Notes under the pieces: generated by a model
Seen by the model: the letters and a program-made list of their open reading frames with translations, nothing else
Database searches by the model: none
Told to the model about the DNA's origin: nothing
Source of the DNA: Pseudanabaena yagii GIHE-NHR1
Lineage (GTDB): Bacteria; Cyanobacteriota; Cyanobacteriia; Pseudanabaenales; Pseudanabaenaceae
Direction of reading: 5' to 3'
DNA length: 64,000 nucleotides
Assembly (NCBI RefSeq): GCF_012863495.1
Contig: NZ_JAAVJL010000002.1
Coordinates: 312,501-376,500, forward strand
Program-made: the position numbers and the translations under genes
Shown here: positions 1-64,000 of the stretch, piece after piece
How the letters are laid out: each line of letters begins with the position of its first letter
Numbering within the stretch: the first letter of the stretch is position 1

Positions 1-166
1 AGGTGTGGATCGGGTGTGGGTAGTTTACCCACCCATGCGAAGTATCACCGTGTTTTTTGGCGATCGCCCACCTGAGACTTATCGAGGCGATCGCCTATTA
101 ACGGATGAGTTGTTTCCTAATTTAGCAGTCACATCGGAGCAGTTCTTTGTCAAAGCAGGTATTTAG
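1..166 (+). CDS. C-terminal end of a Uma2 family (DUF820) endonuclease-like protein, partial
   Basis: Only the last ~54 codons are present, reading in frame from base 2 to a TAG at 164-166. The segment reads GVDRVWVVYPPMRSITVF followed by a YRGDRLL turn and a hydrophobic C-terminal strand. This is the typical end of Uma2/DUF820 proteins, which have a PD-(D/E)XK nuclease-like fold and are greatly expanded in cyanobacteria. Their cellular role is mostly unknown. The catalytic part lies outside the window. The gene converges tail to tail with the esterase-like gene and overlaps its stop codon by a few bases. The identification rests on the short C-terminal pattern only. Confidence 0.65.
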   Translation, partial: GVDRVWVVYPPMRSITVFFGDRPPETYRGDRLLTDELFPNLAVTSEQFFVKAGI

Positions 167-1356
167 CGGACGATACTGGAATTACGATTAAGTCGAAATA
201 CTAGAAATTGAGTGAATTGGTGATCGCTAAAATTATCATCACTTACCAGAATAAGACTTTGTGAACCATCGGCTAAACGGGGACCGATCGCCATTCCTTC
301 TAAATTGTCTAATTTAATGCCAAGGGTTGCCAAATCTAGAACTAGACTTTTACGAATCGATCGCACGTTGGGACTAGAGCGAAAGCTTTTAATTGATGAG
401 GTGTCATCAGCACTGCCCGTAGCAATTTGCCAGATTTTCGCACTCAGTCCTGCTGTGCCATTAGAGCGCTCAAGGGTGAGGAAATGTCCACCGCGATCGA
501 GTGCGACCAGATCATTTACGCCGATTTGGGTAACAGGTGGAGTCATCGCTTCGACAGGATAACGATGCTCGGCAACAATTAGCGGTGCAATATTGCCAAC
601 TAGATAATGCAAAAATCGACTTTCCGATGGTTGGCTTGCATCGGATTGAGTATCCTGAGCTAGAGCATTTTCGGTAATTGTAAAAACGCGATAGGGATCG
701 CCGATTGAGTCGCGAATTACTGTGAGGGATTCAAAGCCAAGATTATCTCTTACTCCCTGTGGCTCCGATTTAGAAATCTGATTTTGGTTGGAATTTGATT
801 CCTTTTTTGGCTCGAACAAATAGCGCTGCGGAATTGGTAAACTGCGTAGCCATTTCCCTGTCAAGAGATCGAACTCATCAATAAATGGCGGAATGCCTTT
901 GCTAGTTACACCTTCACTGGAAATTAACACCGTGCGATCGCCTGTTAAGGCAATTCCTTCAGGATCAACTTCGCCCTTGGGATAGGTATTGCCTGTTTTA
1001 TCTTTGAGCAAGTCCACACCGATTACTTCCACATTTTCCAGATTAGGATGCTCTGGTTCAGAACTGAATTTCAACTTGAGAGCATAAAATCTTGCGGGAG
1101 CAAATTCACTGCGATCGTCAGAAATAGCGTAGAAAGTATTTTCAAAGCGATCATAAGTGAGTCCTGATAGCCCACCGACGGGAGTATTCTCAAACTTTTG
1201 TTTTGGTAATTTATACTCATTAATGAAGTCTAGCGATACATTCAGAAAGGTGCGATCGCTTGCTGCTATAGCTGGTAAATGAGCAATGCTAAAGACTGTC
1301 AAAAATATGAGGCAGCAGCCAATTAATAACTTCCAAAACTTTTTCAATGAGAACAT
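163..1356 (-). CDS. Secreted esterase-like activity of phytase family protein
   Basis: The product is ~397 residues with an N-terminal signal sequence (lysines, then LLIGCCLIFLTVFSIAHL, then an AIAA cleavage-like site), so it is probably periplasmic or exported. The remainder resembles the phytase-like esterase beta-propeller family (PF13449): GGLSGLTYD near the N-terminus, DPEGIALTGD, GFESLTV and LDNLEGMAIGP at the end. These proteins are assumed to hydrolyse phosphate or ester bonds, but the substrate is unknown. I chose the ATG at 1356. The longer frame begins with a GTG at 1377 inside the upstream dus gene, whereas 1356 lies just after the dus stop, suggesting a dus-esterase transcription unit. 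Confidence 0.75.
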   Translation of the reverse strand: MFSLKKFWKLLIGCCLIFLTVFSIAHLPAIAASDRTFLNVSLDFINEYKLPKQKFENTPVGGLSGLTYDRFENTFYAISDDRSEFAPARFYALKLKFSSEPEHPNLENVEVIGVDLLKDKTGNTYPKGEVDPEGIALTGDRTVLISSEGVTSKGIPPFIDEFDLLTGKWLRSLPIPQRYLFEPKKESNSNQNQISKSEPQGVRDNLGFESLTVIRDSIGDPYRVFTITENALAQDTQSDASQPSESRFLHYLVGNIAPLIVAEHRYPVEAMTPPVTQIGVNDLVALDRGGHFLTLERSNGTAGLSAKIWQIATGSADDTSSIKSFRSSPNVRSIRKSLVLDLATLGIKLDNLEGMAIGPRLADGSQSLILVSDDNFSDHQFTQFLVFRLNRNSSIVR

Positions 1357-1360
1357 ATAC

Positions 1361-2407
1361 TTATTCACAGGATTCACAACTAGGACGCGCTACTAGATTT
1401 TCGTATGGTTCGATCGCAAAGGGAAGTTCAGGATTTGTCAATAAATGGCGATCGCACAAATCAAAAAGCTCTTGCTTTGACTGCACTAAGCGCATTCCTG
1501 CTAAGAATTTGCCTTCGGGATCGATACCAGTACCAATAAAGTTCAAGAACTTCTTCAAACTATTTACATGGGATTTCTCTCTGAGTGTATCTTGGCAAGT
1601 AATCGCAAATAGATGCTGAATATATTTGTACACATCCGCTAGGGTAATTACTTGGACAGGATTTCCTGCAAAGCGATCGCGAATTTGCTGAAAGATCCAA
1701 GGATTGCGAATCGCTGATCGCCCGATCATCACTCCTGCCGCCCCTGTTTCTTGAATAACCTGTTCGGCTTTGAGGTAAGAAGTGACATTGCCATTGGCTA
1801 ATACAGGACAATTAACAGTTTGTACTGCTTGACGGATTAAGTCATAATGCACTTCGCCACGATATAACTCCTTGACTGTGCGCCCATGCAAGCTCAGCAG
1901 ATCAATTTGATATTGATTGATTAGATATAAAAGTTTTTCAAAATTATCGGTCGAGTCAAAGCCTACGCGCATTTTCACAGTAAAGAGTCCCGAAATTTGC
2001 GATCGCAAAGCATCAAAAATCCGCTCGATGGTTTCAGGTTCGCGCAATAGCCCACCCCCAACATTTTTGCGATAGACACGCGGCGCAGGACAGCCAAGGT
2101 TAAGATCAATTCCTGCGATCGGGTACTTGGTAAGCTGCTGAGCAATCCGCAACATATCAGGAATGCTTTCGCCAATTAATTGAGCAAATACGGGTCTACC
2201 CGTCGTATTACAGGTAATTGATTTGAGAATCTTTTTGTCGAGATTAGAGTTGGCATATACCCGAAAATATTCAGTCACGTAATAATCGGGACAGCCATAT
2301 TCGCTAAGCATTTGCATGAAGGCAAGATCGGTTACATCCTGCATGGGGGCAAGTGCCGTGAGTGGTTGTCCAGATAAAATTGGTGATGGTAGAGGTCGGG
2401 AAGGCAC
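1361..2407 (-). CDS. dus: tRNA-dihydrouridine synthase (Dus family)
   Basis: FMN/NADPH-dependent enzyme that reduces uridines in the D-loop of tRNAs. The 348-residue length fits the family. Visible hallmarks in order: the N-terminal LAPMQDVTD phosphate/FMN region, the DLNLGCPAPRV segment with the catalytic cysteine, VKMRVGFDS, LHGRTVKELYRG, PVLANGNV and the FMN phosphate-binding GVMIGRSAIRNPWIF. The start is a GTG at 2407; no ATG in frame precedes the conserved LAPMQDV. It ends four bases before the start of the esterase-like gene. The subfamily (DusB/DusC-like) cannot be fixed by eye. Confidence 0.9.
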   Translation of the reverse strand: MPSRPLPSPILSGQPLTALAPMQDVTDLAFMQMLSEYGCPDYYVTEYFRVYANSNLDKKILKSITCNTTGRPVFAQLIGESIPDMLRIAQQLTKYPIAGIDLNLGCPAPRVYRKNVGGGLLREPETIERIFDALRSQISGLFTVKMRVGFDSTDNFEKLLYLINQYQIDLLSLHGRTVKELYRGEVHYDLIRQAVQTVNCPVLANGNVTSYLKAEQVIQETGAAGVMIGRSAIRNPWIFQQIRDRFAGNPVQVITLADVYKYIQHLFAITCQDTLREKSHVNSLKKFLNFIGTGIDPEGKFLAGMRLVQSKQELFDLCDRHLLTNPELPFAIEPYENLVARPSCESCE

Positions 2408-2445
2408 AATTTTTATGTTCTATGACAGCAGTTTTTTCTGCAATC

Positions 2446-3180
2446 TTACTCTGATTGGGGAATCTCTTTCCATAATGTTGAAACTTCACGAATACTCGAA
2501 AAGCTTCCGTTCCCTAAAATTAAGTGATCTAAGAGAGGAATACTTAGCATTCTCGCAGCTTCTAACAATTGGCGTGTAAGCTTAATATCTTCAGGACTAG
2601 GCGTAGTATTCCCTGATGGATGATTGTGAGCCACGATCAGACGTACTGCCCCACTTTTAAGCACTTCTCGAAAAATATCACGGGGATGAGCAAGGGTTTC
2701 TGTCGCTGTGCCAATGGTGATGATCCGTTGAGCAATGATGCGATTTTTGTTATCGAGCATGACCACGGCGAGGCGTTCCTGTGGTTGCCACATCAGATCT
2801 TGACTAAGAGCCGCCGCCGCGATTGCAGGATCGGTCACTTCGGTCAAGTCAGGCGGCTTCGCATAAAGTGCCCTTTTTCCTAACTCGATCGCTGCCAAAA
2901 TTGCTGTAGCCTTGGCGGGACCCACACCCTCAATTTGCATGAGCTCTTCGGCGGATACCGTTTGCAAAGCCGCGACAGGATCACCAGTGCGATCTTTGCC
3001 AATGGTCTGCAAAATTAACTGTCCCAACCCTACTGCCGATAGCTTGCCTGCTCCCTGTCCCGTGCCTAGTAGGATCGCGACTAATTCGGCATTAGAGAGA
3101 CTGCGAACTCCTTGGCTGAGTAATCTTTCCCTTGGGCGATCGCTCTCAGCCATATCGACAATTCGCAGAGAATAAGTCAT
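2446..3180 (-). CDS. radC: RadC family JAMM/MPN protein
   Basis: A 244-residue RadC-type protein. The N-terminal half contains helix-hairpin-helix-like DNA-binding sequence ([21 protein letters not shown]). The C-terminal half has the JAMM metal site, with [14 protein letters not shown] and the upstream glutamate region ([17 protein letters not shown]). Historically annotated as DNA repair, the family's real activity remains unclear. The start is an ATG, followed by a run typical of the family ([12 protein letters not shown]). It lies 38 bp upstream of dus on the same strand, so the two may be co-transcribed. Confidence 0.9.
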
Positions 3181-3285
3181 CTAAAGTTCCACCCAATAGT
3201 TATCAAAATTTTGGCGTAATTAGTTAATCTGCAAGGATTGGAAGCATTGCTTAGCGATAAGGGACTTGCTATTAAAGTACCTGTG

Positions 3286-3329
3286 GCTTCGGCTCCGCTC
3301 AGCCAACGTTAGCTGAGCGAAGTCGAAGC
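3286..3329. repeat. Imperfect inverted repeat related to the MITE-A core
   Basis: Arms of 18 bp (GCTTCGGCTCCGCTCAGC and its complement with two mismatches) flank an 8-base loop. The same core (CTCCGCTCAGC...GCTGAGCGAAGTCGAAGC) forms the centre of the two 102-bp elements at 7119 and 61553, but the flanking arms of those elements are missing here. It lies in the 216-bp gap between the membrane protein gene and radC; nothing else is recognisable in that gap. Confidence 0.7.
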
Positions 3330-3396
3330 TAGATAACTTTGGTGAAACATTTTTTATCCGCAAGAGCCTAAATGCAAACTGATCTGGAAAACACAA

Positions 3397-5004
3397 CTAT
3401 GAATCCCAGAAATAGGCACATAGATATTCGGTTAGAGTAACTGCGGGCAATCCTACCCTTTGACTATCAAAATTAGAAATTTGCGGTTGCAAAATGACTT
3501 TGCATTGAGGTAAAAACTTCTGTTTCTCTGGAGCCTTACTCTTCAACTGCTTTAATTGATTCACGACAGTAGGATTGACATTAGCTGCCGCAGACTCAGC
3601 TCTTTGTTGAATATCTACCCATTTGCTGATTTGGACTAATTCAGCACGATAGATTTTGAGTGCTTTTTGAGCATCTGCATATAGCAAAGAATCGGTAGGA
3701 ATTTCTTCCAATAATTTGATCGCCTGTTGACGCTTCTCTTGGGCGGATTTCCAAACAGTGGATTTATGGGGTGGATTTTGAACTAGTTTAGCTGCCTCAA
3801 TTGTGCCATTCTTCGCAGACTCCAACTTCTTATTCGCATCCTGCTCCAAATTAATCTTGCGATCAAATTCCTCTAGCTTCGGACGCAAAGCTGTTAACTC
3901 AGCCTGAGCATCCGTATACAATGAAGCAGGGCGATCAGGAACATCTTCTAATTGCGAAATAGTCGATTGTAATTGATTGCGAGTTTCGGTCAGGGATTCT
4001 AATTTTGTAACTGTTTTGGGATTGGGGGGTTGGTTACTCAAATCACGGGCATTGGTAATATATTTTTGTTGTACCGAACGATCCCATAGGAGCCAACCAC
4101 ATATCCCCAAGATGCTGATCGCTACGACGACAACGACACTAGATACAAGCAATGATTTAGACTTAGGTTCGGCTGTCTTTTCTAGTTCTGGTTGTTTTTC
4201 ACTCTCATCAACAGATTTTGGAGTCCGTCTCGTAGGTGGTAATGGCGGAGGTGGCGGCAATGGCATGGGCATAGCCATTGTGGTTTGATCTAAGGCAAGA
4301 TCATCATCTGTCCAAGCGTCTTTATCTATAGGCGATCGATGATTTGGAGATGGATGCTTTAAATCAAAAGCATCTGCATCTAGAGGATCTGGCTCTAGGC
4401 TATCTAACTCAAAGGTATTTTGCTTGAGTTTATCTAGTTTAAATTCCCCTAAATCTAAATCCCCAAAATCAAAGTCTTCAACCCGCTCGTTTTTGTGATT
4501 ACCATTGCTACTTACACGAGTATCAGTACTATTAGTACCATTCTTTAAAGCTGCCCTTCTCAGGTCATTCTCAATGCTTTGCTTAAAACCTTCAAATGTC
4601 TCAGGAATATCTGGCTTAAGCTCATTTCCCTGAATTGTGGTCTCATCACTAGTTTCGGTTGGGAAAGTTAGATTTCCTAGCTCTCCTAGCCCTTCTAATT
4701 CCTCTAGGTCATCGAGATCAAGTTCAATCAATGGTAAAGGTGGCTTGATATCACCTTTTCTTTGCCATTCGGGATGTTTGGCTCCAGCGATTCTGCCATA
4801 TAGTACTAAGCTACTTGCCCATTCGATACCTAGCTTATCTACACGGCGTTTCACAATATCATAGAGAGATGCGTAGTCAATCTCATCGCCATCGGCTCTA
4901 GAGATTAGAACATGTAGCTGAGATTCCTTGCGGCGGATTTGGGTTTTTACCTTATAGTTTTGAAGGTCTGCCTGTATCGCACTGACAATGCTAGCCTCAT
5001 CCAT
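3397..5004 (-). CDS. Hypothetical single-pass membrane protein with acidic N-terminal region and coiled-coil C-terminus
   Basis: No family is recognised with certainty. From the ATG at 5004 the product is ~535 residues. It has a ~100-residue folded N-terminal domain (starting MDEASIVSAIQADLQNYKVK), a long Asp/Leu/Glu-rich low-complexity stretch, a proline run (PLPPPPPLPP), one transmembrane helix around residues 280-305 (VSSVVVVVAISILGICGWLLW) and a charged helical C-terminal part. The 11-codon longer start at 5037 is less attractive because it narrows the divergent spacer to nblS. This layout suggests a cytoplasmic domain tethered to the membrane with a long linker; the function is unknown. 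Confidence 0.75.
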   Translation of the reverse strand: MDEASIVSAIQADLQNYKVKTQIRRKESQLHVLISRADGDEIDYASLYDIVKRRVDKLGIEWASSLVLYGRIAGAKHPEWQRKGDIKPPLPLIELDLDDLEELEGLGELGNLTFPTETSDETTIQGNELKPDIPETFEGFKQSIENDLRRAALKNGTNSTDTRVSSNGNHKNERVEDFDFGDLDLGEFKLDKLKQNTFELDSLEPDPLDADAFDLKHPSPNHRSPIDKDAWTDDDLALDQTTMAMPMPLPPPPPLPPTRRTPKSVDESEKQPELEKTAEPKSKSLLVSSVVVVVAISILGICGWLLWDRSVQQKYITNARDLSNQPPNPKTVTKLESLTETRNQLQSTISQLEDVPDRPASLYTDAQAELTALRPKLEEFDRKINLEQDANKKLESAKNGTIEAAKLVQNPPHKSTVWKSAQEKRQQAIKLLEEIPTDSLLYADAQKALKIYRAELVQISKWVDIQQRAESAAANVNPTVVNQLKQLKSKAPEKQKFLPQCKVILQPQISNFDSQRVGLPAVTLTEYLCAYFWDS

Positions 5005-5085
5005 CTTGAGATCCTTACCCTTGCGTTTCGATCGCACATATTAAACGAAAAGCCATACAAAAATCTAACAAATGCCTACAAAAAG

Positions 5086-7062
5086 ATGAACTTTTTGATT
5101 CAAATTTACAATACATCTCGACGTTGGTGGACAGAGTTTTCACTACAAACGAAGCTAATGGCTCTGATTACGCTGTTAGTGTCTTTGTTAATGAGTGCGG
5201 TCACATTTTGGGCGGTCAACGATATTCAAACCGATGCTCGCCTCAATGATACGCGCTTTGGCAAAGACTTGGGATTGTTACTTGCTGCTAATGTTGCCCC
5301 TTTAGTTGCGAAAAATGATCTAGAGGAAGTAACGCGACTATCTAAAGAATTTTACGATAGTAGCTCTAGCATCCGCTATATTCTTTACGCCGATCCCGAT
5401 GGCGAAATTTTTTATGGTATCCCGTTTAATTCCAATGAGGTGCAAAATTCGCTGAGCATCAGGCGGAGGATTCAGTTACCTGAAGATCCGATGACACGCC
5501 CCGATCGCCCTTTAGTACGTCAGCATATTACACCACAGGGCGAAGTAACCGATATTTTTGTAAATCTACAACATGATGGTAAATCCCTAGGAATTATTGC
5601 GATCGGGATTAATCCCAATCCTACGGCAGTTGCTTCTTCGGGATTGACTTTAGATGTAACGACAGCCGTCTTTGTGTCGATTTGGGCAATGGTAATTTTG
5701 GGGGCTGCATCGAATGCGGTGACAATTACGCGACCACTGCGGGAACTAGTGGCAGGGGTACAAAATATTGCCAGTGGTAATTTTAAGCAGCGCATTGATC
5801 TGCCTTTTGGGGGTGAATTAGGGGAATTGATTCGTAGTTTTAATGAGATGGCTCAGAGGCTCAAAACCTATGAGGAGCAAAACATTGAGGAGTTAACAGC
5901 TCAAAAGGCAAAGCTAGAAACCTTGGTATCGACGATCGCAGATGGGGCATTATTACTGGACTCGGATATGCGAATTGTCCTTGCTAACCCTGCGGCGATT
6001 AAAATCATGGGCTGGGAGCAGGATGCAGAAAATAGTAGCTGGAAAGGTAAAAGTATCTTAAATATTTTACCAGAGCGACTCAGTGAGGAATTAGGGCGAT
6101 CGCTGATGCAAATTGCTACAGGCGATCGCGAAGGTGGCGAATTTCGGATCATGGCATCGGGGGATAAGGGGGACTCGGTGTTAGCCCATGCTTTTAGGAT
6201 CTGGATTACCAGCGTATTAAGTACTAGTAATGCCATTAAGGGGATTGCAATCACGATCCAAGACATCACCCGTGAGGTGGAGCTAAATGCTGCCCAGAGC
6301 CGTTTTATTAGTAATGTCAGCCATGAGTTACGCACACCATTATTTAATATCAAGTCTTTTATTGAGACTTTGCATGAATATGGCGATGAGTTAAGCGATG
6401 AACAGAAAAAAGAATTTCTCGGTACGGCAAATAATGAAACCGATCGCCTGACGCGTCTTGTCAATGATGTACTAGATCTCTCGCGCCTCGAGTCGGGTCG
6501 TCAATACCATTTCTCGGCGATCGATCTATCCGAAACCATCGAACAAACGGTACGCACCTATAAACTCAATGCTTCCTCCAAGGGGATTGAGCTAATCCAT
6601 GAAATTGCGCCAAATCTAGAAAGAATTTGGGGTAACTATGATTTGATTTTGCAGGTGTTATCTAATCTCGTTGGCAATGCGCTCAAATTCACTGAAGCTG
6701 GCGGTAAAGTAACGATCCGTATTTATCCTTGGCAAGACCAAACCACCACCCAGCCCCATCGCATTGTCAATTATGTGCGGGTCGAAGTCGAAGATACAGG
6801 TTGCGGTATTCCTGCCGAAGATTGCGATCGCGTATTTGATCGTTTTTACCGCGTCGAGGATAAAGTGCATACCCTTGAAGGTACTGGCTTAGGTTTATCG
6901 ATTGTCCGCAACATCATCGAAAAGCACCATAGTACAATCCATATTAAGAGTGAGGTTGGGGTGGGTACGACGTTCTGGTTTGATTTGAGCGTATATCAAG
7001 ATCGATGTGAGTTGCCAGTAGCAGGAACTATCTCTGCACCAGTTCAAGCAATGACCGTTTAG
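5086..7062 (+). CDS. nblS: NblS/Hik33 (DspA)-type membrane sensor histidine kinase
   Basis: A 658-residue sensor kinase, close to the usual length for cyanobacterial NblS/Hik33. This family controls responses to high light, cold, osmotic and nutrient stress, including phycobilisome degradation. The order is: TM1 (~23-45, LMALITLLVSLLMSAVTFWAV), extracytoplasmic loop with the DARLNDTRFGKDLGLLLAANVAPLV region, TM2 (~190-215), HAMP, PAS, HisKA (VSHELRTPLFNI, phospho-His at residue 413) and HATPase (NALKFT, DTGCGIP, GTGLGLSIV). The start is the ATG at 5086; the open frame extends upstream, but only through the divergent gene. RpaB-type regulators are the usual partners of this family; none is adjacent. 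Confidence 0.9.
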   Translation: MNFLIQIYNTSRRWWTEFSLQTKLMALITLLVSLLMSAVTFWAVNDIQTDARLNDTRFGKDLGLLLAANVAPLVAKNDLEEVTRLSKEFYDSSSSIRYILYADPDGEIFYGIPFNSNEVQNSLSIRRRIQLPEDPMTRPDRPLVRQHITPQGEVTDIFVNLQHDGKSLGIIAIGINPNPTAVASSGLTLDVTTAVFVSIWAMVILGAASNAVTITRPLRELVAGVQNIASGNFKQRIDLPFGGELGELIRSFNEMAQRLKTYEEQNIEELTAQKAKLETLVSTIADGALLLDSDMRIVLANPAAIKIMGWEQDAENSSWKGKSILNILPERLSEELGRSLMQIATGDREGGEFRIMASGDKGDSVLAHAFRIWITSVLSTSNAIKGIAITIQDITREVELNAAQSRFISNVSHELRTPLFNIKSFIETLHEYGDELSDEQKKEFLGTANNETDRLTRLVNDVLDLSRLESGRQYHFSAIDLSETIEQTVRTYKLNASSKGIELIHEIAPNLERIWGNYDLILQVLSNLVGNALKFTEAGGKVTIRIYPWQDQTTTQPHRIVNYVRVEVEDTGCGIPAEDCDRVFDRFYRVEDKVHTLEGTGLGLSIVRNIIEKHHSTIHIKSEVGVGTTFWFDLSVYQDRCELPVAGTISAPVQAMTV

Positions 7063-7074
7063 TTTCGCATAGCG

Positions 7075-7119
7075 ATAAATTTTTGTGCCGCCCGCTACGC
7101 GGGCGGCACAAAAATTTAT
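7075..7119. terminator. Perfect 21-bp hairpin downstream of nblS (GC-TAC-GC centre)
   Basis: The arms at 7075-7095 and 7099-7119 are exactly complementary, with a TAC loop closed by GC on both sides. The stem is GC-rich inside and A/T-rich outside and starts 12 bases after the nblS stop, so it could act as a terminator. Its last base is also the first base of the neighbouring MITE-A copy. Confidence 0.75.
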
Positions 7120-7220
7120 AGTTGTTTTAAATAATTTGCAGAGGGGCTTCGACTCCGCTCAGCCATCGGTGTAAGCTAGCTGAGCGAAGTCGAAGCTGTA
7201 GTTCTTATTTAAATTATCTA
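7119..7220 (+). mobile_element. MITE-A copy 1 (102 bp, TA target duplication)
   Basis: This 102-bp element runs from TAGTTGTTTTAAATAA to TTATTTAAATTATCTA, so its ends are imperfect inverted repeats of the form TAG-N4-TTTAAATAA. The flanking bases are TA at 7117-7118 and TA at 7221-7222. An inverted copy at 61553-61654 differs at four positions. It encodes no protein. The TA duplication is the signature of IS630/Tc1-type transposases, which presumably mobilise it in trans. Confidence 0.85.
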
Positions 7221-7229
7221 TATCAAATC

Positions 7230-10200
7230 CTAGTTTGAATTGTCCTCATGGAAAAATTGATATACTTTGTTATATTCAATTTCTAATTGTTGAATTGCTA
7301 ACTCTATAATCTTTAACTTACTAGTATGATCTGAGGATTTACAGAGCGAACTTAATTCTTTACAAATTGCCATCATTCTATCAGCACCAAGAGTGCCACA
7401 ACCACCCTTAAGCGAATGATTCTCAAAACTAATAGTAGAAAAATCTAGTTGTTGAAAAGCTTGTTGCATAGATGTAATCGCTCTCGCAGATTCAGCCAAA
7501 TAAGAATTTATAATTTCGGATGTATGCGACTTACCTACGCATTGTTCTAATATATCCAGTGAGATTGGATTAATGATATCTAACCCATCAATAGAAGATA
7601 AAAGTTGAGCAGAGACTTGATGATTTAGCGACTCATCTTTCTGTTTAGGTTGATATTGATTTAATAATGTCTCAGGTAATTGAGTTATATGATCTATATA
7701 TTGGGATGATAACTTATTGGTATATTCCTGACTAGGTGATCGCAATTTCATTAAGTCTAATGTTGGTGCATTGAAGTTAGTTTTGATTTGTAAACGCTCA
7801 GCCACCCTCTGCAAAGTAATGACGAGATCTTCGATTTTTAAAGGTTTAGTAAGATAGTCATTCATGCCCGCAGCTAAAGCTATGTCGCGAGACTCTCGAA
7901 AAGCATTTGCCGATAGTCCCACAATCCAAGGATTGCGATCGCATAATTGCCGAATATTTCGACAAGCAGTTAACCCATCCATTGTAGGCATTTGAATATC
8001 CATAAAAACTAAATCGTAGCTATGTCTTTCTAACGCATGAACAGCTTCTAATCCATTCGCAACTGCATCACATTGGTATCCTAATCGCTCTAACATCAAT
8101 AAGAGAATTTGTTGATTGATCGAGTTATCTTCAACAATTAAAGTTCGTAAAGGATAGTTATCTGCAAAGTGGTTAGTTACCGTTAAGTCTTGATATGGTT
8201 GAATTATTTTTTGAGAGTTATCTTCTGTAAATAAGTTAAGAAATGAATTATATAGCTTAGATCTAGTAATTGGTTTAGTTAAATAGTCAGAAAAGAGATT
8301 AGAGCTACCAGCATGATTATTTACTACTGATGACAAGAGAATAATCGGTAACGAAGAGAAAATATCATGGATATTACTTGCTAAATCTAATACATTGATA
8401 GACTGTAAATTTTGGTCAATAACAATAGCATCAAAGTCTGATAATTCTAAATACTTGAGTGCTTCTACTTCTGAATAGGCTGAATGCACAACCATCCCCC
8501 ATAATTGTCCATAGGTCAAGATGATTTGCTGAACTGTTCTATTGGTATGAATAACCAGAATCTGTTTATGTTTTAGTGCAGGCGCGATCGCTAATGGTTC
8601 CGTATTAATTGCTCTTGCACAGATGGAAAATCGAAAAGTTGCACCTTGCCCAACTTCACTCTCAACCTGAATATCTCCGCCCATGAGATGGCAAAGTTCC
8701 TTGCTAATAGCTAAGCCTAACCCAGTTCCTCCATATTGTCGAGTAATCGAACTATCGGCTTGACTAAAAGGTTTAAACAGTCGCGCGATCGCTTCAGGTG
8801 CAATTCCAATACCTGTATCTCTTACTGTAAAATTCAATTGATATGTATTTGTCGCCTGATCCAACAAAGTAGCAGTGACAGTAATCGCAACTTCTCCATT
8901 GTCAGTGAATTTAATCGCATTGCCGATTAGATTTACCAAAATCTGACGTAGACAAGTAGCGTCACTGATAATACTTTGAGGAACATCAATATCAATTAAG
9001 AGAGATAGCTCTAAGGACTTTTCCTCAGCACTAGATGCCATCAATTCAAGGATTTCTTCAATCAAGCAATGGAGATCAAAGGTATTCTCTTCAATCTCAA
9101 TCTCACCTGACTCAATCTGGGAAAAGTCAAGAATTTTATTAATCACTGATAATAGTACTTCTCCACCTTGGCGAATTACTGAGACAAATTGTTGCTGCTG
9201 TTCAGAGAGAGGAGTATTGCTTAATAGTCCAGTCATGCCGATCACCGCATTCATTGGTGTGCGAATTTCATGACTCATGGCGGCTAAAAATTCACTCTTC
9301 GCTTTATTCGCCGCTTCCGCAACCTTGGCAGCCGAGAGCTTTGCCTCATTTTGTTTGCGTTCGGTGACATCTTCAACACTTACGACAAATTGAATAGGCT
9401 TGTTATCTATACCATTGACTAAACTGACATGGCTCACGGCATCAATGGCAGTGCCATTCTTATGAAGATATTGCTTTTCGATGCTGTCATTTGTAGATTC
9501 TCCAGACAATAATCGATTTAAACAAGATAGAGTTAGATGGACATAGTCAGGATGTGTAATCTCAAATGCATACTTTTGTAATAGCTCATTGGCAGAATAT
9601 CCATATATTTTGCAAATTTCTTGATTCACCGTCAGAAATTTACCTTCTAAACTGAGGGTTGCCATGCCTACAGGTGCATTGTCAAAGGATGTTTTTAGAA
9701 GATCCTCACTTTGTCGTAATTTCTGCTCTCGATCTAATAGCTCAGCAGTACGTTGTTGAATTTTTTCTTCTAGAGAAGAGTTAAGCTGTTGTAGATTTTG
9801 ATATAGTTCTGCTTGATGAATGGCGATCGCTAGTTGTACTGACAATTGCTGAAGCAAGCGCAAATCTAGTTCTTCCCAATTACGAATCTGGGAGCATTGA
9901 TGAACGATCAGTAATCCCCATAGAGATTGCGAATTAGTTAATTGGTTCGCAGTCGTAGAGCCATTAAGATGGTTGGAAACTTGAGGCAAGAGAATGGGAA
10001 CTACGAGATTGGCTCTTACTTGAAACTTTTCTAAAAGCTGAATATGGCAGTTACTAAGGTTGGCATGATAAATGTCATTGGCGACAAAAATTTTGCCCTG
10101 TCGATATTCGCCACCTAAGTTATCTCGAAAACAGGAGTCAACTATATTGCTATGCAAACTAGCTACCCAAGGTTGATCAACAGCTTCGGCAACGATATTG

Positions 10201-10814
10201 CCACTCATATCGGGGTTGAACTTATAAATGACCGTGCGATCGGCATTCAAAAAGCTTTTGACATCTTGGACAATGGTTTCATAAATTTTATTGAGATCTA
10301 AGAATTGCCTGACATGGAGCGCTATTGTGGAAATTAAGGTCTCTTGCTGCTGCGATCGCTGAAGCTTCCGAAGGAGAGTAAACCTTTCTAATAAGCTATG
10401 AATACTGCGACAAAATGAAGCGAAATTAATTTCATCCTTAATTAAATAGTCGGCAGCCCCTAGCTTGATTGCATTTGCCGCAGCAATTCCATCCTTATAC
10501 AAAGTCACAATAATCACTGGCAATTTGGGATCGGTAGCACCTTCACCAATTACCTCCAAAAAATTCAGTCCATTCCCATCAGGCAATCTAAAGTCAAGGA
10601 TCACTAAATCTATCAAATGCGATCGCCATATATTAATTGCTTCTTCTAAACTACGTGCCTCTAAAATTTGATAATTAATAGTGATGTCAGATTGTAAATA
10701 TCGACGATAAATAGTCAGATGACTTTCACTATCCTCCACAATCAAAACGGTGATGCGGGAATTTAATGGCTGTGAGTAGGTGTAAGGAATCTGACTATTT
10801 GAAGAATTAGACAT
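7230..10814 (-). CDS. Hybrid histidine kinase with DXCF-type cyanobacteriochrome GAF domain (REC-GAF-PAS-HK-REC-REC-HPt)
   Basis: A 1194-residue cytoplasmic multi-domain kinase. Domains: receiver (~22-145, Asp74), GAF (~160-338), coiled coil, PAS (~370-487), HisKA ([10 protein letters not shown], His515), HATPase ([21 protein letters not shown]), a degenerate receiver, a complete receiver ([10 protein letters not shown], Asp939) and HPt ([12 protein letters not shown], His1133). The GAF domain has a D-S-C-F motif (Cys228) and a C-H motif (Cys256) within [20 protein letters not shown], followed by [10 protein letters not shown]. These are the two bilin-linking positions of DXCF cyanobacteriochromes. 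Blue/green-type photosensing is therefore inferred, with a full intramolecular phosphorelay. It lies convergent to nblS. Confidence 0.85.
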
Positions 10815-10886
10815 TGACTATTTATAAAAATTAAATACCCCACTAGTGCATTATAGACATGTTTTCTCGATTAGCTTTTATTTGGC

Positions 10887-11174
10887 TTAAGCCCAATCAT
10901 CTTGCCCTTCGTCTTGAGCCATATAAACTTTACCGATCGCATGAATTGCTTTTGTTTTAGTAAATAACTCTTCTTCAGTAAATTGCCATTTGGTAAGCAC
11001 TTTGATCAAATCTGCTTGAATATCCCGCGCTCCCATAAAACCTTTGTAACGAATAATTAAACGGGCAAGATCGGCAAAATCACGATTACTAGGTGAATTT
11101 TGCGTTAATAAATCGTTTAGGATTTGCCGATCCTTAGTGTATTGGGGATGTCTTTGATCTTTAATTTCTGCCAT
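10887..11174 (-). CDS. DUF3288 family protein
   Basis: A 95-residue soluble protein (MAEIKDQRHPQYTKDR... GARDIQADLIKVL... FTEEELFTKTKAIHAIGKVY) that I recognise as the cyanobacterial DUF3288 family; its function is unknown. The start is the ATG at 11174. The open frame continues upstream to 11261, but those codons run through a perfect hairpin (11193-11235) that lies in the 5' leader, so the longer start is very unlikely. The hairpin ends 18 bases upstream of the ATG and could affect translation or mRNA stability. Confidence 0.8.
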   Translation of the reverse strand: MAEIKDQRHPQYTKDRQILNDLLTQNSPSNRDFADLARLIIRYKGFMGARDIQADLIKVLTKWQFTEEELFTKTKAIHAIGKVYMAQDEGQDDWA

Positions 11175-11192
11175 AGATTTGTAAACCTCCAT

Positions 11193-11235
11193 AATGAAAT
11201 ATGTGGTGCGGCTTTGCCGCACCACATATTTCATT
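11193..11235. repeat. Perfect 20-bp hairpin (GC-TTT-GC centre)
   Basis: The arms at 11193-11212 and 11216-11235 are exactly complementary around a TTT loop. It sits between the DUF3288 gene and the next upstream gene on the same strand, in the DUF3288 leader. Confidence 0.8.
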
Positions 11236-11250
11236 CTATTAAAATAAATT

Positions 11251-11283
11251 TTTGAAATCACGGTTTTGCCGCGATTTCAAACG
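11251..11283. repeat. Partly decayed hairpin at the end of the 395-residue membrane protein gene
   Basis: The arms TTTGAAATCACGG and CCGCGATTTCAAA have one mismatch, and the centre (GG-TTTT-G-CC) looks like a mutated GC-TTT-GC core. It lies 11 bases past the stop of the gene ending at 11294 and may have served as its terminator. Confidence 0.55.
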
Positions 11284-11293
11284 TTGGAAAAAC

Positions 11294-12481
11294 TTAATTT
11301 CTCAAAATGATTACTTCATTGCCAGTAACAGGACTGCGGGCAATTAAATGATTTTGGGCATCAGCAACCAATAACTTCTTGAAATTGAGCGATCGCGTTC
11401 TATTTTGTAAGTCTGTTACCAATTGCGTCTGTTTTTGAGGATCTAATTGATACCAACCGTCATTAAGAGCCACAATCAAGCGACCACGCTTAAAGTTAGT
11501 TTGCACAGAACCCAACAAAGATTCGCCATATTGATTCGCGACTTCTGATACTTGGGTTTGGATCTTGGCGATCGCAATTTGCTCAGCCGTTAATGGAGCA
11601 TCACCACGCTCTGGCTTTACCAAATCATTGACTGAGGGTGCTGGCTTTGCCGCAGGAGCAGACTTGACAGCATTAGGTTGCTTTTGGGCAACAGTACTCA
11701 CTGGTGCTGGAGACTTAGCAGCAGTTTTGAGGTTTTGGCTATGGGCATGGGAAGGCTTGAGGATGATCAGCAGTGAGAACAAAGTCACTAGAGCGACGGT
11801 TCCCGCCCGTTTATCGAGAATGCGTTTCACATCGTCAGACAGTGGAACCTGTGTCGCAATACCACTAATTGAGCGCCAGATAGGTGCTGTTGCCGTAACA
11901 GTTTTTTTCCAAGCATCATTTTCTTGGAGCTTTTCCCAAGACTCAACTAATGATGGGGTTGCTGCTGCCTTAGTCGAAACCTTTTGCCAAATATTTGTAG
12001 CGATCGGATCAAGCTTATCTACGGAGAATTGGAGAAATTCTAAAATCTTGGGTGTGACTTGCTCTTTGACAAATTTCCAAGCAATACCAAACTCTTGTTT
12101 AACCTGTGCAGCCAATTCTGAGGTTTCAGGTGAAGCATTGAGCAGAGCCGCAGGTTCACCCGTCGCATCAAGGGCAACCTCTTGATTTTCTAAGCTTTGT
12201 TGTAGTTTTGTTAAAGCCACAATTAAAGCAGCGATCGCCTTAGCAGAAATGCTTTTGCCAGTCTGAAGCGCTTTATCTAAGGTTGGGTTATCACTTATTT
12301 TGCTTGTGTCAGTCGCCGCATCTGATGACGTTAACTTAGTTTGCAGATTCTGCAAGGCAGGAAGCAAACTTTTAACCAGCTTCAGTAATAGTGCTTGCAA
12401 CTGTGGCTGAACCTTTGTCCAAGTTTGCCCCACTTGCTGAGAAACGCGATCAATTACTTCTTTAGTTTTGTTATCAGCCAC
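11294..12481 (-). CDS. Hypothetical protein with one central membrane segment
   Basis: 395 residues, family not recognised. The N-terminal ~210 residues are helical and rich in Gln/Lys/Leu. One transmembrane helix follows (~222-242, GTVALVTLFSLLIILK), then an Ala/Pro/Lys-rich linker, then a C-terminal domain of ~110 residues (SEVANQYGESLLGSVQTNF, RLIVALNDGWYQLDP). That last part looks like a compact extracytoplasmic or lumenal domain. The start is GTG at 12481, supported by a strong AGGAGG six bases upstream, which is unusually clear for this genome. An out-of-frame ATG overlaps it. Confidence 0.75.
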   Translation of the reverse strand: MADNKTKEVIDRVSQQVGQTWTKVQPQLQALLLKLVKSLLPALQNLQTKLTSSDAATDTSKISDNPTLDKALQTGKSISAKAIAALIVALTKLQQSLENQEVALDATGEPAALLNASPETSELAAQVKQEFGIAWKFVKEQVTPKILEFLQFSVDKLDPIATNIWQKVSTKAAATPSLVESWEKLQENDAWKKTVTATAPIWRSISGIATQVPLSDDVKRILDKRAGTVALVTLFSLLIILKPSHAHSQNLKTAAKSPAPVSTVAQKQPNAVKSAPAAKPAPSVNDLVKPERGDAPLTAEQIAIAKIQTQVSEVANQYGESLLGSVQTNFKRGRLIVALNDGWYQLDPQKQTQLVTDLQNRTRSLNFKKLLVADAQNHLIARSPVTGNEVIILRN

Positions 12482-12590
12482 ATCTGCCTCCTGTCACAAT
12501 TCACACGACTGCCATGTAAAGTATCACAAATTATGCAGGGAGAATAACATATCTTGAGGAGTTTCTTAAGCATTTACAGTGCGTTGCAGT

Positions 12591-12663
12591 GAATTAAAAA
12601 CCAGAGAAATTTTTGAAAGTGCGGCTAAGCCACGCTTTCAAAAATTTCTCTGGTTTTTAATTC
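12591..12663. repeat. Long hairpin, 35-bp arms with two mismatches (GC-TAA-GC centre)
   Basis: The arms at 12591-12625 and 12629-12663 begin GAATTAAAAACCAGAG and are complementary apart from two positions near the loop. It lies in the 469-bp gap between the divergent membrane-protein and glycosyltransferase genes, which otherwise holds only the composite repeat at 12676. Confidence 0.8.
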
Positions 12664-12675
12664 TGTAAGTACCAT

Positions 12676-12805
12676 TAACGTCAGTTCGGGTTAAGCTGGC
12701 AAATTTTAAAAATCCAAAAGTAAAAGCCTTGCTTAGCAAGGCTTTTACTTTTGGGCTTTGAGAGAGGGTTTGCATAGCAAACCCTCTCTCAAAGCCCGTT
12801 TCAAA
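12676..12805 (+). repeat. Composite repeat B, copy 1 (empty site for MITE-A)
   Basis: It begins TTAACGTCAGTTCGGGTTAA and carries two abutting perfect hairpins: 12714-12754 (19-bp arms, TTA loop) and 12753-12797 (21-bp arms, ATA loop). A second copy with the same order lies at 61535-61788, and a truncated inverted one at 47478. The right terminal repeat seen in copy 2 is missing here. At the TA of 12692-12693, copy 2 carries an inserted MITE-A. Confidence 0.85.
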
Positions 12806-12950
12806 AAAGAGCCGACATCGCTGATCCGCCGCTATTTTTGCAAAATATAAAGACTTAGTAACAAGTACAAGGTTTGGTACAACCTCTTTTGGCTTTATAG
12901 TTAACTAAGCATAGCTACTTACGTTCCTACCAAACATTACCTAAAATATC

Positions 12951-14138
12951 ATGCGTATTCTTGCTCTAGCTTGGGAGTTCCCCCCGCGCATCATTGGAGG
13001 AATTTCTCGTCACGTAGCGGAGCTATATCCTGAAGTTGTTAAGCGCGGACATGAGGTGCATTTAATCACCGTTGCGGTTGAAAATGAGCCATTAGAAACA
13101 ATTGCTGATGGGATTTATGTACACCGTATTGATGTTGAAAAAAATCATGATTTTTTTCAATGGGTGGTGCAAATGAACATCAATATGTCGAAATTTGCCA
13201 GAGATTTTTTAGCTCAAAATCCTATTGATCTCGTTCATGCCCATGATTGGCTAGTCGAAGAAACCGCGATCGCTATAACTACGGAATTGCAAATCCCCTT
13301 AGTTGCCACTATTCACGCTACGGAATATGGAAGATGTAACGGAATTCATAATGATACGCAAAGATATATCCATCAAAAAGAAATTAAGCTAACGCAATCC
13401 GCTCAGAGAGTGATTGTCTGTTCAGAATATATGCGGGGCGAACTGCAACGGGCACTCGACTGTCCTGCATCCAAGACTGACGTGGTTTACAACGGGTTGA
13501 GCGTTGAGCGGTGGAAAAATATTACTGATGCCCATCAAATCCCCTTTGATCGCCTTGCACTGCGTGAGCAATATGCGAAACCCGAAGAAGCAATTATTTA
13601 CTATGTGGGGCGGATCACTTTTGAGAAAGGGATTTATGTATTGCTCAATGCTATGCCAAAGGTAATCGCTGCAATGGGCGATCGCGTTCGCCTCGTAATT
13701 ATTGGTACGGGCGATGCTTATTCTATTCTATTGCAGCGACAAGCTTGGGATTTAGGGATTTACCATAAAGTGTTATTTACAGGATTTATGGCAGATGCTG
13801 ATCTCTGGAAGTTTCAAACGATCGCTAGCTGTGCCGTCTTTCCGAGCCTATATGAACCCTTTGGTATTGTTGCTTTAGAGAGTTTTGCTGCCAAGATTCC
13901 CCTTGTTGTTTCTAATACAGGTGGCTTACCTGAAGTTGTGCGTCATGGGTTTACAGGAATTGTCACACTAGTTAATGATGCGAATTCTTTAGCTGATGGG
14001 ATTATTCGGGTTCTGAGCGATCGCGAATATGGTCAATCCTTGGTCAATAATGCTCAAACTGACCTAAAGGAGCGCTTTGCATGGGATCGACTTGCGGCTC
14101 AGACTGAATCGGTATTCTTGAAGGTATTAAAGACTTAG
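12951..14138 (+). CDS. Glycosyltransferase family 4 protein
   Basis: A 395-residue retaining GT-B glycosyltransferase. The N-terminal domain opens with MRILALAWEFPPRIIGGISRH (glycine-rich acceptor-side loop) and contains DLVHAHDWL. The C-terminal domain holds YYVGRITFEKGIYVLL (nucleotide-sugar binding) and the EX7E motif EPFGIVALE. It resembles glycogen-synthase-like GT4 enzymes of cyanobacteria that use nucleotide sugars, but sugar and acceptor cannot be read from the sequence. No other polysaccharide gene is adjacent, so the pathway is open. Confidence 0.85.
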   Translation: MRILALAWEFPPRIIGGISRHVAELYPEVVKRGHEVHLITVAVENEPLETIADGIYVHRIDVEKNHDFFQWVVQMNINMSKFARDFLAQNPIDLVHAHDWLVEETAIAITTELQIPLVATIHATEYGRCNGIHNDTQRYIHQKEIKLTQSAQRVIVCSEYMRGELQRALDCPASKTDVVYNGLSVERWKNITDAHQIPFDRLALREQYAKPEEAIIYYVGRITFEKGIYVLLNAMPKVIAAMGDRVRLVIIGTGDAYSILLQRQAWDLGIYHKVLFTGFMADADLWKFQTIASCAVFPSLYEPFGIVALESFAAKIPLVVSNTGGLPEVVRHGFTGIVTLVNDANSLADGIIRVLSDREYGQSLVNNAQTDLKERFAWDRLAAQTESVFLKVLKT

Positions 14139-14223
14139 ATCTACTTCCGCAGGATTACGCAAGTTTAGTATTACGAGGTATTGTGAGGATTTCTCAACGC
14201 TTCTAAGCACTTTGGGAATGAAC

Positions 14224-14430
14224 TTATACAAGTTGCCAATTAGGAGTTGGCAAGGGGTTGGCAGGCAAAAGTGAAGACTTATTTGGTGCTTGATGGCGTA
14301 ATCCTGATGGTGATGGCAAAAACGATAAAATTACTGTGAGACAGGCGATCGCCACCATGCTGCCAATAAAGAACTTGGCAAACCATAATTCATTAATATC
14401 TTGATCAGAATGCAAATTTTGAGGAGCCAT
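14224..14430 (-). CDS. Small hypothetical membrane protein
   Basis: 68 residues with one hydrophobic helix (~20-42, FFIGSMVAIACLTVILSFL) and a Pro/Ser/Leu-rich tail. The ATG at 14430 is preceded by a GAGG-like stretch, and the neighbouring gene on the same strand lies 64 bp upstream. No family is recognised. The composition (Met-Ala-Pro-Gln start, single helix) is like many cyanobacterial small membrane proteins. Confidence 0.55.
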   Translation of the reverse strand: MAPQNLHSDQDINELWFAKFFIGSMVAIACLTVILSFLPSPSGLRHQAPNKSSLLPANPLPTPNWQLV

Positions 14431-14494
14431 ATTAATCTTGTTGAGAATGTGTTGAGAAGGCTATCTAGCTAGGATAGCTGGTACTAGAGACGGA

Positions 14495-15148
14495 TCAGTT
14501 TACAAAAGGAGTTCCCCAAAAGTTCCAGTTTTCTTTGTTAAATGGCGATCGCCACTTGGCAATCAGGCTTCTTTCTAGCTGTTGTCGAGGGCGAGTGGAT
14601 GAAGGGGCATCCCACCAAAAGGTCATAACAACTTGGTTTGGGAGGTTGTGGGTATTATGTAGTTCTCGGTAATTTAGAAGATATCGCTTACAGTCATGAA
14701 GCCCTTTCCATCGTTTATGAGAACGACAGGTCTCTCCTATATACAGTAGCACGGGTAATTGAGATGACGCGACTAGATCGATAACAAAGTATACACAGGC
14801 ATCTCCAGCATCGGCACTGGGTAAACGATAGAACTCAGCGGGTTGAAATGGTAGGGCAAAAGGATTGATTGCATGGGGATCGCAGTGACTAGACGGGATG
14901 TCAAATAGAGAAGTTTGGGTGGCGGGGATCATTGTGGTGATGGAATCTTGATATTTAGCGATCGCTTGTTTCCATACCTGCAACGACTGACTTCCCATTT
15001 CATAACTCGCACCACTGTCATAGACTCGTGTACTCCGCTGAATCCCTTCACTAAAGAGCGATCCCTGTTCATAGCTAGATCCAGACAAGGGAGTTAAGCC
15101 CTTTGTCTCTAGGTTATTACTGTTATAGGGGGTGGGGCGATCGCTCAT
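14495..15148 (-). CDS. GIY-YIG-like nuclease family protein
   Basis: 217 residues. The first ~110 residues are low-similarity and polar. The second half reads DACVYFVIDLV...LPVLLYIGETCRSHKRW...HDCKRYLLNY and ends LERSLIAKWRSPFNKENW. The VYFV / LLYIGET / R...W pattern followed by a late Glu (LERSLI) fits the GIY-YIG nuclease fold. If so, the family cleaves DNA with a Tyr, Arg and Glu at the active site. Whether this protein is active is not certain. It stands alone, with an ATG start overlapping a HIP1 site. Confidence 0.55.
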   Translation of the reverse strand: MSDRPTPYNSNNLETKGLTPLSGSSYEQGSLFSEGIQRSTRVYDSGASYEMGSQSLQVWKQAIAKYQDSITTMIPATQTSLFDIPSSHCDPHAINPFALPFQPAEFYRLPSADAGDACVYFVIDLVASSQLPVLLYIGETCRSHKRWKGLHDCKRYLLNYRELHNTHNLPNQVVMTFWWDAPSSTRPRQQLERSLIAKWRSPFNKENWNFWGTPFVN

Positions 15149-15212
15149 GACTTGAAGCTGAATATGTTAAGTGGTTTATCACTGCTAGTTTAAACCTACG
15201 CTACCAAAAAGA

Positions 15213-15290
15213 GAGTGGATGTAGCACGGGCGAAGCCCGCGCTACATCCACTCAAAACTCAGTAAATTCCGTTAGCATTGCGTAAGCGAT
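15213..15290 (-). repeat. Relic of MITE-C with a different internal hairpin
   Basis: Bases 15254-15286 read in reverse are CTTACGCAATGCTAACGG then AATTTACTGAGTTTT, matching the left end of the element at 20941 almost exactly. The adjacent hairpin 15213-15253 (19-bp arms, GAA loop, one G:T mismatch) occupies the place where the other copy has an unrelated hairpin. Beyond it the sequence no longer shows a clear second terminal repeat. Confidence 0.65.
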
Positions 15291-15297
15291 GTTGAAA

Positions 15298-15391
15298 TAG
15301 CGGGGTTGGCACTGGGGCACAGCCCTACCCAAAATTTAAATTATTCAGGTAGGGGCAGGCAATCCCCCCGTGGTTGCCCTGCTGTGCTAGC
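15298..15391. repeat. GGGGCA/TTGCCC-type intergenic repeat
   Basis: This stretch contains GGTAGGGGCAGGCAATCC followed by CCCCGTGGTTGCCC, and a preceding GCACTGGGGCACAGCCCTACCC. It resembles widespread non-coding cyanobacterial repeats of the same composition. No gene is visible in 15149-15441. Confidence 0.5.
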
Positions 15392-15436
15392 GGCAAGAAA
15401 TTCATACCCTGAGTTCCATGTAACACCAGTTATAAG

Positions 15437-15475
15437 AGGTTTTATTTCCCTGCCGAAGTCAGGGAAATAAAACCT
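15437..15475. terminator. Hairpin overlapping the 3' end of the propeller-AlkD gene
   Basis: 16-bp perfect arms (AGGTTTTATTTCCCTG and complement) around CCGAAGT. The TAA of the minus-strand gene (15442-15444) and its last ten or so codons lie within the stem, so the terminal residues GFISLTSAGK are encoded by the inverted repeat. Confidence 0.75.
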
Positions 15476-17499
15476 TTTTGCATTAAATATTCCTGTCGCT
15501 GTGGTTGCTCGAAATGCTCGATCGCATAGCGCAACATTACCCTCGGCATCTGTGGGGCATATTGATCTAGGAAGTTGACTAAAACCTGTCGATCCTGTTT
15601 GCCCACTTCTCGCAGCATCCAGCCCACTGCCTTGTGAATGAGATCATGGGGATGATTTAGTAATATTTGGGCGATCGCCAAAGTATCTTCATAGGAGTGA
15701 TTTTTAATCAATTCACCTGTAGTGACGATCGCAATACGTTGTTCCCATAGATTAGAAGATTGTGCTAATTGATAGAGGATTTGGCGATCGCGTGATAAAA
15801 GATATTTGCCTAAAATGGGACGACAACTAATATCCACAAGATCCCAATTATTCACAGCCTTGGTATGGGCAAGATAAAAGTCAATGATCGCTTGTTGCTT
15901 TTCAGAATTCGCCTTAGGTAACTGATAGGTGAGGATCAATAAACCTGTGAGCCTTTCTTCATGCCATTCACCAGCTAGTAATTGGGCGATCTCACTGAAC
16001 TCTAAATTACGATATTTTTTAGCAAGTTGACGCTGGACAGGCACAGTAATTCCTAAAAAGCGATCGCCTTCCCCATATTCCCCTTTACCTGTCTTGAAGT
16101 AACGCGCCAGTGCGATCGCTTTCTCAGGATTAGCAAGGGCTTGTAGCTCTGTTTGCAAGGTAGACAGAGCGAGATTTGGTTGTTCGGCTAGTTTAGGGGA
16201 TTTTGTCGCAGGTGATGGTGAAGATGCAGGTGACGTGGCAATTGGTCGCTTGGTAATGGTCACTGGTTGAGCAGGATTGGCAATTGCGATCAGATCAAAA
16301 CAGGCGATCGTTCCCTCCGTAGTAGTCAGATAAAGGCGATCGCCAACACAGCGCATTGCCAAAGCTACACCACAACTAAGGGGATACTTCCATAAACGTT
16401 CACCTGCGCGATTAAAGGCATAGAGATCGGCTTGATGATCGGCGACAAAAATAGTCTGTTGATCATCCGTGAGCGTACAAGCATAGGGTGCACCGTCACA
16501 TAGCGCTAAGACTTTAATCTCTGTCGTTTTTGCCTTAATGTCTCCCGACTTTTGTAATTCATAGAGATGATGATCGCCCGTACCGATAATGATCGTATCT
16601 TCCGTTAAAACTCCACATAAAACGCAGGCTGTGGCATAAGTCCATAACAACTTACCAGTTGCGATCGCATAGGCGGCGACTCCCTGATGGTTTCCCCGAT
16701 ACAGAGCATAGTCATCGGACTGCAAGAACCAAGAATGTCCACTGGCTACCTGTTGTTGCCATTGCACTTGTAATTGATGATTAAGCTGCGTAATTCTGCC
16801 ATATACATCGCTAATATGTAAGCGATCGCCATAACTATCTAGTCCATAGATCAGAAAGTCATACCAAAGAGAAACCGCTTCGGAACGACAGTTATACACA
16901 ACTTGGGGCAACTTCCCAATTAGATTGTAGAGATTGCCATCATCACAGGTAGCATAGATCCCCTGTGAATTTCCCGTCAGACAGCGTGTCGTCTTGGGTA
17001 GTTGCCAACGATTATGGATCTGTCCATCGGGCGCAAAAGTCAAAATCAGACCATCACGGTTTCCTGTCCAGATCGTTTGCTCATCTGCCCATAAAGCCCA
17101 TGTGCCAACTTTCCAACTTCCCTTTTCATTGGGAGGTGTATATTCCCATAATGGATTTAGAGCTTTAGGTAAGGGTGGCTTATCCCTCCTCATGTTATAG
17201 CCGATCGCTTTCCCTTCGATATAAAATAAGGGACGGATATGTAGCCAATCTGCGTCGTTAAAGCAGCGATCGTAATGGTAGCTAGAGGGACTTTCTATAC
17301 AATAAAACTGTAAATAGTCCAATTCAGGAAAATCCTTGATATTCACCAATGAATCTCGACCTTCGGTCGAACCATAGTCATATTCAAAAGCTCTACGGGA
17401 TTCGTTAGGATGTGGACAGAACATAACACCAGCTAATCCGCCCGTAGTCACTGATTCTAAAATTAGAGCCTTGGGAACTCGATGGATGAAATAAGACAT
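15442..17499 (-). CDS. Fusion of a PQQ/WD-like beta-propeller with an AlkD-type DNA alkylation repair (HEAT-like) domain
   Basis: About 685 residues from the ATG at 17499, which has GAGAGG seven bases upstream; the longer frame to 17514 lacks this. Layout: ~100-residue N-terminal region, beta-propeller-like repeats (LWADEQTIWTGNRDG, IYATCDDGNLYNL, TGKLLWTYAT, LYLTTTEGTIACFD), a Pro/Ser linker, then ~230 residues of AlkD-like HEAT repeats. In the AlkD part, NWDLVD and WEQRIAI keep the Trp, Asp and Arg that in AlkD glycosylases act on alkylated bases (Trp557, Asp561, Arg593 counted from 17514). It follows the WGR gene by 21 bp. Role in alkylated DNA repair is inferred. Confidence 0.8.
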   Translation of the reverse strand: MSYFIHRVPKALILESVTTGGLAGVMFCPHPNESRRAFEYDYGSTEGRDSLVNIKDFPELDYLQFYCIESPSSYHYDRCFNDADWLHIRPLFYIEGKAIGYNMRRDKPPLPKALNPLWEYTPPNEKGSWKVGTWALWADEQTIWTGNRDGLILTFAPDGQIHNRWQLPKTTRCLTGNSQGIYATCDDGNLYNLIGKLPQVVYNCRSEAVSLWYDFLIYGLDSYGDRLHISDVYGRITQLNHQLQVQWQQQVASGHSWFLQSDDYALYRGNHQGVAAYAIATGKLLWTYATACVLCGVLTEDTIIIGTGDHHLYELQKSGDIKAKTTEIKVLALCDGAPYACTLTDDQQTIFVADHQADLYAFNRAGERLWKYPLSCGVALAMRCVGDRLYLTTTEGTIACFDLIAIANPAQPVTITKRPIATSPASSPSPATKSPKLAEQPNLALSTLQTELQALANPEKAIALARYFKTGKGEYGEGDRFLGITVPVQRQLAKKYRNLEFSEIAQLLAGEWHEERLTGLLILTYQLPKANSEKQQAIIDFYLAHTKAVNNWDLVDISCRPILGKYLLSRDRQILYQLAQSSNLWEQRIAIVTTGELIKNHSYEDTLAIAQILLNHPHDLIHKAVGWMLREVGKQDRQVLVNFLDQYAPQMPRVMLRYAIEHFEQPQRQEYLMQKGFISLTSAGK

Positions 17500-17520
17500 A
17501 CGCGCACCTCTCAATTGTGG

Positions 17521-18972
17521 TTAACTTTCATAGCGCTTAATATCACCATAGACCCGATAGAAGCCTCCTCTTGCTGCTTCTCTTAATTCCTGTACCCAAT
17601 ATTTCGCTCCCTCTTCACGAATGTCACGAGGAAACTGCACAAACCAGTCTGAATGATATCCTTCCGAAATAGCATGGATTTTGAGTTCACTCCCTTTCCG
17701 AATACATTCGACAATTACACCTTGCGATGATTGATGATCGGCGGTGCGAGTAGTTTCTAGAGGGGTATTCACGACCACAGCGTGGGGAAGATTACTCGTG
17801 TTCGTTTGTCGCACTTGAGGAACTTGTCCCTGTTGAGCAGAGGTGATCGCATTTTGGGAAGCATCCATACAGGCTAATACGCCATCGGTTGTCACCAGAT
17901 AGAGCCGATCATCGAGAAACTGCATGGATAGGGCTGAGCCACAACCTGTGCCTAATTTCCATAGTCGCTTGCCTGAGGCGGCGAAACAGTAGATTGCGGA
18001 GGAGTTATCGCCTGCAAAGACATAGTTTCCATTGGGCGAAGTGGCACAGCAATAGACCGAGGCATCGCAGCTATAAATCTGTTGTACATTACCCTGTGTA
18101 TCCATGCGATAGAGCTTCTTCGCAGAAGTGCCTGCATAGACTCCGCTATGATCTAGCCAACCAAATAAAACCATGCCCTCCGTTGATTGATGCCATAGTT
18201 GTCGTCCCGCTTGCAAGTCATAGGCAGTGACTCCGCCGCTATGTCCATGATAGATATTTTGGCGATCGCAACGTACCATCCAGCCTGCTTGCCCTTGGCT
18301 AAGGCGCGTCCATTGCTCGCCTGTAGGTTCGATTTTGACGATCGCCCCATTGGCATCAGAAACTGCTAATGTGCCATCGCAAATATCGAGCCAGTAAATA
18401 TCAATCTGGGAGTCAATTTCATAGGCAAGTCGAGGAAATTTACCACTGAGATCATAGACATTGCCATCATCACAGCCTACATAAATCCACATATCATCGG
18501 CAACAATGCACTTTACCCCGTCGGGTAGTTGGTATTGGTTATTTACTTTTCCCTCATGGTCGAGGTTAAATACTTGTCCTGCTTGATTGCCTAACCAGCA
18601 GCGATCGCGATCAATAAAAATCCCAAAGGCGGCTGAGTTGGCGCGAAATGACCATAAAATCGGGGCGCGACTAGTGACGGTGGCAGGCGTACTCTCAATG
18701 GATCGCAAGGTAGGCGATCGCTTTTTACGTGCGCCCATGACCGCAGGGGCATAGCCCTTATGGATTTTCTCATTGATTTTTTTGGCGGCTTCTTTCTGCG
18801 CTTTTTCGGTAGTGGGATAGGCTTTAGTTTGCTGCTGCCCTTTATCGCCAATCCTGCCATAGCGAATCTTGACTTCTACGCCTTCAACAATAACTTCATA
18901 AAACTTATGTGCGCCCTGATCGCCTTCTGACAGTTCCAGATAGGTGATGTTGTCTGGAGTATTTGCATCCAT
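17521..18972 (-). CDS. WGR domain plus beta-propeller protein
   Basis: 483 residues. The N-terminal ~85 residues are a WGR domain (FYEVIVEGVEVKIRYGRIGDKGQ...AYPTTEKAQKEAAKKINEK), a nucleic-acid-binding module known from PARPs and bacterial MolR-type proteins. A basic linker (GARKKRS) follows, then propeller-like repeats paralogous to those in the next gene (IYVGCDDGNVYDLSG, LYLVTTDGVLACMD). The C-terminal ~65 residues (VIVECIRKGSELKIHAI...QFPRDIREEGAKYWVQELREAARGG) form a conserved module I have seen in cyanobacterial WGR proteins but cannot name. First gene of a two-gene operon with the propeller-AlkD fusion. Confidence 0.8.
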   Translation of the reverse strand: MDANTPDNITYLELSEGDQGAHKFYEVIVEGVEVKIRYGRIGDKGQQQTKAYPTTEKAQKEAAKKINEKIHKGYAPAVMGARKKRSPTLRSIESTPATVTSRAPILWSFRANSAAFGIFIDRDRCWLGNQAGQVFNLDHEGKVNNQYQLPDGVKCIVADDMWIYVGCDDGNVYDLSGKFPRLAYEIDSQIDIYWLDICDGTLAVSDANGAIVKIEPTGEQWTRLSQGQAGWMVRCDRQNIYHGHSGGVTAYDLQAGRQLWHQSTEGMVLFGWLDHSGVYAGTSAKKLYRMDTQGNVQQIYSCDASVYCCATSPNGNYVFAGDNSSAIYCFAASGKRLWKLGTGCGSALSMQFLDDRLYLVTTDGVLACMDASQNAITSAQQGQVPQVRQTNTSNLPHAVVVNTPLETTRTADHQSSQGVIVECIRKGSELKIHAISEGYHSDWFVQFPRDIREEGAKYWVQELREAARGGFYRVYGDIKRYES

Positions 18973-19114
18973 ACCGTCCCACTCTGCAATTTCACGATGT
19001 AATAGTTAGTCTGTCCTATCAACTAACCGTAAAAGTATTTGCATTACAAATCTTGAAAATACAACCGCCAAATCAGTTATTGAGCTAACTGTTCTTTTCC
19101 GTTAATCACTAAAC

Positions 19115-19145
19115 AAAAAAGGGTTCGCAATGCGAACCCTTTTTT
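19115..19145. terminator. Terminator hairpin of exbB (GC-AAT-GC centre)
   Basis: Perfect 14-bp arms (AAAAAAGGGTTCGC) around AAT, with T/A runs on both sides, so it can work in both directions. The stop codon of the exbB-type gene (19144-19146) overlaps the right arm. Confidence 0.85.
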
Positions 19146-19779
19146 ATGAATGAGATTTATTTTGTTGCCAATGTTGGCGATAGATTAGCTCTAGCTGATT
19201 GCCAAACTTCATAAATAGTTTGGCTTGCTGATCTTGAAAGGCTAGAAATAGACGGTGAAATGCAGAAGTGAAAATTGCAATGATTAAACCTGTCGCAGTT
19301 GTAATTAGAGCCTCACCGATACCTTGAGTTAGCGATCCCGACTTTGTATTCGCCGCAACATCACCAATTTTGAGAGAACCAAAAGAGATGATTAATCCTG
19401 TCACCGTTCCTAACAGACCTAACAAAGGTGCAAGAGTAATCGCCGCTTCTAGGAGCTTTTCACCCTTGAGCATTCCTGCTAACTCCTCATCAGCAGAGCT
19501 TTCAAGGGCTAAACGGAATAATTCAGGATCAGGATCTTCTAGGGCTAAAGGAGCATAGAGAAAGCGTCCAACGGGAACCTTAAGCGAGTTTTCAGCTAAT
19601 TGAGCCGCTAATTTTAAATCTTGACGCGCGATCGCCAAAATATTTTCTCCAGTCTGTTTCTCCAGCCGCAGGATGCCAAACCAAAAAATTAGGCGTTCCA
19701 TGATCCCCGCTAAGGCAAATATTGATAGAGCCACAAGTGGGTACATGACAGCCCCACCTGCCTTAAATAACTCAATCAC
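19144..19779 (-). CDS. MotA/TolQ/ExbB proton channel family protein
   Basis: 211 residues with three membrane helices: an N-terminal one ([24 protein letters not shown]), then after the cytoplasmic loop [23 protein letters not shown] and [26 protein letters not shown]. The Thr/Gly-rich TVTGLI and [12 protein letters not shown] stretches are diagnostic of ExbB/TolQ. Such proteins form proton-driven stators that energise TonB-type transport or envelope functions. No exbD or tonB gene is visible next to it. The start is GTG at 19779, overlapping the end of rbfA by 8 bp, so translation is probably coupled. Confidence 0.85.
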
Positions 19780-20155
19780 TTAACTTAGACTCCTTCTCTT
19801 CACGTTCTCGACTTAGTTGATTAATCAGCGACAAGACCTTGACACCACGTTCAAAGGAACGATCCTCATGGAAGACTACTTCAGGAACACGACGTAATGC
19901 TAATCTTTGCCCCACTTCACGCTTAATGTAGCCTGTTGCCGAAGCTAGAGCCTCCATAGTTTGCTGACGGGCTTCCTCAGTGCCATAGATGCTGACAAAA
20001 ATTTTCACATGTTGGAGATCGCCCGACAGTTCTGCATCGGTAACACTGACCATGCCCATACCTACGCGATCGTCTTTAATATCTTTCAGCAACATATTGC
20101 TGACTTCTCGTTTAATTAATTCGGCGACACGAGCAACTCGTCTTGTAGTAGCCAT
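19772..20155 (-). CDS. rbfA: Ribosome-binding factor A
   Basis: 30S maturation factor that binds near 16S rRNA helix 1 and is needed for processing and cold adaptation. 127 residues from the ATG at 20155 ([22 protein letters not shown]), which fits the family; the upstream extension to 20206 is not conserved in character. The KH-like fold is visible as [25 protein letters not shown] and [28 protein letters not shown]. It overlaps exbB downstream, and DUF6464 and DUF751 genes lie upstream on the same strand. Confidence 0.92.
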
Positions 20156-20271
20156 AGATTTACATTTACACAGTAAAGTTTGATTTTGTGTTAGGAGTGA
20201 TAACACTTTGCATCACCCATCCTAACCTTGACAATTGATGATGACAGGTCAACCTTGCCAGATTGACCTCA

Positions 20272-20580
20272 TCATAGGCTTTCGTAATAGCGACAGTCTT
20301 GACAGGGACCACTAGGATTCACAGCACAACGGATGTAAGGCGATCGCGCATTGTACTTACAGCTAACTTTGCCAATCACATAGCCATATCCCTCAATGCA
20401 AATCATATCGGCGGGAGGTAACGCTTTGAGGCTAGCGGCTGGGGGAATAATGGGAGTATTGATTTGCCGATTTGTTTGCGTGTAAGTGACTTGAGCGCGA
20501 TGGAGCATCCATAACGATAGGATTGGCGGCGCTATACCGAGCAATAAAATGATTACGATGTCTAACATAGTGGTTAACAT
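20272..20580 (-). CDS. DUF6464-like small membrane-anchored protein
   Basis: About 102 residues: an N-terminal hydrophobic helix (LDIVIILLLGIAPPILSLWML) and a soluble C-terminal part with four conserved cysteines in KVSCKYNARSPYIRCAVNP and CQDCRYYE. I recognise this cysteine-rich ending from the cyanobacterial DUF6464 family. The cysteines could bind metal, but this is inference. Start uncertain: GTG at 20589 or ATG at 20580 or 20568. I give the first ATG. Confidence 0.65.
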   Translation of the reverse strand: MLTTMLDIVIILLLGIAPPILSLWMLHRAQVTYTQTNRQINTPIIPPAASLKALPPADMICIEGYGYVIGKVSCKYNARSPYIRCAVNPSGPCQDCRYYESL

Positions 20581-20641
20581 GTCCAACACGTTGATATTTC
20601 AAGATGCTGCAAATTAGCGCATTGAACTTCAAGCAGCTTTT

Positions 20642-20692
20642 TTAGTTTTCATTTTGCTTAAGGCAAATATGGCTTAGACAAAATGAAAACTA
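20642..20692. repeat. Bulged inverted repeat
   Basis: TTAGTTTTCATTTTG pairs with CAAAATGAAAACTAA across ~21 bases that contain further short complementarity (CTTAAGGC / GGCTTAG). It lies between the DUF751 and DUF6464 genes and could be an old terminator for DUF751. Confidence 0.5.
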
Positions 20693-20697
20693 ATTTA

Positions 20698-20901
20698 CTA
20701 AGCTACGTCCAGTCCTAGCATAGCTCTTAATACTAGGGACACACCAATAAATCCACTAACTAGAGCCGTAAGCATTGCGATCGCTGTTACAGGTTTTTTG
20801 AACAAAGGAATAATCGGTGCAATGACGATAGACAGAACTCCGCCAGTGATGAGAGCTAAGAATTTAGGATAGCGGAGTAGATTGAGGATAAAGTTTTTCA
20901 T
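20698..20901 (-). CDS. DUF751 family (Ycf33-like) small membrane protein
   Basis: 67 residues with two membrane helices. The pattern LLRYPKFLALITGGVLSIV...PLFKKPVTAIAMLTALVSG...LVLRAMLGL is characteristic of the DUF751/Ycf33 family. The family is conserved in cyanobacteria and some plastids and frequently lies near rbfA, as here. Function unknown. ATG start at 20901 without a strong ribosome-binding site. Confidence 0.8.
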   Translation of the reverse strand: MKNFILNLLRYPKFLALITGGVLSIVIAPIIPLFKKPVTAIAMLTALVSGFIGVSLVLRAMLGLDVA

Positions 20902-20940
20902 ATATTACTTAATTTATTACTTAATCAATATTTAATTACT

Positions 20941-21035
20941 ATAGAACTTACGCAATGCTAACGAATTTACTGGGTTTTGGTTAGATGAGGCGCGGGCTTT
21001 GCCCGCGCCTCATCTAACCGATGCGTAAGTCCTAT
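20941..21035. mobile_element. MITE-C: 95-bp element with ACTTACGCA terminal repeats
   Basis: The ends ATAGAACTTACGCA and TGCGTAAGTCCTAT are inverted repeats with one mismatch. Inside is a perfect 19-bp hairpin (20979-21019) with a GC-TTT-GC centre. The left interior (AATGCTAACG, AATTTACTGGG) recurs at 15254-15286 next to a different hairpin. GGACTTACGCA ends are familiar from cyanobacterial insertion-sequence-derived repeats. It is non-coding. Confidence 0.75.
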
Positions 21036-21054
21036 GCTACTTAGAATTTTAGGA

Positions 21055-21786
21055 TTAATGTAGACGATAGGAAATGTCGTTATTAAGTTTGGAAGCCTGC
21101 TTATGGGGTTGGTGAATTGCATTATTTGACAAAAGCTTGGTCATCGCATCTGGATGATAATCCCAGTTAAGCAAACCTGCTAGTCCCATAAACAACCCAA
21201 AGGCAGCAGGAACCATGGCAGCACCGTAGAGCCAATTCTTTTGGGTAAGCGAGGTCATTGCTAGCATGGCGATCGAAAGGGCAAAGGCAGCCTCAGACAG
21301 GTCAAACTGGTCATCATGAACATTTAGCTGTTCATATTGCTTTTCCGCCTCTTTAGCCTGTTGTTCTAGTCCATCCTTTTCTTTTTCCTGTTTAGCCGCG
21401 ATCGCTTCGTACCGAGTAATTTCTTTTGCGTAGTCAGCACGGATTTTGGGTTGTTGCTGTGCTTCAGCCTGTAATTTCAACTGAGCAACGGTGGATTTGG
21501 CGATCTCAGCTCGGACATTGCGCGCTTGATAAAAAGACCATGTGTCAATGCGATCGGCTTGAGCCTTTTGCATAGCCTGCACTACGTTGTCACTTTTGAC
21601 TTTACATATACCCATGAAAGTGACAAACACAACTACAGTAATCGCTACATAGTTATTGAGTTGACTCTTTTTTGGTTTTTGCTCTTTATGGGGATCGTTA
21701 GACTTGGGGGATTTGTCATGATCTCCCGATTCTTCGTGATCATCATTATGCTCTTCAATAACTTCAGAAATATCCGATATTTCCAT
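21055..21786 (-). CDS. DUF4337 domain-containing membrane protein
   Basis: 243 residues. An acidic/charged N-terminus (~1-38) is followed by TM1 (NYVAITVVVFVTFMGIC), the DUF4337 signature KAQADRIDTWSFYQARNVRAEIAKS, a long coiled coil (KEITRYEAIAAKQEKEKDGLEQQAKEAEKQY) and two more helices (AAFALSIAMLAMTSL; NWLYGAAMVPAAFGLFMGLAGLL). Function unknown; the topology suggests a coiled-coil domain projecting from the membrane. It stands alone, divergent from the CHAT-TPR gene. Confidence 0.85.
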   Translation of the reverse strand: MEISDISEVIEEHNDDHEESGDHDKSPKSNDPHKEQKPKKSQLNNYVAITVVVFVTFMGICKVKSDNVVQAMQKAQADRIDTWSFYQARNVRAEIAKSTVAQLKLQAEAQQQPKIRADYAKEITRYEAIAAKQEKEKDGLEQQAKEAEKQYEQLNVHDDQFDLSEAAFALSIAMLAMTSLTQKNWLYGAAMVPAAFGLFMGLAGLLNWDYHPDAMTKLLSNNAIHQPHKQASKLNNDISYRLH

Positions 21787-21842
21787 AACTTTTGGCTGTA
21801 TTCTCCTATCGCAATGTTTGTTAAATTTAGATTATATAGTAG

Positions 21843-21921
21843 TCCTAAATCATTTGAGGCTTTTGGGGGGCGTGGAAGCGCACCTCGGACGTGCTTTCAC
21901 AACCCATTTAGGATTGGTATA
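21843..21921. repeat. Repeat D, copy 1 (TCCTAAAT ... ATTTAGGA)
   Basis: This sequence is bounded by TCCTAAAT and ATTTAGGATTGGTATA and contains GGAAGCGCACC and TGCTTTCACAACCC. A related sequence lies in inverse orientation at 25363-25423. The 287-bp gap 21787-22073 holds this repeat and short palindromic scraps, and no gene. Confidence 0.5.
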
Positions 21922-22073
21922 CAGCGCTTTTTAAGCAAGCGCGGTATAGAGGTTTGGTTTCTCCGCCGAAGTCAGGGAAACAAAGCCGCACTTTAGACCG
22001 ACAACATAATGGGTCATTTAGCAGGATGTAATGGCTTCACACTACTAATGTATAAAGTCTGATTTAGAAATTT

Positions 22074-25000
22074 ATGCTCCAGAAAATATCTATAGGATCT
22101 ATGCAAGGGAAATCTATTGGCGATCGCCTATCCGTGACTATCTTGGGGATGGGTCTACTTTTAGGGGATCTAGGTTTAAATCCTGTTCATGCGTTACCAA
22201 CATTAGGCAATAGCAATCATCAGCTTGTAGCGGCAGAAACCAATACTGACAATGCTAAGCCAAGTGCTACGTCAACGGATTTGCTCCTTCAAAAAGCAGA
22301 AAAACTATTCGATCAGGGCAAGTTTCAGGAATCTTTGCAGCAATATCAACAGGTTCTCAATATCTATCGACAACAGGGCGATCGCTTAGGGGAGGCGATT
22401 GCTCTTACGGGGATTGGGATGACACAGGTGAGCTTAAGACAGGAAACCGCCGCGATCGCTAGTTTACAGAAAGCATTGATGCTCCTCCAAGCTCCTGCTT
22501 CTAATTTAAGTAATAATGACAAACAGCTTTATCGCAAAGCAGAAGGGGAAACAAAATATCAATTGGGGCGAGCCTATATCAATTTGGAACAATATGCGAA
22601 GTCTTTGCCATTGCTGGAGGAATCCTTAAAAATTCGCCAAGAAGTAGGCGATCGCTATCGAGAGGGTAAGACCCTTGCGAGTATTGGTATTATCTATGTT
22701 AAGAAGTATGAATTTCCTCGCTCAGTTGAATATTTTGAGAATGGACTCAAAATCAGCATCGCCGAAAAGAATCGGGCATCGGAAGGACAAATTCTCTTTT
22801 ACTTAGCTTCTATCTATAGCTTGTTAGGACAAAAGGAGAAAGCCTTAGCCTTGGCTCGCCAGAGTGGAAGTGCCTATCAAGCCTTGGGCAGCCCTTTAGG
22901 GCAAGCCAACGCCTTAAATCTAGAAGGTAATATTTTGAGCTTGTCGTTGGAATATAAACAGGTTGCTCAACTTAATCTCCAAGCTTTAGAACTTGTCCGA
23001 CAAGTAGGAGATCGCCCCCGTGAAGCCGAGATTTTGAGCGCTGTTGCCACGGCATATCGGAATCTAGGTACATATCCTCAAGCGATCGAGTTCTATGTGC
23101 AATCTCAAAAGATATATCAGGAGCTAGGCGATCGCGCTGGACAAGGCATGATTCTCAAGAATATTGCTGATGTGCGTCTTGCCCAAGGTCTGAATCGTGA
23201 AGCTTTGACAACCTACGAACAGGCAAGAGCAATTTATGAAGATCTGACTAAGGTTGCTAATGTCAAACCTAGCGATCGCCAAACTCTTGCGGGAATTTTG
23301 ATTGGGCAAGGTAGTCTCTATACTTCCTTTAGCGAATATCCCAAAGCCATCACGACTTTAAAGGAAGCACAAGCTCTGTATCAATCCCTAGGAGATCGGC
23401 AGGGTAAAGTGGTCGCATCTCTTTATCTGGCACAGGTATATTTGCAATTAGAAGATCGCGAAAAAATTAGCGATATTTTAAAAGAGTTACCTGAATTAAC
23501 GAAAAACTCTCCCCAACTGCGACAGATGGCAGAGTCTTTGGTGGGACTTGCCAATAACAATTCATTAAAATCCACGAATCCCCAAACACAATTAAAGTCT
23601 GTTCTGAGTCTATTGGAGTTTTTTAAACAATCAGGCGATCGCAAATCAGAAGCTGCCATGCTTTTACAAGCTAGTGGTTTATACTTTGAACTCAAGCAAA
23701 TCGATAAGACAATCATATTCAATCAACAGGCTTTAGATATCTATCGTGAAATTGGCGATCGCTCTGGGGCGGCTGACGCTCTTTATCAACTCGGCTTAAG
23801 CTATGCCCTATCGAATCGTGTTGACAAGGCATTTGTATCATTTCAGGCAGCTTTGCTCTTTGCCCGTGAAGTCGGCAATCGCAACCAAGAGAGTAAACTA
23901 CTGGGCAATATTGGGGCTTTAATACAAAGGCAATATCCCGAACTAGCGATCGCCTTTTACAAACAATCGGTAAATGTGACGGAAGCGATTCGCAAAGAAC
24001 TGCGGGTACTGACCATTGATCAGCAAAAGTCCTATCAACGCACAGTGGCAGCTAATTATCGCGCTTTAGCTGATCTCCTATTGAAACAAGGGCGAGTTAT
24101 GGAAGGATTGCAGGTTCTTGATCTACTTAAAGTCCAAGAGCTACAAGACTATTTGCAAAATGTTAAAGGCAATGAGAGAACCGCTCAGGGTATTTATGTT
24201 TTTCCTGAAGAAGCATCACAAATTAAAGCGATCTCTTCACAGCCTCTCATCTCTCTGCAACCATTAATTGATGGCAATCAGCGAATCGTTCAAGAATTAG
24301 GTCGTATTCCCCCAACAGAGTTAAATCGTGTTCCCGACTATTTGCAAAAGCTCCCTCAAGGTCATGCGCTACTTTATCCGCTCATTTTAGCTAATCGCTT
24401 AGAACTAATTCTATTCATCCCGAATAAGCTGCCAATTCATCGCTCTATTGCAATTAAAGAATCCGAAATATCTGAATTAGTGCAGGATTTTAAAGTGGGA
24501 CTGCGCGATGCTACCTCACTAGATGTGATTGAACCTGCTACGAAACTCTACAACATTCTGATCAAACCAATTGAAGCGGATCTTGCCCAAACTAATACAA
24601 TTCTCTATGCCCCTGACGGACAACTGCGCTATGTTCCTATTACAGCGCTTTATGATGGTCAAAAATGGCTGGTAGAGAAGTATAGTGTCAATAATCTGAT
24701 TGCCTATAGCCTTAGTGATTTTACGCCCAAACCACCTAAGCCTTTGCGAACTTTGGCAGGTGCTTTCGGTGGTGCTCCCAATAGCACCAAGTTTGGACAG
24801 GTAGGGCTACCTGCTACGGTTACGGAAGTACAAGCAATTTCCTCCACCTTGCCTGACACCGTGCAGTTGGTCGCCAATGACTTTAGTCGCAAAGCCACCG
24901 AAGCCCAAATGCAAACGAGAAATGTTGTTCACTTCGCTACCCATGCTGAGTTCAATGCTGGGAAGCCCGAAAATTCATTTCTCATCTTTGGTAATGGCGA

Positions 25001-25346
25001 TCGCCTCTTGCTCAATGAAATCAAAGATTTACCAATGTCAAATGTTGAGTTAATCGTCCTCAGTGCCTGTCAAACAGGTGTGGGTGCTCTCGGCAATGGT
25101 ATTGAAATTTTGGGCTTTGGCTATCAGGTGCAAAGGGCGGGCGCAAAAGCTGCGATCGCTTCTCTCTGGCAGGTGAGTGATGAGGGTACACAATCCTTAA
25201 TGCAGGAGTTTTATCAACATATCAAGCAAAGTGGTCAGTCCCGTTCTGAATCGCTGCGCCAAGCACAATTAGCAACTATTCGCTCTAAGGATTTCTCTCA
25301 CCCCTATTTCTGGTCAGCTTTTATCCTAATTAGTAATGGCTTATAA
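22074..25346 (+). CDS. Tetratricopeptide repeat protein with C-terminal CHAT protease-like domain
   Basis: 1090 residues. The N-terminus has a signal-like hydrophobic segment (LSVTILGMGLLLGDLGL). About 650 residues of TPRs follow (repeated GDRxGEA/ALxxIGxxY units at ~40-residue spacing). The CHAT domain takes the last ~330 residues. The caspase-like dyad is visible: His957 in HFATHAEF and Cys999 in LSACQTG, followed by GFGYQVQRAGAKAAIASLW. CHAT-TPR proteins are very common in filamentous cyanobacteria. They are assumed to be proteases, some in defence or cell-death pathways. No obvious substrate gene adjoins. HIP1 sites in many linkers encode the recurring GDR tripeptide. Confidence 0.88.
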   Translation: MLQKISIGSMQGKSIGDRLSVTILGMGLLLGDLGLNPVHALPTLGNSNHQLVAAETNTDNAKPSATSTDLLLQKAEKLFDQGKFQESLQQYQQVLNIYRQQGDRLGEAIALTGIGMTQVSLRQETAAIASLQKALMLLQAPASNLSNNDKQLYRKAEGETKYQLGRAYINLEQYAKSLPLLEESLKIRQEVGDRYREGKTLASIGIIYVKKYEFPRSVEYFENGLKISIAEKNRASEGQILFYLASIYSLLGQKEKALALARQSGSAYQALGSPLGQANALNLEGNILSLSLEYKQVAQLNLQALELVRQVGDRPREAEILSAVATAYRNLGTYPQAIEFYVQSQKIYQELGDRAGQGMILKNIADVRLAQGLNREALTTYEQARAIYEDLTKVANVKPSDRQTLAGILIGQGSLYTSFSEYPKAITTLKEAQALYQSLGDRQGKVVASLYLAQVYLQLEDREKISDILKELPELTKNSPQLRQMAESLVGLANNNSLKSTNPQTQLKSVLSLLEFFKQSGDRKSEAAMLLQASGLYFELKQIDKTIIFNQQALDIYREIGDRSGAADALYQLGLSYALSNRVDKAFVSFQAALLFAREVGNRNQESKLLGNIGALIQRQYPELAIAFYKQSVNVTEAIRKELRVLTIDQQKSYQRTVAANYRALADLLLKQGRVMEGLQVLDLLKVQELQDYLQNVKGNERTAQGIYVFPEEASQIKAISSQPLISLQPLIDGNQRIVQELGRIPPTELNRVPDYLQKLPQGHALLYPLILANRLELILFIPNKLPIHRSIAIKESEISELVQDFKVGLRDATSLDVIEPATKLYNILIKPIEADLAQTNTILYAPDGQLRYVPITALYDGQKWLVEKYSVNNLIAYSLSDFTPKPPKPLRTLAGAFGGAPNSTKFGQVGLPATVTEVQAISSTLPDTVQLVANDFSRKATEAQMQTRNVVHFATHAEFNAGKPENSFLIFGNGDRLLLNEIKDLPMSNVELIVLSACQTGVGALGNGIEILGFGYQVQRAGAKAAIASLWQVSDEGTQSLMQEFYQHIKQSGQSRSESLRQAQLATIRSKDFSHPYFWSAFILISNGL

Positions 25347-25362
25347 GTAGGTTATTGGAATT

Positions 25363-25423
25363 ATCGCTATAGCAATCCTAGATGGCTTGTGGAAGTGCAT
25401 CTTTTCGGGGCGCACTTCCACAA
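25363..25423. repeat. Repeat D, copy 2
   Basis: TATAGCAATCCTAGATGGC followed by an inverted repeat (25387-25423, TTGTGGAAGTGC and complement, 13-base loop). Read in reverse it resembles the right half of the element at 21843. Confidence 0.5.
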
Positions 25424-25439
25424 ACTCAAAAATCTACAA

Positions 25440-25517
25440 ATGGAGGATATTATGGCGGTGTTGTCCTATGTGGCTCGTCGGTCTGATGATGTAGAGGTCG
25501 CTTTGGTTTCAGCTTGA
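25440..25517 (+). pseudogene. 3' fragment of a DUF433 antitoxin-like gene
   Basis: These 26 codons (MEDIMAVLSYVARRSDDVEV then ALVSA, stop) match the C-terminus of the intact DUF433 protein at 26176-26409 (EDIMAALSYAAWRSEEVEVA). The nucleotide sequences are also visibly similar. There is no upstream part, so this is a relic, probably left by a duplication or replacement around the xisH remnant. Confidence 0.75.
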
Positions 25518-25627
25518 CAGTATAGACGATCACCTATCTAAAAAATATGGCTAGATTAAGTATGCAGGAGAATTCAGAGAATGACGGTATTAGAGAAAGT
25601 ATCATTCTATAAGAATTCAATATTTGA

Positions 25628-25822
25628 TTGATACTAAATCTCAACTATCGTCTATTAATGCAGGGACAGTATCCAGAATACACACTGTATTTGGCTATTC
25701 CATTAAGTGCTTATGATTCTTTTTTTCAATTACCTTTTGTACAAACTACAATTGAACAGTATCAGCTAAAACTAGTAGTTTATATGCCAGAGCAGCAGGA
25801 GATTATAAAATGGCAAAACTAG
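25628..25822 (+). pseudogene. xisH: 5'-truncated xisH (fdxN element excision controlling factor) remnant
   Basis: The last ~55 codons of XisH are preserved: NYRLLMQGQYPEYTLYLAIP, YDSFFQLPFVQ, QYQLKLVVYMPEQQEIIKW. The N-terminal part with the endonuclease-like core is absent; upstream of base ~25640 the frame is unrelated and closed. The intact family is ~138 residues. XisH and XisI were described as controlling excision of the fdxN element in Anabaena and occur widely as pairs in cyanobacteria. The stop overlaps the start of the xisI relic, as in intact pairs. Confidence 0.75.
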
Positions 25823-26141
25823 ATGAGTATCGCCAAAAGATTCAAGATTTGCTGACAGAATTGGCAAGTTATAGTTCGGCAAATGGTGAGGTTGAGTCGC
25901 AGTTAATTTTTTAGAACGCGACCATTATCAATTAGTCCATGTTGGTTGGCGCAATCATCGTCGTATCTACGGCTGTGTAGTACATTTAGATATCAAGGAT
26001 GGCAAGATCTGGGTGCAACATAATGGAACGGAATTTGATATTTCTCTTAGGCTTGCGGAGATGGGAATTCCTAAACAGAATATTGTTAATGGTTTTCATT
26101 CAAGTTATATGCGCCAGTTTACGGATTTTGCAGTTGGATAA
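25810..26141 (+). pseudogene. xisI: Frameshifted xisI
   Basis: The ATG at 25810 opens MAKLDEYRQKIQDLLTELAS...GEVESQLIF and then hits TAG. One frame away the protein resumes as LERDHYQLVHVGWRNHRRIY...VQHNGTEFDISLRLAEMGIP and ends at TAA 26139-26141, giving a normal XisI length (~110 residues). The break is in a run of six T (25907-25912), where seven would keep the frame. This is a one-base deletion, a sequencing error in the homopolymer, or a slippage site. The last is unlikely to matter because the partner xisH is truncated. Confidence 0.8.
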
Positions 26142-26175
26142 AGTATACTAATACGCTTTCAGAGCCTGCTAAACT

Positions 26176-26409
26176 ATGAAACATTTATCACGAATTACCT
26201 TTGATTCTCAAGTGATGGGTGGTAAGCCTTGCATTCGTGGAATGCGGGTAACTGTGGGTACATTGGTTGGACTATTGGCGGTTGGACATTCGGTTGAAGA
26301 AATTTTAAATGCTTATCCTTATTTAGAGAAAGAGGATATTATGGCGGCGTTGTCCTATGCGGCTTGGCGGTCTGAGGAGGTTGAGGTTGCTTTGGTGTTG
26401 GCACAATAA
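26176..26409 (+). CDS. DUF433 domain protein (orphan antitoxin-like)
   Basis: 77 residues. ITFDSQVMGGKPCIRGMRVTV with GHSVEEILNAYPYLEKEDIMAAL is the DUF433 pattern, a small winged-helix-like domain seen as the antitoxin partner of DUF5615 PIN-like proteins. The next gene is another DUF433 rather than a toxin, so this copy appears to be an orphan. ATG start at 26176. Confidence 0.85.
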   Translation: MKHLSRITFDSQVMGGKPCIRGMRVTVGTLVGLLAVGHSVEEILNAYPYLEKEDIMAALSYAAWRSEEVEVALVLAQ

Positions 26410-26448
26410 AAAAGCTTGTAAAATATTACAAAGTCAAGATAAAAAATA

Positions 26449-26781
26449 ATGAAAGTTACACTCGATCGCTATATTGAGATTACGCCTGATATTCGTGGAG
26501 GTAAGCCGCGCATTGCTGGTAGACGTATTACGGTTGCAGATGTGGCGATCGCTTATTTACGATTAGGACAATCGCTTGAAGAGGTGGCGGCGGAGTACGA
26601 TCTCACTTTGTCGGAAGTGTATGCGGCGATGTCATTTTATTATGATAACAAAGTGGCGATCGATGAGAGCATTCAAGCTTCAGAGACATTTGCAGATTCG
26701 CTACGTCCGATTTATCCTTCTCTTTTGCAAGAAAAAATCAAGGTGTTAAAGAATGTCAGAACGAATTCGTTACCATCTTGA
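26449..26781 (+). CDS. DUF433 antitoxin-like protein
   Basis: 110 residues: DUF433 core (ITPDIRGGKPRIAGRRITVADVAIAYLRLGQSLEEVAAEYDLTLSEVYAAMSFYY) and a ~40-residue C-terminal extension that could contact the toxin. It overlaps the downstream DUF5615 gene by 29 bp in another frame, the usual arrangement of this toxin-antitoxin-like pair. Autoregulation by the complex is expected from the family but not seen in the sequence. Confidence 0.85.
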   Translation: MKVTLDRYIEITPDIRGGKPRIAGRRITVADVAIAYLRLGQSLEEVAAEYDLTLSEVYAAMSFYYDNKVAIDESIQASETFADSLRPIYPSLLQEKIKVLKNVRTNSLPS

Positions 26782-27088
26782 TGAAAACGTCAGCTTTGCG
26801 ATCGCTCAAGGATTAAGACGTGCAGGGATTGATGTAACTATTCCACGCGAAGTAGGTTTGATTGGCAAAAGTGATATGGAGCATTTGGTATTTGCGAATG
26901 CTGAGAAGAGGGTTCTGCTTACCCATGATGATGATTTGTTAGTTTTGGCGCATCGTGGCTGTGAGCATTATGGAATTACTTATTGTCGTAAAGAGGCAAG
27001 ATCTACAGGTCAGATTATCCGACTGCTGATCTTGCTTTATGAGGTTGCGTTAGCTGATGAAATGAAGGGGAAAATCGAGTATTTATAA
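26753..27088 (+). CDS. DUF5615 family PIN-like protein (toxin-like)
   Basis: 111 residues. The N-terminal YHLDENVSFAIAQGLRRAGIDV, the central LLTHDDDLLVLAHRG with several acidic residues, and RSTGQIIRLL match the DUF5615 PIN-like (Mut7-C-related) family. These residues are expected to bind metal for RNase activity. It is paired with the overlapping DUF433 gene. The Roco-type gene begins 97 bp downstream. Confidence 0.85.
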   Translation: MSERIRYHLDENVSFAIAQGLRRAGIDVTIPREVGLIGKSDMEHLVFANAEKRVLLTHDDDLLVLAHRGCEHYGITYCRKEARSTGQIIRLLILLYEVALADEMKGKIEYL

Positions 27089-27185
27089 CCCTTTTGCATT
27101 TTTGAGCAATAACCACTATAAATTTAGTCAATAACATCAAAATCAAATCTTTTTCTTTTTTCCTTTTTAATTTTTCCTTGAATTT

Positions 27186-30100
27186 ATGACTGATGCAGAG
27201 TTATTGGCAATAATCGCACAAGCAGAACGTGAGGGCTGGACGGAACTGGATCTGTCGGGGAATGACCTGTTTGAGTTGCCTGCGGAAATTGGGAAGTTGT
27301 CAAAACTGGAGAGCTTAATTTTAGGAAAGAAGATTGAAGGGCTTGAACTTGTAGGAGATCGCGTTCTGCAACAAGTTTCTGGCAACAAATTTAAAACACT
27401 TCCCATTGAACTATTGAATTTGCCTAATTTGCGAAAGTTGGACATTAGTGGCAATCCTTTAGAGCGCATTCCCGATGTAGTAACACAAATACTACGTTTA
27501 GAAGAGCTTGTTTTAATTCGAGTAGAGCTAACTGAAATTCCCGATGCGATCAGCAACTTAGCCAATCTCACTCAGCTTTACCTCAGTGACAACCAAATTA
27601 CGCAGATACCAGATGCGATCAGCAACTTAGCCAATCTCACTCAGCTTTACCTCAGTTCCAACCAAATTACGCAGATACCAGATGCGATCAGCAACTTAGC
27701 CAATCTCACTCAGCTTTACCTCAGTTCCAACCAAATTACGCAGATACCAGATGCGATCAGCAACTTAGCCAATCTCACTCAGCTTTACCTCAGTTCCAAC
27801 CAAATTACGCAGATACCAGATGCAATCAGCAACTTAGCCAATCTCACTCAGCTTTACCTCCGTTCCAACCAAATTACGCAGATACCAGATGCGATCAGCA
27901 ACTTAGCCAATCTCACTCAGCTTGACCTCCGTTACAACCAAATTACGCAGATACCAGATGCGATCAGCAACTTAGCCAATCTCACTCAGCTTGACCTCCG
28001 TTACAACCAAATTACGCAGATACCAGATGCGATCAGCAACTTAGCCAATCTCACTCAGCTTTACCTCAGTTCCAACCAAATTACGCAGATACCAGATGCG
28101 ATCAGCAACTTAGCCAATCTCACTCAGCTTTACCTCAGTTCCAACCAAATTACGCAGATACCAGATGCGATCAGCAACTTAGCCAATCTCACTCAGCTTT
28201 ACCTCAGTTCCAACCAAATTACGCAGATACCAGATGCGATCAGCAACTTAGCCAATCTCACTCAGCTTTACCTCAGTTCCAACCAAATTACGCAGATACC
28301 AGATGCGATCAGCAACTTAGCCAATCTCACTCAGCTTGACCTCCGTTCCAACCAAATTACGCAGATACCAGATGCGATCAGCAACTTAGCCAATCTCACT
28401 CAGCTTGACCTCCGTTCCAACCAAATTACGCAGATACCAGATGCGATCAGCAACTTAGCCAATCTCACTCAGCTTTACCTCAGTTCCAACCAAATTACGC
28501 AGATACCAGATGCGATCAGCAACTTAGCCAATCTCACTCAGCTTTACCTCAGTTCCAACCAAATTACGCAGATACCAGATGCGATCAGCAACTTAGCCAA
28601 TCTCACTCAGCTTGACCTCAGTTCCAACCCCTTACCAATCCCACCCGAAATTCTCAATGACTATGAAAACCCTGCCACAATTATTAATTATTGGCAAAAA
28701 TGGAAACAGAGCGAACGGAAGCCTCTGAATGAAGCAAAAGTAATCTTAATCGGACATGGCGCAGTCGGCAAAACCTCACTGGTGCGACAATTGATCGATC
28801 GCGACTTCAAACCTGATGAAACCAAAACCGAAGGCATTGATATCAGACATTGGCAAATATCCGCCCGTGAAGAAACAGTCAAGCTCAGAGTTTGGGACTT
28901 TGGTGGACAGGAAATCATGCACGCCACCCATCAGTTCTTTTTGACCGAGCGCAGCCTCTATCTCTTAGTACTCAATGCCCGCAAAGACGAAGGCAACAAC
29001 GATGTCGAATATTGGCTAAAAATTATTGAGAGCTTCGGCAAAGATGCCCCCGTCCTGATTATTGCCAACAAAAGCGACGAACATCCCCTCAAACTCAACC
29101 GCCGCCACTTGCAAGAGAAATATCCCAACATTCAAGGCTTTTTTGAAACCTCCTGCAAAACAGGGCTAGGCATTGACGATCTTCGCAAGGCGATCGCCCA
29201 ACAAATCGCCGCAATGGATCATGTGTTTAATGAACTACCCCAGCAATGGTTTCGCCTCAAAGAACAAATCGAACAGGACAACCGCGACCATATCAGCTAT
29301 GCCGAATACGAATGTATTTGCAACGATCAAGAAATTAGCGATCGCCAAGAACGCCGCGACCTGATTCGACTCCTGCACCTACTAGGCATCGTTCTCAACT
29401 TCGCCGACGATACCAGACTCCAAGACACCAGCGTTCTCAATCCCGAATGGGTCACAGGCGGCGTATATCGTATTCTCAATGACAATCTGCTGATCACCAA
29501 ACATAAGGGAATGCTGAACTGGCAAGACCTCACCCGCATCCTCACACCCAAAAATAAAGGCGATCGCAATTGTTATCAAGAAAACCGCGATCGGCAATTC
29601 ATTCTCGATATGATGCAAAAATTCGAGCTGTGTTTCCCACTCGATTCCAATTCTCAAAATCCCATTTATCTAATTCCCGAACTCCTTGACGAAGAAGAAC
29701 CCGACACAGGTATATGGGAAAATACTCTCAACCTTGAATATCACTACAAAATCCTGTTTAGCAGTGTCATTTCCCGCTTCATCGTCAAAATGCATCACTG
29801 CATCTCTAAACGCACCTACTGGCGCACTGGCGTAATTCTCGCTTTCCCCGAAGGCAATCGCGCCTACATCAAAGCCGATCTCGCCGATGCGAAAATCTTT
29901 ATCCGCATTGATGGCAATCCCAACACGCGCCGATCCTCCCTCGCCGCCATTCGCAACAATTTTGAATCGATCCATCACAGCATCTCGGCACTAGAAGTCG
30001 ATGAGCGCGTTCCCTTACCAGATAATCCCAAGGTCAGTATCAGTTACAAACATCTGCTCAAGTTAGAATCGAGAGGCGAGATAAATTATTTCCCTGAAGG

Positions 30101-30905
30101 TAGCGATCGAGCTTACAACATCCGTGAATTACTTGATGGCATTAGTAGTATTGAAGAAAGGCGATCGCGAGATGAGAAAGCTGAAAGACGAGGAGATACC
30201 TATAATAATTTCTACGCACCAACAGGACAGGTAATAGCTGGCAATCTGAAAACCCAAGGGAAAAATACTGGGATACAAAACAATACCCTCAATCCAAATG
30301 TAGACCCTGAAACATCACAAAGCAGCACGGTAAAAAGTGAATCTAAACCCATGAAAACGATCCTCATGCTTGCCGCCAATCCTCAAAACTCCGTCTCTTT
30401 GAGACTGCAACAAGAAGAACGCGACATCAAAGAACGCTTGCGTCTCGCAGGTTATGGCACAGAACCCATCAAAACTGCTGTGGCTGTTCGTCCTAGAGAT
30501 ATCCAGCAAGCCATGCTAGACTTCAAACCCCAAATCATTCATTTCTCTGGGCATGGAGCCAATGAAGATGGATTAGTATTTGAAGACATCGATGGAAAAT
30601 TCAAATTAATTGAAGGAGAAGACTTAGCCGAACTCTTCGATCTATTTAGCGATCGCATTGAATGCGTTGTCCTCAATGCCTGCTACAGCGAAACCCAAGC
30701 CGAAGCAATCCGCCAAAACATCAAATATGTAATTGGCATGAATCAAGCTATTGGCGATCGGGCAGCTATTGAGTTTGCCGTTAGATTTTATGCCGCGATC
30801 GGAGCAGGAGAACCTTATGAATTTGCCTTTAAACTAGGTTGCAACGCGATTCGCTTAGCAGGAATTAAGGAATATGCGACTCCACAATTTTTGAAGAAAG
30901 GGTAA
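27186..30905 (+). CDS. LRR-Roc-COR protein with C-terminal CHAT-like protease domain
   Basis: 1239 residues. Leucine-rich repeats cover ~15-490, of which residues 120-487 are 16 almost identical 23-residue units (consensus DAISNLANLTQLYLSSNQ). The Roc GTPase domain follows with P-loop GHGAVGKTS (523-531), DFGGQE and NKSD. Then come a COR-like region (to ~960), a Gly/Asn-rich linker (NNFYAPTGQVIAGN) and a CHAT-like caspase-fold domain (from MKTILMLAANPQ). The CHAT domain carries the His-Cys dyad at His1123 (FSGHGAN) and Cys1166 (LNACYS). The plan is sensor (LRR), switch (GTPase), effector (protease), reminiscent of NLR/STAND-type signalling. A defence or cell-death role is inferred. Confidence 0.88.
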   Translation: MTDAELLAIIAQAEREGWTELDLSGNDLFELPAEIGKLSKLESLILGKKIEGLELVGDRVLQQVSGNKFKTLPIELLNLPNLRKLDISGNPLERIPDVVTQILRLEELVLIRVELTEIPDAISNLANLTQLYLSDNQITQIPDAISNLANLTQLYLSSNQITQIPDAISNLANLTQLYLSSNQITQIPDAISNLANLTQLYLSSNQITQIPDAISNLANLTQLYLRSNQITQIPDAISNLANLTQLDLRYNQITQIPDAISNLANLTQLDLRYNQITQIPDAISNLANLTQLYLSSNQITQIPDAISNLANLTQLYLSSNQITQIPDAISNLANLTQLYLSSNQITQIPDAISNLANLTQLYLSSNQITQIPDAISNLANLTQLDLRSNQITQIPDAISNLANLTQLDLRSNQITQIPDAISNLANLTQLYLSSNQITQIPDAISNLANLTQLYLSSNQITQIPDAISNLANLTQLDLSSNPLPIPPEILNDYENPATIINYWQKWKQSERKPLNEAKVILIGHGAVGKTSLVRQLIDRDFKPDETKTEGIDIRHWQISAREETVKLRVWDFGGQEIMHATHQFFLTERSLYLLVLNARKDEGNNDVEYWLKIIESFGKDAPVLIIANKSDEHPLKLNRRHLQEKYPNIQGFFETSCKTGLGIDDLRKAIAQQIAAMDHVFNELPQQWFRLKEQIEQDNRDHISYAEYECICNDQEISDRQERRDLIRLLHLLGIVLNFADDTRLQDTSVLNPEWVTGGVYRILNDNLLITKHKGMLNWQDLTRILTPKNKGDRNCYQENRDRQFILDMMQKFELCFPLDSNSQNPIYLIPELLDEEEPDTGIWENTLNLEYHYKILFSSVISRFIVKMHHCISKRTYWRTGVILAFPEGNRAYIKADLADAKIFIRIDGNPNTRRSSLAAIRNNFESIHHSISALEVDERVPLPDNPKVSISYKHLLKLESRGEINYFPEGSDRAYNIRELLDGISSIEERRSRDEKAERRGDTYNNFYAPTGQVIAGNLKTQGKNTGIQNNTLNPNVDPETSQSSTVKSESKPMKTILMLAANPQNSVSLRLQQEERDIKERLRLAGYGTEPIKTAVAVRPRDIQQAMLDFKPQIIHFSGHGANEDGLVFEDIDGKFKLIEGEDLAELFDLFSDRIECVVLNACYSETQAEAIRQNIKYVIGMNQAIGDRAAIEFAVRFYAAIGAGEPYEFAFKLGCNAIRLAGIKEYATPQFLKKG
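27543..28646 (+). repeat. Tandem array of sixteen 69-bp LRR-coding units
   Basis: Units start every 69 bases from 27543 (GATGCGATCAGCAACTTAGC) to 28578. Variation is confined to the variable LRR positions (YLSS, YLRS, DLRY, DLRS) plus one silent base in unit 5 (27823 region). Unit order is YLSD, then YLSS x3, YLRS, DLRY x2, YLSS x4, DLRS x2, YLSS x2, DLSS. This suggests amplification in six-unit blocks. Confidence 0.97.
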
Positions 30906-30938
30906 AAGAGCATAAATGTAGGATGGTTTAGCGATCGC

Positions 30939-31616
30939 CTAACACCAAGACTGCTCATCAGGAGGATTGTGTAACAACTCGCGAATATTTGCCTCAATCA
31001 CCCGATAGCCGACATTCCCATTTAGCCTTTGTCTGCCCTCATTAAAAATTAACGTCGGACTGACATTAATCGTATGCTCCTTCACCAAATCAAAATCTTT
31101 AGATAGTAACGCATACGCTTCACCACTATCGATTTGCGCTTGAATCATTTTCTTTTTTAGTCCTAGTTGTTTGGCGATCGCAAACTGTACCTTGCGATCG
31201 CTAATATCCTCTAGCTTAGTAAAAAATGCCTCGCGAAATGCTCTAATAGCCCTTTCAAAAATGCGATCAGATTGCGGAATGATGCCCTTAAGTTCGAGAA
31301 GTTGAATCGCATGGAGAAATAAGTGACAAGATGTTGAAGAAGCAGGCGTTACGGCTGTCCAGATTTCGGGATGTAGATGGATATGATCAAACTTTTTCAC
31401 AACCTCCTTCACATGATTGCTATAGCCCTGTAAACCACCCTTATCTCGCCAGCGATTTTCCAGCTTTTCACGGGCATTCCCAAATATGGAAATAAAGTGA
31501 TAGTCGATAGAAATCTTGTCTGTAAAATTAGCTTCTAGTTCATCAATACGAATTTGGGCGATATATGCCCAAATACAAAGTACATCAGAGAAATAAGAGA
31601 TACGAATTGGTTCCAT
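30939..31616 (-). CDS. DsbA/HCCA isomerase family thioredoxin-fold protein (CXXA variant)
   Basis: 225 residues. The N-terminal strand and active-site loop IRISYFSDVLCIWAYIAQIRIDEL, the long helical insertion, and the cis-Pro region TINVSPTLIFNEGRQRLNGNVGY match DSBA-like thioredoxin proteins (PF01323). The active-site motif is Cys14-Ile-Trp-Ala17, so the second cysteine is missing. That argues against disulfide exchange by the standard mechanism and leaves a glutathione-dependent or isomerase-like activity possible. No signal peptide, so cytoplasmic. It converges with the Roco gene. Confidence 0.75.
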   Translation of the reverse strand: MEPIRISYFSDVLCIWAYIAQIRIDELEANFTDKISIDYHFISIFGNAREKLENRWRDKGGLQGYSNHVKEVVKKFDHIHLHPEIWTAVTPASSTSCHLFLHAIQLLELKGIIPQSDRIFERAIRAFREAFFTKLEDISDRKVQFAIAKQLGLKKKMIQAQIDSGEAYALLSKDFDLVKEHTINVSPTLIFNEGRQRLNGNVGYRVIEANIRELLHNPPDEQSWC

Positions 31617-31700
31617 CGAGTTGTAGTGAGTTAGGAATTTTTTATATAGTAGCTCTAAGAAATCATTTAAGAATTACTTTCTGCGGTCAAAACCTCTAAG

Positions 31701-31766
31701 AGATCCCCCTCAATCCCCCTTAAAAAGGAGGAAGAAGGAAATTCTCCCCCTTAAAAAGGGGGATCT
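31701..31766. repeat. Inverted repeat with AGATCCCCC arms
   Basis: AGATCCCCCTCAATCCCCCTT and AAAAAGGGGGATCT flank inner CCCCCTTAAAAAGG-type inverted copies. This CCCCCTTAAAAAGGGGG family is common between cyanobacterial genes. No protein is encoded here. Confidence 0.65.
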
Positions 31767-31796
31767 AGACAATGTTTAGTTGATTCATCTTAAGCC

Positions 31797-32132
31797 ATGA
31801 AAAAATTTATCTTGATTTCAACTATTCTGCTTGTTTCGTTAACTATAGTTCTCTACGTTGATCAGAACGAGCAGAATAATAAGATAAAACTTCTGACAGT
31901 TCAAGCGAGGAAACTTGAGATGGAGTTCTCTCAAATCGAAAGTATTCCATCTCGATCATTTTGTAAATATGGTGGGTATATGCGGTTTCAAGATAATTAC
32001 TTAAATCTGAGTCGCGATTTAGGAAAGCTCGATGATCGCTGGATTTATGCCAAAAAAGTTACCCTTCAAAACCTCGTTAACAGAATTAAAGGATTCACTC
32101 AGGAACTGTCAATTAAATGTGCAAGGTACTAG
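31797..32132 (+). CDS. Hypothetical protein with N-terminal membrane anchor
   Basis: 111 residues: short basic start (MKK), one hydrophobic helix (FILISTILLVSLTIVLYV), then a charged helical soluble part with two cysteines (SFCKYGG and IKCARY). Could be a signal anchor with an extracytoplasmic domain. No family recognised. Its own downstream hairpin at 32161 suggests it is a real transcription unit. Confidence 0.55.
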   Translation: MKKFILISTILLVSLTIVLYVDQNEQNNKIKLLTVQARKLEMEFSQIESIPSRSFCKYGGYMRFQDNYLNLSRDLGKLDDRWIYAKKVTLQNLVNRIKGFTQELSIKCARY

Positions 32133-32160
32133 ATGTGAGTAACTTGAGGGGCAAGCTTAA

Positions 32161-32195
32161 TGTTAAGCATCTCTAAAAAATAGAGATGCTTAACA
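32161..32195. terminator. Hairpin with A-rich loop between the small membrane protein and gcvP
   Basis: Perfect 15-bp arms (TGTTAAGCATCTCTA) with an AAAAA loop. It lies 29 bp after the upstream stop and 54 bp before gcvP; there is no U-run, so it is a possible terminator or leader structure. Confidence 0.55.
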
Positions 32196-32248
32196 CTTTG
32201 TAATATTTTTGTAATAGCATAGAAATATCTACACAAGTTACAAAATCT

Positions 32249-35233
32249 ATGTTGGAACCTTCGCTTACCGTGACAACCCAAGATTCTTCGATCGCAGAAA
32301 CCACAGAAACCAAAGAATTGAGGGTTCCAGCCTTTTCAAGCAATGCTAAGCATAATGACTATCTAGCAGATTGCCTCATTAATGATGCACTTGCACCCAC
32401 TGATAGCTTTGTTCGTCGTCATATTGGCGCAACATCCACAGAAATTCAGCAGATGCTCACGGCGATCGGTTGTGACTCCCTTGATGAAATGATTGATAAG
32501 ACCGTGCCTGCGGCGATCAGAATCAAGCAACCATCACAACTAGGGGAAGCACGCGGGGAATATGAACTGTTACAAGAATTGAAGGCGATCGCATCGAAAA
32601 ATCAAGTTTGGCGATCGTATATCGGTACTGGCTATTACAACTGCATCACGCCACCGATTATTCAACGCAATATTTTGGAAAATCCGGGGTGGTATACGCA
32701 ATATACGCCTTACCAAGCGGAGATTGCTCAAGGTCGCTTGGAAGCTTTGCTCAATTTCCAAACCATGATTATCGACTTGACGGGTTTAGAAATTGCCAAT
32801 GCTTCGCTTTTAGATGAAGGAACGGCGGCGGCGGAAGCGATGACAATGGCGGCGGGAATTGCTAAGAACAAGGGGAACAGGTTCTTTGTATCCAGTGATT
32901 GCCATCCACAGACGATCGCAGTCGTCAAAACCCGTGCAATTCCCTTGGGGATTGAAGTAGTGATTGCCAAGCATGACGAATTTGAATTTGACAAGAATTA
33001 CTTTGGAGCTTTATTTCAATATCCTGCTAGTGATGGCGCAATCTATGACTACACAGAGGTTATTTCACAAATCCATACTCAAGGCGGTTTAGCGATTATT
33101 GCTGCTGATTTATTAGCGCTCACATTGATTAAATCTCCTGCGGAATTGGGGGCGGATATTGCGATCGGTAGCGCTCAGAGATTTGGCGTTCCCTTTGGTT
33201 ATGGAGGTCCTCACGCTGCTTACATGGCAACTAAGGAAGCCTACAAGAGACAAATGCCCGGACGCTTAGTAGGAGTTTCTAAGGATGTGCATGGTCGTCC
33301 TGCACTGCGCCTAGCCTTGCAAACCCGCGAGCAACATATCCGCCGTGATAAGGCAACTAGCAATATTTGTACGGCGCAAGTATTGCTGGCAATCATGGCT
33401 AGTATGTATGCAGTTTATCACGGTGCAGAGGGATTAAAACGGATTGCGAAGCGTGTCAATCTTTTAGCTGTATGTCTTGCCCAAGAGATCGCCGATCTCG
33501 GTCACACAGTTACACATCAAGCTTTCTTCGATACAATTCGCATTGAGCTAAAGGGAATCTCTAGCGATGAGATTAAAGCTAGCGCCGCCGCTAAACAAAT
33601 TAATTTACGGTATTTAGCAGACAATGCGATCGCCATCAGTCTCGATGAAACCGTCTCTAAACAAGATTTAGCCGACCTCATCGAAATTTTTGCCAACAAA
33701 AAAATAACCAATCCCCAATTCCCAATCCCCAATTCCCAATCCCCAATTCCCAATCCCCTAGTTCGTACTTCCTCCTACCTCACTCATCCCACATTCAATT
33801 CCTACCATTCCGAATCAGAACTACTGCGATATATCTATCGTCTGCAATCGAAGGATTTATCGCTGACTACATCGATGATTCCCCTGGGTTCCTGTACGAT
33901 GAAGCTCAATGCGACTTCGGAGATGCTTCCTGTGACATGGGCAGAATTTGGCAATATTCATCCCTTCGTGCCATTGGAGCAAACCCAAGGCTATCAGATT
34001 CTATTTCAACAATTGGAAACTTGGCTTGAGGAAATCACAGGCTTTGCGGGTGTGTCACTTCAACCTAACGCTGGATCTCAGGGTGAGTATGCAGGTTTAC
34101 TCACAATTCGTGCCTACCATCAACATTGTGGACAACTCAATCGCCATATTTGCCTAATTCCGACTTCGGCACATGGGACTAATCCTGCGAGTGCAGTCAT
34201 GGCAGGAATGAAGGTTGTGACTGTCAATTGCGATCGCGACGGCAATATTGATGTCGATGACCTCAAGGCAAAAGCAGAGAAACATCAGCATGAACTCGCA
34301 GCCCTGATGGTGACTTATCCTTCCACTCATGGCGTATTTGAGGAATCGATTAAGGATATTTGCCATATCGTTCATTATTACGGTGGACAGGTATATATGG
34401 ATGGCGCGAATATGAATGCTCAAGTCGGTCTCTGTCGTCCGGGAGATATCGGTGCGGATGTGTGCCATTTGAATCTGCACAAGACTTTCTGCATTCCTCA
34501 TGGTGGTGGTGGTCCCGGAATGGGCCCCATTTGTGTGGCTTCGCAGTTAGTTCCATTTTTACCAAAGCATCCTTTGGAAGAAATGGCAGAACCCAATACG
34601 ATCGCGGCGGCTCCTTGGGGTAGTGCGAGTATTCTCACAATTTCATGGGTATATATCGCTTTGATGGGTGCAAAAGGCTTAAAACTGGCGACCGAAGTGG
34701 CGATTCTCAATGCCAACTATATGGCTCAACGCCTTGCGCCCCACTATCCGATTCTCTATACAGGCAAAAATGGTTTAGTTGCCCATGAATGTATTATTGA
34801 CCTCCATGATTGCAAGAATATTGCAGGAATCGAGGTGGATGATATTGCCAAACGGTTGATGGACTATGGCTTCCATGCGCCGACGGTTTCTTGGCCAGTG
34901 GCAGGAACGATGATGATCGAACCTACGGAAAGTGAATCTAAAGCGGAACTCGATCGCTTCTGTGATGCGATGATCGCCATTAAGCAAGAGGTAAATGCGA
35001 TCGCTTCTGGTGATCTCGACAAGCTAGATAATCCTCTTAAAAATGCACCGCATACTGCCGAAAGTTTACTAGCCAATGACTGGTCACATACCTATAGTCG
35101 CCATCAAGCTGCCTATCCTGCCCCTTGGCTGAAGGAACATAAGTTCTGGGCAAGCGTGGGACGCATTGATAATGCCTTTGGCGATCGCAATTTCGTTTGC
35201 TCTTGCCTACCCATAGAAGCCTACGAAGCTTAG
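32249..35233 (+). CDS. gcvP: Glycine dehydrogenase (aminomethyl-transferring), P-protein
   Basis: The PLP-dependent decarboxylase of the glycine cleavage system, essential for photorespiratory glycine in cyanobacteria. 994 residues, both halves fused: N-half starts [17 protein letters not shown] with [15 protein letters not shown], and the C-half contains [18 protein letters not shown] and the PLP-lysine region [17 protein letters not shown]. Between the halves (~residues 486-504) lies a Pro/Asn/Gln stretch ([15 protein letters not shown]) encoded by the CCCAATCCCCAATT intergenic-type repeat, inserted in frame. No other gcv gene is in the window. A terminator follows directly. Confidence 0.95.
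33707..33757 (+). repeat. CCCAATCCCCAATT tandem repeat inside gcvP
   Basis: Alternating AATCCCC and AATTCCC units, the same short degenerate repeat found between rpoB and rpoC1 (39701-39784). It contributes a proline-rich linker and keeps the gcvP frame. Confidence 0.85.
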
Positions 35234-35236
35234 ATA

Positions 35237-35273
35237 TAAAATAAAGTCCTGCCAAAGGCAGGACTTTATTTTA
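35237..35273. terminator. gcvP terminator hairpin
   Basis: Perfect 17-bp arms (TAAAATAAAGTCCTGCC) around AAA, followed by T/A-rich sequence. It starts four bases after the gcvP stop and ends 11 bases before the regulator gene. Confidence 0.85.
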
Positions 35274-35283
35274 AAAGAAACCT

Positions 35284-35979
35284 ATGCGGATCTTATTGGT
35301 GGATGATGAGGAAGAATTGGCGGAACCTTTGCAGAGGGTTTTGACTAATCAGGGCTATGTGGTGGATAGTGCTAATAGTGGCGATCGCGGTTGGGAATTG
35401 GCACAGGTTGGCGAATACGATCTGCTGATTTTAGACTGGATGATGCCAGAAAAATCAGGTATTGAAATATGTAGAGATTTGCGCCAAAAAGGGGATAGCA
35501 CGCCAGTTCTGATGCTCACCGCCAAGGATACCCTTGATGATCGCGTGACTGGTTTAGATAGCGGAGCCGATGACTATTTGGTAAAGCCCTTTGAATTGCG
35601 AGAATTATTAGCTAGAGTCCGAGCCTTATTGCGCCGCGCCCCAACTGCTATCGCAGCAACCAGTGAAACTACAAATGAAATTACTAAATTAAGCTATGGG
35701 GATTTAGAACTTGATCGCGAAAATCAATTGGTCTATCGCGATCAGGTGGCGATCGCTTTAACCGAAAGAGAATATCAACTTTTAGAATATTTCCTGCTCC
35801 ATCCCAATCAGTTGCTAAGTCATGAGCAGATTTCACAATATATCTGGAAAGAAGGCGAAGATTTGCCCACTAGTAATGCCCTCGCCGCCCAAATAAAGTT
35901 ACTACGCCGCAAAATTGATCGTGATCGGCAGATCTCTTTGATCAACACAGTATATGGTAAGGGATATCGTTTTGGTTAA
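35284..35979 (+). CDS. OmpR/PhoB family response regulator
   Basis: 231 residues: receiver domain (~1-118) with DDE acidic pocket, phospho-acceptor Asp51 (LILDWMMP), Thr79 and Lys101 (LVKPF), then a winged-helix DNA-binding domain ending INTVYGKGYRFG. The MRILLVDDEEELAEPL start and DWMMPEKSGIE loop are like the cyanobacterial ManR/RppA-type regulators, but I cannot assign an orthologue. No kinase gene is adjacent; nblS-type or hybrid kinases elsewhere in the window are possible but unproven partners. Confidence 0.88.
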   Translation: MRILLVDDEEELAEPLQRVLTNQGYVVDSANSGDRGWELAQVGEYDLLILDWMMPEKSGIEICRDLRQKGDSTPVLMLTAKDTLDDRVTGLDSGADDYLVKPFELRELLARVRALLRRAPTAIAATSETTNEITKLSYGDLELDRENQLVYRDQVAIALTEREYQLLEYFLLHPNQLLSHEQISQYIWKEGEDLPTSNALAAQIKLLRRKIDRDRQISLINTVYGKGYRFG

Positions 35980-36280
35980 ATATTAGACCGCTTGCAGAAA
36001 TGAAATTAAGCCTATGGAGAGCAAGTTTTAGAACTAGGAAGAGACACTTCAAAGTTATATAAATAGCAGCATCAAAAGCAGCAATCAAATTACAATGTAA
36101 GCCAAAACGAGGGCAACCAGCAATTCTCATTATCACTTTTGCTTTGCCCAAACCGTCAAACTATCAACCAAGACATAGGTTTTTCAAGAATCGCTATTGA
36201 AATGAGTCTCAATAACTGCCTGCCACCAGAGCAAAGCAAAAATTTCATGATCAAGAATTGCTGTAATCAAATATCATGGC

Positions 36281-36310
36281 TTGACAATTGGATCGCAACC
36301 AAGCTAGGAT
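36281..36310 (+). promoter_or_regulatory. Candidate sigma70 promoter for the rpoB operon
   Basis: TTGACA at 36281-36286 and TAGGAT at 36305-36310 are separated by 18 bases, giving a leader of about 60 bases to the rpoB ATG. The rest of the 398-bp gap 35980-36377 shows no gene. It contains AGCAATTCTCATTAT, a short word also seen at 59050, and is otherwise featureless. Confidence 0.6.
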
Positions 36311-36377
36311 AATGTGCTTATGTCTTGACCCAAAATCAGATATATACTCCGCCCACTAAAACTGCAGTCATTAGTGC

Positions 36378-39300
36378 ATGAATAAGCCTACTCTTGTTAC
36401 TCCTGCCTTCGTTCTACCAGATCTTGTAGAAATCCAGCGGGAGAGTTTTCGATGGTTCCTAGAAGAAGGACTTATTGAAGAGCTTGAGAGTTTCTCACCG
36501 ATTACAGATTATACGGGCAAAATGGAACTCCATTTTATTGCCAAAGATTATAAACTCAAGCGTCCAAAATATAGTGTTGATGAGTCCAAACGTCGGGATG
36601 CCACCTATGCCGTACAGATGTACGTTCCCACGAGGCTTATTAATAAAGAAACAGGAGAAATAAAAGAGCAAGAAGTTTTTATTGGCGATCTGCCCCTGAT
36701 GACAGATCGTGGAACCTTTATTATTAACGGCGCTGAGCGAGTCATCGTCAATCAGATCGTCCGTAGTCCTGGGGTTTATTACAAACAAGAAATCGACAAA
36801 AACGGTCGCCGTACCTACAACGCCAGCCTCATTCCCAACCGAGGCGCATGGCTGAAGTTTGAAACTGATAAGAATGATCTTGTCTGGGTGCGTATCGACA
36901 AAACTCGTAAACTATCGGCACAGGTATTGCTTAAAGCGATCGGCTTAAGTGATTCCGAAATTTTGGATGCCCTCACTCATCGAGAGTATTTCCAAAAGAC
37001 CATTGATAAAGAAGGTCAGTTTGACGAAGACGAAGCCCTTAAAGAGCTTTATCGGAAACTACGTCCAGGTGAGCCACCTACAGAGTCTGGTGGTCGTGAA
37101 CTATTGCGATCGCGCTTCTTCGATCCTAAGCGCTATGACCTCGGCAAAGTTGGACGTTACAAGCTCAACAAGAAACTACGTCTTAATACCCCTGACACCG
37201 TGCGGGTATTAACAGAGAAGGACATTCTCACCGCAATTAACTACTTGATTAACCTCAAGTTTGATATCGGCGAAATTGACGACATTGACCACTTAGGCAA
37301 CCGTCGTGTACGTTCCGTTGGTGAATTGCTACAAAACCAAGTCCGTGTGGGCTTAAACCGTCTTGAAAGAATTATCCGTGAACGGATGACCGTTTCTGAT
37401 GTTGATGCCCTTACGCCTGCATCATTGGTCAACCCTAAGCCCCTAGTTGCCGCAATCAAGGAATTCTTTGGTTCCAGCCAACTGTCTCAGTTTATGGATC
37501 AAACCAATCCTCTTGCTGAGCTTACCCATAAGCGTCGTCTCAGCGCCCTTGGTCCTGGCGGTCTGACTCGTGAACGCGCAGGCTTTGCGGTACGGGATAT
37601 TCACCCTAGCCACTATGGTCGCATCTGCCCCATCGAAACTCCTGAAGGCCCTAACGCAGGTCTAATTGGTTCCTTGGCAACCCATGCCCGTGTTAACCAG
37701 TACGGTTTCATTGAGACTCCTTACTATGCAGTCGAGAACGGCAAGGTACTGAAAAACCAAGAGCCGATCTACATGACAGCCGACGAGGAAGATGAATTCC
37801 GTGTTGCTCCTGGTGACGTAGCTACCAATGAAGAAGGCTACATTTTTAACGAAATTGTGCCAATTCGTTACCGTCAGGAATGGGGGACGGCATCTCCTGA
37901 AGAAATCGACTATGTAGCAGTTTCTCCCGTACAGATTATTTCAGTAGCAACATCACTAATTCCTTTCCTTGAACATGATGATGCTAACCGCGCCCTGATG
38001 GGATCGAACATGCAACGTCAAGCAGTTCCTCTCTTGCGTCCTGAACGTCCCCTAGTTGGTACTGGTCTGGAAGCACAGGCAGCCCGTGACTCAGGGATGG
38101 TGATTGTCTCACGAGTTACAGGTGAAGTGTCCTACGTTTCTGCTGATGAAATTCGCGTCAGAGCCGATGATACGGGTATCGAGAGCATCTACCGTCTGCA
38201 AAAGTATCAGCGATCGAACCAAGACACTTGCTTAAATCAGCGTCCTCTGGTTTGGGTTGGTGATAGCGTTGTCGCTGGGCAAGTGCTTGCTGATGGCTCC
38301 GCAACGGAAGGCGGCGAAATTGCTCTCGGACAGAATATTCTCGTTGCCTATATGCCTTGGGAAGGCTACAACTACGAAGACGCGATCCTAATCAATGAGC
38401 GTCTCGTAATTGATGATGTTTACACCTCAATTCATGTTGAAAAATACGAAATTGAAGCGCGTCAAACTAAATTAGGGCCTGAAGAAATCACTCGCGAAAT
38501 TCCTAACGTTGGTGAAGATTCTCTGCGTAACCTTGATGAACAGGGCATTATCCGCATCGGTGCTTGGGTAAGTTCTGGAGAAATCCTCGTTGGCAAGGTG
38601 ACACCTAAGGGTGAATCCGATCAGCCTCCTGAAGAAAAACTATTAAGAGCTATCTTTGGTGAAAAGGCACGTGATGTGAGAGATAACTCCTTGCGCGTAC
38701 CTAACGGTGAAAAGGGTCGCGTTGTTGATGTGCGCGTATTTACTCGCGAACAAGGCGATGAGTTGCCCCCTGGGGCAAACATGGTCGTCCGTGTTTATGT
38801 TGCTCAAAAGCGCAAGATTCAAGTCGGCGACAAGATGGCAGGTCGTCACGGTAATAAGGGCATTATTTCTCGAATTTTACCCAAGGAAGATATGCCTTTC
38901 TTGCCCGATGGCACTCCCCTCGACATCGTGTTGAACCCTCTGGGTGTACCTTCACGGATGAACGTCGGACAGGTGTTTGAATGCTTGCTCGGTTGGGCTG
39001 CGGAAAACTTGAACGCTCGCTTTAAGATCGTACCTTTTGATGAAATGTATGGCGAAGAAGCATCGCGTGAGTTGGTACATGGTCAGCTAGAACACGCTCG
39101 TAATCACACTGGCAAGGATTGGGTATTTAATGATGAATTCCCAGGTAAATTGACAGTCTATGATGGACGCACTGGCGAACCCTTCGATCAGCCTGTGACC
39201 GTTGGTAAGGCATATATGCTGAAACTGGTTCACCTTGTTGATGACAAGATCCATGCCCGTTCTACTGGTCCTTACTCTCTGGTTACGCAGCAGCCTCTTG

Positions 39301-39680
39301 GTGGTAAAGCTCAACAGGGTGGTCAGCGTTTTGGAGAAATGGAAGTATGGGCGTTGGAAGCCTTCGGTGCTGCCTATATTCTCCAAGAATTGCTCACGGT
39401 CAAGTCTGACGATATGACAGGACGTAACGAAGCCCTCAATGCGATCGTTAAGGGTCATGCAATTCCTCGTCCTGGTACACCTGAATCATTCAAGGTATTG
39501 GTACGCGAACTTCAGTCTCTCTGCTTAGATGTGTCAGTTCATAAGCTATCAGAAGATGGCAGTAACCAAGATACCGAAGTTGATCTAATGGTGGATGTTG
39601 GCTCTCGCCGCACCCCTAGTCGCCCAACCTACGAGTCAATCTATCGAGGCGACATTAACTTTGATGAGGACGATGATTAG
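36378..39680 (+). CDS. rpoB: DNA-directed RNA polymerase subunit beta
   Basis: 1100 residues, the normal cyanobacterial length. Visible landmarks: N-terminal [20 protein letters not shown], the rifampicin region [50 protein letters not shown], the catalytic-centre region [23 protein letters not shown], and the C-terminal [20 protein letters not shown]. First gene of rpoB-rpoC1-rpoC2. Confidence 0.98.
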
Positions 39681-39700
39681 GTTTGAGTTTTAGTGATTAT

Positions 39701-39784
39701 TAATGGGTGATTGGTAATCGGTAATTGGTAATGGGTGAACTAATCAATTCCCAATTACCAATCCCCAATTACCAATACCCAATT
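39701..39784. repeat. Degenerate inverted repeat between rpoB and rpoC1
   Basis: GATTGGTAATCGGTAATTGG and similar units face CCCAATTACCAATCCCC and ACCAATACCCAATTA across CTAA. It would form a long imperfect hairpin in the operon mRNA and belongs to the same short-repeat class as the insertion in gcvP. Confidence 0.8.
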
Positions 39785-39824
39785 AAGAATATAAATACGC
39801 AATTAATTAAGGACGTTGTAACGT

Positions 39825-41861
39825 ATGGCGAAAGTGGAACAGCGATTTGACTATGTCAAGATTGGCTTGGCATCACCCGATCGCATTCGTAAATGGGGCG
39901 AACGTGTTCTACCAAATGGCAGTTTGGTTGGTGAAGTCACAAAACCTGAAACAATTAACTACCGCACACTCAAGCCAGAAATGGATGGCTTATTCTGTGA
40001 GCGCATTTTTGGTCCTGCGAAGGACTGGGAATGTCATTGTGGCAAATATAAACGGGTGCGCCATCGTGGTATTGTTTGCGAGCGCTGTGGTGTAGAAGTT
40101 ACGGAGTCGCGAGTACGCCGTCACCGCATGGGCTTCATTAAGCTAGCCGCTTCAGTTACCCATGTATGGTATCTCAAGGGTATTCCTAGCTATATGGCAA
40201 CCCTGCTGGATATGCCTTTGCGCGATGTGGAACAAATTGTTTACTTTAACGCCTACGTTGTCCTCAATCCTGGGATTGAAACTGAGGTAGATGGAGTTGT
40301 TGTATCCGTCAATAGCCGTGAAATTCGCATTCGGGGCATTGATGGCGTAGAACGCGCTCACTTATTGCATCCGAAGCATGTACCAACGGTTCATGAGAAT
40401 CAAGTGGTTGAAGCGGGTGAAGCGATCGCTAGTGCCTACAATCTTTCTTACAAGCAGCTATTGACTGAAGATCAATGGATCGATCTTGAAGATCAAATCT
40501 ATGCTGAAGATCCTGTTTTAGATGGCATTGAAGTTGGTATTGGTGCTGAAGCAATTAAGCAATTATTGCAAAACATCAATCTTGAAAAAGAAGCTGAGCG
40601 ACTTCGTACTGATATTGAAAATTCCAAAGGGCAAAAACGCGCCAAGTTAATTAAGCGCTTGCGCGTGGTTGACAACTTTGTGGCAACTGGCTCAAAGCCT
40701 GACTGGATGGTACTCGATGTCATTCCTGTAATTCCGCCTGACTTGCGCCCAATGGTGCAGTTGGACGGTGGACGTTTTGCGACTAGCGACTTGAATGATC
40801 TTTACCGTCGCGTGATCAACCGTAATAATCGTCTGGCGCGTTTGCAGGAAATTCTCGCTCCTGAAATTATTGTCCGTAATGAAAAGCGGATGTTGCAAGA
40901 AGCGGTAGATGCCTTGATCGATAACGGTCGTCGTGGTCGGACTGTGGTTGGCGCAAATAATCGTCCCCTCAAATCTCTCTCTGACATTATCGAAGGTAAG
41001 CAAGGTCGTTTCCGTCAAAACTTGCTCGGTAAACGGGTTGACTATTCGGGACGTTCGGTAATCGTCGTTGGTCCTAACCTGAAGATTCACCAATGTGGTC
41101 TGCCCAAGGAAATGGCGATCGAGCTATTCCAACCCTTTGTAATTCATCGCTTGATCAAAACGGGCTTGGTGAATAATATCAAGGCTGCGAAAAAGCTAAT
41201 TCAACGTAATGATCCAGCCGTTTGGGATGTACTCGAAGATGTAATTCGTGAACACCCTGTAATGCTGAACCGCGCTCCGACGCTTCACCGTTTGGGCATT
41301 CAAGCTTTTGAACCATTGCTAGTCAGTGGTCGGGCGATTCAACTGCATCCCCTTGTATGTCCTGCCTTTAACGCCGACTTTGACGGTGACCAAATGGCGG
41401 TTCACGTCCCCCTATCCATTGAAGCTCAGGCAGAAGCCCGTCTGTTGATGTTGGCTTCTAACAACATTCTCTCGCCTGCAACGGGTCGTCCTATCGTCAC
41501 ACCTAGCCAAGATATGGTTTTGGGTTGTTATTACCTCACTACGGAAAACCCCTATAAGCAAAAGGGAACAGGTCGTTATTTTGCTAATTTCAATGATGTG
41601 GTGATGGCTTACGAGCAGGGTGAAATTGATATTCACTCCAGTGTATGGGTGCGCTTTGACGGCATTATTGAAGGTCAAGGTGAGGAAAAAGACACCGAAG
41701 ACCCAAAGGTCACAACCTTAGAAGATGGTACTAAAGTCAAAGAATTCCCATTCCGTCGTATTCGTGAGGACGCTGAAGGTGGCTTGATTTCACAGTATGT
41801 CAAAACTACTCCTGGACGGGTGATTTTCAATCAGGCAATTTATGCATCACTAGCTAGCTAA
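39825..41861 (+). CDS. rpoC1: DNA-directed RNA polymerase subunit gamma (RpoC1)
   Basis: N-terminal part of beta', separate in cyanobacteria. Landmarks: zinc site (CHCGKYK...CERCGVEV, ~71-91), [44 protein letters not shown] and the catalytic [12 protein letters not shown]. At 678 residues it is longer than the ~625 I know for other cyanobacteria. The excess is a block of ~55 residues (about 151-206) between YVVLNPG and [12 protein letters not shown], absent from E. coli beta' as I remember it. That block looks like a small beta-barrel (VDGVVVSVN...VVEAGEAIA). The rest of the protein is regular. Confidence 0.96.
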
Positions 41862-41865
41862 ATGT

Positions 41866-41898
41866 TAAGAGAAACAGTGCAAAGCACTGTTTCTCTTA
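41866..41898. repeat. Perfect 15-bp hairpin between rpoC1 and rpoC2 (GC-AAA-GC centre)
   Basis: TAAGAGAAACAGTGC and its exact complement around AAA, four bases after the rpoC1 stop. Without a U-run it need not terminate; it could adjust rpoC2 levels or mRNA processing. Confidence 0.8.
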
Positions 41899-41947
41899 CA
41901 GCATAAAAATTTGAACTAATTACAAGATTATTTAATAGCTTAATACC

Positions 41948-44900
41948 ATGGCAGATTTCACGATTAGCAACACGGATTCGCCTGAAGAAAAGAAGCCTCA
42001 ACGCTTTATTAACCGTACCATTGACAAAGGACAGCTAAAAAAGCTGATTGCTTGGGCTTTTACCCATTATGGAACTACTAGCGCTGCTAACGTTGCTGAC
42101 CAATTGAAAGCGTTAGGCTTTCGCTATGCAACTCAGGCAGGAGTATCGATCAGTATCGAGGATTTACAAGTTCCTGCCAGTAAGAAGGCTTTGCTAGCAG
42201 CAGCAGAACAGGAAATCGAAGAAACTGAAAGTCGTTATACCAGAGGTGAAATTACTGAGGTAGAACGTTTCCAAAAAGTAATTGATACATGGAACGTGAC
42301 TAACGAGAACCTCAAGGATGAGGTGGTGAAAAACTTTAAGAGTAATAACCCTCTTAACTCCGTTTACATGATGGCTTTCTCTGGAGCGCGGGGTAATATC
42401 TCGCAGGTGCGTCAGCTAGTCGGTATGCGTGGCTTGATGGCAGATCCTCAAGGGGAAATCATTGACTTACCAATTAAAACCAACTTCCGTGAAGGTTTGA
42501 CAGTTACCGAGTACATCATTTCTTCCTACGGTGCACGTAAAGGGCTGGTAGATACAGCACTACGGACGGCAGACTCTGGCTACCTCACCCGTCGTCTAGT
42601 AGACGTATCGCAGGATGTGATCGTTCGGGAAAATGATTGCGGTACTACTCGTGGCATTCGTCTAAAAGCAATGCGTGATGGGGAGAAGACCTTAATTAAG
42701 CTTTCTGATCGCCTATTTGGTCGTGTCGCTGCCGAAGATATCGTTGATCCGAAGACTGGCGAAGTGATCGTCATGCGGAACCAAGAGATTTCTGAAGATC
42801 TCTCCTTGGCAGTGCAAAAGGCTGGTGTTGAAGAAGTTTGTGTCCGCTCGGCATTTACCTGTGAATCGACGCGATCGGTTTGCCAAATGTGCTATGGCTG
42901 GAGCTTGGCTCACGCCGAACTAGTAGATATTGGTGAAGCTGTAGGGATTATCGCCGCACAGTCCATCGGTGAACCTGGTACACAGCTAACCATGCGTACC
43001 TTCCACACTGGTGGTGTATTTACTGGGGAAGTTGCGGAACAACAACGAGCTCCCCATGATGGTGTTGTTAAGTATAGCAAAAAGCTGAAAGTTCGCCCCA
43101 TGCGTACCCGTCACGGTGAAGATGCATTTATCGTGGAAGCGAATGGCGATTTCACCTTAGAAAGCTCTGAAGGTAAGCGTGTATATGCGGTCACCCAAGG
43201 TTCGACTCTCTTAGTTAGTGATGGTCAGAAGGTAACTCAAGGTCAGTTAATGGCTGAGGTTGCGGCTACAGGTCGGACTGCACGTAAGACTACAGAGAAG
43301 GCAACTAAGGCTCTCAACACTGGTTTAGCAGGTGAAGTCTTATTCTCTGATCTGGCGATCGAAGAAAAGAAAGACCGTCAAGGTAACACCAGTTATGTAG
43401 CTCGTGGTGAAAAAGGTCGGGTTTGGGTCTTGGCTGGCGAAGTTTATAACTTGCCCCCCGGTGCTGAGCCAACTGTCAAGAATGAACAACAAGTCGTTGA
43501 AGGTGATGTTTTAGCCGAAACTCGCTTGATTACTGAACATGGTGGTGTGGTACGTCTCAGCGAAGAAGACAGCCGCCATAATCGCGAAGTGGAAATTATT
43601 ACGGCTTCGGTAGTGCTTGATCAGGCGATCGTGAAGGAAGAAAGCTATCAAGGTCGTGAACATTATGTTCTCGAAACTCAAGGTGGTCAAAGCTTCTCCC
43701 TCAAGGCTTCCCCTGGAACTAAGCTAACCAATAATCAGGTAGTTGCAGAGCTGATTGATGATACTTACCACACCAAGAGTGGCGGTATTATCAAGTTTGC
43801 AGGTGTGGAAGTTGCTAAGCGCAGCAAGGGCAAACAGGGCTATGAGGTCGTCAAGGGCGGTACTTTGCTCTGGATTCCTGAGGAAACCCATGAAGTCAAC
43901 AAGGATGCTTCGTTGTTGATGGTCGAAGAAAACCAGTTTATCGAAGCTGGTACGGAAGTTGTGAAGGATATCTTCAGCCAAACCGCAGGTGTTGTCGAAG
44001 TCTTCCAAAAGAATGATATTTTGCGCGAAATCGTGATTAAACCAGGGGATTTGCACTTGGTTGATGATCCGCAAACAGCGATGCAAAAGAATGGCTCTTT
44101 GGCTTACCCCGGCACAGAAATCATGCCCGGATTGGTTTCACCTGAATTGCGCTATGTGGAATATTTGGATTCCACAGAAGGACCTGCGTTGCTTTTGCGT
44201 CCAGTAGAAGAATACCAAGTACCTGATGTTCCTACGGTTCCTAGCCAAGAGTCGGTAAACCAAGAAGGTCGTTCCATCGGGTTGCGGGCTGTGCAACGCA
44301 TTCCCTATAAGGATGGCGATCGCGTTAAGGCGATCGATAGCGTTGAGTTACTCAAAACTCAGTTGTTGTTAGAAGTTGATACCGATGCGCCTCAATTGGC
44401 AGCCGATATCGAGTTTATTCCTAACGACAAAGACCCCGGTAGCTTGCGTTTGCAACTGGTAATTCTTGAATCCCTCGTGATTCGTCAAGATACCTCTGGC
44501 GATCCTGCCCATAGCAACTCGCGCACCCGTCTGCTTGTAAATGATGGTGATCGCATTGACCCCGGGGCAGTTGTCGCTCGTACCGAAATTCTTTGCAAAC
44601 GTGCGGGACAAATTCGCGGTATTCGCCAAGGCTCGGAAGTAGTACGCCGCTTGCTCGTAGTTACTGAAGCTGATTGCATTACCACCGATTGTCCTAGCCC
44701 CAGTGTCCAACCTGGAGATTTGCTAAGAGCAGGTGACGAAATTGGCGCAGGTGTAATTACCGAAGAATCAGGTCAAGTCCTCAAAGTTGAAGATGGCAAG
44801 GTTGTCTTCCGTATCGGTCGTCCTTACCTCGTGTCCCCCGGCGCATTGCTGCAAATCCATGATGCTGACCTCGTACAACGGGGTGACAACATTGCGCTAC

Positions 44901-45928
44901 TGGTATTTGAGCGTGCAAAAACAGGGGACATTATCCAAGGTCTACCTCGAATTGAAGAACTGCTCGAAGCCCGTAAGCCTAAGGAAATGTGCGTACTTGC
45001 CCGTACATCTGGTACTGCTCAAGTTACCTATGATTCCGATGATAATCCTGAAGTCAAGATTCTTGGCGATGATGGCACATTGGATGATGACTATTCCTTC
45101 AATGCGGGGCAGAGTGTGATTATCTCCGATGGTCAAAAGGTCTTGGCGGGTGAAGCAATTACCGATGGTCCCGCAAATCCCCATGACATTCTCGACATTT
45201 ACTTCCATGCCTATAAGGAATCCCTTGGCGTGCGTCAAGCGGCACTCCTTGGGTTACAGAAGGTACAAGAGTTCTTAATGAACGAAGTCCAATCGGTATA
45301 CCAATCTCAGGGTGTGGATATTTCCGATAAGCACATTGAGGTAATCGTCAAGCAGATGACCTCCAAGGTACGCATCGAGGATGGTGGCGACACCACTCGT
45401 CTACCAGGGGAACTTGTAGAACTCCATCAAGTTGAGCAAATCAACGAAGCGATGGAAATTACGGGTGGCGCACCTGCGGACTACACGCCTGTATTGATGG
45501 GTATTACCAAGGCAAGTTTGAATACCGACAGCTTTATCTCGGCAGCGAGTTTCCAAGAAACTACTCGTGTTCTCACGGAAGCAGCGATCGAAGGTAAGTC
45601 TGACTGGTTGCGTGGTCTCAAGGAAAACGTCATTATCGGTCGTCTGATTCCTGCGGGTACAGGCTTCAATGCTTACGATACGCCTATCGTTGATGTGGAT
45701 ACTGGCTATGAGCCAGATCTTGGCTATGACGAAGAAGCGGATGATGTAATCATTGATGATAATACTGCCCGTAATTATCAAATCATTGAGCCTCGCATCG
45801 AGCCAATCCGTGTCATTGATAAGCCTCGTAGCCGTCGCAGCTTTGATGATGAGCTAGTAGATGATGATGTGGAATTCGATGATGATGACGATGAAGAAGA
45901 TGACGATGATTTCGATGATGAAGACTAA
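41948..45928 (+). CDS. rpoC2: DNA-directed RNA polymerase subunit beta' (RpoC2)
   Basis: 1326 residues, the C-terminal part of beta' with the large cyanobacterial/plastid insertion of repeated sandwich-barrel motifs (many G-x-L-x-V-x-DGQKVxxGQ units, ~380-1000). Landmarks: [24 protein letters not shown] and the trigger-loop region, the second zinc site (CEST..CQMCYGW), [26 protein letters not shown] and the C-terminal [16 protein letters not shown]. It ends in a strongly acidic tail (~20 Asp/Glu). Confidence 0.97.
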
Positions 45929-45963
45929 CTAAAAAAAGGAGCGCTAGGCGCTCCTTTTTTTAG
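45929..45963. terminator. Intrinsic terminator of the rpoB operon (GC-TAG-GC centre)
   Basis: Perfect 16-bp arms (CTAAAAAAAGGAGCGC) around TAG with a run of seven T after the GC-rich stem, directly after the rpoC2 stop. It separates the operon from gltX. Confidence 0.92.
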
Positions 45964-46022
45964 ATCTCTTGTAGAACCCCGTAGAATGAAGGATAATCGG
46001 ATTTTATAACGTTTACAAATTC

Positions 46023-47471
46023 ATGTCTGTTCGAGTTCGTATTGCACCAAGTCCTACGGGTAACTTACATATAGGCACTGCCCGCACGGCTGTATTTAAT
46101 TGGCTATATGCCCGTCACCACAAGGGGACATTTATTCTCAGGATCGAAGATACCGATCGCGAAAGATCTAAGGATGAATATACTCAAAATATTTTGGAAG
46201 GTTTGGCTTGGTTAGGAATTGATTTTGATGAGGGGCCATTCTTTCAAACCCAACGCAGCGATCGCTATATTGCTACAGTGCAAAAGCTCCTCGATGAAAA
46301 GAAAGCATATTTCTGCTATTGCACAGAAACTGAGCTAGATGCCATGCGGGAAGCTCAAAAAGCAAATAAACAAGCTCCTCGCTACGATAATCGCCATCGC
46401 CATCTTACTGATGAGCAACGTCAAGCCTTTGAAGCCGAAGGTCGTCGTCCTGTAATTCGTTTCATTATTGAGGAACCACGCACGATCGCATGGAATGACC
46501 TCGTACGCGGTACTGTCTCTTGGAGCAGCAGCGATCTCGGCGGTGACATGGTAATTGCTCGTGTTGATGATCAAGGAAAGATTGGGCTGCCTCTGTATAA
46601 CTTTGCGGTGGTTGTGGATGATATCGATATGCAGATTACCCAAGTCATTCGTGGGGAAGACCATATTGCCAATACTGCTAAGCAAATTCTAATTTACGAA
46701 GCTCTCGGTACAACTCCACCTCAGTTTGGACATACACCTCTGATTCTCAATCAGCAAGGTGCGAAAATTTCTAAACGTGATGGTGCGACTTCCGTTTGGG
46801 AATTTCGGAACATGGGCTATATTCCCGAAGCCTTTAATAATTACATGGCTCTACTTGGTTGGTCGCCTTCCGATGGAAAAGAACTCTTTACGATCCAAGA
46901 AGCATCGCAAATCTTCAGTTTTGATCGCGTTAATAAAGCAGGTGCTAGATTTGACTGGGATAAGCTCAATTGGATTAATAGCCAATATTTACATTCTCTA
47001 CCGACTGAAGATGTTTGCGATCGCCTTACTCCCTTTCTCAAAGAATCTGGCTATGACTTGACATCCGTAGATCGTCAATGGTTACTTGATCTCACAAAAC
47101 TGATTGCCCCTAGTTTAACCTTGCTCACTGATGCGGCAACAATTAGCAAGTTCTTCTTTACGGACTTTGAAGACTATACCGATGAAGCGAAAACGACTCT
47201 CCAAGGTGAGGTGATCGCAGGTATTATCACGGCTCTGATTGATGCGCTAAAGGAAACTTCAGATTTAGATGCGGATAGCGCTGGGGAAATTATTAAAGCT
47301 GTCACCAAATCACAGGGTGTAAAGAAAGGTGTGGTAATGAAGTCATTACGGGCTGCCCTCACTGGCGATCTACATGGTCCCGAAATTTTGCCTACCTTTG
47401 TACTTCTCCATCGCAAAGGTTTAGCATTGCCTCGCCTGCAACGAGCTTTAGCTATTAATAGCAATTCTTGA
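46023..47471 (+). CDS. gltX: Glutamyl-tRNA synthetase
   Basis: 482-residue class I synthetase that charges tRNA-Glu (and feeds tetrapyrrole synthesis through Glu-tRNA). HIGH motif PSPTGNLHIGTARTAVFNW at the N-terminus, RIEDTDRERS, RGEDHIANTAKQI, and the KMSKS-equivalent AKISKRDGATS. The C-terminal helical anticodon-binding part is complete. ATG start 60 bp after the rpo terminator, so transcription is probably independent. Confidence 0.96.
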   Translation: MSVRVRIAPSPTGNLHIGTARTAVFNWLYARHHKGTFILRIEDTDRERSKDEYTQNILEGLAWLGIDFDEGPFFQTQRSDRYIATVQKLLDEKKAYFCYCTETELDAMREAQKANKQAPRYDNRHRHLTDEQRQAFEAEGRRPVIRFIIEEPRTIAWNDLVRGTVSWSSSDLGGDMVIARVDDQGKIGLPLYNFAVVVDDIDMQITQVIRGEDHIANTAKQILIYEALGTTPPQFGHTPLILNQQGAKISKRDGATSVWEFRNMGYIPEAFNNYMALLGWSPSDGKELFTIQEASQIFSFDRVNKAGARFDWDKLNWINSQYLHSLPTEDVCDRLTPFLKESGYDLTSVDRQWLLDLTKLIAPSLTLLTDAATISKFFFTDFEDYTDEAKTTLQGEVIAGIITALIDALKETSDLDADSAGEIIKAVTKSQGVKKGVVMKSLRAALTGDLHGPEILPTFVLLHRKGLALPRLQRALAINSNS

Positions 47472-47477
47472 GTTAGT

Positions 47478-47556
47478 TAACGTGAGTTCGAGATAATTTG
47501 AAATGGGCTTAAGGTTTGCTACGCAAACCTTAAGCCCAAAAGTAAAAGCCTTGCGG
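47478..47556 (-). repeat. Composite repeat B, truncated copy 3 (inverted)
   Basis: GTTAACGTGAGTTCGAGATA with ATTTGAAATGGGCTT, a perfect 15-bp hairpin (47505-47537, TAC loop) and AAAAGTAAAAGCC follow the right end of the 61535 copy read in reverse. The second hairpin stops after AAAGCCTTGC. The gap 47472-48123 holds this repeat, the tRNA gene and two more hairpins, and no protein gene. Confidence 0.75.
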
Positions 47557-47672
47557 AGTAAAGATTTTATATGTGCAACGCCGATATGCTCATTAAATGA
47601 CCCATTACCAAAATGGCTATAGAGACTGATGGGGTAACCTTGTCAGTCTCTAAATGTAATGAATTGAAGGAA

Positions 47673-47746
47673 CAGGCTAGGATGGACTCTAACCATCGAC
47701 CGATCGCTTAGAAGGCGATTGCTCTATACAACTGAGCTACTAGCCC
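47673..47746 (-). tRNA. tRNA-Arg (UCU anticodon)
   Basis: The 74-base cloverleaf on the minus strand: acceptor GGGCTAG/CTAGCCT (G1-U72 wobble at the end), D-stem GCTC/GAGC, anticodon stem ATCGC/GCGAT with loop CTTCTAA (anticodon TCT, reads AGA), T-stem GATGG/CCATC. CCA is not encoded. The T-loop is TTAGAGT, where TTCGAGT would be usual, and the D-loop AGTTGTATA has T in place of the second conserved G. The two unusual bases fall at positions 56 and 19, which normally pair. Confidence 0.88.
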
Positions 47747-47834
47747 AAACAAATTCACGGCTTATTATAATACACTGAAAGTCAAATTTTTGGCAATCAG
47801 TTGAAAAATATCATCGTCTAAAAAATTGGGGTAG

Positions 47835-47873
47835 TGCTAAGGGAGGTGGAGCAAAGCGCTGTCTCTCTTAGCA
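47835..47873. repeat. Decayed hairpin (GC-AAA-GC centre)
   Basis: 18-base arms starting TGCTAAGGGAGG with about five mismatches, mostly transitions. The centre GAGC-AAA-GCGCT is conserved and the outer part resembles the rpoC1-rpoC2 hairpin. Confidence 0.6.
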
Positions 47874-47946
47874 TTTAAGCTGTAGAATTTGTTTGAGATT
47901 AAGTCTTGTAAATTCAGTAATCCAATCTATAGTGAAAAACGCTGTA

Positions 47947-47997
47947 AAACTCAGAAGAGAGTTGCGACGCGAAGCGTCGCAACTCTCTTCTGAGTTT
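47947..47997. repeat. Perfect 24-bp hairpin (GC-GAA-GC centre)
   Basis: The arms at 47947-47970 and 47974-47997 (AAACTCAGAAGAGAGTTGCG onwards) are exactly complementary around GAA. It lies ~125 bp upstream of ycf37 in otherwise empty sequence. Confidence 0.85.
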
Positions 47998-48123
47998 ATA
48001 AAACTGTCTACTGCTATAGAATGTGACATTTTGAGAGTAATTTGTTAAAAATTACTTTTTAAACCGTCTCAAGAAATTGCTAGAGTGCAATGATAGACAA
48101 AATTTATTCTGATATATAAAACT

Positions 48124-48645
48124 ATGGATAGTACATTAGCGATCGCATACCTTGGGGCGTTAGTCCTGCTCTTAGCAGGGGTTAGCTGGTTAGTTATCCG
48201 CCAGATTCTCAAAGCCCGTAGCTTAGAAAATGTTATTTCTGAATTGCAACCTAAGCTGCAAAAAGAAAAAGGGACACCCGAAGACTATTACCAACTGGGT
48301 AGCGTATATTTACGCAAAAAGCTTTATGCTCAAGCTATTACCTTATTTAATAAGGCAATCAAAGAAGGTGGTGACAATCTTCCTGAAGTCTACAATGCGT
48401 TAGGATTTTCCTATTTTTCTCAAGATCAGTATGATCTAGCAATCAAAAATTACAAAGAGGCGATCGCTTTACAGGCTGGCTATATCACTGCAATCAATAA
48501 TCTTGGTCATGCCTATGAGAAGAAAAAGTTATTGCCTCAAGCGATCGAGATGTATGAGCAGGTGCTAGTTTTGGACGAAAAAAATGAAACTGCCAAGCGC
48601 CGCCTGAATTCCTTACGCAAACAATTTGTACCTACTGCATCCTAA
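48124..48645 (+). CDS. ycf37: Ycf37-like TPR protein (photosystem I assembly)
   Basis: 173 residues: N-terminal membrane helix (LAIAYLGALVLLLAGVSWLVI) and about three TPRs (PEDYYQLGSVYLRKKLYAQAI; PEVYNALGFSYFSQDQYDLAI; ITAINNLGHAYEKKKLLPQAI) ending in AKRRLNSLRK. The architecture and the KKLYAQA / NNLGHAYEKKKL wording match cyanobacterial Ycf37, implicated in photosystem I accumulation and trimer stability. The stop codon is inside a perfect 25-bp hairpin that probably ends the transcript. Confidence 0.75.
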   Translation: MDSTLAIAYLGALVLLLAGVSWLVIRQILKARSLENVISELQPKLQKEKGTPEDYYQLGSVYLRKKLYAQAITLFNKAIKEGGDNLPEVYNALGFSYFSQDQYDLAIKNYKEAIALQAGYITAINNLGHAYEKKKLLPQAIEMYEQVLVLDEKNETAKRRLNSLRKQFVPTAS

Positions 48646-48690
48646 AAAATGAGAGGCAGCGCTTAGCGCTGCCTCTCATTTTTTAGGATG
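48638..48690. terminator. Perfect 25-bp hairpin containing the ycf37 stop (GC-TTA-GC centre)
   Basis: The arms at 48638-48662 and 48666-48690 are exact complements; the TAA at 48643-48645 and the preceding codon lie in the left arm. A/T runs outside a GC-rich stem make it a plausible bidirectional terminator between convergent ycf37 and mnmA. Confidence 0.85.
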
Positions 48691-48691
48691 T

Positions 48692-48718
48692 AAAAAAACT
48701 TGCAAAGCAAGTTTTTTT
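48692..48718. terminator. Perfect 12-bp hairpin, bidirectional terminator (GC-AAA-GC centre)
   Basis: AAAAAAACTTGC-AAA-GCAAGTTTTTTT: seven A and seven T flank a short GC stem, two bases from the mnmA stop. It is a good intrinsic terminator for the minus-strand mnmA. Confidence 0.8.
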
Positions 48719-48720
48719 GT

Positions 48721-49833
48721 TTAGATTTTGGACTCGATCAGTCCGCCTCCGAGCAGCAAGTCATCTCGATAAAAGACGGCTGCTTGTCCGGGGGTAATGC
48801 TAAATTGAGGCTCATCAAAGACGATGCGGGCGCGATCTCCTGATAGCGGAATTACCGTTGCCCCCGCAGGCACAGTACGATAACGGACTTGTACGTCCGC
48901 ATGGAAAGGGATATCAGTAGGAGCCATCGATACCCAGTTAACTTGATTGATTGTGCATTCTTTATCATGGGCTTCAGAGCGATCGCCAACAATCACTTCA
49001 TTTTTAATCGGGTCAAGGGCAATCACATAAAGAGGATTTGCCGCCGCTACACCTAAACCTTTGCGTTGACCGATGGTGTAATGATATGTGCCATCATGCT
49101 CACCCAATACATTGCCATTTGTATCAACAATTTTGCCTTGGACAGGTGTGAGATATTTATCGAGAAAAGCTTTCATAGAGCCATTAGCTTCTACAAGACA
49201 GAGATCCATACTTTCGGGCTTTTCGGCAGTAGCTAAGCCAAATTCAGCAGCAATTTTGCGAGTTTCAACTTTAGTGGTATTACCTAGAGGAAAAACACAG
49301 CAGCTTAACTCCTCTTGTCCGACTTCATAGAGAAAATAGGATTGATCCTTAGTATTGTCAATGGCACGACGTAGTTCATAGCGTCCCGATTCGGGATTGA
49401 AATTGAGCTTGGCATAATGTCCCGTAGCAATTTTGTTGATGCCCAATTTTTCACGGGCATAGGTCATCATGGGGGTAAATTTCACGGCTTTGTTACAGCG
49501 TGAACAGGGCAGAGGTGTAGAGCCTGCCGCATAGCCAGTAACGAGATAATTGATAATATTTTCTTCAAAGACATCACGACTATCGACAATTTCGTGATGA
49601 ATGCCTAATTCTTCGCATAGACGTGCGGCATCGACCATTCCTTCAGAACAGCATTGTCCTTTGCCACGCATTAACCACAGCGTTAAGCCTGTGACATCAT
49701 AGCCTGTACGATGTAATAGGGCTGCGGCAACAGAACTATCCACGCCGCCCGATAAGCCGACAACTACCTTTTCTTTGATTTGGGTTTGCTCTGTTGTTAA
49801 GGTTATGTTTGACATTTGCTGTGATCGAACCAT
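48721..49833 (-). CDS. mnmA: tRNA-specific 2-thiouridylase MnmA
   Basis: ATP-dependent enzyme that thiolates U34 of tRNA-Glu/Gln/Lys. 370 residues: PP-loop [15 protein letters not shown] near the N-terminus, [12 protein letters not shown], catalytic cysteine region [27 protein letters not shown], the second cysteine CVFPLG, and the C-terminal beta-barrel ([11 protein letters not shown]). The start may be the ATG at 49833 or at 49815 (MSNITL); both precede the PP-loop. Confidence 0.95.
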
Positions 49834-49891
49834 TCAAACTCAATTGTAATACTAAGAATCAAAATCGCGTTGCTTTTCGCTGTAACCCAAT

Positions 49892-49948
49892 GCATCAAAA
49901 TAAAAGGAAAGGCTTTGCTTTGCAAAGCCTTTCCTTTTATTTTGATGC
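49892..49948. terminator. Perfect 27-bp hairpin (GC-TTT-GC centre)
   Basis: The arms at 49892-49918 and 49922-49948 are exact complements. The minus-strand gene ending at 49937 takes its stop and last codons from the right arm. Confidence 0.85.
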
Positions 49949-50311
49949 TGTATAACTTCGCCAACCACCATAGGCAGTTATTTCCTTCTGTTCTTCACAT
50001 AGGAATGGTTCGCCTAAAACGCCTAATACTTCCTGTTGGCTTGCCAGAATAATTTTGCCAATACATAACCCCGCAGGTTCTGACAAGAGAATTTCCCCAA
50101 GGGCAGCAGGAGTAATTGACCAGATTTCTAAAGCGATCGCTTGTCCGTTTTCGCTAACTCTAAGCATGGCGGGATGGCGATCGCGGATCGACCAAAGCCG
50201 ATAAATGGGGGCAGTTATATCTTCTCTGATAAAGGTAGCACCAACTTTCTGTAAGTTCCCATTTAATTCCAAACCTCGCATCAAAGTGCCATTAACTGCA
50301 AATTCAATCAT
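49937..50311 (-). CDS. Allophanate hydrolase C-terminal-like / gamma-glutamylcyclotransferase-fold protein
   Basis: ~124 residues from the ATG at 50311 (MIEFAVNGTLMRGLELNGNL). The sequence continues VGATFIREDITAPIYRLWSIRDRHPAMLRV and ...GLCIGKIILASQQEVLGVLGEPFLCEEQKEITAYGGW. It closely resembles the stand-alone AtzF/allophanate hydrolase C-terminal domain family with a GGCT-like fold. The amidase part is absent, so urea carboxylation is not implied. An alternative ATG at 50332 adds seven residues; the frame further upstream enters a hairpin and is rejected. Confidence 0.75.
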   Translation of the reverse strand: MIEFAVNGTLMRGLELNGNLQKVGATFIREDITAPIYRLWSIRDRHPAMLRVSENGQAIALEIWSITPAALGEILLSEPAGLCIGKIILASQQEVLGVLGEPFLCEEQKEITAYGGWRSYTASK

Positions 50312-50361
50312 ATTTACGCGGTTCTCATCCATTATATTAAAGCGCTTTGCGCTCAACCCTA

Positions 50362-50418
50362 AACCAAGAAATTTTTTAAAAGTGTTGCTCAGCAACACTT
50401 TTAAAAAATTTCTTGGTT
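50362..50418. repeat. Perfect 27-bp hairpin (GC-TCA-GC centre)
   Basis: AACCAAGAAATTTTTTAAAA with GTGTTGC, and its exact complement, around TCA. It lies between ligA (upstream on the minus strand) and the allophanate-hydrolase-like gene. A mini-version (AGCGCTTTGCGCT, 50341-50353) is adjacent. Confidence 0.85.
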
Positions 50419-50437
50419 CGTTTAGTCAGAAATTGCT

Positions 50438-52638
<2,201 letters not shown>

Positions 52639-52662
52639 TCAATATTCTAAGCAAATTTATCA

Positions 52663-55287
52663 TCAAATTACCTCATTAACTGGGAAGCGGTCTATAAGTT
52701 GAGCAGCTTGCTTCGCAGATTGATACATTTCCGTTGGCAAGTGGGGAACATGGGGGATTTGATAGAGTAGATCAATGGTGCGCCGCATCAGACGGACAAT
52801 ATCACCTTCATCAAGATTGGTGTTTTGGCATAGTTCCATCCATTCCATTCCTAATGCCCATTGCTCAACAAGTCCTGTTAGTTCATAATCTAGCCATGCA
52901 GGAATATCCACTAAATGACGACGCTGGACTTGGATTAACTCACGGCGGCGATCGCGCAAACCATCAAGGGCATCCTCAACCGTTGGCGATAAGCCAAACT
53001 TAATCCAGTTGTCAGGACGGCTGTTTTCACTGACTATCGCAGCACAGACCGTGGCAAGATGGTGGGGGGCAAGATGGTCTAGCTCTCCTGAAAGTAAGGC
53101 GCAGGCTAACCAAAGTTCATTTTCACCACGCAGAGCTGCCACGACTTGACCAACATCGGTGGGCTGGGTTTCTTGGAGACATCCGTAGGCTTGAAGAATA
53201 TTGACTAAGCTCATAAACTCCTGCCAATGCCTTTGGCGGCGATCATTGACCACCTTTTGCTGAAATTCGATTTGGCGTTGTAACTGTTCGAGTCGATTAA
53301 CTTTTTTGAAGACAGCGCCGCGATCGCTCATTTTAGAAACAGGATGACGATCCATTTCAGATTCGATCGCTATAACTCTTGCCTGTTGTTGCAGAACTTC
53401 GGGAGCTAACTCTGGTGGTGGTAGTGGAGTAATGGTTTGCGCGATCGCCAAGCTGGTCTCATCACCATCAATTGATTGTCCGGGACGCAATGCTAACTTG
53501 GCGGGATATGCAATATCTCCATCTAGTAATAAATCACTGCCGACTAAGACAATATCTTTATAACCTGCTACATACCAGCGATTATCGCGACCAAGGCAGA
53601 CAAACCAAGGGAACTGCCCAGAGCCTTGCACCTTGGCGGCTAGTACCGTATGTACGATCAAGCCCTTATTGGTGCGAATGGTCAGAGGTGAACCTGACAA
53701 TAAATAGGGCGCATAGGATGCTAAGTCATGTAAACGGGTTTCTTCTGCCTGTTGGGCGAGAAGTTTGAGTAGTCGCTTTTCCTCACGGAGGCGATCGCGC
53801 AATTTATCATAGGCTTCCAATTGTTTTAAATCAACATGGGCTAAATCTTTCTCTAATTTCGCAATTTGTTCAATTACTGCTTCTAAATTCTGGATTTGTG
53901 GAGCCAGATTGAGGTCAGCAAGATATTGACCAAAGCTTCTTTCTACCAGATCTCTAGCTTGATCAAGGGAATGGGTTTGCAAGAGATTCATCACCATGCC
54001 ATAGCTAGGAGCGAACTGGCTTACAAGGGGATCGGCGCTGGAGGTGGCAAGATGGGCAGCTTCCTTGGCTCCCTCAAAGGGCGTTTGCACAGTGACGACA
54101 TAGCCCACCTCATCCATGCCCCTACGTCCTGCTCTACCTGCCATTTGCAGGAATTCTGAAGCGGTAAGTAATCGATGTCCGCGATCGGTACGCTTAGAGA
54201 TGCTAGAGATTACCGTCGTGCGTGCTGGCATATTAATTCCCGCCGCCAAAGTCTCTGTAGCAAAGACAACTTTAATCAATCCCTGTTGAAATAGTTCTTC
54301 AACAAATCCTTTCCACGCGGGTAAAATTCCTGCATGATGTGCGGCAATACCACGATAGAGGGCATCAATATGTAAAGGTTTGCCAATATCGGGATTGGTT
54401 GCGATAAAAGCATCAATTTGAGGTTTCAGGCGCAGTGATTCTTCGGCATTAACGAGGGAAACATTTCCCAATTCTGTAATCGCTTTATCACAGCCGCGAC
54501 GACTAAAGATAAAGTAAATTGCAGGCAACATATCACGCTGCCGTAAATGAGAAACAACAGTTCCAATCGTAGGGACAATTTTATGTCGTTCTTCTTTAGT
54601 TGGTGGTTTGTTTGTGAGAGGCTTTAGTCTAGGATTAATCTTTTGATTGGAACTATCTAATAGAGGGAAAAACCCTTTGCTATTGCAGAAAGAATGTTCG
54701 AGGGGAACGGGACGAAAATCAGAATAGATTAACTCAGTTTTTCCATGAACTTTGTTCAGCCAATCCGTTAATTGTTGACTATTTGCTACCGTTGCTGAAA
54801 GGGCTACTAATTGGACTTCTGCGGGACAATAAACGATTGATTCTTCCCAAACTGTTCCTCTTTGGCGATCATTCATGTAGTGACATTCATCGAGAACCAC
54901 TACTTCCACATCCGTCAGTGATGTTCCCACTTCACCAATTGGCGTACCATAGAGCATATTCCGAAAAATCTCAGTAGTCATCACTAAAATCGGCGCGTCA
55001 CGATTAACCGATAAGTCACCTGTCAATAACCCCACCTTATCGTCACCAAACTGTTGGCGAAAATCCCGTAATTTCTGATTTGAGAGCGCTTTGAGCGGTG
55101 TAGTATAAAAAACGCGGCGATTACCAGCCAATGCTGCATGAATGGCATACTCACCGATAAGGGTTTTTCCTGAACCAGTGGGCGCACAAACGACGACCGA
55201 CTTACCCGCTTGCAAGGCGGCGATCGCCTGTAGTTGAAACTGGTCAAGTGAAAACGGATATAGTTCTTGTGGGTCTAATGCTTGCAC
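52663..55287 (-). CDS. Ski2/Mtr4-like DExH-box RNA helicase
   Basis: 874 residues. Helicase motifs: Q-like FSLDQFQLQAIAAL, Walker A CAPTGSGKT, TTPLKALSNQK, DECH (VVLDECHYMND), SAT, and in RecA2 FSRRGCDKAI, HHAGILP, FATETLAAGINMPART and QMAGRAGRRG. The C-terminal ~400 residues are helical with an Mtr4-like helical bundle. Such proteins are conserved in cyanobacteria and plastids and are assumed to unwind structured RNA for degradation or rRNA maturation. The start is GTG at 55287. Confidence 0.9.
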   Translation of the reverse strand: MQALDPQELYPFSLDQFQLQAIAALQAGKSVVVCAPTGSGKTLIGEYAIHAALAGNRRVFYTTPLKALSNQKLRDFRQQFGDDKVGLLTGDLSVNRDAPILVMTTEIFRNMLYGTPIGEVGTSLTDVEVVVLDECHYMNDRQRGTVWEESIVYCPAEVQLVALSATVANSQQLTDWLNKVHGKTELIYSDFRPVPLEHSFCNSKGFFPLLDSSNQKINPRLKPLTNKPPTKEERHKIVPTIGTVVSHLRQRDMLPAIYFIFSRRGCDKAITELGNVSLVNAEESLRLKPQIDAFIATNPDIGKPLHIDALYRGIAAHHAGILPAWKGFVEELFQQGLIKVVFATETLAAGINMPARTTVISSISKRTDRGHRLLTASEFLQMAGRAGRRGMDEVGYVVTVQTPFEGAKEAAHLATSSADPLVSQFAPSYGMVMNLLQTHSLDQARDLVERSFGQYLADLNLAPQIQNLEAVIEQIAKLEKDLAHVDLKQLEAYDKLRDRLREEKRLLKLLAQQAEETRLHDLASYAPYLLSGSPLTIRTNKGLIVHTVLAAKVQGSGQFPWFVCLGRDNRWYVAGYKDIVLVGSDLLLDGDIAYPAKLALRPGQSIDGDETSLAIAQTITPLPPPELAPEVLQQQARVIAIESEMDRHPVSKMSDRGAVFKKVNRLEQLQRQIEFQQKVVNDRRQRHWQEFMSLVNILQAYGCLQETQPTDVGQVVAALRGENELWLACALLSGELDHLAPHHLATVCAAIVSENSRPDNWIKFGLSPTVEDALDGLRDRRRELIQVQRRHLVDIPAWLDYELTGLVEQWALGMEWMELCQNTNLDEGDIVRLMRRTIDLLYQIPHVPHLPTEMYQSAKQAAQLIDRFPVNEVI

Positions 55288-55372
55288 GCACTTTTGCCTG
55301 AGTAAATATACTTAATGTTGAGTGGGCAATAATGGTTAAATGCTTGCCTAGCCTTCTATAGTATCCTATCGC

Positions 55373-55411
55373 AGAGATGAGTGGCGGCGCGAAGCGCCGC
55401 CACTCATCTCT
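55373..55411. repeat. Perfect 18-bp hairpin (GC-GAA-GC centre)
   Basis: AGAGATGAGTGGCGGCGC and exact complement around GAA. Its inner 29 bases (GAGTGGCGGCGC-GAA-...) also form the centre of the hairpin at 63100, with different outer arms. Confidence 0.85.
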
Positions 55412-55419
55412 TTGTTTTT

Positions 55420-55452
55420 GTTTGTTGACCCGCCGAAGGCGGGTCAACAAAC
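55420..55452. repeat. Perfect 15-bp hairpin (GCC-GAA-GGC centre)
   Basis: GTTTGTTGACCCGCC and exact complement around GAA, eight bases after the previous hairpin. The 204-bp gap 55288-55491 contains these two structures and no gene. Confidence 0.8.
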
Positions 55453-55491
55453 CTTTGTACCTCGCTTAATTTCTAAGCATTGCAGGAATAG

Positions 55492-56229
55492 CTAAGGCTT
55501 TTCAAGAGCCTTGACTGCCATGTTGTATTGTTCGCTATTGCCTTGTTGCTTAAAAAGTTCCGCCGCTTTCTTTAAATCGGCTTTTTCACCTTGCTTATCT
55601 TTTAACCCTGATTTGGCAATTCCGCGATTGTAGTAAGCGGCAGCAAGACCTCTAATCCCCCAGTTACGATCAATTTTGATCGCTTCGTTATAATCCTCGA
55701 TCGCATCTTTCATGTTGCCTGACGCATATCTCACGACTCCCCGATTGTAGTAGGCAAGCGAAAAGTCAGGCTTAAGTCGAATTGCTTCATTCCAGTCTTC
55801 GAGTGCGCCCTGATAATCACCTAGGGTGTACTTCACTAAGCCGCGATCGCAGTAGGCTTTAGCATCATCCAGTTTGAGGCTAATGGCTTGTTTGTAATCA
55901 GCAACGACTGGATCTCCTCCTTTTTCCTTTTGGGCAATATCGTGCTTCTGGTAATAAAGAAAATACTCAGGATTCAAACGAATAGACTCACTCCAGTCTG
56001 CGATCGCCCCTTTGTAATCTTTTTTAGCGACCTTATCATTACCACTATTCACAAAAGATTGCGCCTTAGTATCTTGTTCTGACTTGGGAGTAGGAGATAC
56101 TTCACTAGTTGGGGTTAAAGGAGGATTGCCTGTCTTTTGTTGAAATAGAAAGTAGCTTACAAGTGCCAACCCACTGATCAGGAAAAAGGCGATGAGTATA
56201 ACTACGATCTTTTGATTACTTTTTGCCAT
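55492..56229 (-). CDS. TPR protein with N-terminal membrane anchor
   Basis: 245 residues: membrane helix (VVILIAFFLISGLALVSYFLF), a Pro/Ser/Thr linker and five TPR-like units (AIADWSESIRLNPEYFLYY; AKAYCDRGLVKYTLGDYQGAL; SLAYYNRGVVRYASGNMKDAI; AAYYNRGIAKSGL). It probably anchors a protein-interaction scaffold facing the periplasm or cytoplasm. It follows the adenylate cyclase gene by 4 bp on the same strand, so the two are likely one operon. Confidence 0.8.
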   Translation of the reverse strand: MAKSNQKIVVILIAFFLISGLALVSYFLFQQKTGNPPLTPTSEVSPTPKSEQDTKAQSFVNSGNDKVAKKDYKGAIADWSESIRLNPEYFLYYQKHDIAQKEKGGDPVVADYKQAISLKLDDAKAYCDRGLVKYTLGDYQGALEDWNEAIRLKPDFSLAYYNRGVVRYASGNMKDAIEDYNEAIKIDRNWGIRGLAAAYYNRGIAKSGLKDKQGEKADLKKAAELFKQQGNSEQYNMAVKALEKP

Positions 56230-56233
56230 TAAC

Positions 56234-58873
56234 TTATTTCTCCGTCAGTCTCCATACTCCGTCCCAATCATCTTCAGGAGCATTCAGCAAGAAGTGTTGA
56301 CAACGGGTGATATGAATATTTGCTGCCTTATTGCTCTTATCGAGTTCTAAGACCTCGGCAAACTCAGCCATAGCTTTACTAAATCTACGATTGAGATAAT
56401 GTTCTCGCCCTGTATGATAATGCTCGATGATTTGCGATTGAATGTCACCAATTGGATCTGACTTTAAACCGATTAATTCAAAAACGCTGACGGGTTGATT
56501 TTTGCCTTTCACTTGGATGCGATCAAGTTCGCGTACCCAGATGCGATCGCCACAAAGTTTATAAGTAGTTTCGCTAATAATGGCATCCGTGCCATATTGC
56601 TTGCTGGCTCCCTCTAGTCTGGAACCAAGATTGACACCATCGCCGATCGCAGTAAATTCCATCCGTCTGGTGGAGCCAATATTGCCACTGATCACGGTGT
56701 CGGAGTTAATCCCGATGCCGATCTTGATCGTCGCCATATCGATTTCTTTTTGGTTTCTGGGCTTTAATTTCTCAATCCGCTTGACATTAAACTCTTGGAG
56801 GCGATGGCGCATATCGATCGCAGTTTGCACAGCCATCCAAGCATGATCAGGAATAGGCAAAGGCGAGCCAAATACCGCCATAATCGCATCACCGATATAC
56901 TTATCAAGCGTGCCTTTATAGTTAAAGACCGCTTCCACCATGGTTTCAAAATACTCATTGAGCATTAGCACCACATCTTCGGCGGCGAGGGACTCAGTTA
57001 AGGTAGTGTAGCTCCGAATATCAGAGAAGAGTACGGAAACTTCTTTGCGATCGCCTCCCATCTTGGCATCACCACCCGCTAAGAGCTGTTCCGCTAGCTC
57101 TTGGGTCATGTAGCGGTACATGGTGCTCTTGAGCCGCTTTTCTTGGCTGATGTCTTCCATTACCACCAGTGCCCCACGCACACCTTCACCCTCATCACCC
57201 TCTGACATCGTATTGATGGAGATATTGATGCTGTGTTGCTCACCGTCAGTAGAGCGGAGAGTTTGGTCAGGATAATATTGTTTCCGCGATTTATCATCAC
57301 TACCTGCCAAGCTATTTTCAAACCACTTGGTAAAGTTGGCAGTCTCGATGTCAATTAGTTCATAAACCGATCGCCCTTCGAGGGAAGTATTACCCACACC
57401 CAGCAAGTCGTAGGCGCGTTCATTTGCGGCAATAATTTTGCCATGCTTATCAGTGGAGATCACACCATCGGATAGGCTTCGCAGAATGTCCTTTTGCATT
57501 TGCTGCTCTTGCTTCACCTTGGCGAATAGTTTGGCATTTTCTAACGCTACCCCAGCTTGCACGTTGAAGACCTTCATGAATTCTTCATCGTTACTGTTAA
57601 AGCTTGCCTTAAAGCGATCGGGAGCTGCTGGCCAAGTGATGGGATCATATTCAGGAAAATCGCCACGTTGTACTTTATTAACTAGCTGCGTGACTCCAAT
57701 TAACTCCTTATTTGAGTTAAAAATTGGCATACAAAGCAGACTACAGGTGCGATAACCGTTAGCTTGGTCAAATTTTTTGGAATTATCCGCATCGGGATGT
57801 TCGTACAGGTCAAAGGGAATATTCAATACTTCCCCTGTAATTGCCACGCGCCCCACATAGCCGATGCCCATTGGTACACGCAGTTCCTTAGTCGTACCAT
57901 CGTGATTGACGATCTGTGTCCAAAGATCATTGCGATCGCGATCGATAAGCCATAGAGTACTGCGATCGGCATTCATTAAGAGCTTGGCTTCATCCATCAC
58001 CTTTTTCAAGGTTGCCTCTAGATCCAAACTTTGTCCTAGAGACATGGCGGCTTTCATCAAGGCATCCGCAGCACGTTGTTTTTGGGCAGCAGAATAAAAA
58101 GCCTGTGAGCTTTCTAAAATGAGGCGCATCGATGGCGCAAATTGGGCAAATAGGGCTTGATCCTCTTCTGTAAAGCCAACATTATCCACCCGATCTTCGA
58201 GGGGAATTGAAGGATCACTGATCTGTAACTTATTGATTAATTGGACTACAGCTACTAATTGATCGTTGTCATTTAATAGGGGCATCGCCAGCATGGAATA
58301 GGTGCGGTAGCCCGTGCGCTCAAATTGTTTCTTAGCTTGAGTCGATCGCGGATCATCAAAAAAGTCGAAGGGAATATTAACAGTTTTACGATAGGTAGCC
58401 ACCTCACCCGCAATGCTGGTCGGCTCCGTAGAAATGCGAATTTCAATATTTTTGCCGTCTTCACTGGGTACATTCGTCCAGAGTTGATTCTTGTCGGCAT
58501 CTAGTAAAAAAATGGTGGTGCGATCGGCTGAGAGCAATTCACCTATTTTGCCGCGAATTGCTTGGAGCATTTCGTCAAGGATCACGTCAAAATCGGTATT
58601 GAGCATTCCGAGGGTTTGATTGACGATCCGCAGGCGTTGCTCAACATCGTTAACAACTTGGCTAAACTTTTCGGGAGTTAGTGGCGCTAGTACCGAGGCG
58701 AAATTACCGCCCGTGGTCACAACCAAGGCACTAGAAGGCGCAGAACTTTCTTGGAAAGATGAAGCTGGGGAAGGCTTGCTGTGCTTGGCAGGTGGAAATT
58801 CACTCTCTGCAATCACATCAATCGTCGCGTGGGTGTCTATGGATGGTATGCGAGAAGGGGATGATTGTGTCAT
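56234..58873 (-). CDS. CyaB-type adenylate cyclase (GAF-GAF-PAS-class III cyclase)
   Basis: 879 residues from the ATG at 58873; a TTG at 58903 adds ten. Two GAF domains carry the PDE-like regulatory motif variants (NIPFDFFDDPRSTQAKKQFE and NIPFDLYEHPDADNSKKFD, each followed by QLINK/QLVNK). A PAS follows (ISTDKHGKIIAANERAYDL), then a class III cyclase with VSVLFSDIRSYTTLTE, DKYIGDAIMAVFG and EFTAIGDGVNLGSRLEGASKQ, and a C-terminal TPR-like stretch. The layout is that of Anabaena CyaB1/CyaB2, where GAF domains bind cAMP and activate the enzyme. Metal Asp residues, substrate Lys and Arg are present. Confidence 0.88.
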   Translation of the reverse strand: MTQSSPSRIPSIDTHATIDVIAESEFPPAKHSKPSPASSFQESSAPSSALVVTTGGNFASVLAPLTPEKFSQVVNDVEQRLRIVNQTLGMLNTDFDVILDEMLQAIRGKIGELLSADRTTIFLLDADKNQLWTNVPSEDGKNIEIRISTEPTSIAGEVATYRKTVNIPFDFFDDPRSTQAKKQFERTGYRTYSMLAMPLLNDNDQLVAVVQLINKLQISDPSIPLEDRVDNVGFTEEDQALFAQFAPSMRLILESSQAFYSAAQKQRAADALMKAAMSLGQSLDLEATLKKVMDEAKLLMNADRSTLWLIDRDRNDLWTQIVNHDGTTKELRVPMGIGYVGRVAITGEVLNIPFDLYEHPDADNSKKFDQANGYRTCSLLCMPIFNSNKELIGVTQLVNKVQRGDFPEYDPITWPAAPDRFKASFNSNDEEFMKVFNVQAGVALENAKLFAKVKQEQQMQKDILRSLSDGVISTDKHGKIIAANERAYDLLGVGNTSLEGRSVYELIDIETANFTKWFENSLAGSDDKSRKQYYPDQTLRSTDGEQHSINISINTMSEGDEGEGVRGALVVMEDISQEKRLKSTMYRYMTQELAEQLLAGGDAKMGGDRKEVSVLFSDIRSYTTLTESLAAEDVVLMLNEYFETMVEAVFNYKGTLDKYIGDAIMAVFGSPLPIPDHAWMAVQTAIDMRHRLQEFNVKRIEKLKPRNQKEIDMATIKIGIGINSDTVISGNIGSTRRMEFTAIGDGVNLGSRLEGASKQYGTDAIISETTYKLCGDRIWVRELDRIQVKGKNQPVSVFELIGLKSDPIGDIQSQIIEHYHTGREHYLNRRFSKAMAEFAEVLELDKSNKAANIHITRCQHFLLNAPEDDWDGVWRLTEK

Positions 58874-59065
58874 ATCAGCACTAAGATTTTCGGTTAGTCC
58901 CAACTTTAAGAGTCTTGATGTTAATCCAAGCGCTCTTGTTCCACTTGCATAGTTTTTGCTTTTAGACTACGCAAAGCCGCTTTTAGTCAAACTGAAAACG
59001 CTATACTAGCATCCCTCAGATTGCGATCGCAAACCCAGTGGCTTAAGACAGCAATTCTCATTATA

Positions 59066-59153
59066 AAAATTAGTTTTGCGAAAGCTAACCTTAGGCTGGT
59101 TTTCACAAAACTAATTTTGGTGTTTTCAGGAACCTTGGCTAAGGAAACACCAA
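59066..59153. repeat. Two adjacent imperfect inverted repeats
   Basis: AAAATTAGTTTTG pairs with CAAAACTAATTTT (59066-59118), and TTGGTGTTTTC with GAAACACCAA (to 59153). They fill the middle of the 326-bp gap 58904-59229, where no gene is visible. The word AGCAATTCTCATTAT just before them also occurs upstream of rpoB. Confidence 0.6.
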
Positions 59154-59229
59154 AATTGTTTTCATGAAAGAATCGTGGCGCTTCATACCGCAATGCCTTT
59201 GGGGCTTGACGATGTTAATGGGCATGATA

Positions 59230-59778
59230 CTAATGATCATGTTTAAGACGATCTGGCTCAAGGCGATTTAAGATCATGTCGAAAAGCCTATCGCTAACGG
59301 CTTCAGGGGTTTCATTGGCATTGACCATAATCGAGATGTCGGCTTGGGCATAGCGATCGCGCCTTTGCTCGTAAATATCATTGAGGCGTTGTAAAGGATC
59401 TTCTGTTTGTAATAGGGGGCGATGCTCAGATTCAGTCTTGAGGCGATCGTACAAAACCTCTACGGGTACGTCGATCCATACCACAATCCCGTCATGTAAA
59501 TGTGACCAATTCAGCGATCGCATGACAATGCCGCCACCAGTGGCAACCACTAAGCGGGTATATGCCGATACTTGCGAGAGGATCTGCTGTTCGAGATCCC
59601 GAAAACTATCTTCCCCCTCATTGGCAAAGATTTCGGGAATTGATTTACCTGCACATTGCTCAATGAGTGGGTCTGTATCCACAAAGTTGTAATGTACTTT
59701 TTGCGCTAAAAGCTTACCGATGGTACTTTTGCCAGCACCCATCATTCCAATCAAAAATATATTCGTTCCGTTGAGCAT
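59230..59778 (-). CDS. aroK: Shikimate kinase
   Basis: Phosphorylates shikimate in aromatic amino acid synthesis. 182 residues from the ATG at 59778 (MLNGTNIFLIGMMGAGKST). P-loop GMMGAGKST, substrate Asp in DTDPLIE, FRDLE, VVATGGGIVMR and the lid arginine region RPLLQ are all visible. The frame extends upstream to 59832, but those codons belong to a perfect 27-bp hairpin just 13 bases before the ATG, so the shorter start is correct. Confidence 0.93.
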   Translation of the reverse strand: MLNGTNIFLIGMMGAGKSTIGKLLAQKVHYNFVDTDPLIEQCAGKSIPEIFANEGEDSFRDLEQQILSQVSAYTRLVVATGGGIVMRSLNWSHLHDGIVVWIDVPVEVLYDRLKTESEHRPLLQTEDPLQRLNDIYEQRRDRYAQADISIMVNANETPEAVSDRLFDMILNRLEPDRLKHDH

Positions 59779-59790
59779 GTGCTTAGTTAA

Positions 59791-59847
59791 TAAAGAACCA
59801 ATTTTTTGTGGTACAGCAAAGCTGTACCACAAAAAATTGGTTCTTTA
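59791..59847. repeat. Perfect 27-bp hairpin in the aroK leader (GC-AAA-GC centre)
   Basis: TAAAGAACCAATTTTTTGTG with GTACAGC, and its exact complement, around AAA. It lies immediately upstream of aroK on the minus strand and ~110 bp upstream of the divergent GTPase gene. Confidence 0.85.
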
Positions 59848-59958
59848 TTTTACTGCACAGCCCTTAGCGCAAAAAACACGAAAGTTGTTTAAAAATCACC
59901 TAGAATCATTTATTGTCATCTGACGCTTGTAATGAAACTGTAAAAGAGTACGTTGTGA

Positions 59959-61512
59959 ATGCTGAACTCGCGCATGGTCTTGTCTCGTAAAAGTTTGTTT
60001 ATCGGTGTAGGAATAGTTAGTGTTGCCGCGATCGCCAATGCACTATTTTCGCTGGAACATGATTGGCACTTACTGAGCCTTAGTACCCTGATGGTTGGCG
60101 GGACATTGCTGTTTGTAAATGTGCGTCAGAGTTTAGCAACGGTCATTGAGGAGCCAATAGTAATCGATCGCAGCTTTTTATTTAAAGAATTGCGACAGGC
60201 TCAAAAGACGATCGCTAAAATTGCCAATATCAGTAGACGTGAAGCTTTAAACGAACAAGCGCAGCAAATCACCAGCAATTTACAAAAAAACAACTTTCGG
60301 ATCGTGGTTTTCGGTACAGGTTCCGCAGGGAAAACCTCAGTTATTAATGCTTTGTTGGGACGCAAGGCAGGTAAAACTGCGGCAACTATTGGCACAACGA
60401 TCACCCGTGAAGAGTATGGCTATCAAGGTATTGATTTTTCGCCTGTCGGCATTACCCCAATTCATACCGAAAAGATTAAGCGCCAAGTTTCCTTGTTAGA
60501 TACATCAGGGATTCAGGAAATGGGTGAGATGGGTCAGCAGCGTGAATTAGAGGCAATTAAACTAGCGCAAAATGCTGATCTGATGGTATTTGTCACCGCA
60601 GGAGATTTGACTAATACGGAATACCGCGAACTTGATCGCCTTGCGAGTTTAGGTAAGCGGGTCATTCTTGCCTTTAATAAAACTGATTTATATTTACCCA
60701 GCGATCGCGAGTATGTGATCAATCAACTCAAGGCGCGTACTCAACAATTTTTAGCCGCAACTGACGTTGTAGCGATCGCGGCAAACCCCAGTCCAATTAA
60801 AGTCCGTCAATATGCCAATGCCGAAGCTTCAGCCAGCCATGAAGCAACGCAAGAATGGTGGGAAAATGTACCGCCTGATGTAGCAGCTTTGAAAGAGCGG
60901 ATTGAAACGATTTTGTCTAATGAGTGGGAAGATTTGCTGATTCAAAATACCCATCTCCAGATCCAAAGCTTGCTACAGGAAATCAATGGCACGATCAATC
61001 AAGAGCGTCGCCAAGATGCCCATACAATTATTAATCGCTACCAAATTATTGCGGCGACTACAGTTTTTGCGAATCCAATTCCTGCCCTTGATTTATTAGC
61101 AGGCGCAGCAATTAATACACAAATGTTGCTCGACCTCGCCAAAATTTATGATCGACCCTTAAATTTTAAACAGGCGCAGCAATTGGCAACGACGATCGCG
61201 CAGCAGCTATTACAACTCGGTTGCATTGAGATTGCGACTTCTGCGATCGCTTCTTGCTTTAAGGTCAATGCAATCACCTATGCGATCGGTGGCTCGATGC
61301 AGGCTGTGACTGCGGCATACTTGACCCATATCGGTGGCATGAGCTTTGTGGAATATCTAGAACAACAACCCGAAACTGCTATTACGACTCCCGCAGCCAG
61401 CAATGCTTTACAAAACTTATGTCAAAAGACCTTTAAATCGCTTCAAAGTGATCGCTTTTTCCTCGATTTTGTCACCCAAATTTCCAAACGTATCGCGATC
61501 GCTACCACATAA
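59959..61512 (+). CDS. Membrane-associated GTPase with DUF697-like C-terminal domain
   Basis: 517 residues. N-terminal hydrophobic segments (SLFIGVGIVSVAAIANALFSL; LMVGGTLLFVNV), then a TrmE-Era-like GTPase domain with G1 GTGSAGKTS, G3 DTSGIQE and G4 NKTD. The C-terminal region resembles DUF697 (ANPIPALDLLAGAAINTQMLLDLAKIY). Such proteins are common in cyanobacteria with unknown role, perhaps membrane or stress related. ATG at 59959. The TAA lies in a short inverted repeat. Confidence 0.85.
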   Translation: MLNSRMVLSRKSLFIGVGIVSVAAIANALFSLEHDWHLLSLSTLMVGGTLLFVNVRQSLATVIEEPIVIDRSFLFKELRQAQKTIAKIANISRREALNEQAQQITSNLQKNNFRIVVFGTGSAGKTSVINALLGRKAGKTAATIGTTITREEYGYQGIDFSPVGITPIHTEKIKRQVSLLDTSGIQEMGEMGQQRELEAIKLAQNADLMVFVTAGDLTNTEYRELDRLASLGKRVILAFNKTDLYLPSDREYVINQLKARTQQFLAATDVVAIAANPSPIKVRQYANAEASASHEATQEWWENVPPDVAALKERIETILSNEWEDLLIQNTHLQIQSLLQEINGTINQERRQDAHTIINRYQIIAATTVFANPIPALDLLAGAAINTQMLLDLAKIYDRPLNFKQAQQLATTIAQQLLQLGCIEIATSAIASCFKVNAITYAIGGSMQAVTAAYLTHIGGMSFVEYLEQQPETAITTPAASNALQNLCQKTFKSLQSDRFFLDFVTQISKRIAIATT

Positions 61513-61536
61513 ATACAGCTCGTTGCGCTGTATTTA
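61510..61536. terminator. Short inverted repeat containing the GTPase stop
   Basis: TAAATACAGC and GCTGTATTTA flank TCGTTGC. The stop codon is the first three bases of the left arm. Confidence 0.55.
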
Positions 61537-61788
61537 ATGTCAGTTCGAGTTATAGATAATTCAAATAAGAACTACAGCCTCGACTTTGCTCAGCTAGCTT
61601 ACACCAATGGCTGAGCGGAGTCGAAGCCCCTCTGCAAATTATTTAAAACAACTATAAGCTGGCAAATTTTAAAAATCCAAAAGTAAAAGCCGTGCATAGC
61701 ACGGCTTTTACTTTTGGGCTTTGATAGAGGGTTTGCTACGCAAAGCCTCTATCAAAGCCCGTTTCAAATTATCCCGAACTCGCGTTAA
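61535..61788 (+). repeat. Composite repeat B, copy 2, interrupted by MITE-A
   Basis: Left end TTAATGTCAGTTCGAGT, right end TTATCCCGAACTCGCGTTAA, so the element has imperfect terminal inverted repeats. Inside are two hairpins in the same order as at 12676: 61677-61717 (19-bp perfect arms, ATA loop) and 61716-61760 (21-bp arms, TAC loop, one mismatch). A 102-bp MITE-A splits the left part at TA. Confidence 0.85.
61553..61654 (-). mobile_element. MITE-A copy 2, nested in repeat B
   Basis: Inverted relative to copy 1 (7119-7220), with four differences in 102 bases. It is flanked by TA at 61551-61552 and 61655-61656. Removing the element and one TA recreates CAGTTCGAGT-TA-AGCTGGC, which matches the uninterrupted site at 12682-12700. 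Confidence 0.9.
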
Positions 61789-61835
61789 TGCAACAAAAAA
61801 GCCTCGCAACGCGAGGCTTTTTTGTTGCATTAACG
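61783..61835. terminator. Perfect 25-bp hairpin, terminator of psb30 (GC-AAC-GC centre)
   Basis: The arms at 61783-61807 and 61811-61835 are exactly complementary, with six A and six T around the GC core. It begins five bases after the psb30 stop on the minus strand and merges with the end of repeat B. Confidence 0.88.
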
Positions 61836-61839
61836 AAAA

Positions 61840-61971
61840 TTAAAGGTCGCCACTGTTAGCAGATAACAAGAAGATGATGACGGGACCAGATAGCACGATC
61901 AAAGCTAGGCTGGTTAATTGGAAAATTAGCTGAAAGTTGATGCTCGACAAGGCAGAAGTTACAAAATCCAT
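61840..61971 (-). CDS. psb30: Photosystem II reaction centre protein Psb30 (Ycf12)
   Basis: A 43-residue gene: an N-terminal stretch MDFVTSALSSINFQL, then one membrane helix with the family pattern LTSLALIVLSGPVIIFLLSA and the short tail NSGDL. Psb30/Ycf12 is a single-helix subunit at the edge of photosystem II near cytochrome b559, and LIVxSGPxxI with a Gly-(Asp/Asn)-Leu end is its signature. The N-terminus is ~10 residues longer than the forms I know; an internal start is not obvious. The strong hairpin right after the stop supports an expressed unit. Confidence 0.8.
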   Translation of the reverse strand: MDFVTSALSSINFQLIFQLTSLALIVLSGPVIIFLLSANSGDL

Positions 61972-62076
61972 AGCAGTTATCTTAAATATGATTAATTAAT
62001 CGAACAAAATTCTAGAGTTATTCTAGCAAGCATCGCTACTCAAAAAAACGTCTCATACCAAATCCGATTTAGATAG

Positions 62077-62111
62077 TTTAGAATAGCAGCGCTTTGCGCC
62101 GCCATTCTAAA
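62077..62111. repeat. 16-bp hairpin, two mismatches (GC-TTT-GC centre)
   Basis: TTTAGAATAGCAGCGC and GCGCCGCCATTCTAAA around TTT, in the leader between psb30 and the TPR gene. Confidence 0.7.
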
Positions 62112-62201
62112 TCTTTTGGGCAATCTGTCTAAGTACGGTTTTGATAAAGAAGCGCTATCATTTGAAATACATTACATCCACAATTGGTAAGAGTTATACC
62201 T

Positions 62202-63095
62202 GTGCGTTATCGAATTTGGTTGCTGTCAATTCTTGCTTCTGTTAGCGTTGGAGCCTCTCCACTACTCGCTCAAGCCCTTCTACCCCATACGACTCGGATC
62301 AACTTTGGCAATCTAGAAGAGCAGGCGCTCAACTTGGCAAGGGAAGCAGCACAACTTGCTCAGTTTGAGCAGTATGATTTGGCTTTACCCCGTGCGCGTC
62401 TAGCCGCGCAATTAGCGCCCAAAGCCTACCAGACTCAAGGGATTCTGGGAAGCATTTACCTCCGTCAAGAGAAATACGCAGAGGCGATCGCTGCCCTCAA
62501 TACAGCAAATACGCTCAAGAAAGATGAACCGACAATCTTATTTAGTCTAGGGGCTGCCTATCTTCGTAACAAAAGCTATCCCGAAGCGATTAGCAACCTA
62601 AAAAAGGGCTTAACTATTGAACCCAAAGCCGCTTCAGCGATGTTCGATCTAGGCAATGCTTACTTTTTGACAAAACGCTACGATGAAGCGGTCACGACTT
62701 TTAATGATGTGCTCAACCTTGATAACAAGTTTTGGGCAGCTACCAACAATATTGGTCTAGTTGAATATGAGCGTGGCAATATCGATCAAGCGATCACCAA
62801 ATGGCAAAACTCCCTCAAGCAAGCGGAAAAGGTTGAGTTCCTTGCAGCTGAGCCAACCCTTGCCCTCGCTACAGCTTTTTACCGCAAAGGCGATCGCGAG
62901 AAGGCGATTCAGTTAGCAGTGCAAGCGATGAAAATTGATCCGCGCTATGGCAAGGTGTCCTATTTAGTGGAAAACCTCTGGGGCGATCGCTTAGTTGCTG
63001 ATGTCCAGATCGTGCTATCACAACCTCAGGTCAAACAAATTCTAGACGAGAGCGATCTCTCCACTCGCCAAGTCACCAAAGTACGTCCCAGATAA
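62202..63095 (+). CDS. Exported TPR protein
   Basis: 297 residues from the GTG at 62202, which gives a clean signal peptide (MRYRIWLLSILASVSVGASPLLAQA); the TTG at 62184 adds six residues before it. The mature part has about six TPRs (AYQTQGILGSIYLRQEKYAEAI; TILFSLGAAYLRNKSYPEAI; AAMFDLGNAYFL-like; AATNNIGLVEYERGNIDQAI). It is probably periplasmic or thylakoid-lumenal and scaffolding. No specific partner can be named. Confidence 0.8.
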   Translation: MRYRIWLLSILASVSVGASPLLAQALLPHTTRINFGNLEEQALNLAREAAQLAQFEQYDLALPRARLAAQLAPKAYQTQGILGSIYLRQEKYAEAIAALNTANTLKKDEPTILFSLGAAYLRNKSYPEAISNLKKGLTIEPKAASAMFDLGNAYFLTKRYDEAVTTFNDVLNLDNKFWAATNNIGLVEYERGNIDQAITKWQNSLKQAEKVEFLAAEPTLALATAFYRKGDREKAIQLAVQAMKIDPRYGKVSYLVENLWGDRLVADVQIVLSQPQVKQILDESDLSTRQVTKVRPR

Positions 63096-63099
63096 AATA

Positions 63100-63130
63100 T
63101 AGAGTGGCGGCGCGAAGCGCCGCCACTCTA
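63100..63130. repeat. Perfect 14-bp hairpin (GC-GAA-GC centre)
   Basis: TAGAGTGGCGGCGC and exact complement around GAA, five bases after the TPR gene stop. It shares its inner 29 bases with the hairpin at 55373. Confidence 0.8.
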
Positions 63131-63171
63131 ATAAAAAGAGAGTCCACAAACAGTTTGGACTCTCTTTTTAT
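63131..63171. terminator. Bidirectional terminator between convergent genes
   Basis: ATAAAAAGAGAGTCCA and TGGACTCTCTTTTTAT, with a small AAAC-A-GTTT stem in the loop. T-runs on both strands and the position between two converging stops fit a shared terminator. Confidence 0.8.
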
Positions 63172-63174
63172 CTG

Positions 63175-64000
63175 TTAGGGTTTCAGTTTTAGCTGCTCCA
63201 AATTCCATAATGCACCCGTGACCCCAGTACTACCAGCGAGGGCTGAGGGCTGGACATTTTCTACGCGATCGCGCACAGCTACTAAGTACAGTGGAACCGT
63301 TAAATGGATTAGTGGTAATTGCTCCTGTACTAATTGCTGATATTCGGCATAGATTTCTTTGCGCTTAGTTTCATCAAGTTCTTGAGCGCCCTTGATCATC
63401 AGATCATGAATCTTTTGTTCCCAATCAGCAATTTCTCTTCCAGGGAAAGGTTTTTCATCACCCGCAGGACCTTTGTTAAAGAGATGCGAATCCCCATCGG
63501 TTGCCCAAAGGTTAATGCTACTATTTGGCTCTGCACCACCTGTAAAGCCTAGTAATGTGGCATCCCATTGCTTAGAGTTATCCAGTTTCTCCGTAATAAT
63601 CCGAAAATCGACGGGATTAAAATCTACTTTCATCCCAATTTTTTCGAGATCGTTTTTGATTTGTGCGCCCATCGCAACCCTACCACCCGTAGGAGCCATC
63701 AAGGTAAAGCGTACTGGATTACCTTGAGCATCTAGCAATTGCTCAGCCTCATATTTATAGCCAGCCTTTAACAGAATTTCCTTCGATTTCTCAGGTTGAT
63801 AGTCATATACCTTGAGTCCTTTGTCAGGAGGGAGGAAATAGGGACTGGGAATAGAAATAGGTGAGTTTTGCGTTTGCGCTAAACCGCGAGAGAGATTCGT
63901 AATCATTGCTTCACGATTAATCGCATATGCCACGGCGCGACGAAAATTGACATCATTAAACCATTTGGCTTTGATGGGATCGACAAAGGGCTGATTGGTT
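63175..64000 (-). CDS. ABC transporter substrate-binding protein, family 5 (peptide/nickel type), C-terminal part
   Basis: The frame continues past the window edge, so the N-terminus and signal peptide are missing; 275 codons are visible. VNFRRAVAYAINREAMI is the characteristic SBP_bac_5 segment, followed by PLLxxGY-like QPEKSKEILLKAGYKY, KNDLEKIGMKVDFNPVDF and QQLVQEQLPLIHLTVPLYLVAVRDRV. Members bind oligopeptides, nickel or similar ligands in the periplasm for an ABC importer. The permease genes are not in the window. Confidence 0.9.
   Translation of the reverse strand, partial: TNQPFVDPIKAKWFNDVNFRRAVAYAINREAMITNLSRGLAQTQNSPISIPSPYFLPPDKGLKVYDYQPEKSKEILLKAGYKYEAEQLLDAQGNPVRFTLMAPTGGRVAMGAQIKNDLEKIGMKVDFNPVDFRIITEKLDNSKQWDATLLGFTGGAEPNSSINLWATDGDSHLFNKGPAGDEKPFPGREIADWEQKIHDLMIKGAQELDETKRKEIYAEYQQLVQEQLPLIHLTVPLYLVAVRDRVENVQPSALAGSTGVTGALWNLEQLKLKP

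Follow-up and report, generated by a model that had tools for sequence, protein, structure and literature searches.

The interrupted repeat and its empty counterpart

The window, by which we mean the whole stretch of 64,000 nucleotides of Pseudanabaena yagii GIHE-NHR1 that was analysed, contains a dispersed hairpin-forming repeat (repeat B) that is split in one of its copies by a gene-less element of 102 bp, termed MITE-I. A second copy of the element, a copy of repeat B that has remained unsplit, and partial relatives of both sequences occur in the same window, as follows.

61535..61786, plus strand: copy of repeat B interrupted by the MITE, running from TAATGTCAGTTCGAG to GAACTCGCGTT, with near-perfect hairpins at about 61672-61722 and 61716-61760
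61551..61552, no strand assigned: left TA of the target duplication, from the filled and empty sites compared
61553..61654, plus strand: MITE-I copy, 102 bp, gene-less; its ends are TAGATAATTCAAATAA and, with the right end reverse-complemented, TAGTTGTTTTAAATAA; the arms of its inner hairpin are GCCTCGACTTTGCTCAGC and GCTGAGCGGAGTCGAAGC
61655..61656, no strand assigned: right TA of the target duplication, from the same comparison
7119..7220, minus strand: second MITE-I copy, identical at 98 of 102 positions, with TA at 7117-7118 and at 7221-7222
12676..12805, plus strand: copy of repeat B lacking both the MITE and the right end of B; empty TA at 12692-12693
47477..47554, minus strand: partial relative of repeat B, 75.6% over 90 columns
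3285..3330, minus strand: relative of the inner palindrome of the MITE, matched solely at element positions 24-76, with 77% over 53 columns

A sequence-only reading of the window had proposed that the element interrupts repeat B exactly at a TA, and comparison of the two sites bears this out. The filled site reads GTCAGTTCGAGT-TA (61551-61552)-102 bp (61553-61654)-TA (61655-61656)-AGCTGGC, and the empty site GTCAGTTCGGGT-TA (12692-12693)-AGCTGGC. The filled site is longer by 104 bp net and the empty one has a single TA, so that the duplicated target is TA and not TATA. The empty site had been placed at 12682-12700, which is valid for the region of insertion, but the B copy that harbours it (12676-12805) is incomplete, lacking a right end that most repeat B copies possess. 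A closer empty site is found in a further repeat B copy (L113), which has the same GAG as the filled site and equals it letter for letter (GAGTTAAGCTGGC, that is, CAGTTCGAGT-TA-AGCTGGC).

The second copy, said to lie between TAs at 7119-7220, does so, on the minus strand. The ends of the element had been given as TAG-N4-TTTAAATAA; this formula fits the right end, but the left end of the copy at 61553-61654 has TTC and not TTT, and reads TTCAAATAA. A blastn search with that copy recovered the one at 7119-7220 with an E value of 2.6e-44, and a 22-base core pattern, allowing up to three mismatches, matched three times in the window and never in 100 shuffles, so that the match between these repeats is not due to chance.

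A dispersed family bordered by TA

The genome searched comprises 5.57 Mb in 9 contigs. The exact element gave at least 45 matches in it (best 40 of 171 candidates scored), and the terminal pattern, with at most one mismatch, gave 79, including both ends of a 909-bp insertion sequence (IS) described below. After deduplication, near-full copies number at least 34 for MITE-I (102 bp) and at least 11 for a second form, MITE-II, which is about 101 bp long, has the same first 16 bases at its left end, a related right end, and an inner palindrome of the same kind. These 45 copies remain from 50 deduplicated blastn rows after removal of five that were incomplete or contained the palindrome alone (L104, L105, L106, one row of L118 and one of L102). 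At L102 (C1:2931300-2933700) a MITE-I and a MITE-II copy stand about 0.2 kb apart, with a short remnant of an IS630 transposase between them.

Flanks other than TA would have spoken against the original proposal; TA is present on both sides of 32 of the 34 MITE-I copies and 9 of the 11 MITE-II copies. One MITE-I exception, L036 (C3:129666-129764), is separated from its right end by a different element of IS630 type, about 1.06 kb long, which occupies an internal TA (locus L273, C3:128200-130000) and has ends that are CAGCAAATTCCGATCAAACCCGCCACA or nearly so. The lost end, AAACAACTA followed by TA, is found beyond the inserted IS, and when this insertion is allowed for L036 counts as a 33rd TA-flanked copy. 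The other MITE-I exception, L070, is located in a rearranged copy of repeat B, and in the two MITE-II exceptions, L108 and L111, the left TA is replaced by AA and CA respectively.

Twelve of the 34 MITE-I copies are identical over all 102 bases and occupy different sites, which indicates recent spread. Beyond the TA itself the insertion sites have little in common, and their flanking sequences are unrelated. There is no general preference for hairpins as targets: the 45 joined empty sites have a median folding energy of -13.7 (mean -16.2), compared with -13.6 (mean -14.2) for 900 control TA sites drawn from the same loci with gene positions ignored (Mann-Whitney p = 0.33). In 2 of 50 junction rows the joined site is spanned by an open frame of 100 codons or more; this set includes the 5 partial rows, and the terminal bases of MITE-II remained in the joined sequence.

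Repeat B is itself dispersed; it is about 148 bp long, with two long hairpins and the inverted ends TAACGTCAGTTCGGG and AACGCGAGTTCGGG (best 40 of 193 candidates), and the two arms of its stems vary together. Direct repeats of 4 to 6 bases border 8 of 19 two-ended rows (among which L137 and L142 represent one copy in overlapping loci), whereas 500 shuffles gave 0.9 on average and never more than 5; repeat B may make short target duplications of its own. Five of the 45 MITE insertions lie within repeat B, at three positions, and a sixth (L113) lies at its edge. The TA of GTTAAGC in B has been hit by the copy at 61553-61654, by another at C1:1228338, and by a MITE-II copy in a relative of B (L114); the remaining points are an arm of the first hairpin (L098) and a TTTTAAAA stretch (L070).

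These insertions bear on two readings in which the MITE did not enter this B copy on its own account. According to one, the 102 bp are no transposon at all but a variable stretch within repeat B that recombination can add or remove; its position exactly within B at the window locus is what this account would predict, and the sequence-only reading had itself named constant association with B as an observation that would speak against its own proposal. With repeat B absent across 40 of the 45 insertion points (one of the 40 lying at a B edge) and the flanks unrelated, we rule it out and attach next to no probability to it. According to the other, a single MITE insertion into B was followed by movement of the nested pair as one unit, carried by B or by recombination. 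The B copies at 61535-61786 and C1:1228338 would suit such a history, having their MITEs in the same TA and sharing the variant CAGTTCGAG, which is absent from the 30 B copies listed; all 14 bases of B to the left of the MITE and 100 of the 102 MITE bases are equal between them, and the locus orthologous to 61000-62060 in two other genomes (G015 and G023) has neither repeat B nor the MITE, the entire nested block being missing there. Yet a third B copy with CAGTTCGAG, that of L113, has its TA empty, showing that the variant existed without the MITE, and to the right of the MITE only 55 of 66 B bases agree between the two nested copies, against 100 of 102 within the MITEs. The MITE-II copy in the corresponding TA of the B relative L114 moreover indicates that this TA has been hit repeatedly. 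Joint movement accordingly seems unlikely to us; the empty TA of L113 and the greater divergence of B than of the MITE make independent insertion of the MITE into B the more likely course.

A candidate helper and the probable mode of movement

The sequence-only reading had suggested searching for an IS630-family element with matching terminal repeats, and the genome contains one.

G000:C2:668179-669087, on the same contig as the window and about 290 kb away from it: full-length IS630 element of 909 bp, flanked by TA

This IS has perfect 26-bp ends, TAGTAAATTCAAATAAGAACTAGAGG, identical at both sides, and two open reading frames, of which ORFA matches HTH_Tnp_IS630 (PF01710, 5.7e-38) and ORFB matches DDE_3 (PF13358, 1.3e-33). 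It is the only full-length match in the genome among the best 40 of 56 candidates; two further matches are short, and one of these, at C1:2110529, resembles an end. Compared with the 26-base IS end, MITE-I agrees at 22 positions on its left and at 17 on its right (there at 12 of the first 16), the similarity being clearly better on the left. When all 92 TATAG sites on both strands of the window were scored over 16 bases, one site reached 14, one 13 and two 12, with the rest at 10 or less; by their letters, these four correspond to both ends of each MITE copy in the window. The same IS ends also occur in contigs of P. frigida ULC066bin1 and of Pseudanabaena sp. M085S1SP2A07QC, and in the latter (L196/L198) a relative of the IS is interrupted by about 1.3 kb of other DNA.

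ORFA and ORFB are joined by a run of eight adenines (A8). An 80% identical IS in genome G004 likewise has two frames, with an A8 run in the same place, and the run recurs in the P. frigida IS; this conservation suggests programmed slippage rather than decay. A transposase divided in this way would require a frameshift or slippage for its production. Given that 4 of 26 positions on the left and 9 of 26 on the right differ from the IS, there may be, or may once have been, a helper whose ends fit more closely. An IS630 lineage is therefore the probable source of mobility for the MITE, with the 909-bp IS as an imperfect match; judging from the ends, its transposase, or that of a close relative with slightly different ends, would act on the MITE in trans.

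The earlier assignment to the IS630/Tc1 type is upheld by the TA duplication, the TA flanks across the family, and the presence of an IS630 element with similar ends. We class the unit as a MITE on account of that duplication, its short, multi-copy form devoid of a transposase gene, its resemblance in the ends to an autonomous IS630 element, and a helper with HTH_Tnp_IS630 and DDE domains. It is very probable, in our view, that the 102-bp unit is a non-autonomous IS630/Tc1-mariner-type MITE, that it is moved by an IS630 lineage such as that of C2:668179-669087, and that it landed in a TA of repeat B. In favour of this reading we also count the absence of both repeats from the orthologous locus of G015 and G023, and the contig breaks at TA+102+TA in G008 described below. 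A transposase of the lineage represented by the 909-bp element would recognise the MITE ends, excise the MITE and, by analogy with ISY100, paste it into a TA that is duplicated in the process; the copy at 61553-61654 would have landed in the TA of GTTAAGC within its repeat B copy. The cut-and-paste chemistry assumed here is modelled on that of ISY100, an IS630-family element whose transposase alone makes the double-strand breaks that free the element and joins its ends to a TA, which is duplicated (PMC2170065); the MITE data fit this mechanism.

Movement might instead depend on another transposase family, or on the palindrome of the element itself in the manner of REP/RAYT systems, with the TA flanks belonging to the element. 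What lends this some colour is that the inner palindrome alone, at about positions 25-77 only, recurs in many Pseudanabaena genomes. A single TA at empty sites and two at filled sites argue against TA as a part of the element, the insertion sites are alike in little except TA, and an IS630 element with similar ends is present in the genome; we regard such alternative movement as very improbable, and retain the IS630-type MITE as our reading.

Among known systems, the cyanobacterial MITE Nezha, reportedly described by Zhou et al. in 2008, is said to be short, dispersed and hairpin-forming like the element in the window. ISY100 of Synechocystis (IS630/Tc1-mariner; PMC2170065) has in common with the system described here the TA target and its duplication, the HTH and DDE domains of the helper, and short terminal inverted repeats; it differs in that the window element is gene-less and the local helper is in two frames at A8, ISY100 being described as coding for one protein. 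The MITEs of Anabaena sp. 90 are also short, dispersed and hairpin-forming, and 132 of 147 are intergenic (PMC3542288), a likeness to the present family, in which a long open frame spans the joined site in 2 of 50 rows. They were classed as type II because their resemblance to the inverted repeats of that strain's own ISs was not evident, whereas the genome studied here contains an IS with similar ends. REP-type palindromes (PMC3733652) offer a likeness in that the inner hairpin is also found without ends across the genus, but the ends and the TA duplication of the window MITE are of the IS630 type. No description of this MITE was found among publications on it or on Pseudanabaena transposable elements, judged by their titles and the beginnings of their abstracts, and a text search of PMC11448079 gave no match.

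The Pseudanabaena IS630-type MITE family is real and well delimited; its mechanism is already known, and the degree of surprise is moderate to low. It provides a case of a bacterial Tc1/mariner-type MITE that is exact to the base, with filled and empty sites, a candidate helper, two subfamilies and identical copies across lineages. It is also a handy natural substrate for asking how far IS630 ends can drift and yet stay mobilisable, and is suited to studies of how non-coding elements spread between cyanobacteria.

Distribution in Pseudanabaena and the inner palindrome

Among 26 Pseudanabaena genomes, including that of the window, the window copy found matches in 19 and the consensus in 20, many of these being to the inner palindrome only. 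Matches spanning 95 or more of the 102 positions occur in at least 8 of the 26 (the window's own genome, G004, G006, G007, G008, G013, G015 and G019). Of 12 genomes from the same family but outside the genus, 3 yielded weak matches, with E values of 2e-4 or worse.

The 102-mer shared by the 12 identical copies also occurs letter for letter in G007 and G006, although 497 bases compared at the window locus show only 86% identity between the genomes; the flanks of the identical copy in G007 match those of none of the 34 MITE-I copies. Likewise, copy L098 is identical to the form found in 12 of the 15 G008 loci compared, the stretch at the window locus being 80% identical between the two genomes, and a comparison of its flanks with 16 G008 loci (of 107 ends) yielded nothing beyond short, repeat-like matches. 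We take recent movement between species, with multiplication afterwards, to be the best explanation of these identities.

G008, a draft of about 770 contigs, contains 107 MITE ends by pattern (at most two mismatches), many of them at contig tips, so that one copy may count twice. In all 15 loci compared there, the contig ends exactly 2 bases (TA) past one end of the 102-mer, implying that the unit blocking the assembler is TA+102+TA; another set of ends lies 20 bases from the contig tips, showing that not all of the breaks are at that unit. ORFB of the IS found no match in G008 at E values up to 0.001, and the single HTH_Tnp_IS630 match there has no TA-bounded inverted ends in its locus, with a lone AATTCAAATAA nearby; both observations weigh against the proposed helper.

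The palindrome GCTTCGACTYCGCTCAGC with its inverted copy is present in MITE-I, in MITE-II and beside other insertion sites (L069, L082 and L107), and it stands without the MITE ends at many places in the genus. It looks like a separate repeat situated between IS630-type ends in two MITE forms; it may have been captured by such ends or, conversely, the free palindromes may derive from the MITEs. A search of the literature for its letters found no paper. A broader scenario can be put forward tentatively, as possible although we would not favour it: IS630-type ends would have enclosed one widespread, separate palindrome at least twice (MITE-I and MITE-II), and the resulting MITEs would cross species borders within Pseudanabaena and burst by means of a resident or briefly present IS630 transposase. 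The thought of borrowing across species arises from G008, which has the most nearly identical copies and shows no related transposase.

At L069, L082 and L107, MITE copies lie within a third palindromic repeat that contains the same inner palindrome; this repeat has GGGACATTTTTTATCCGCAA in L082 and L107, and a similar start in L069.
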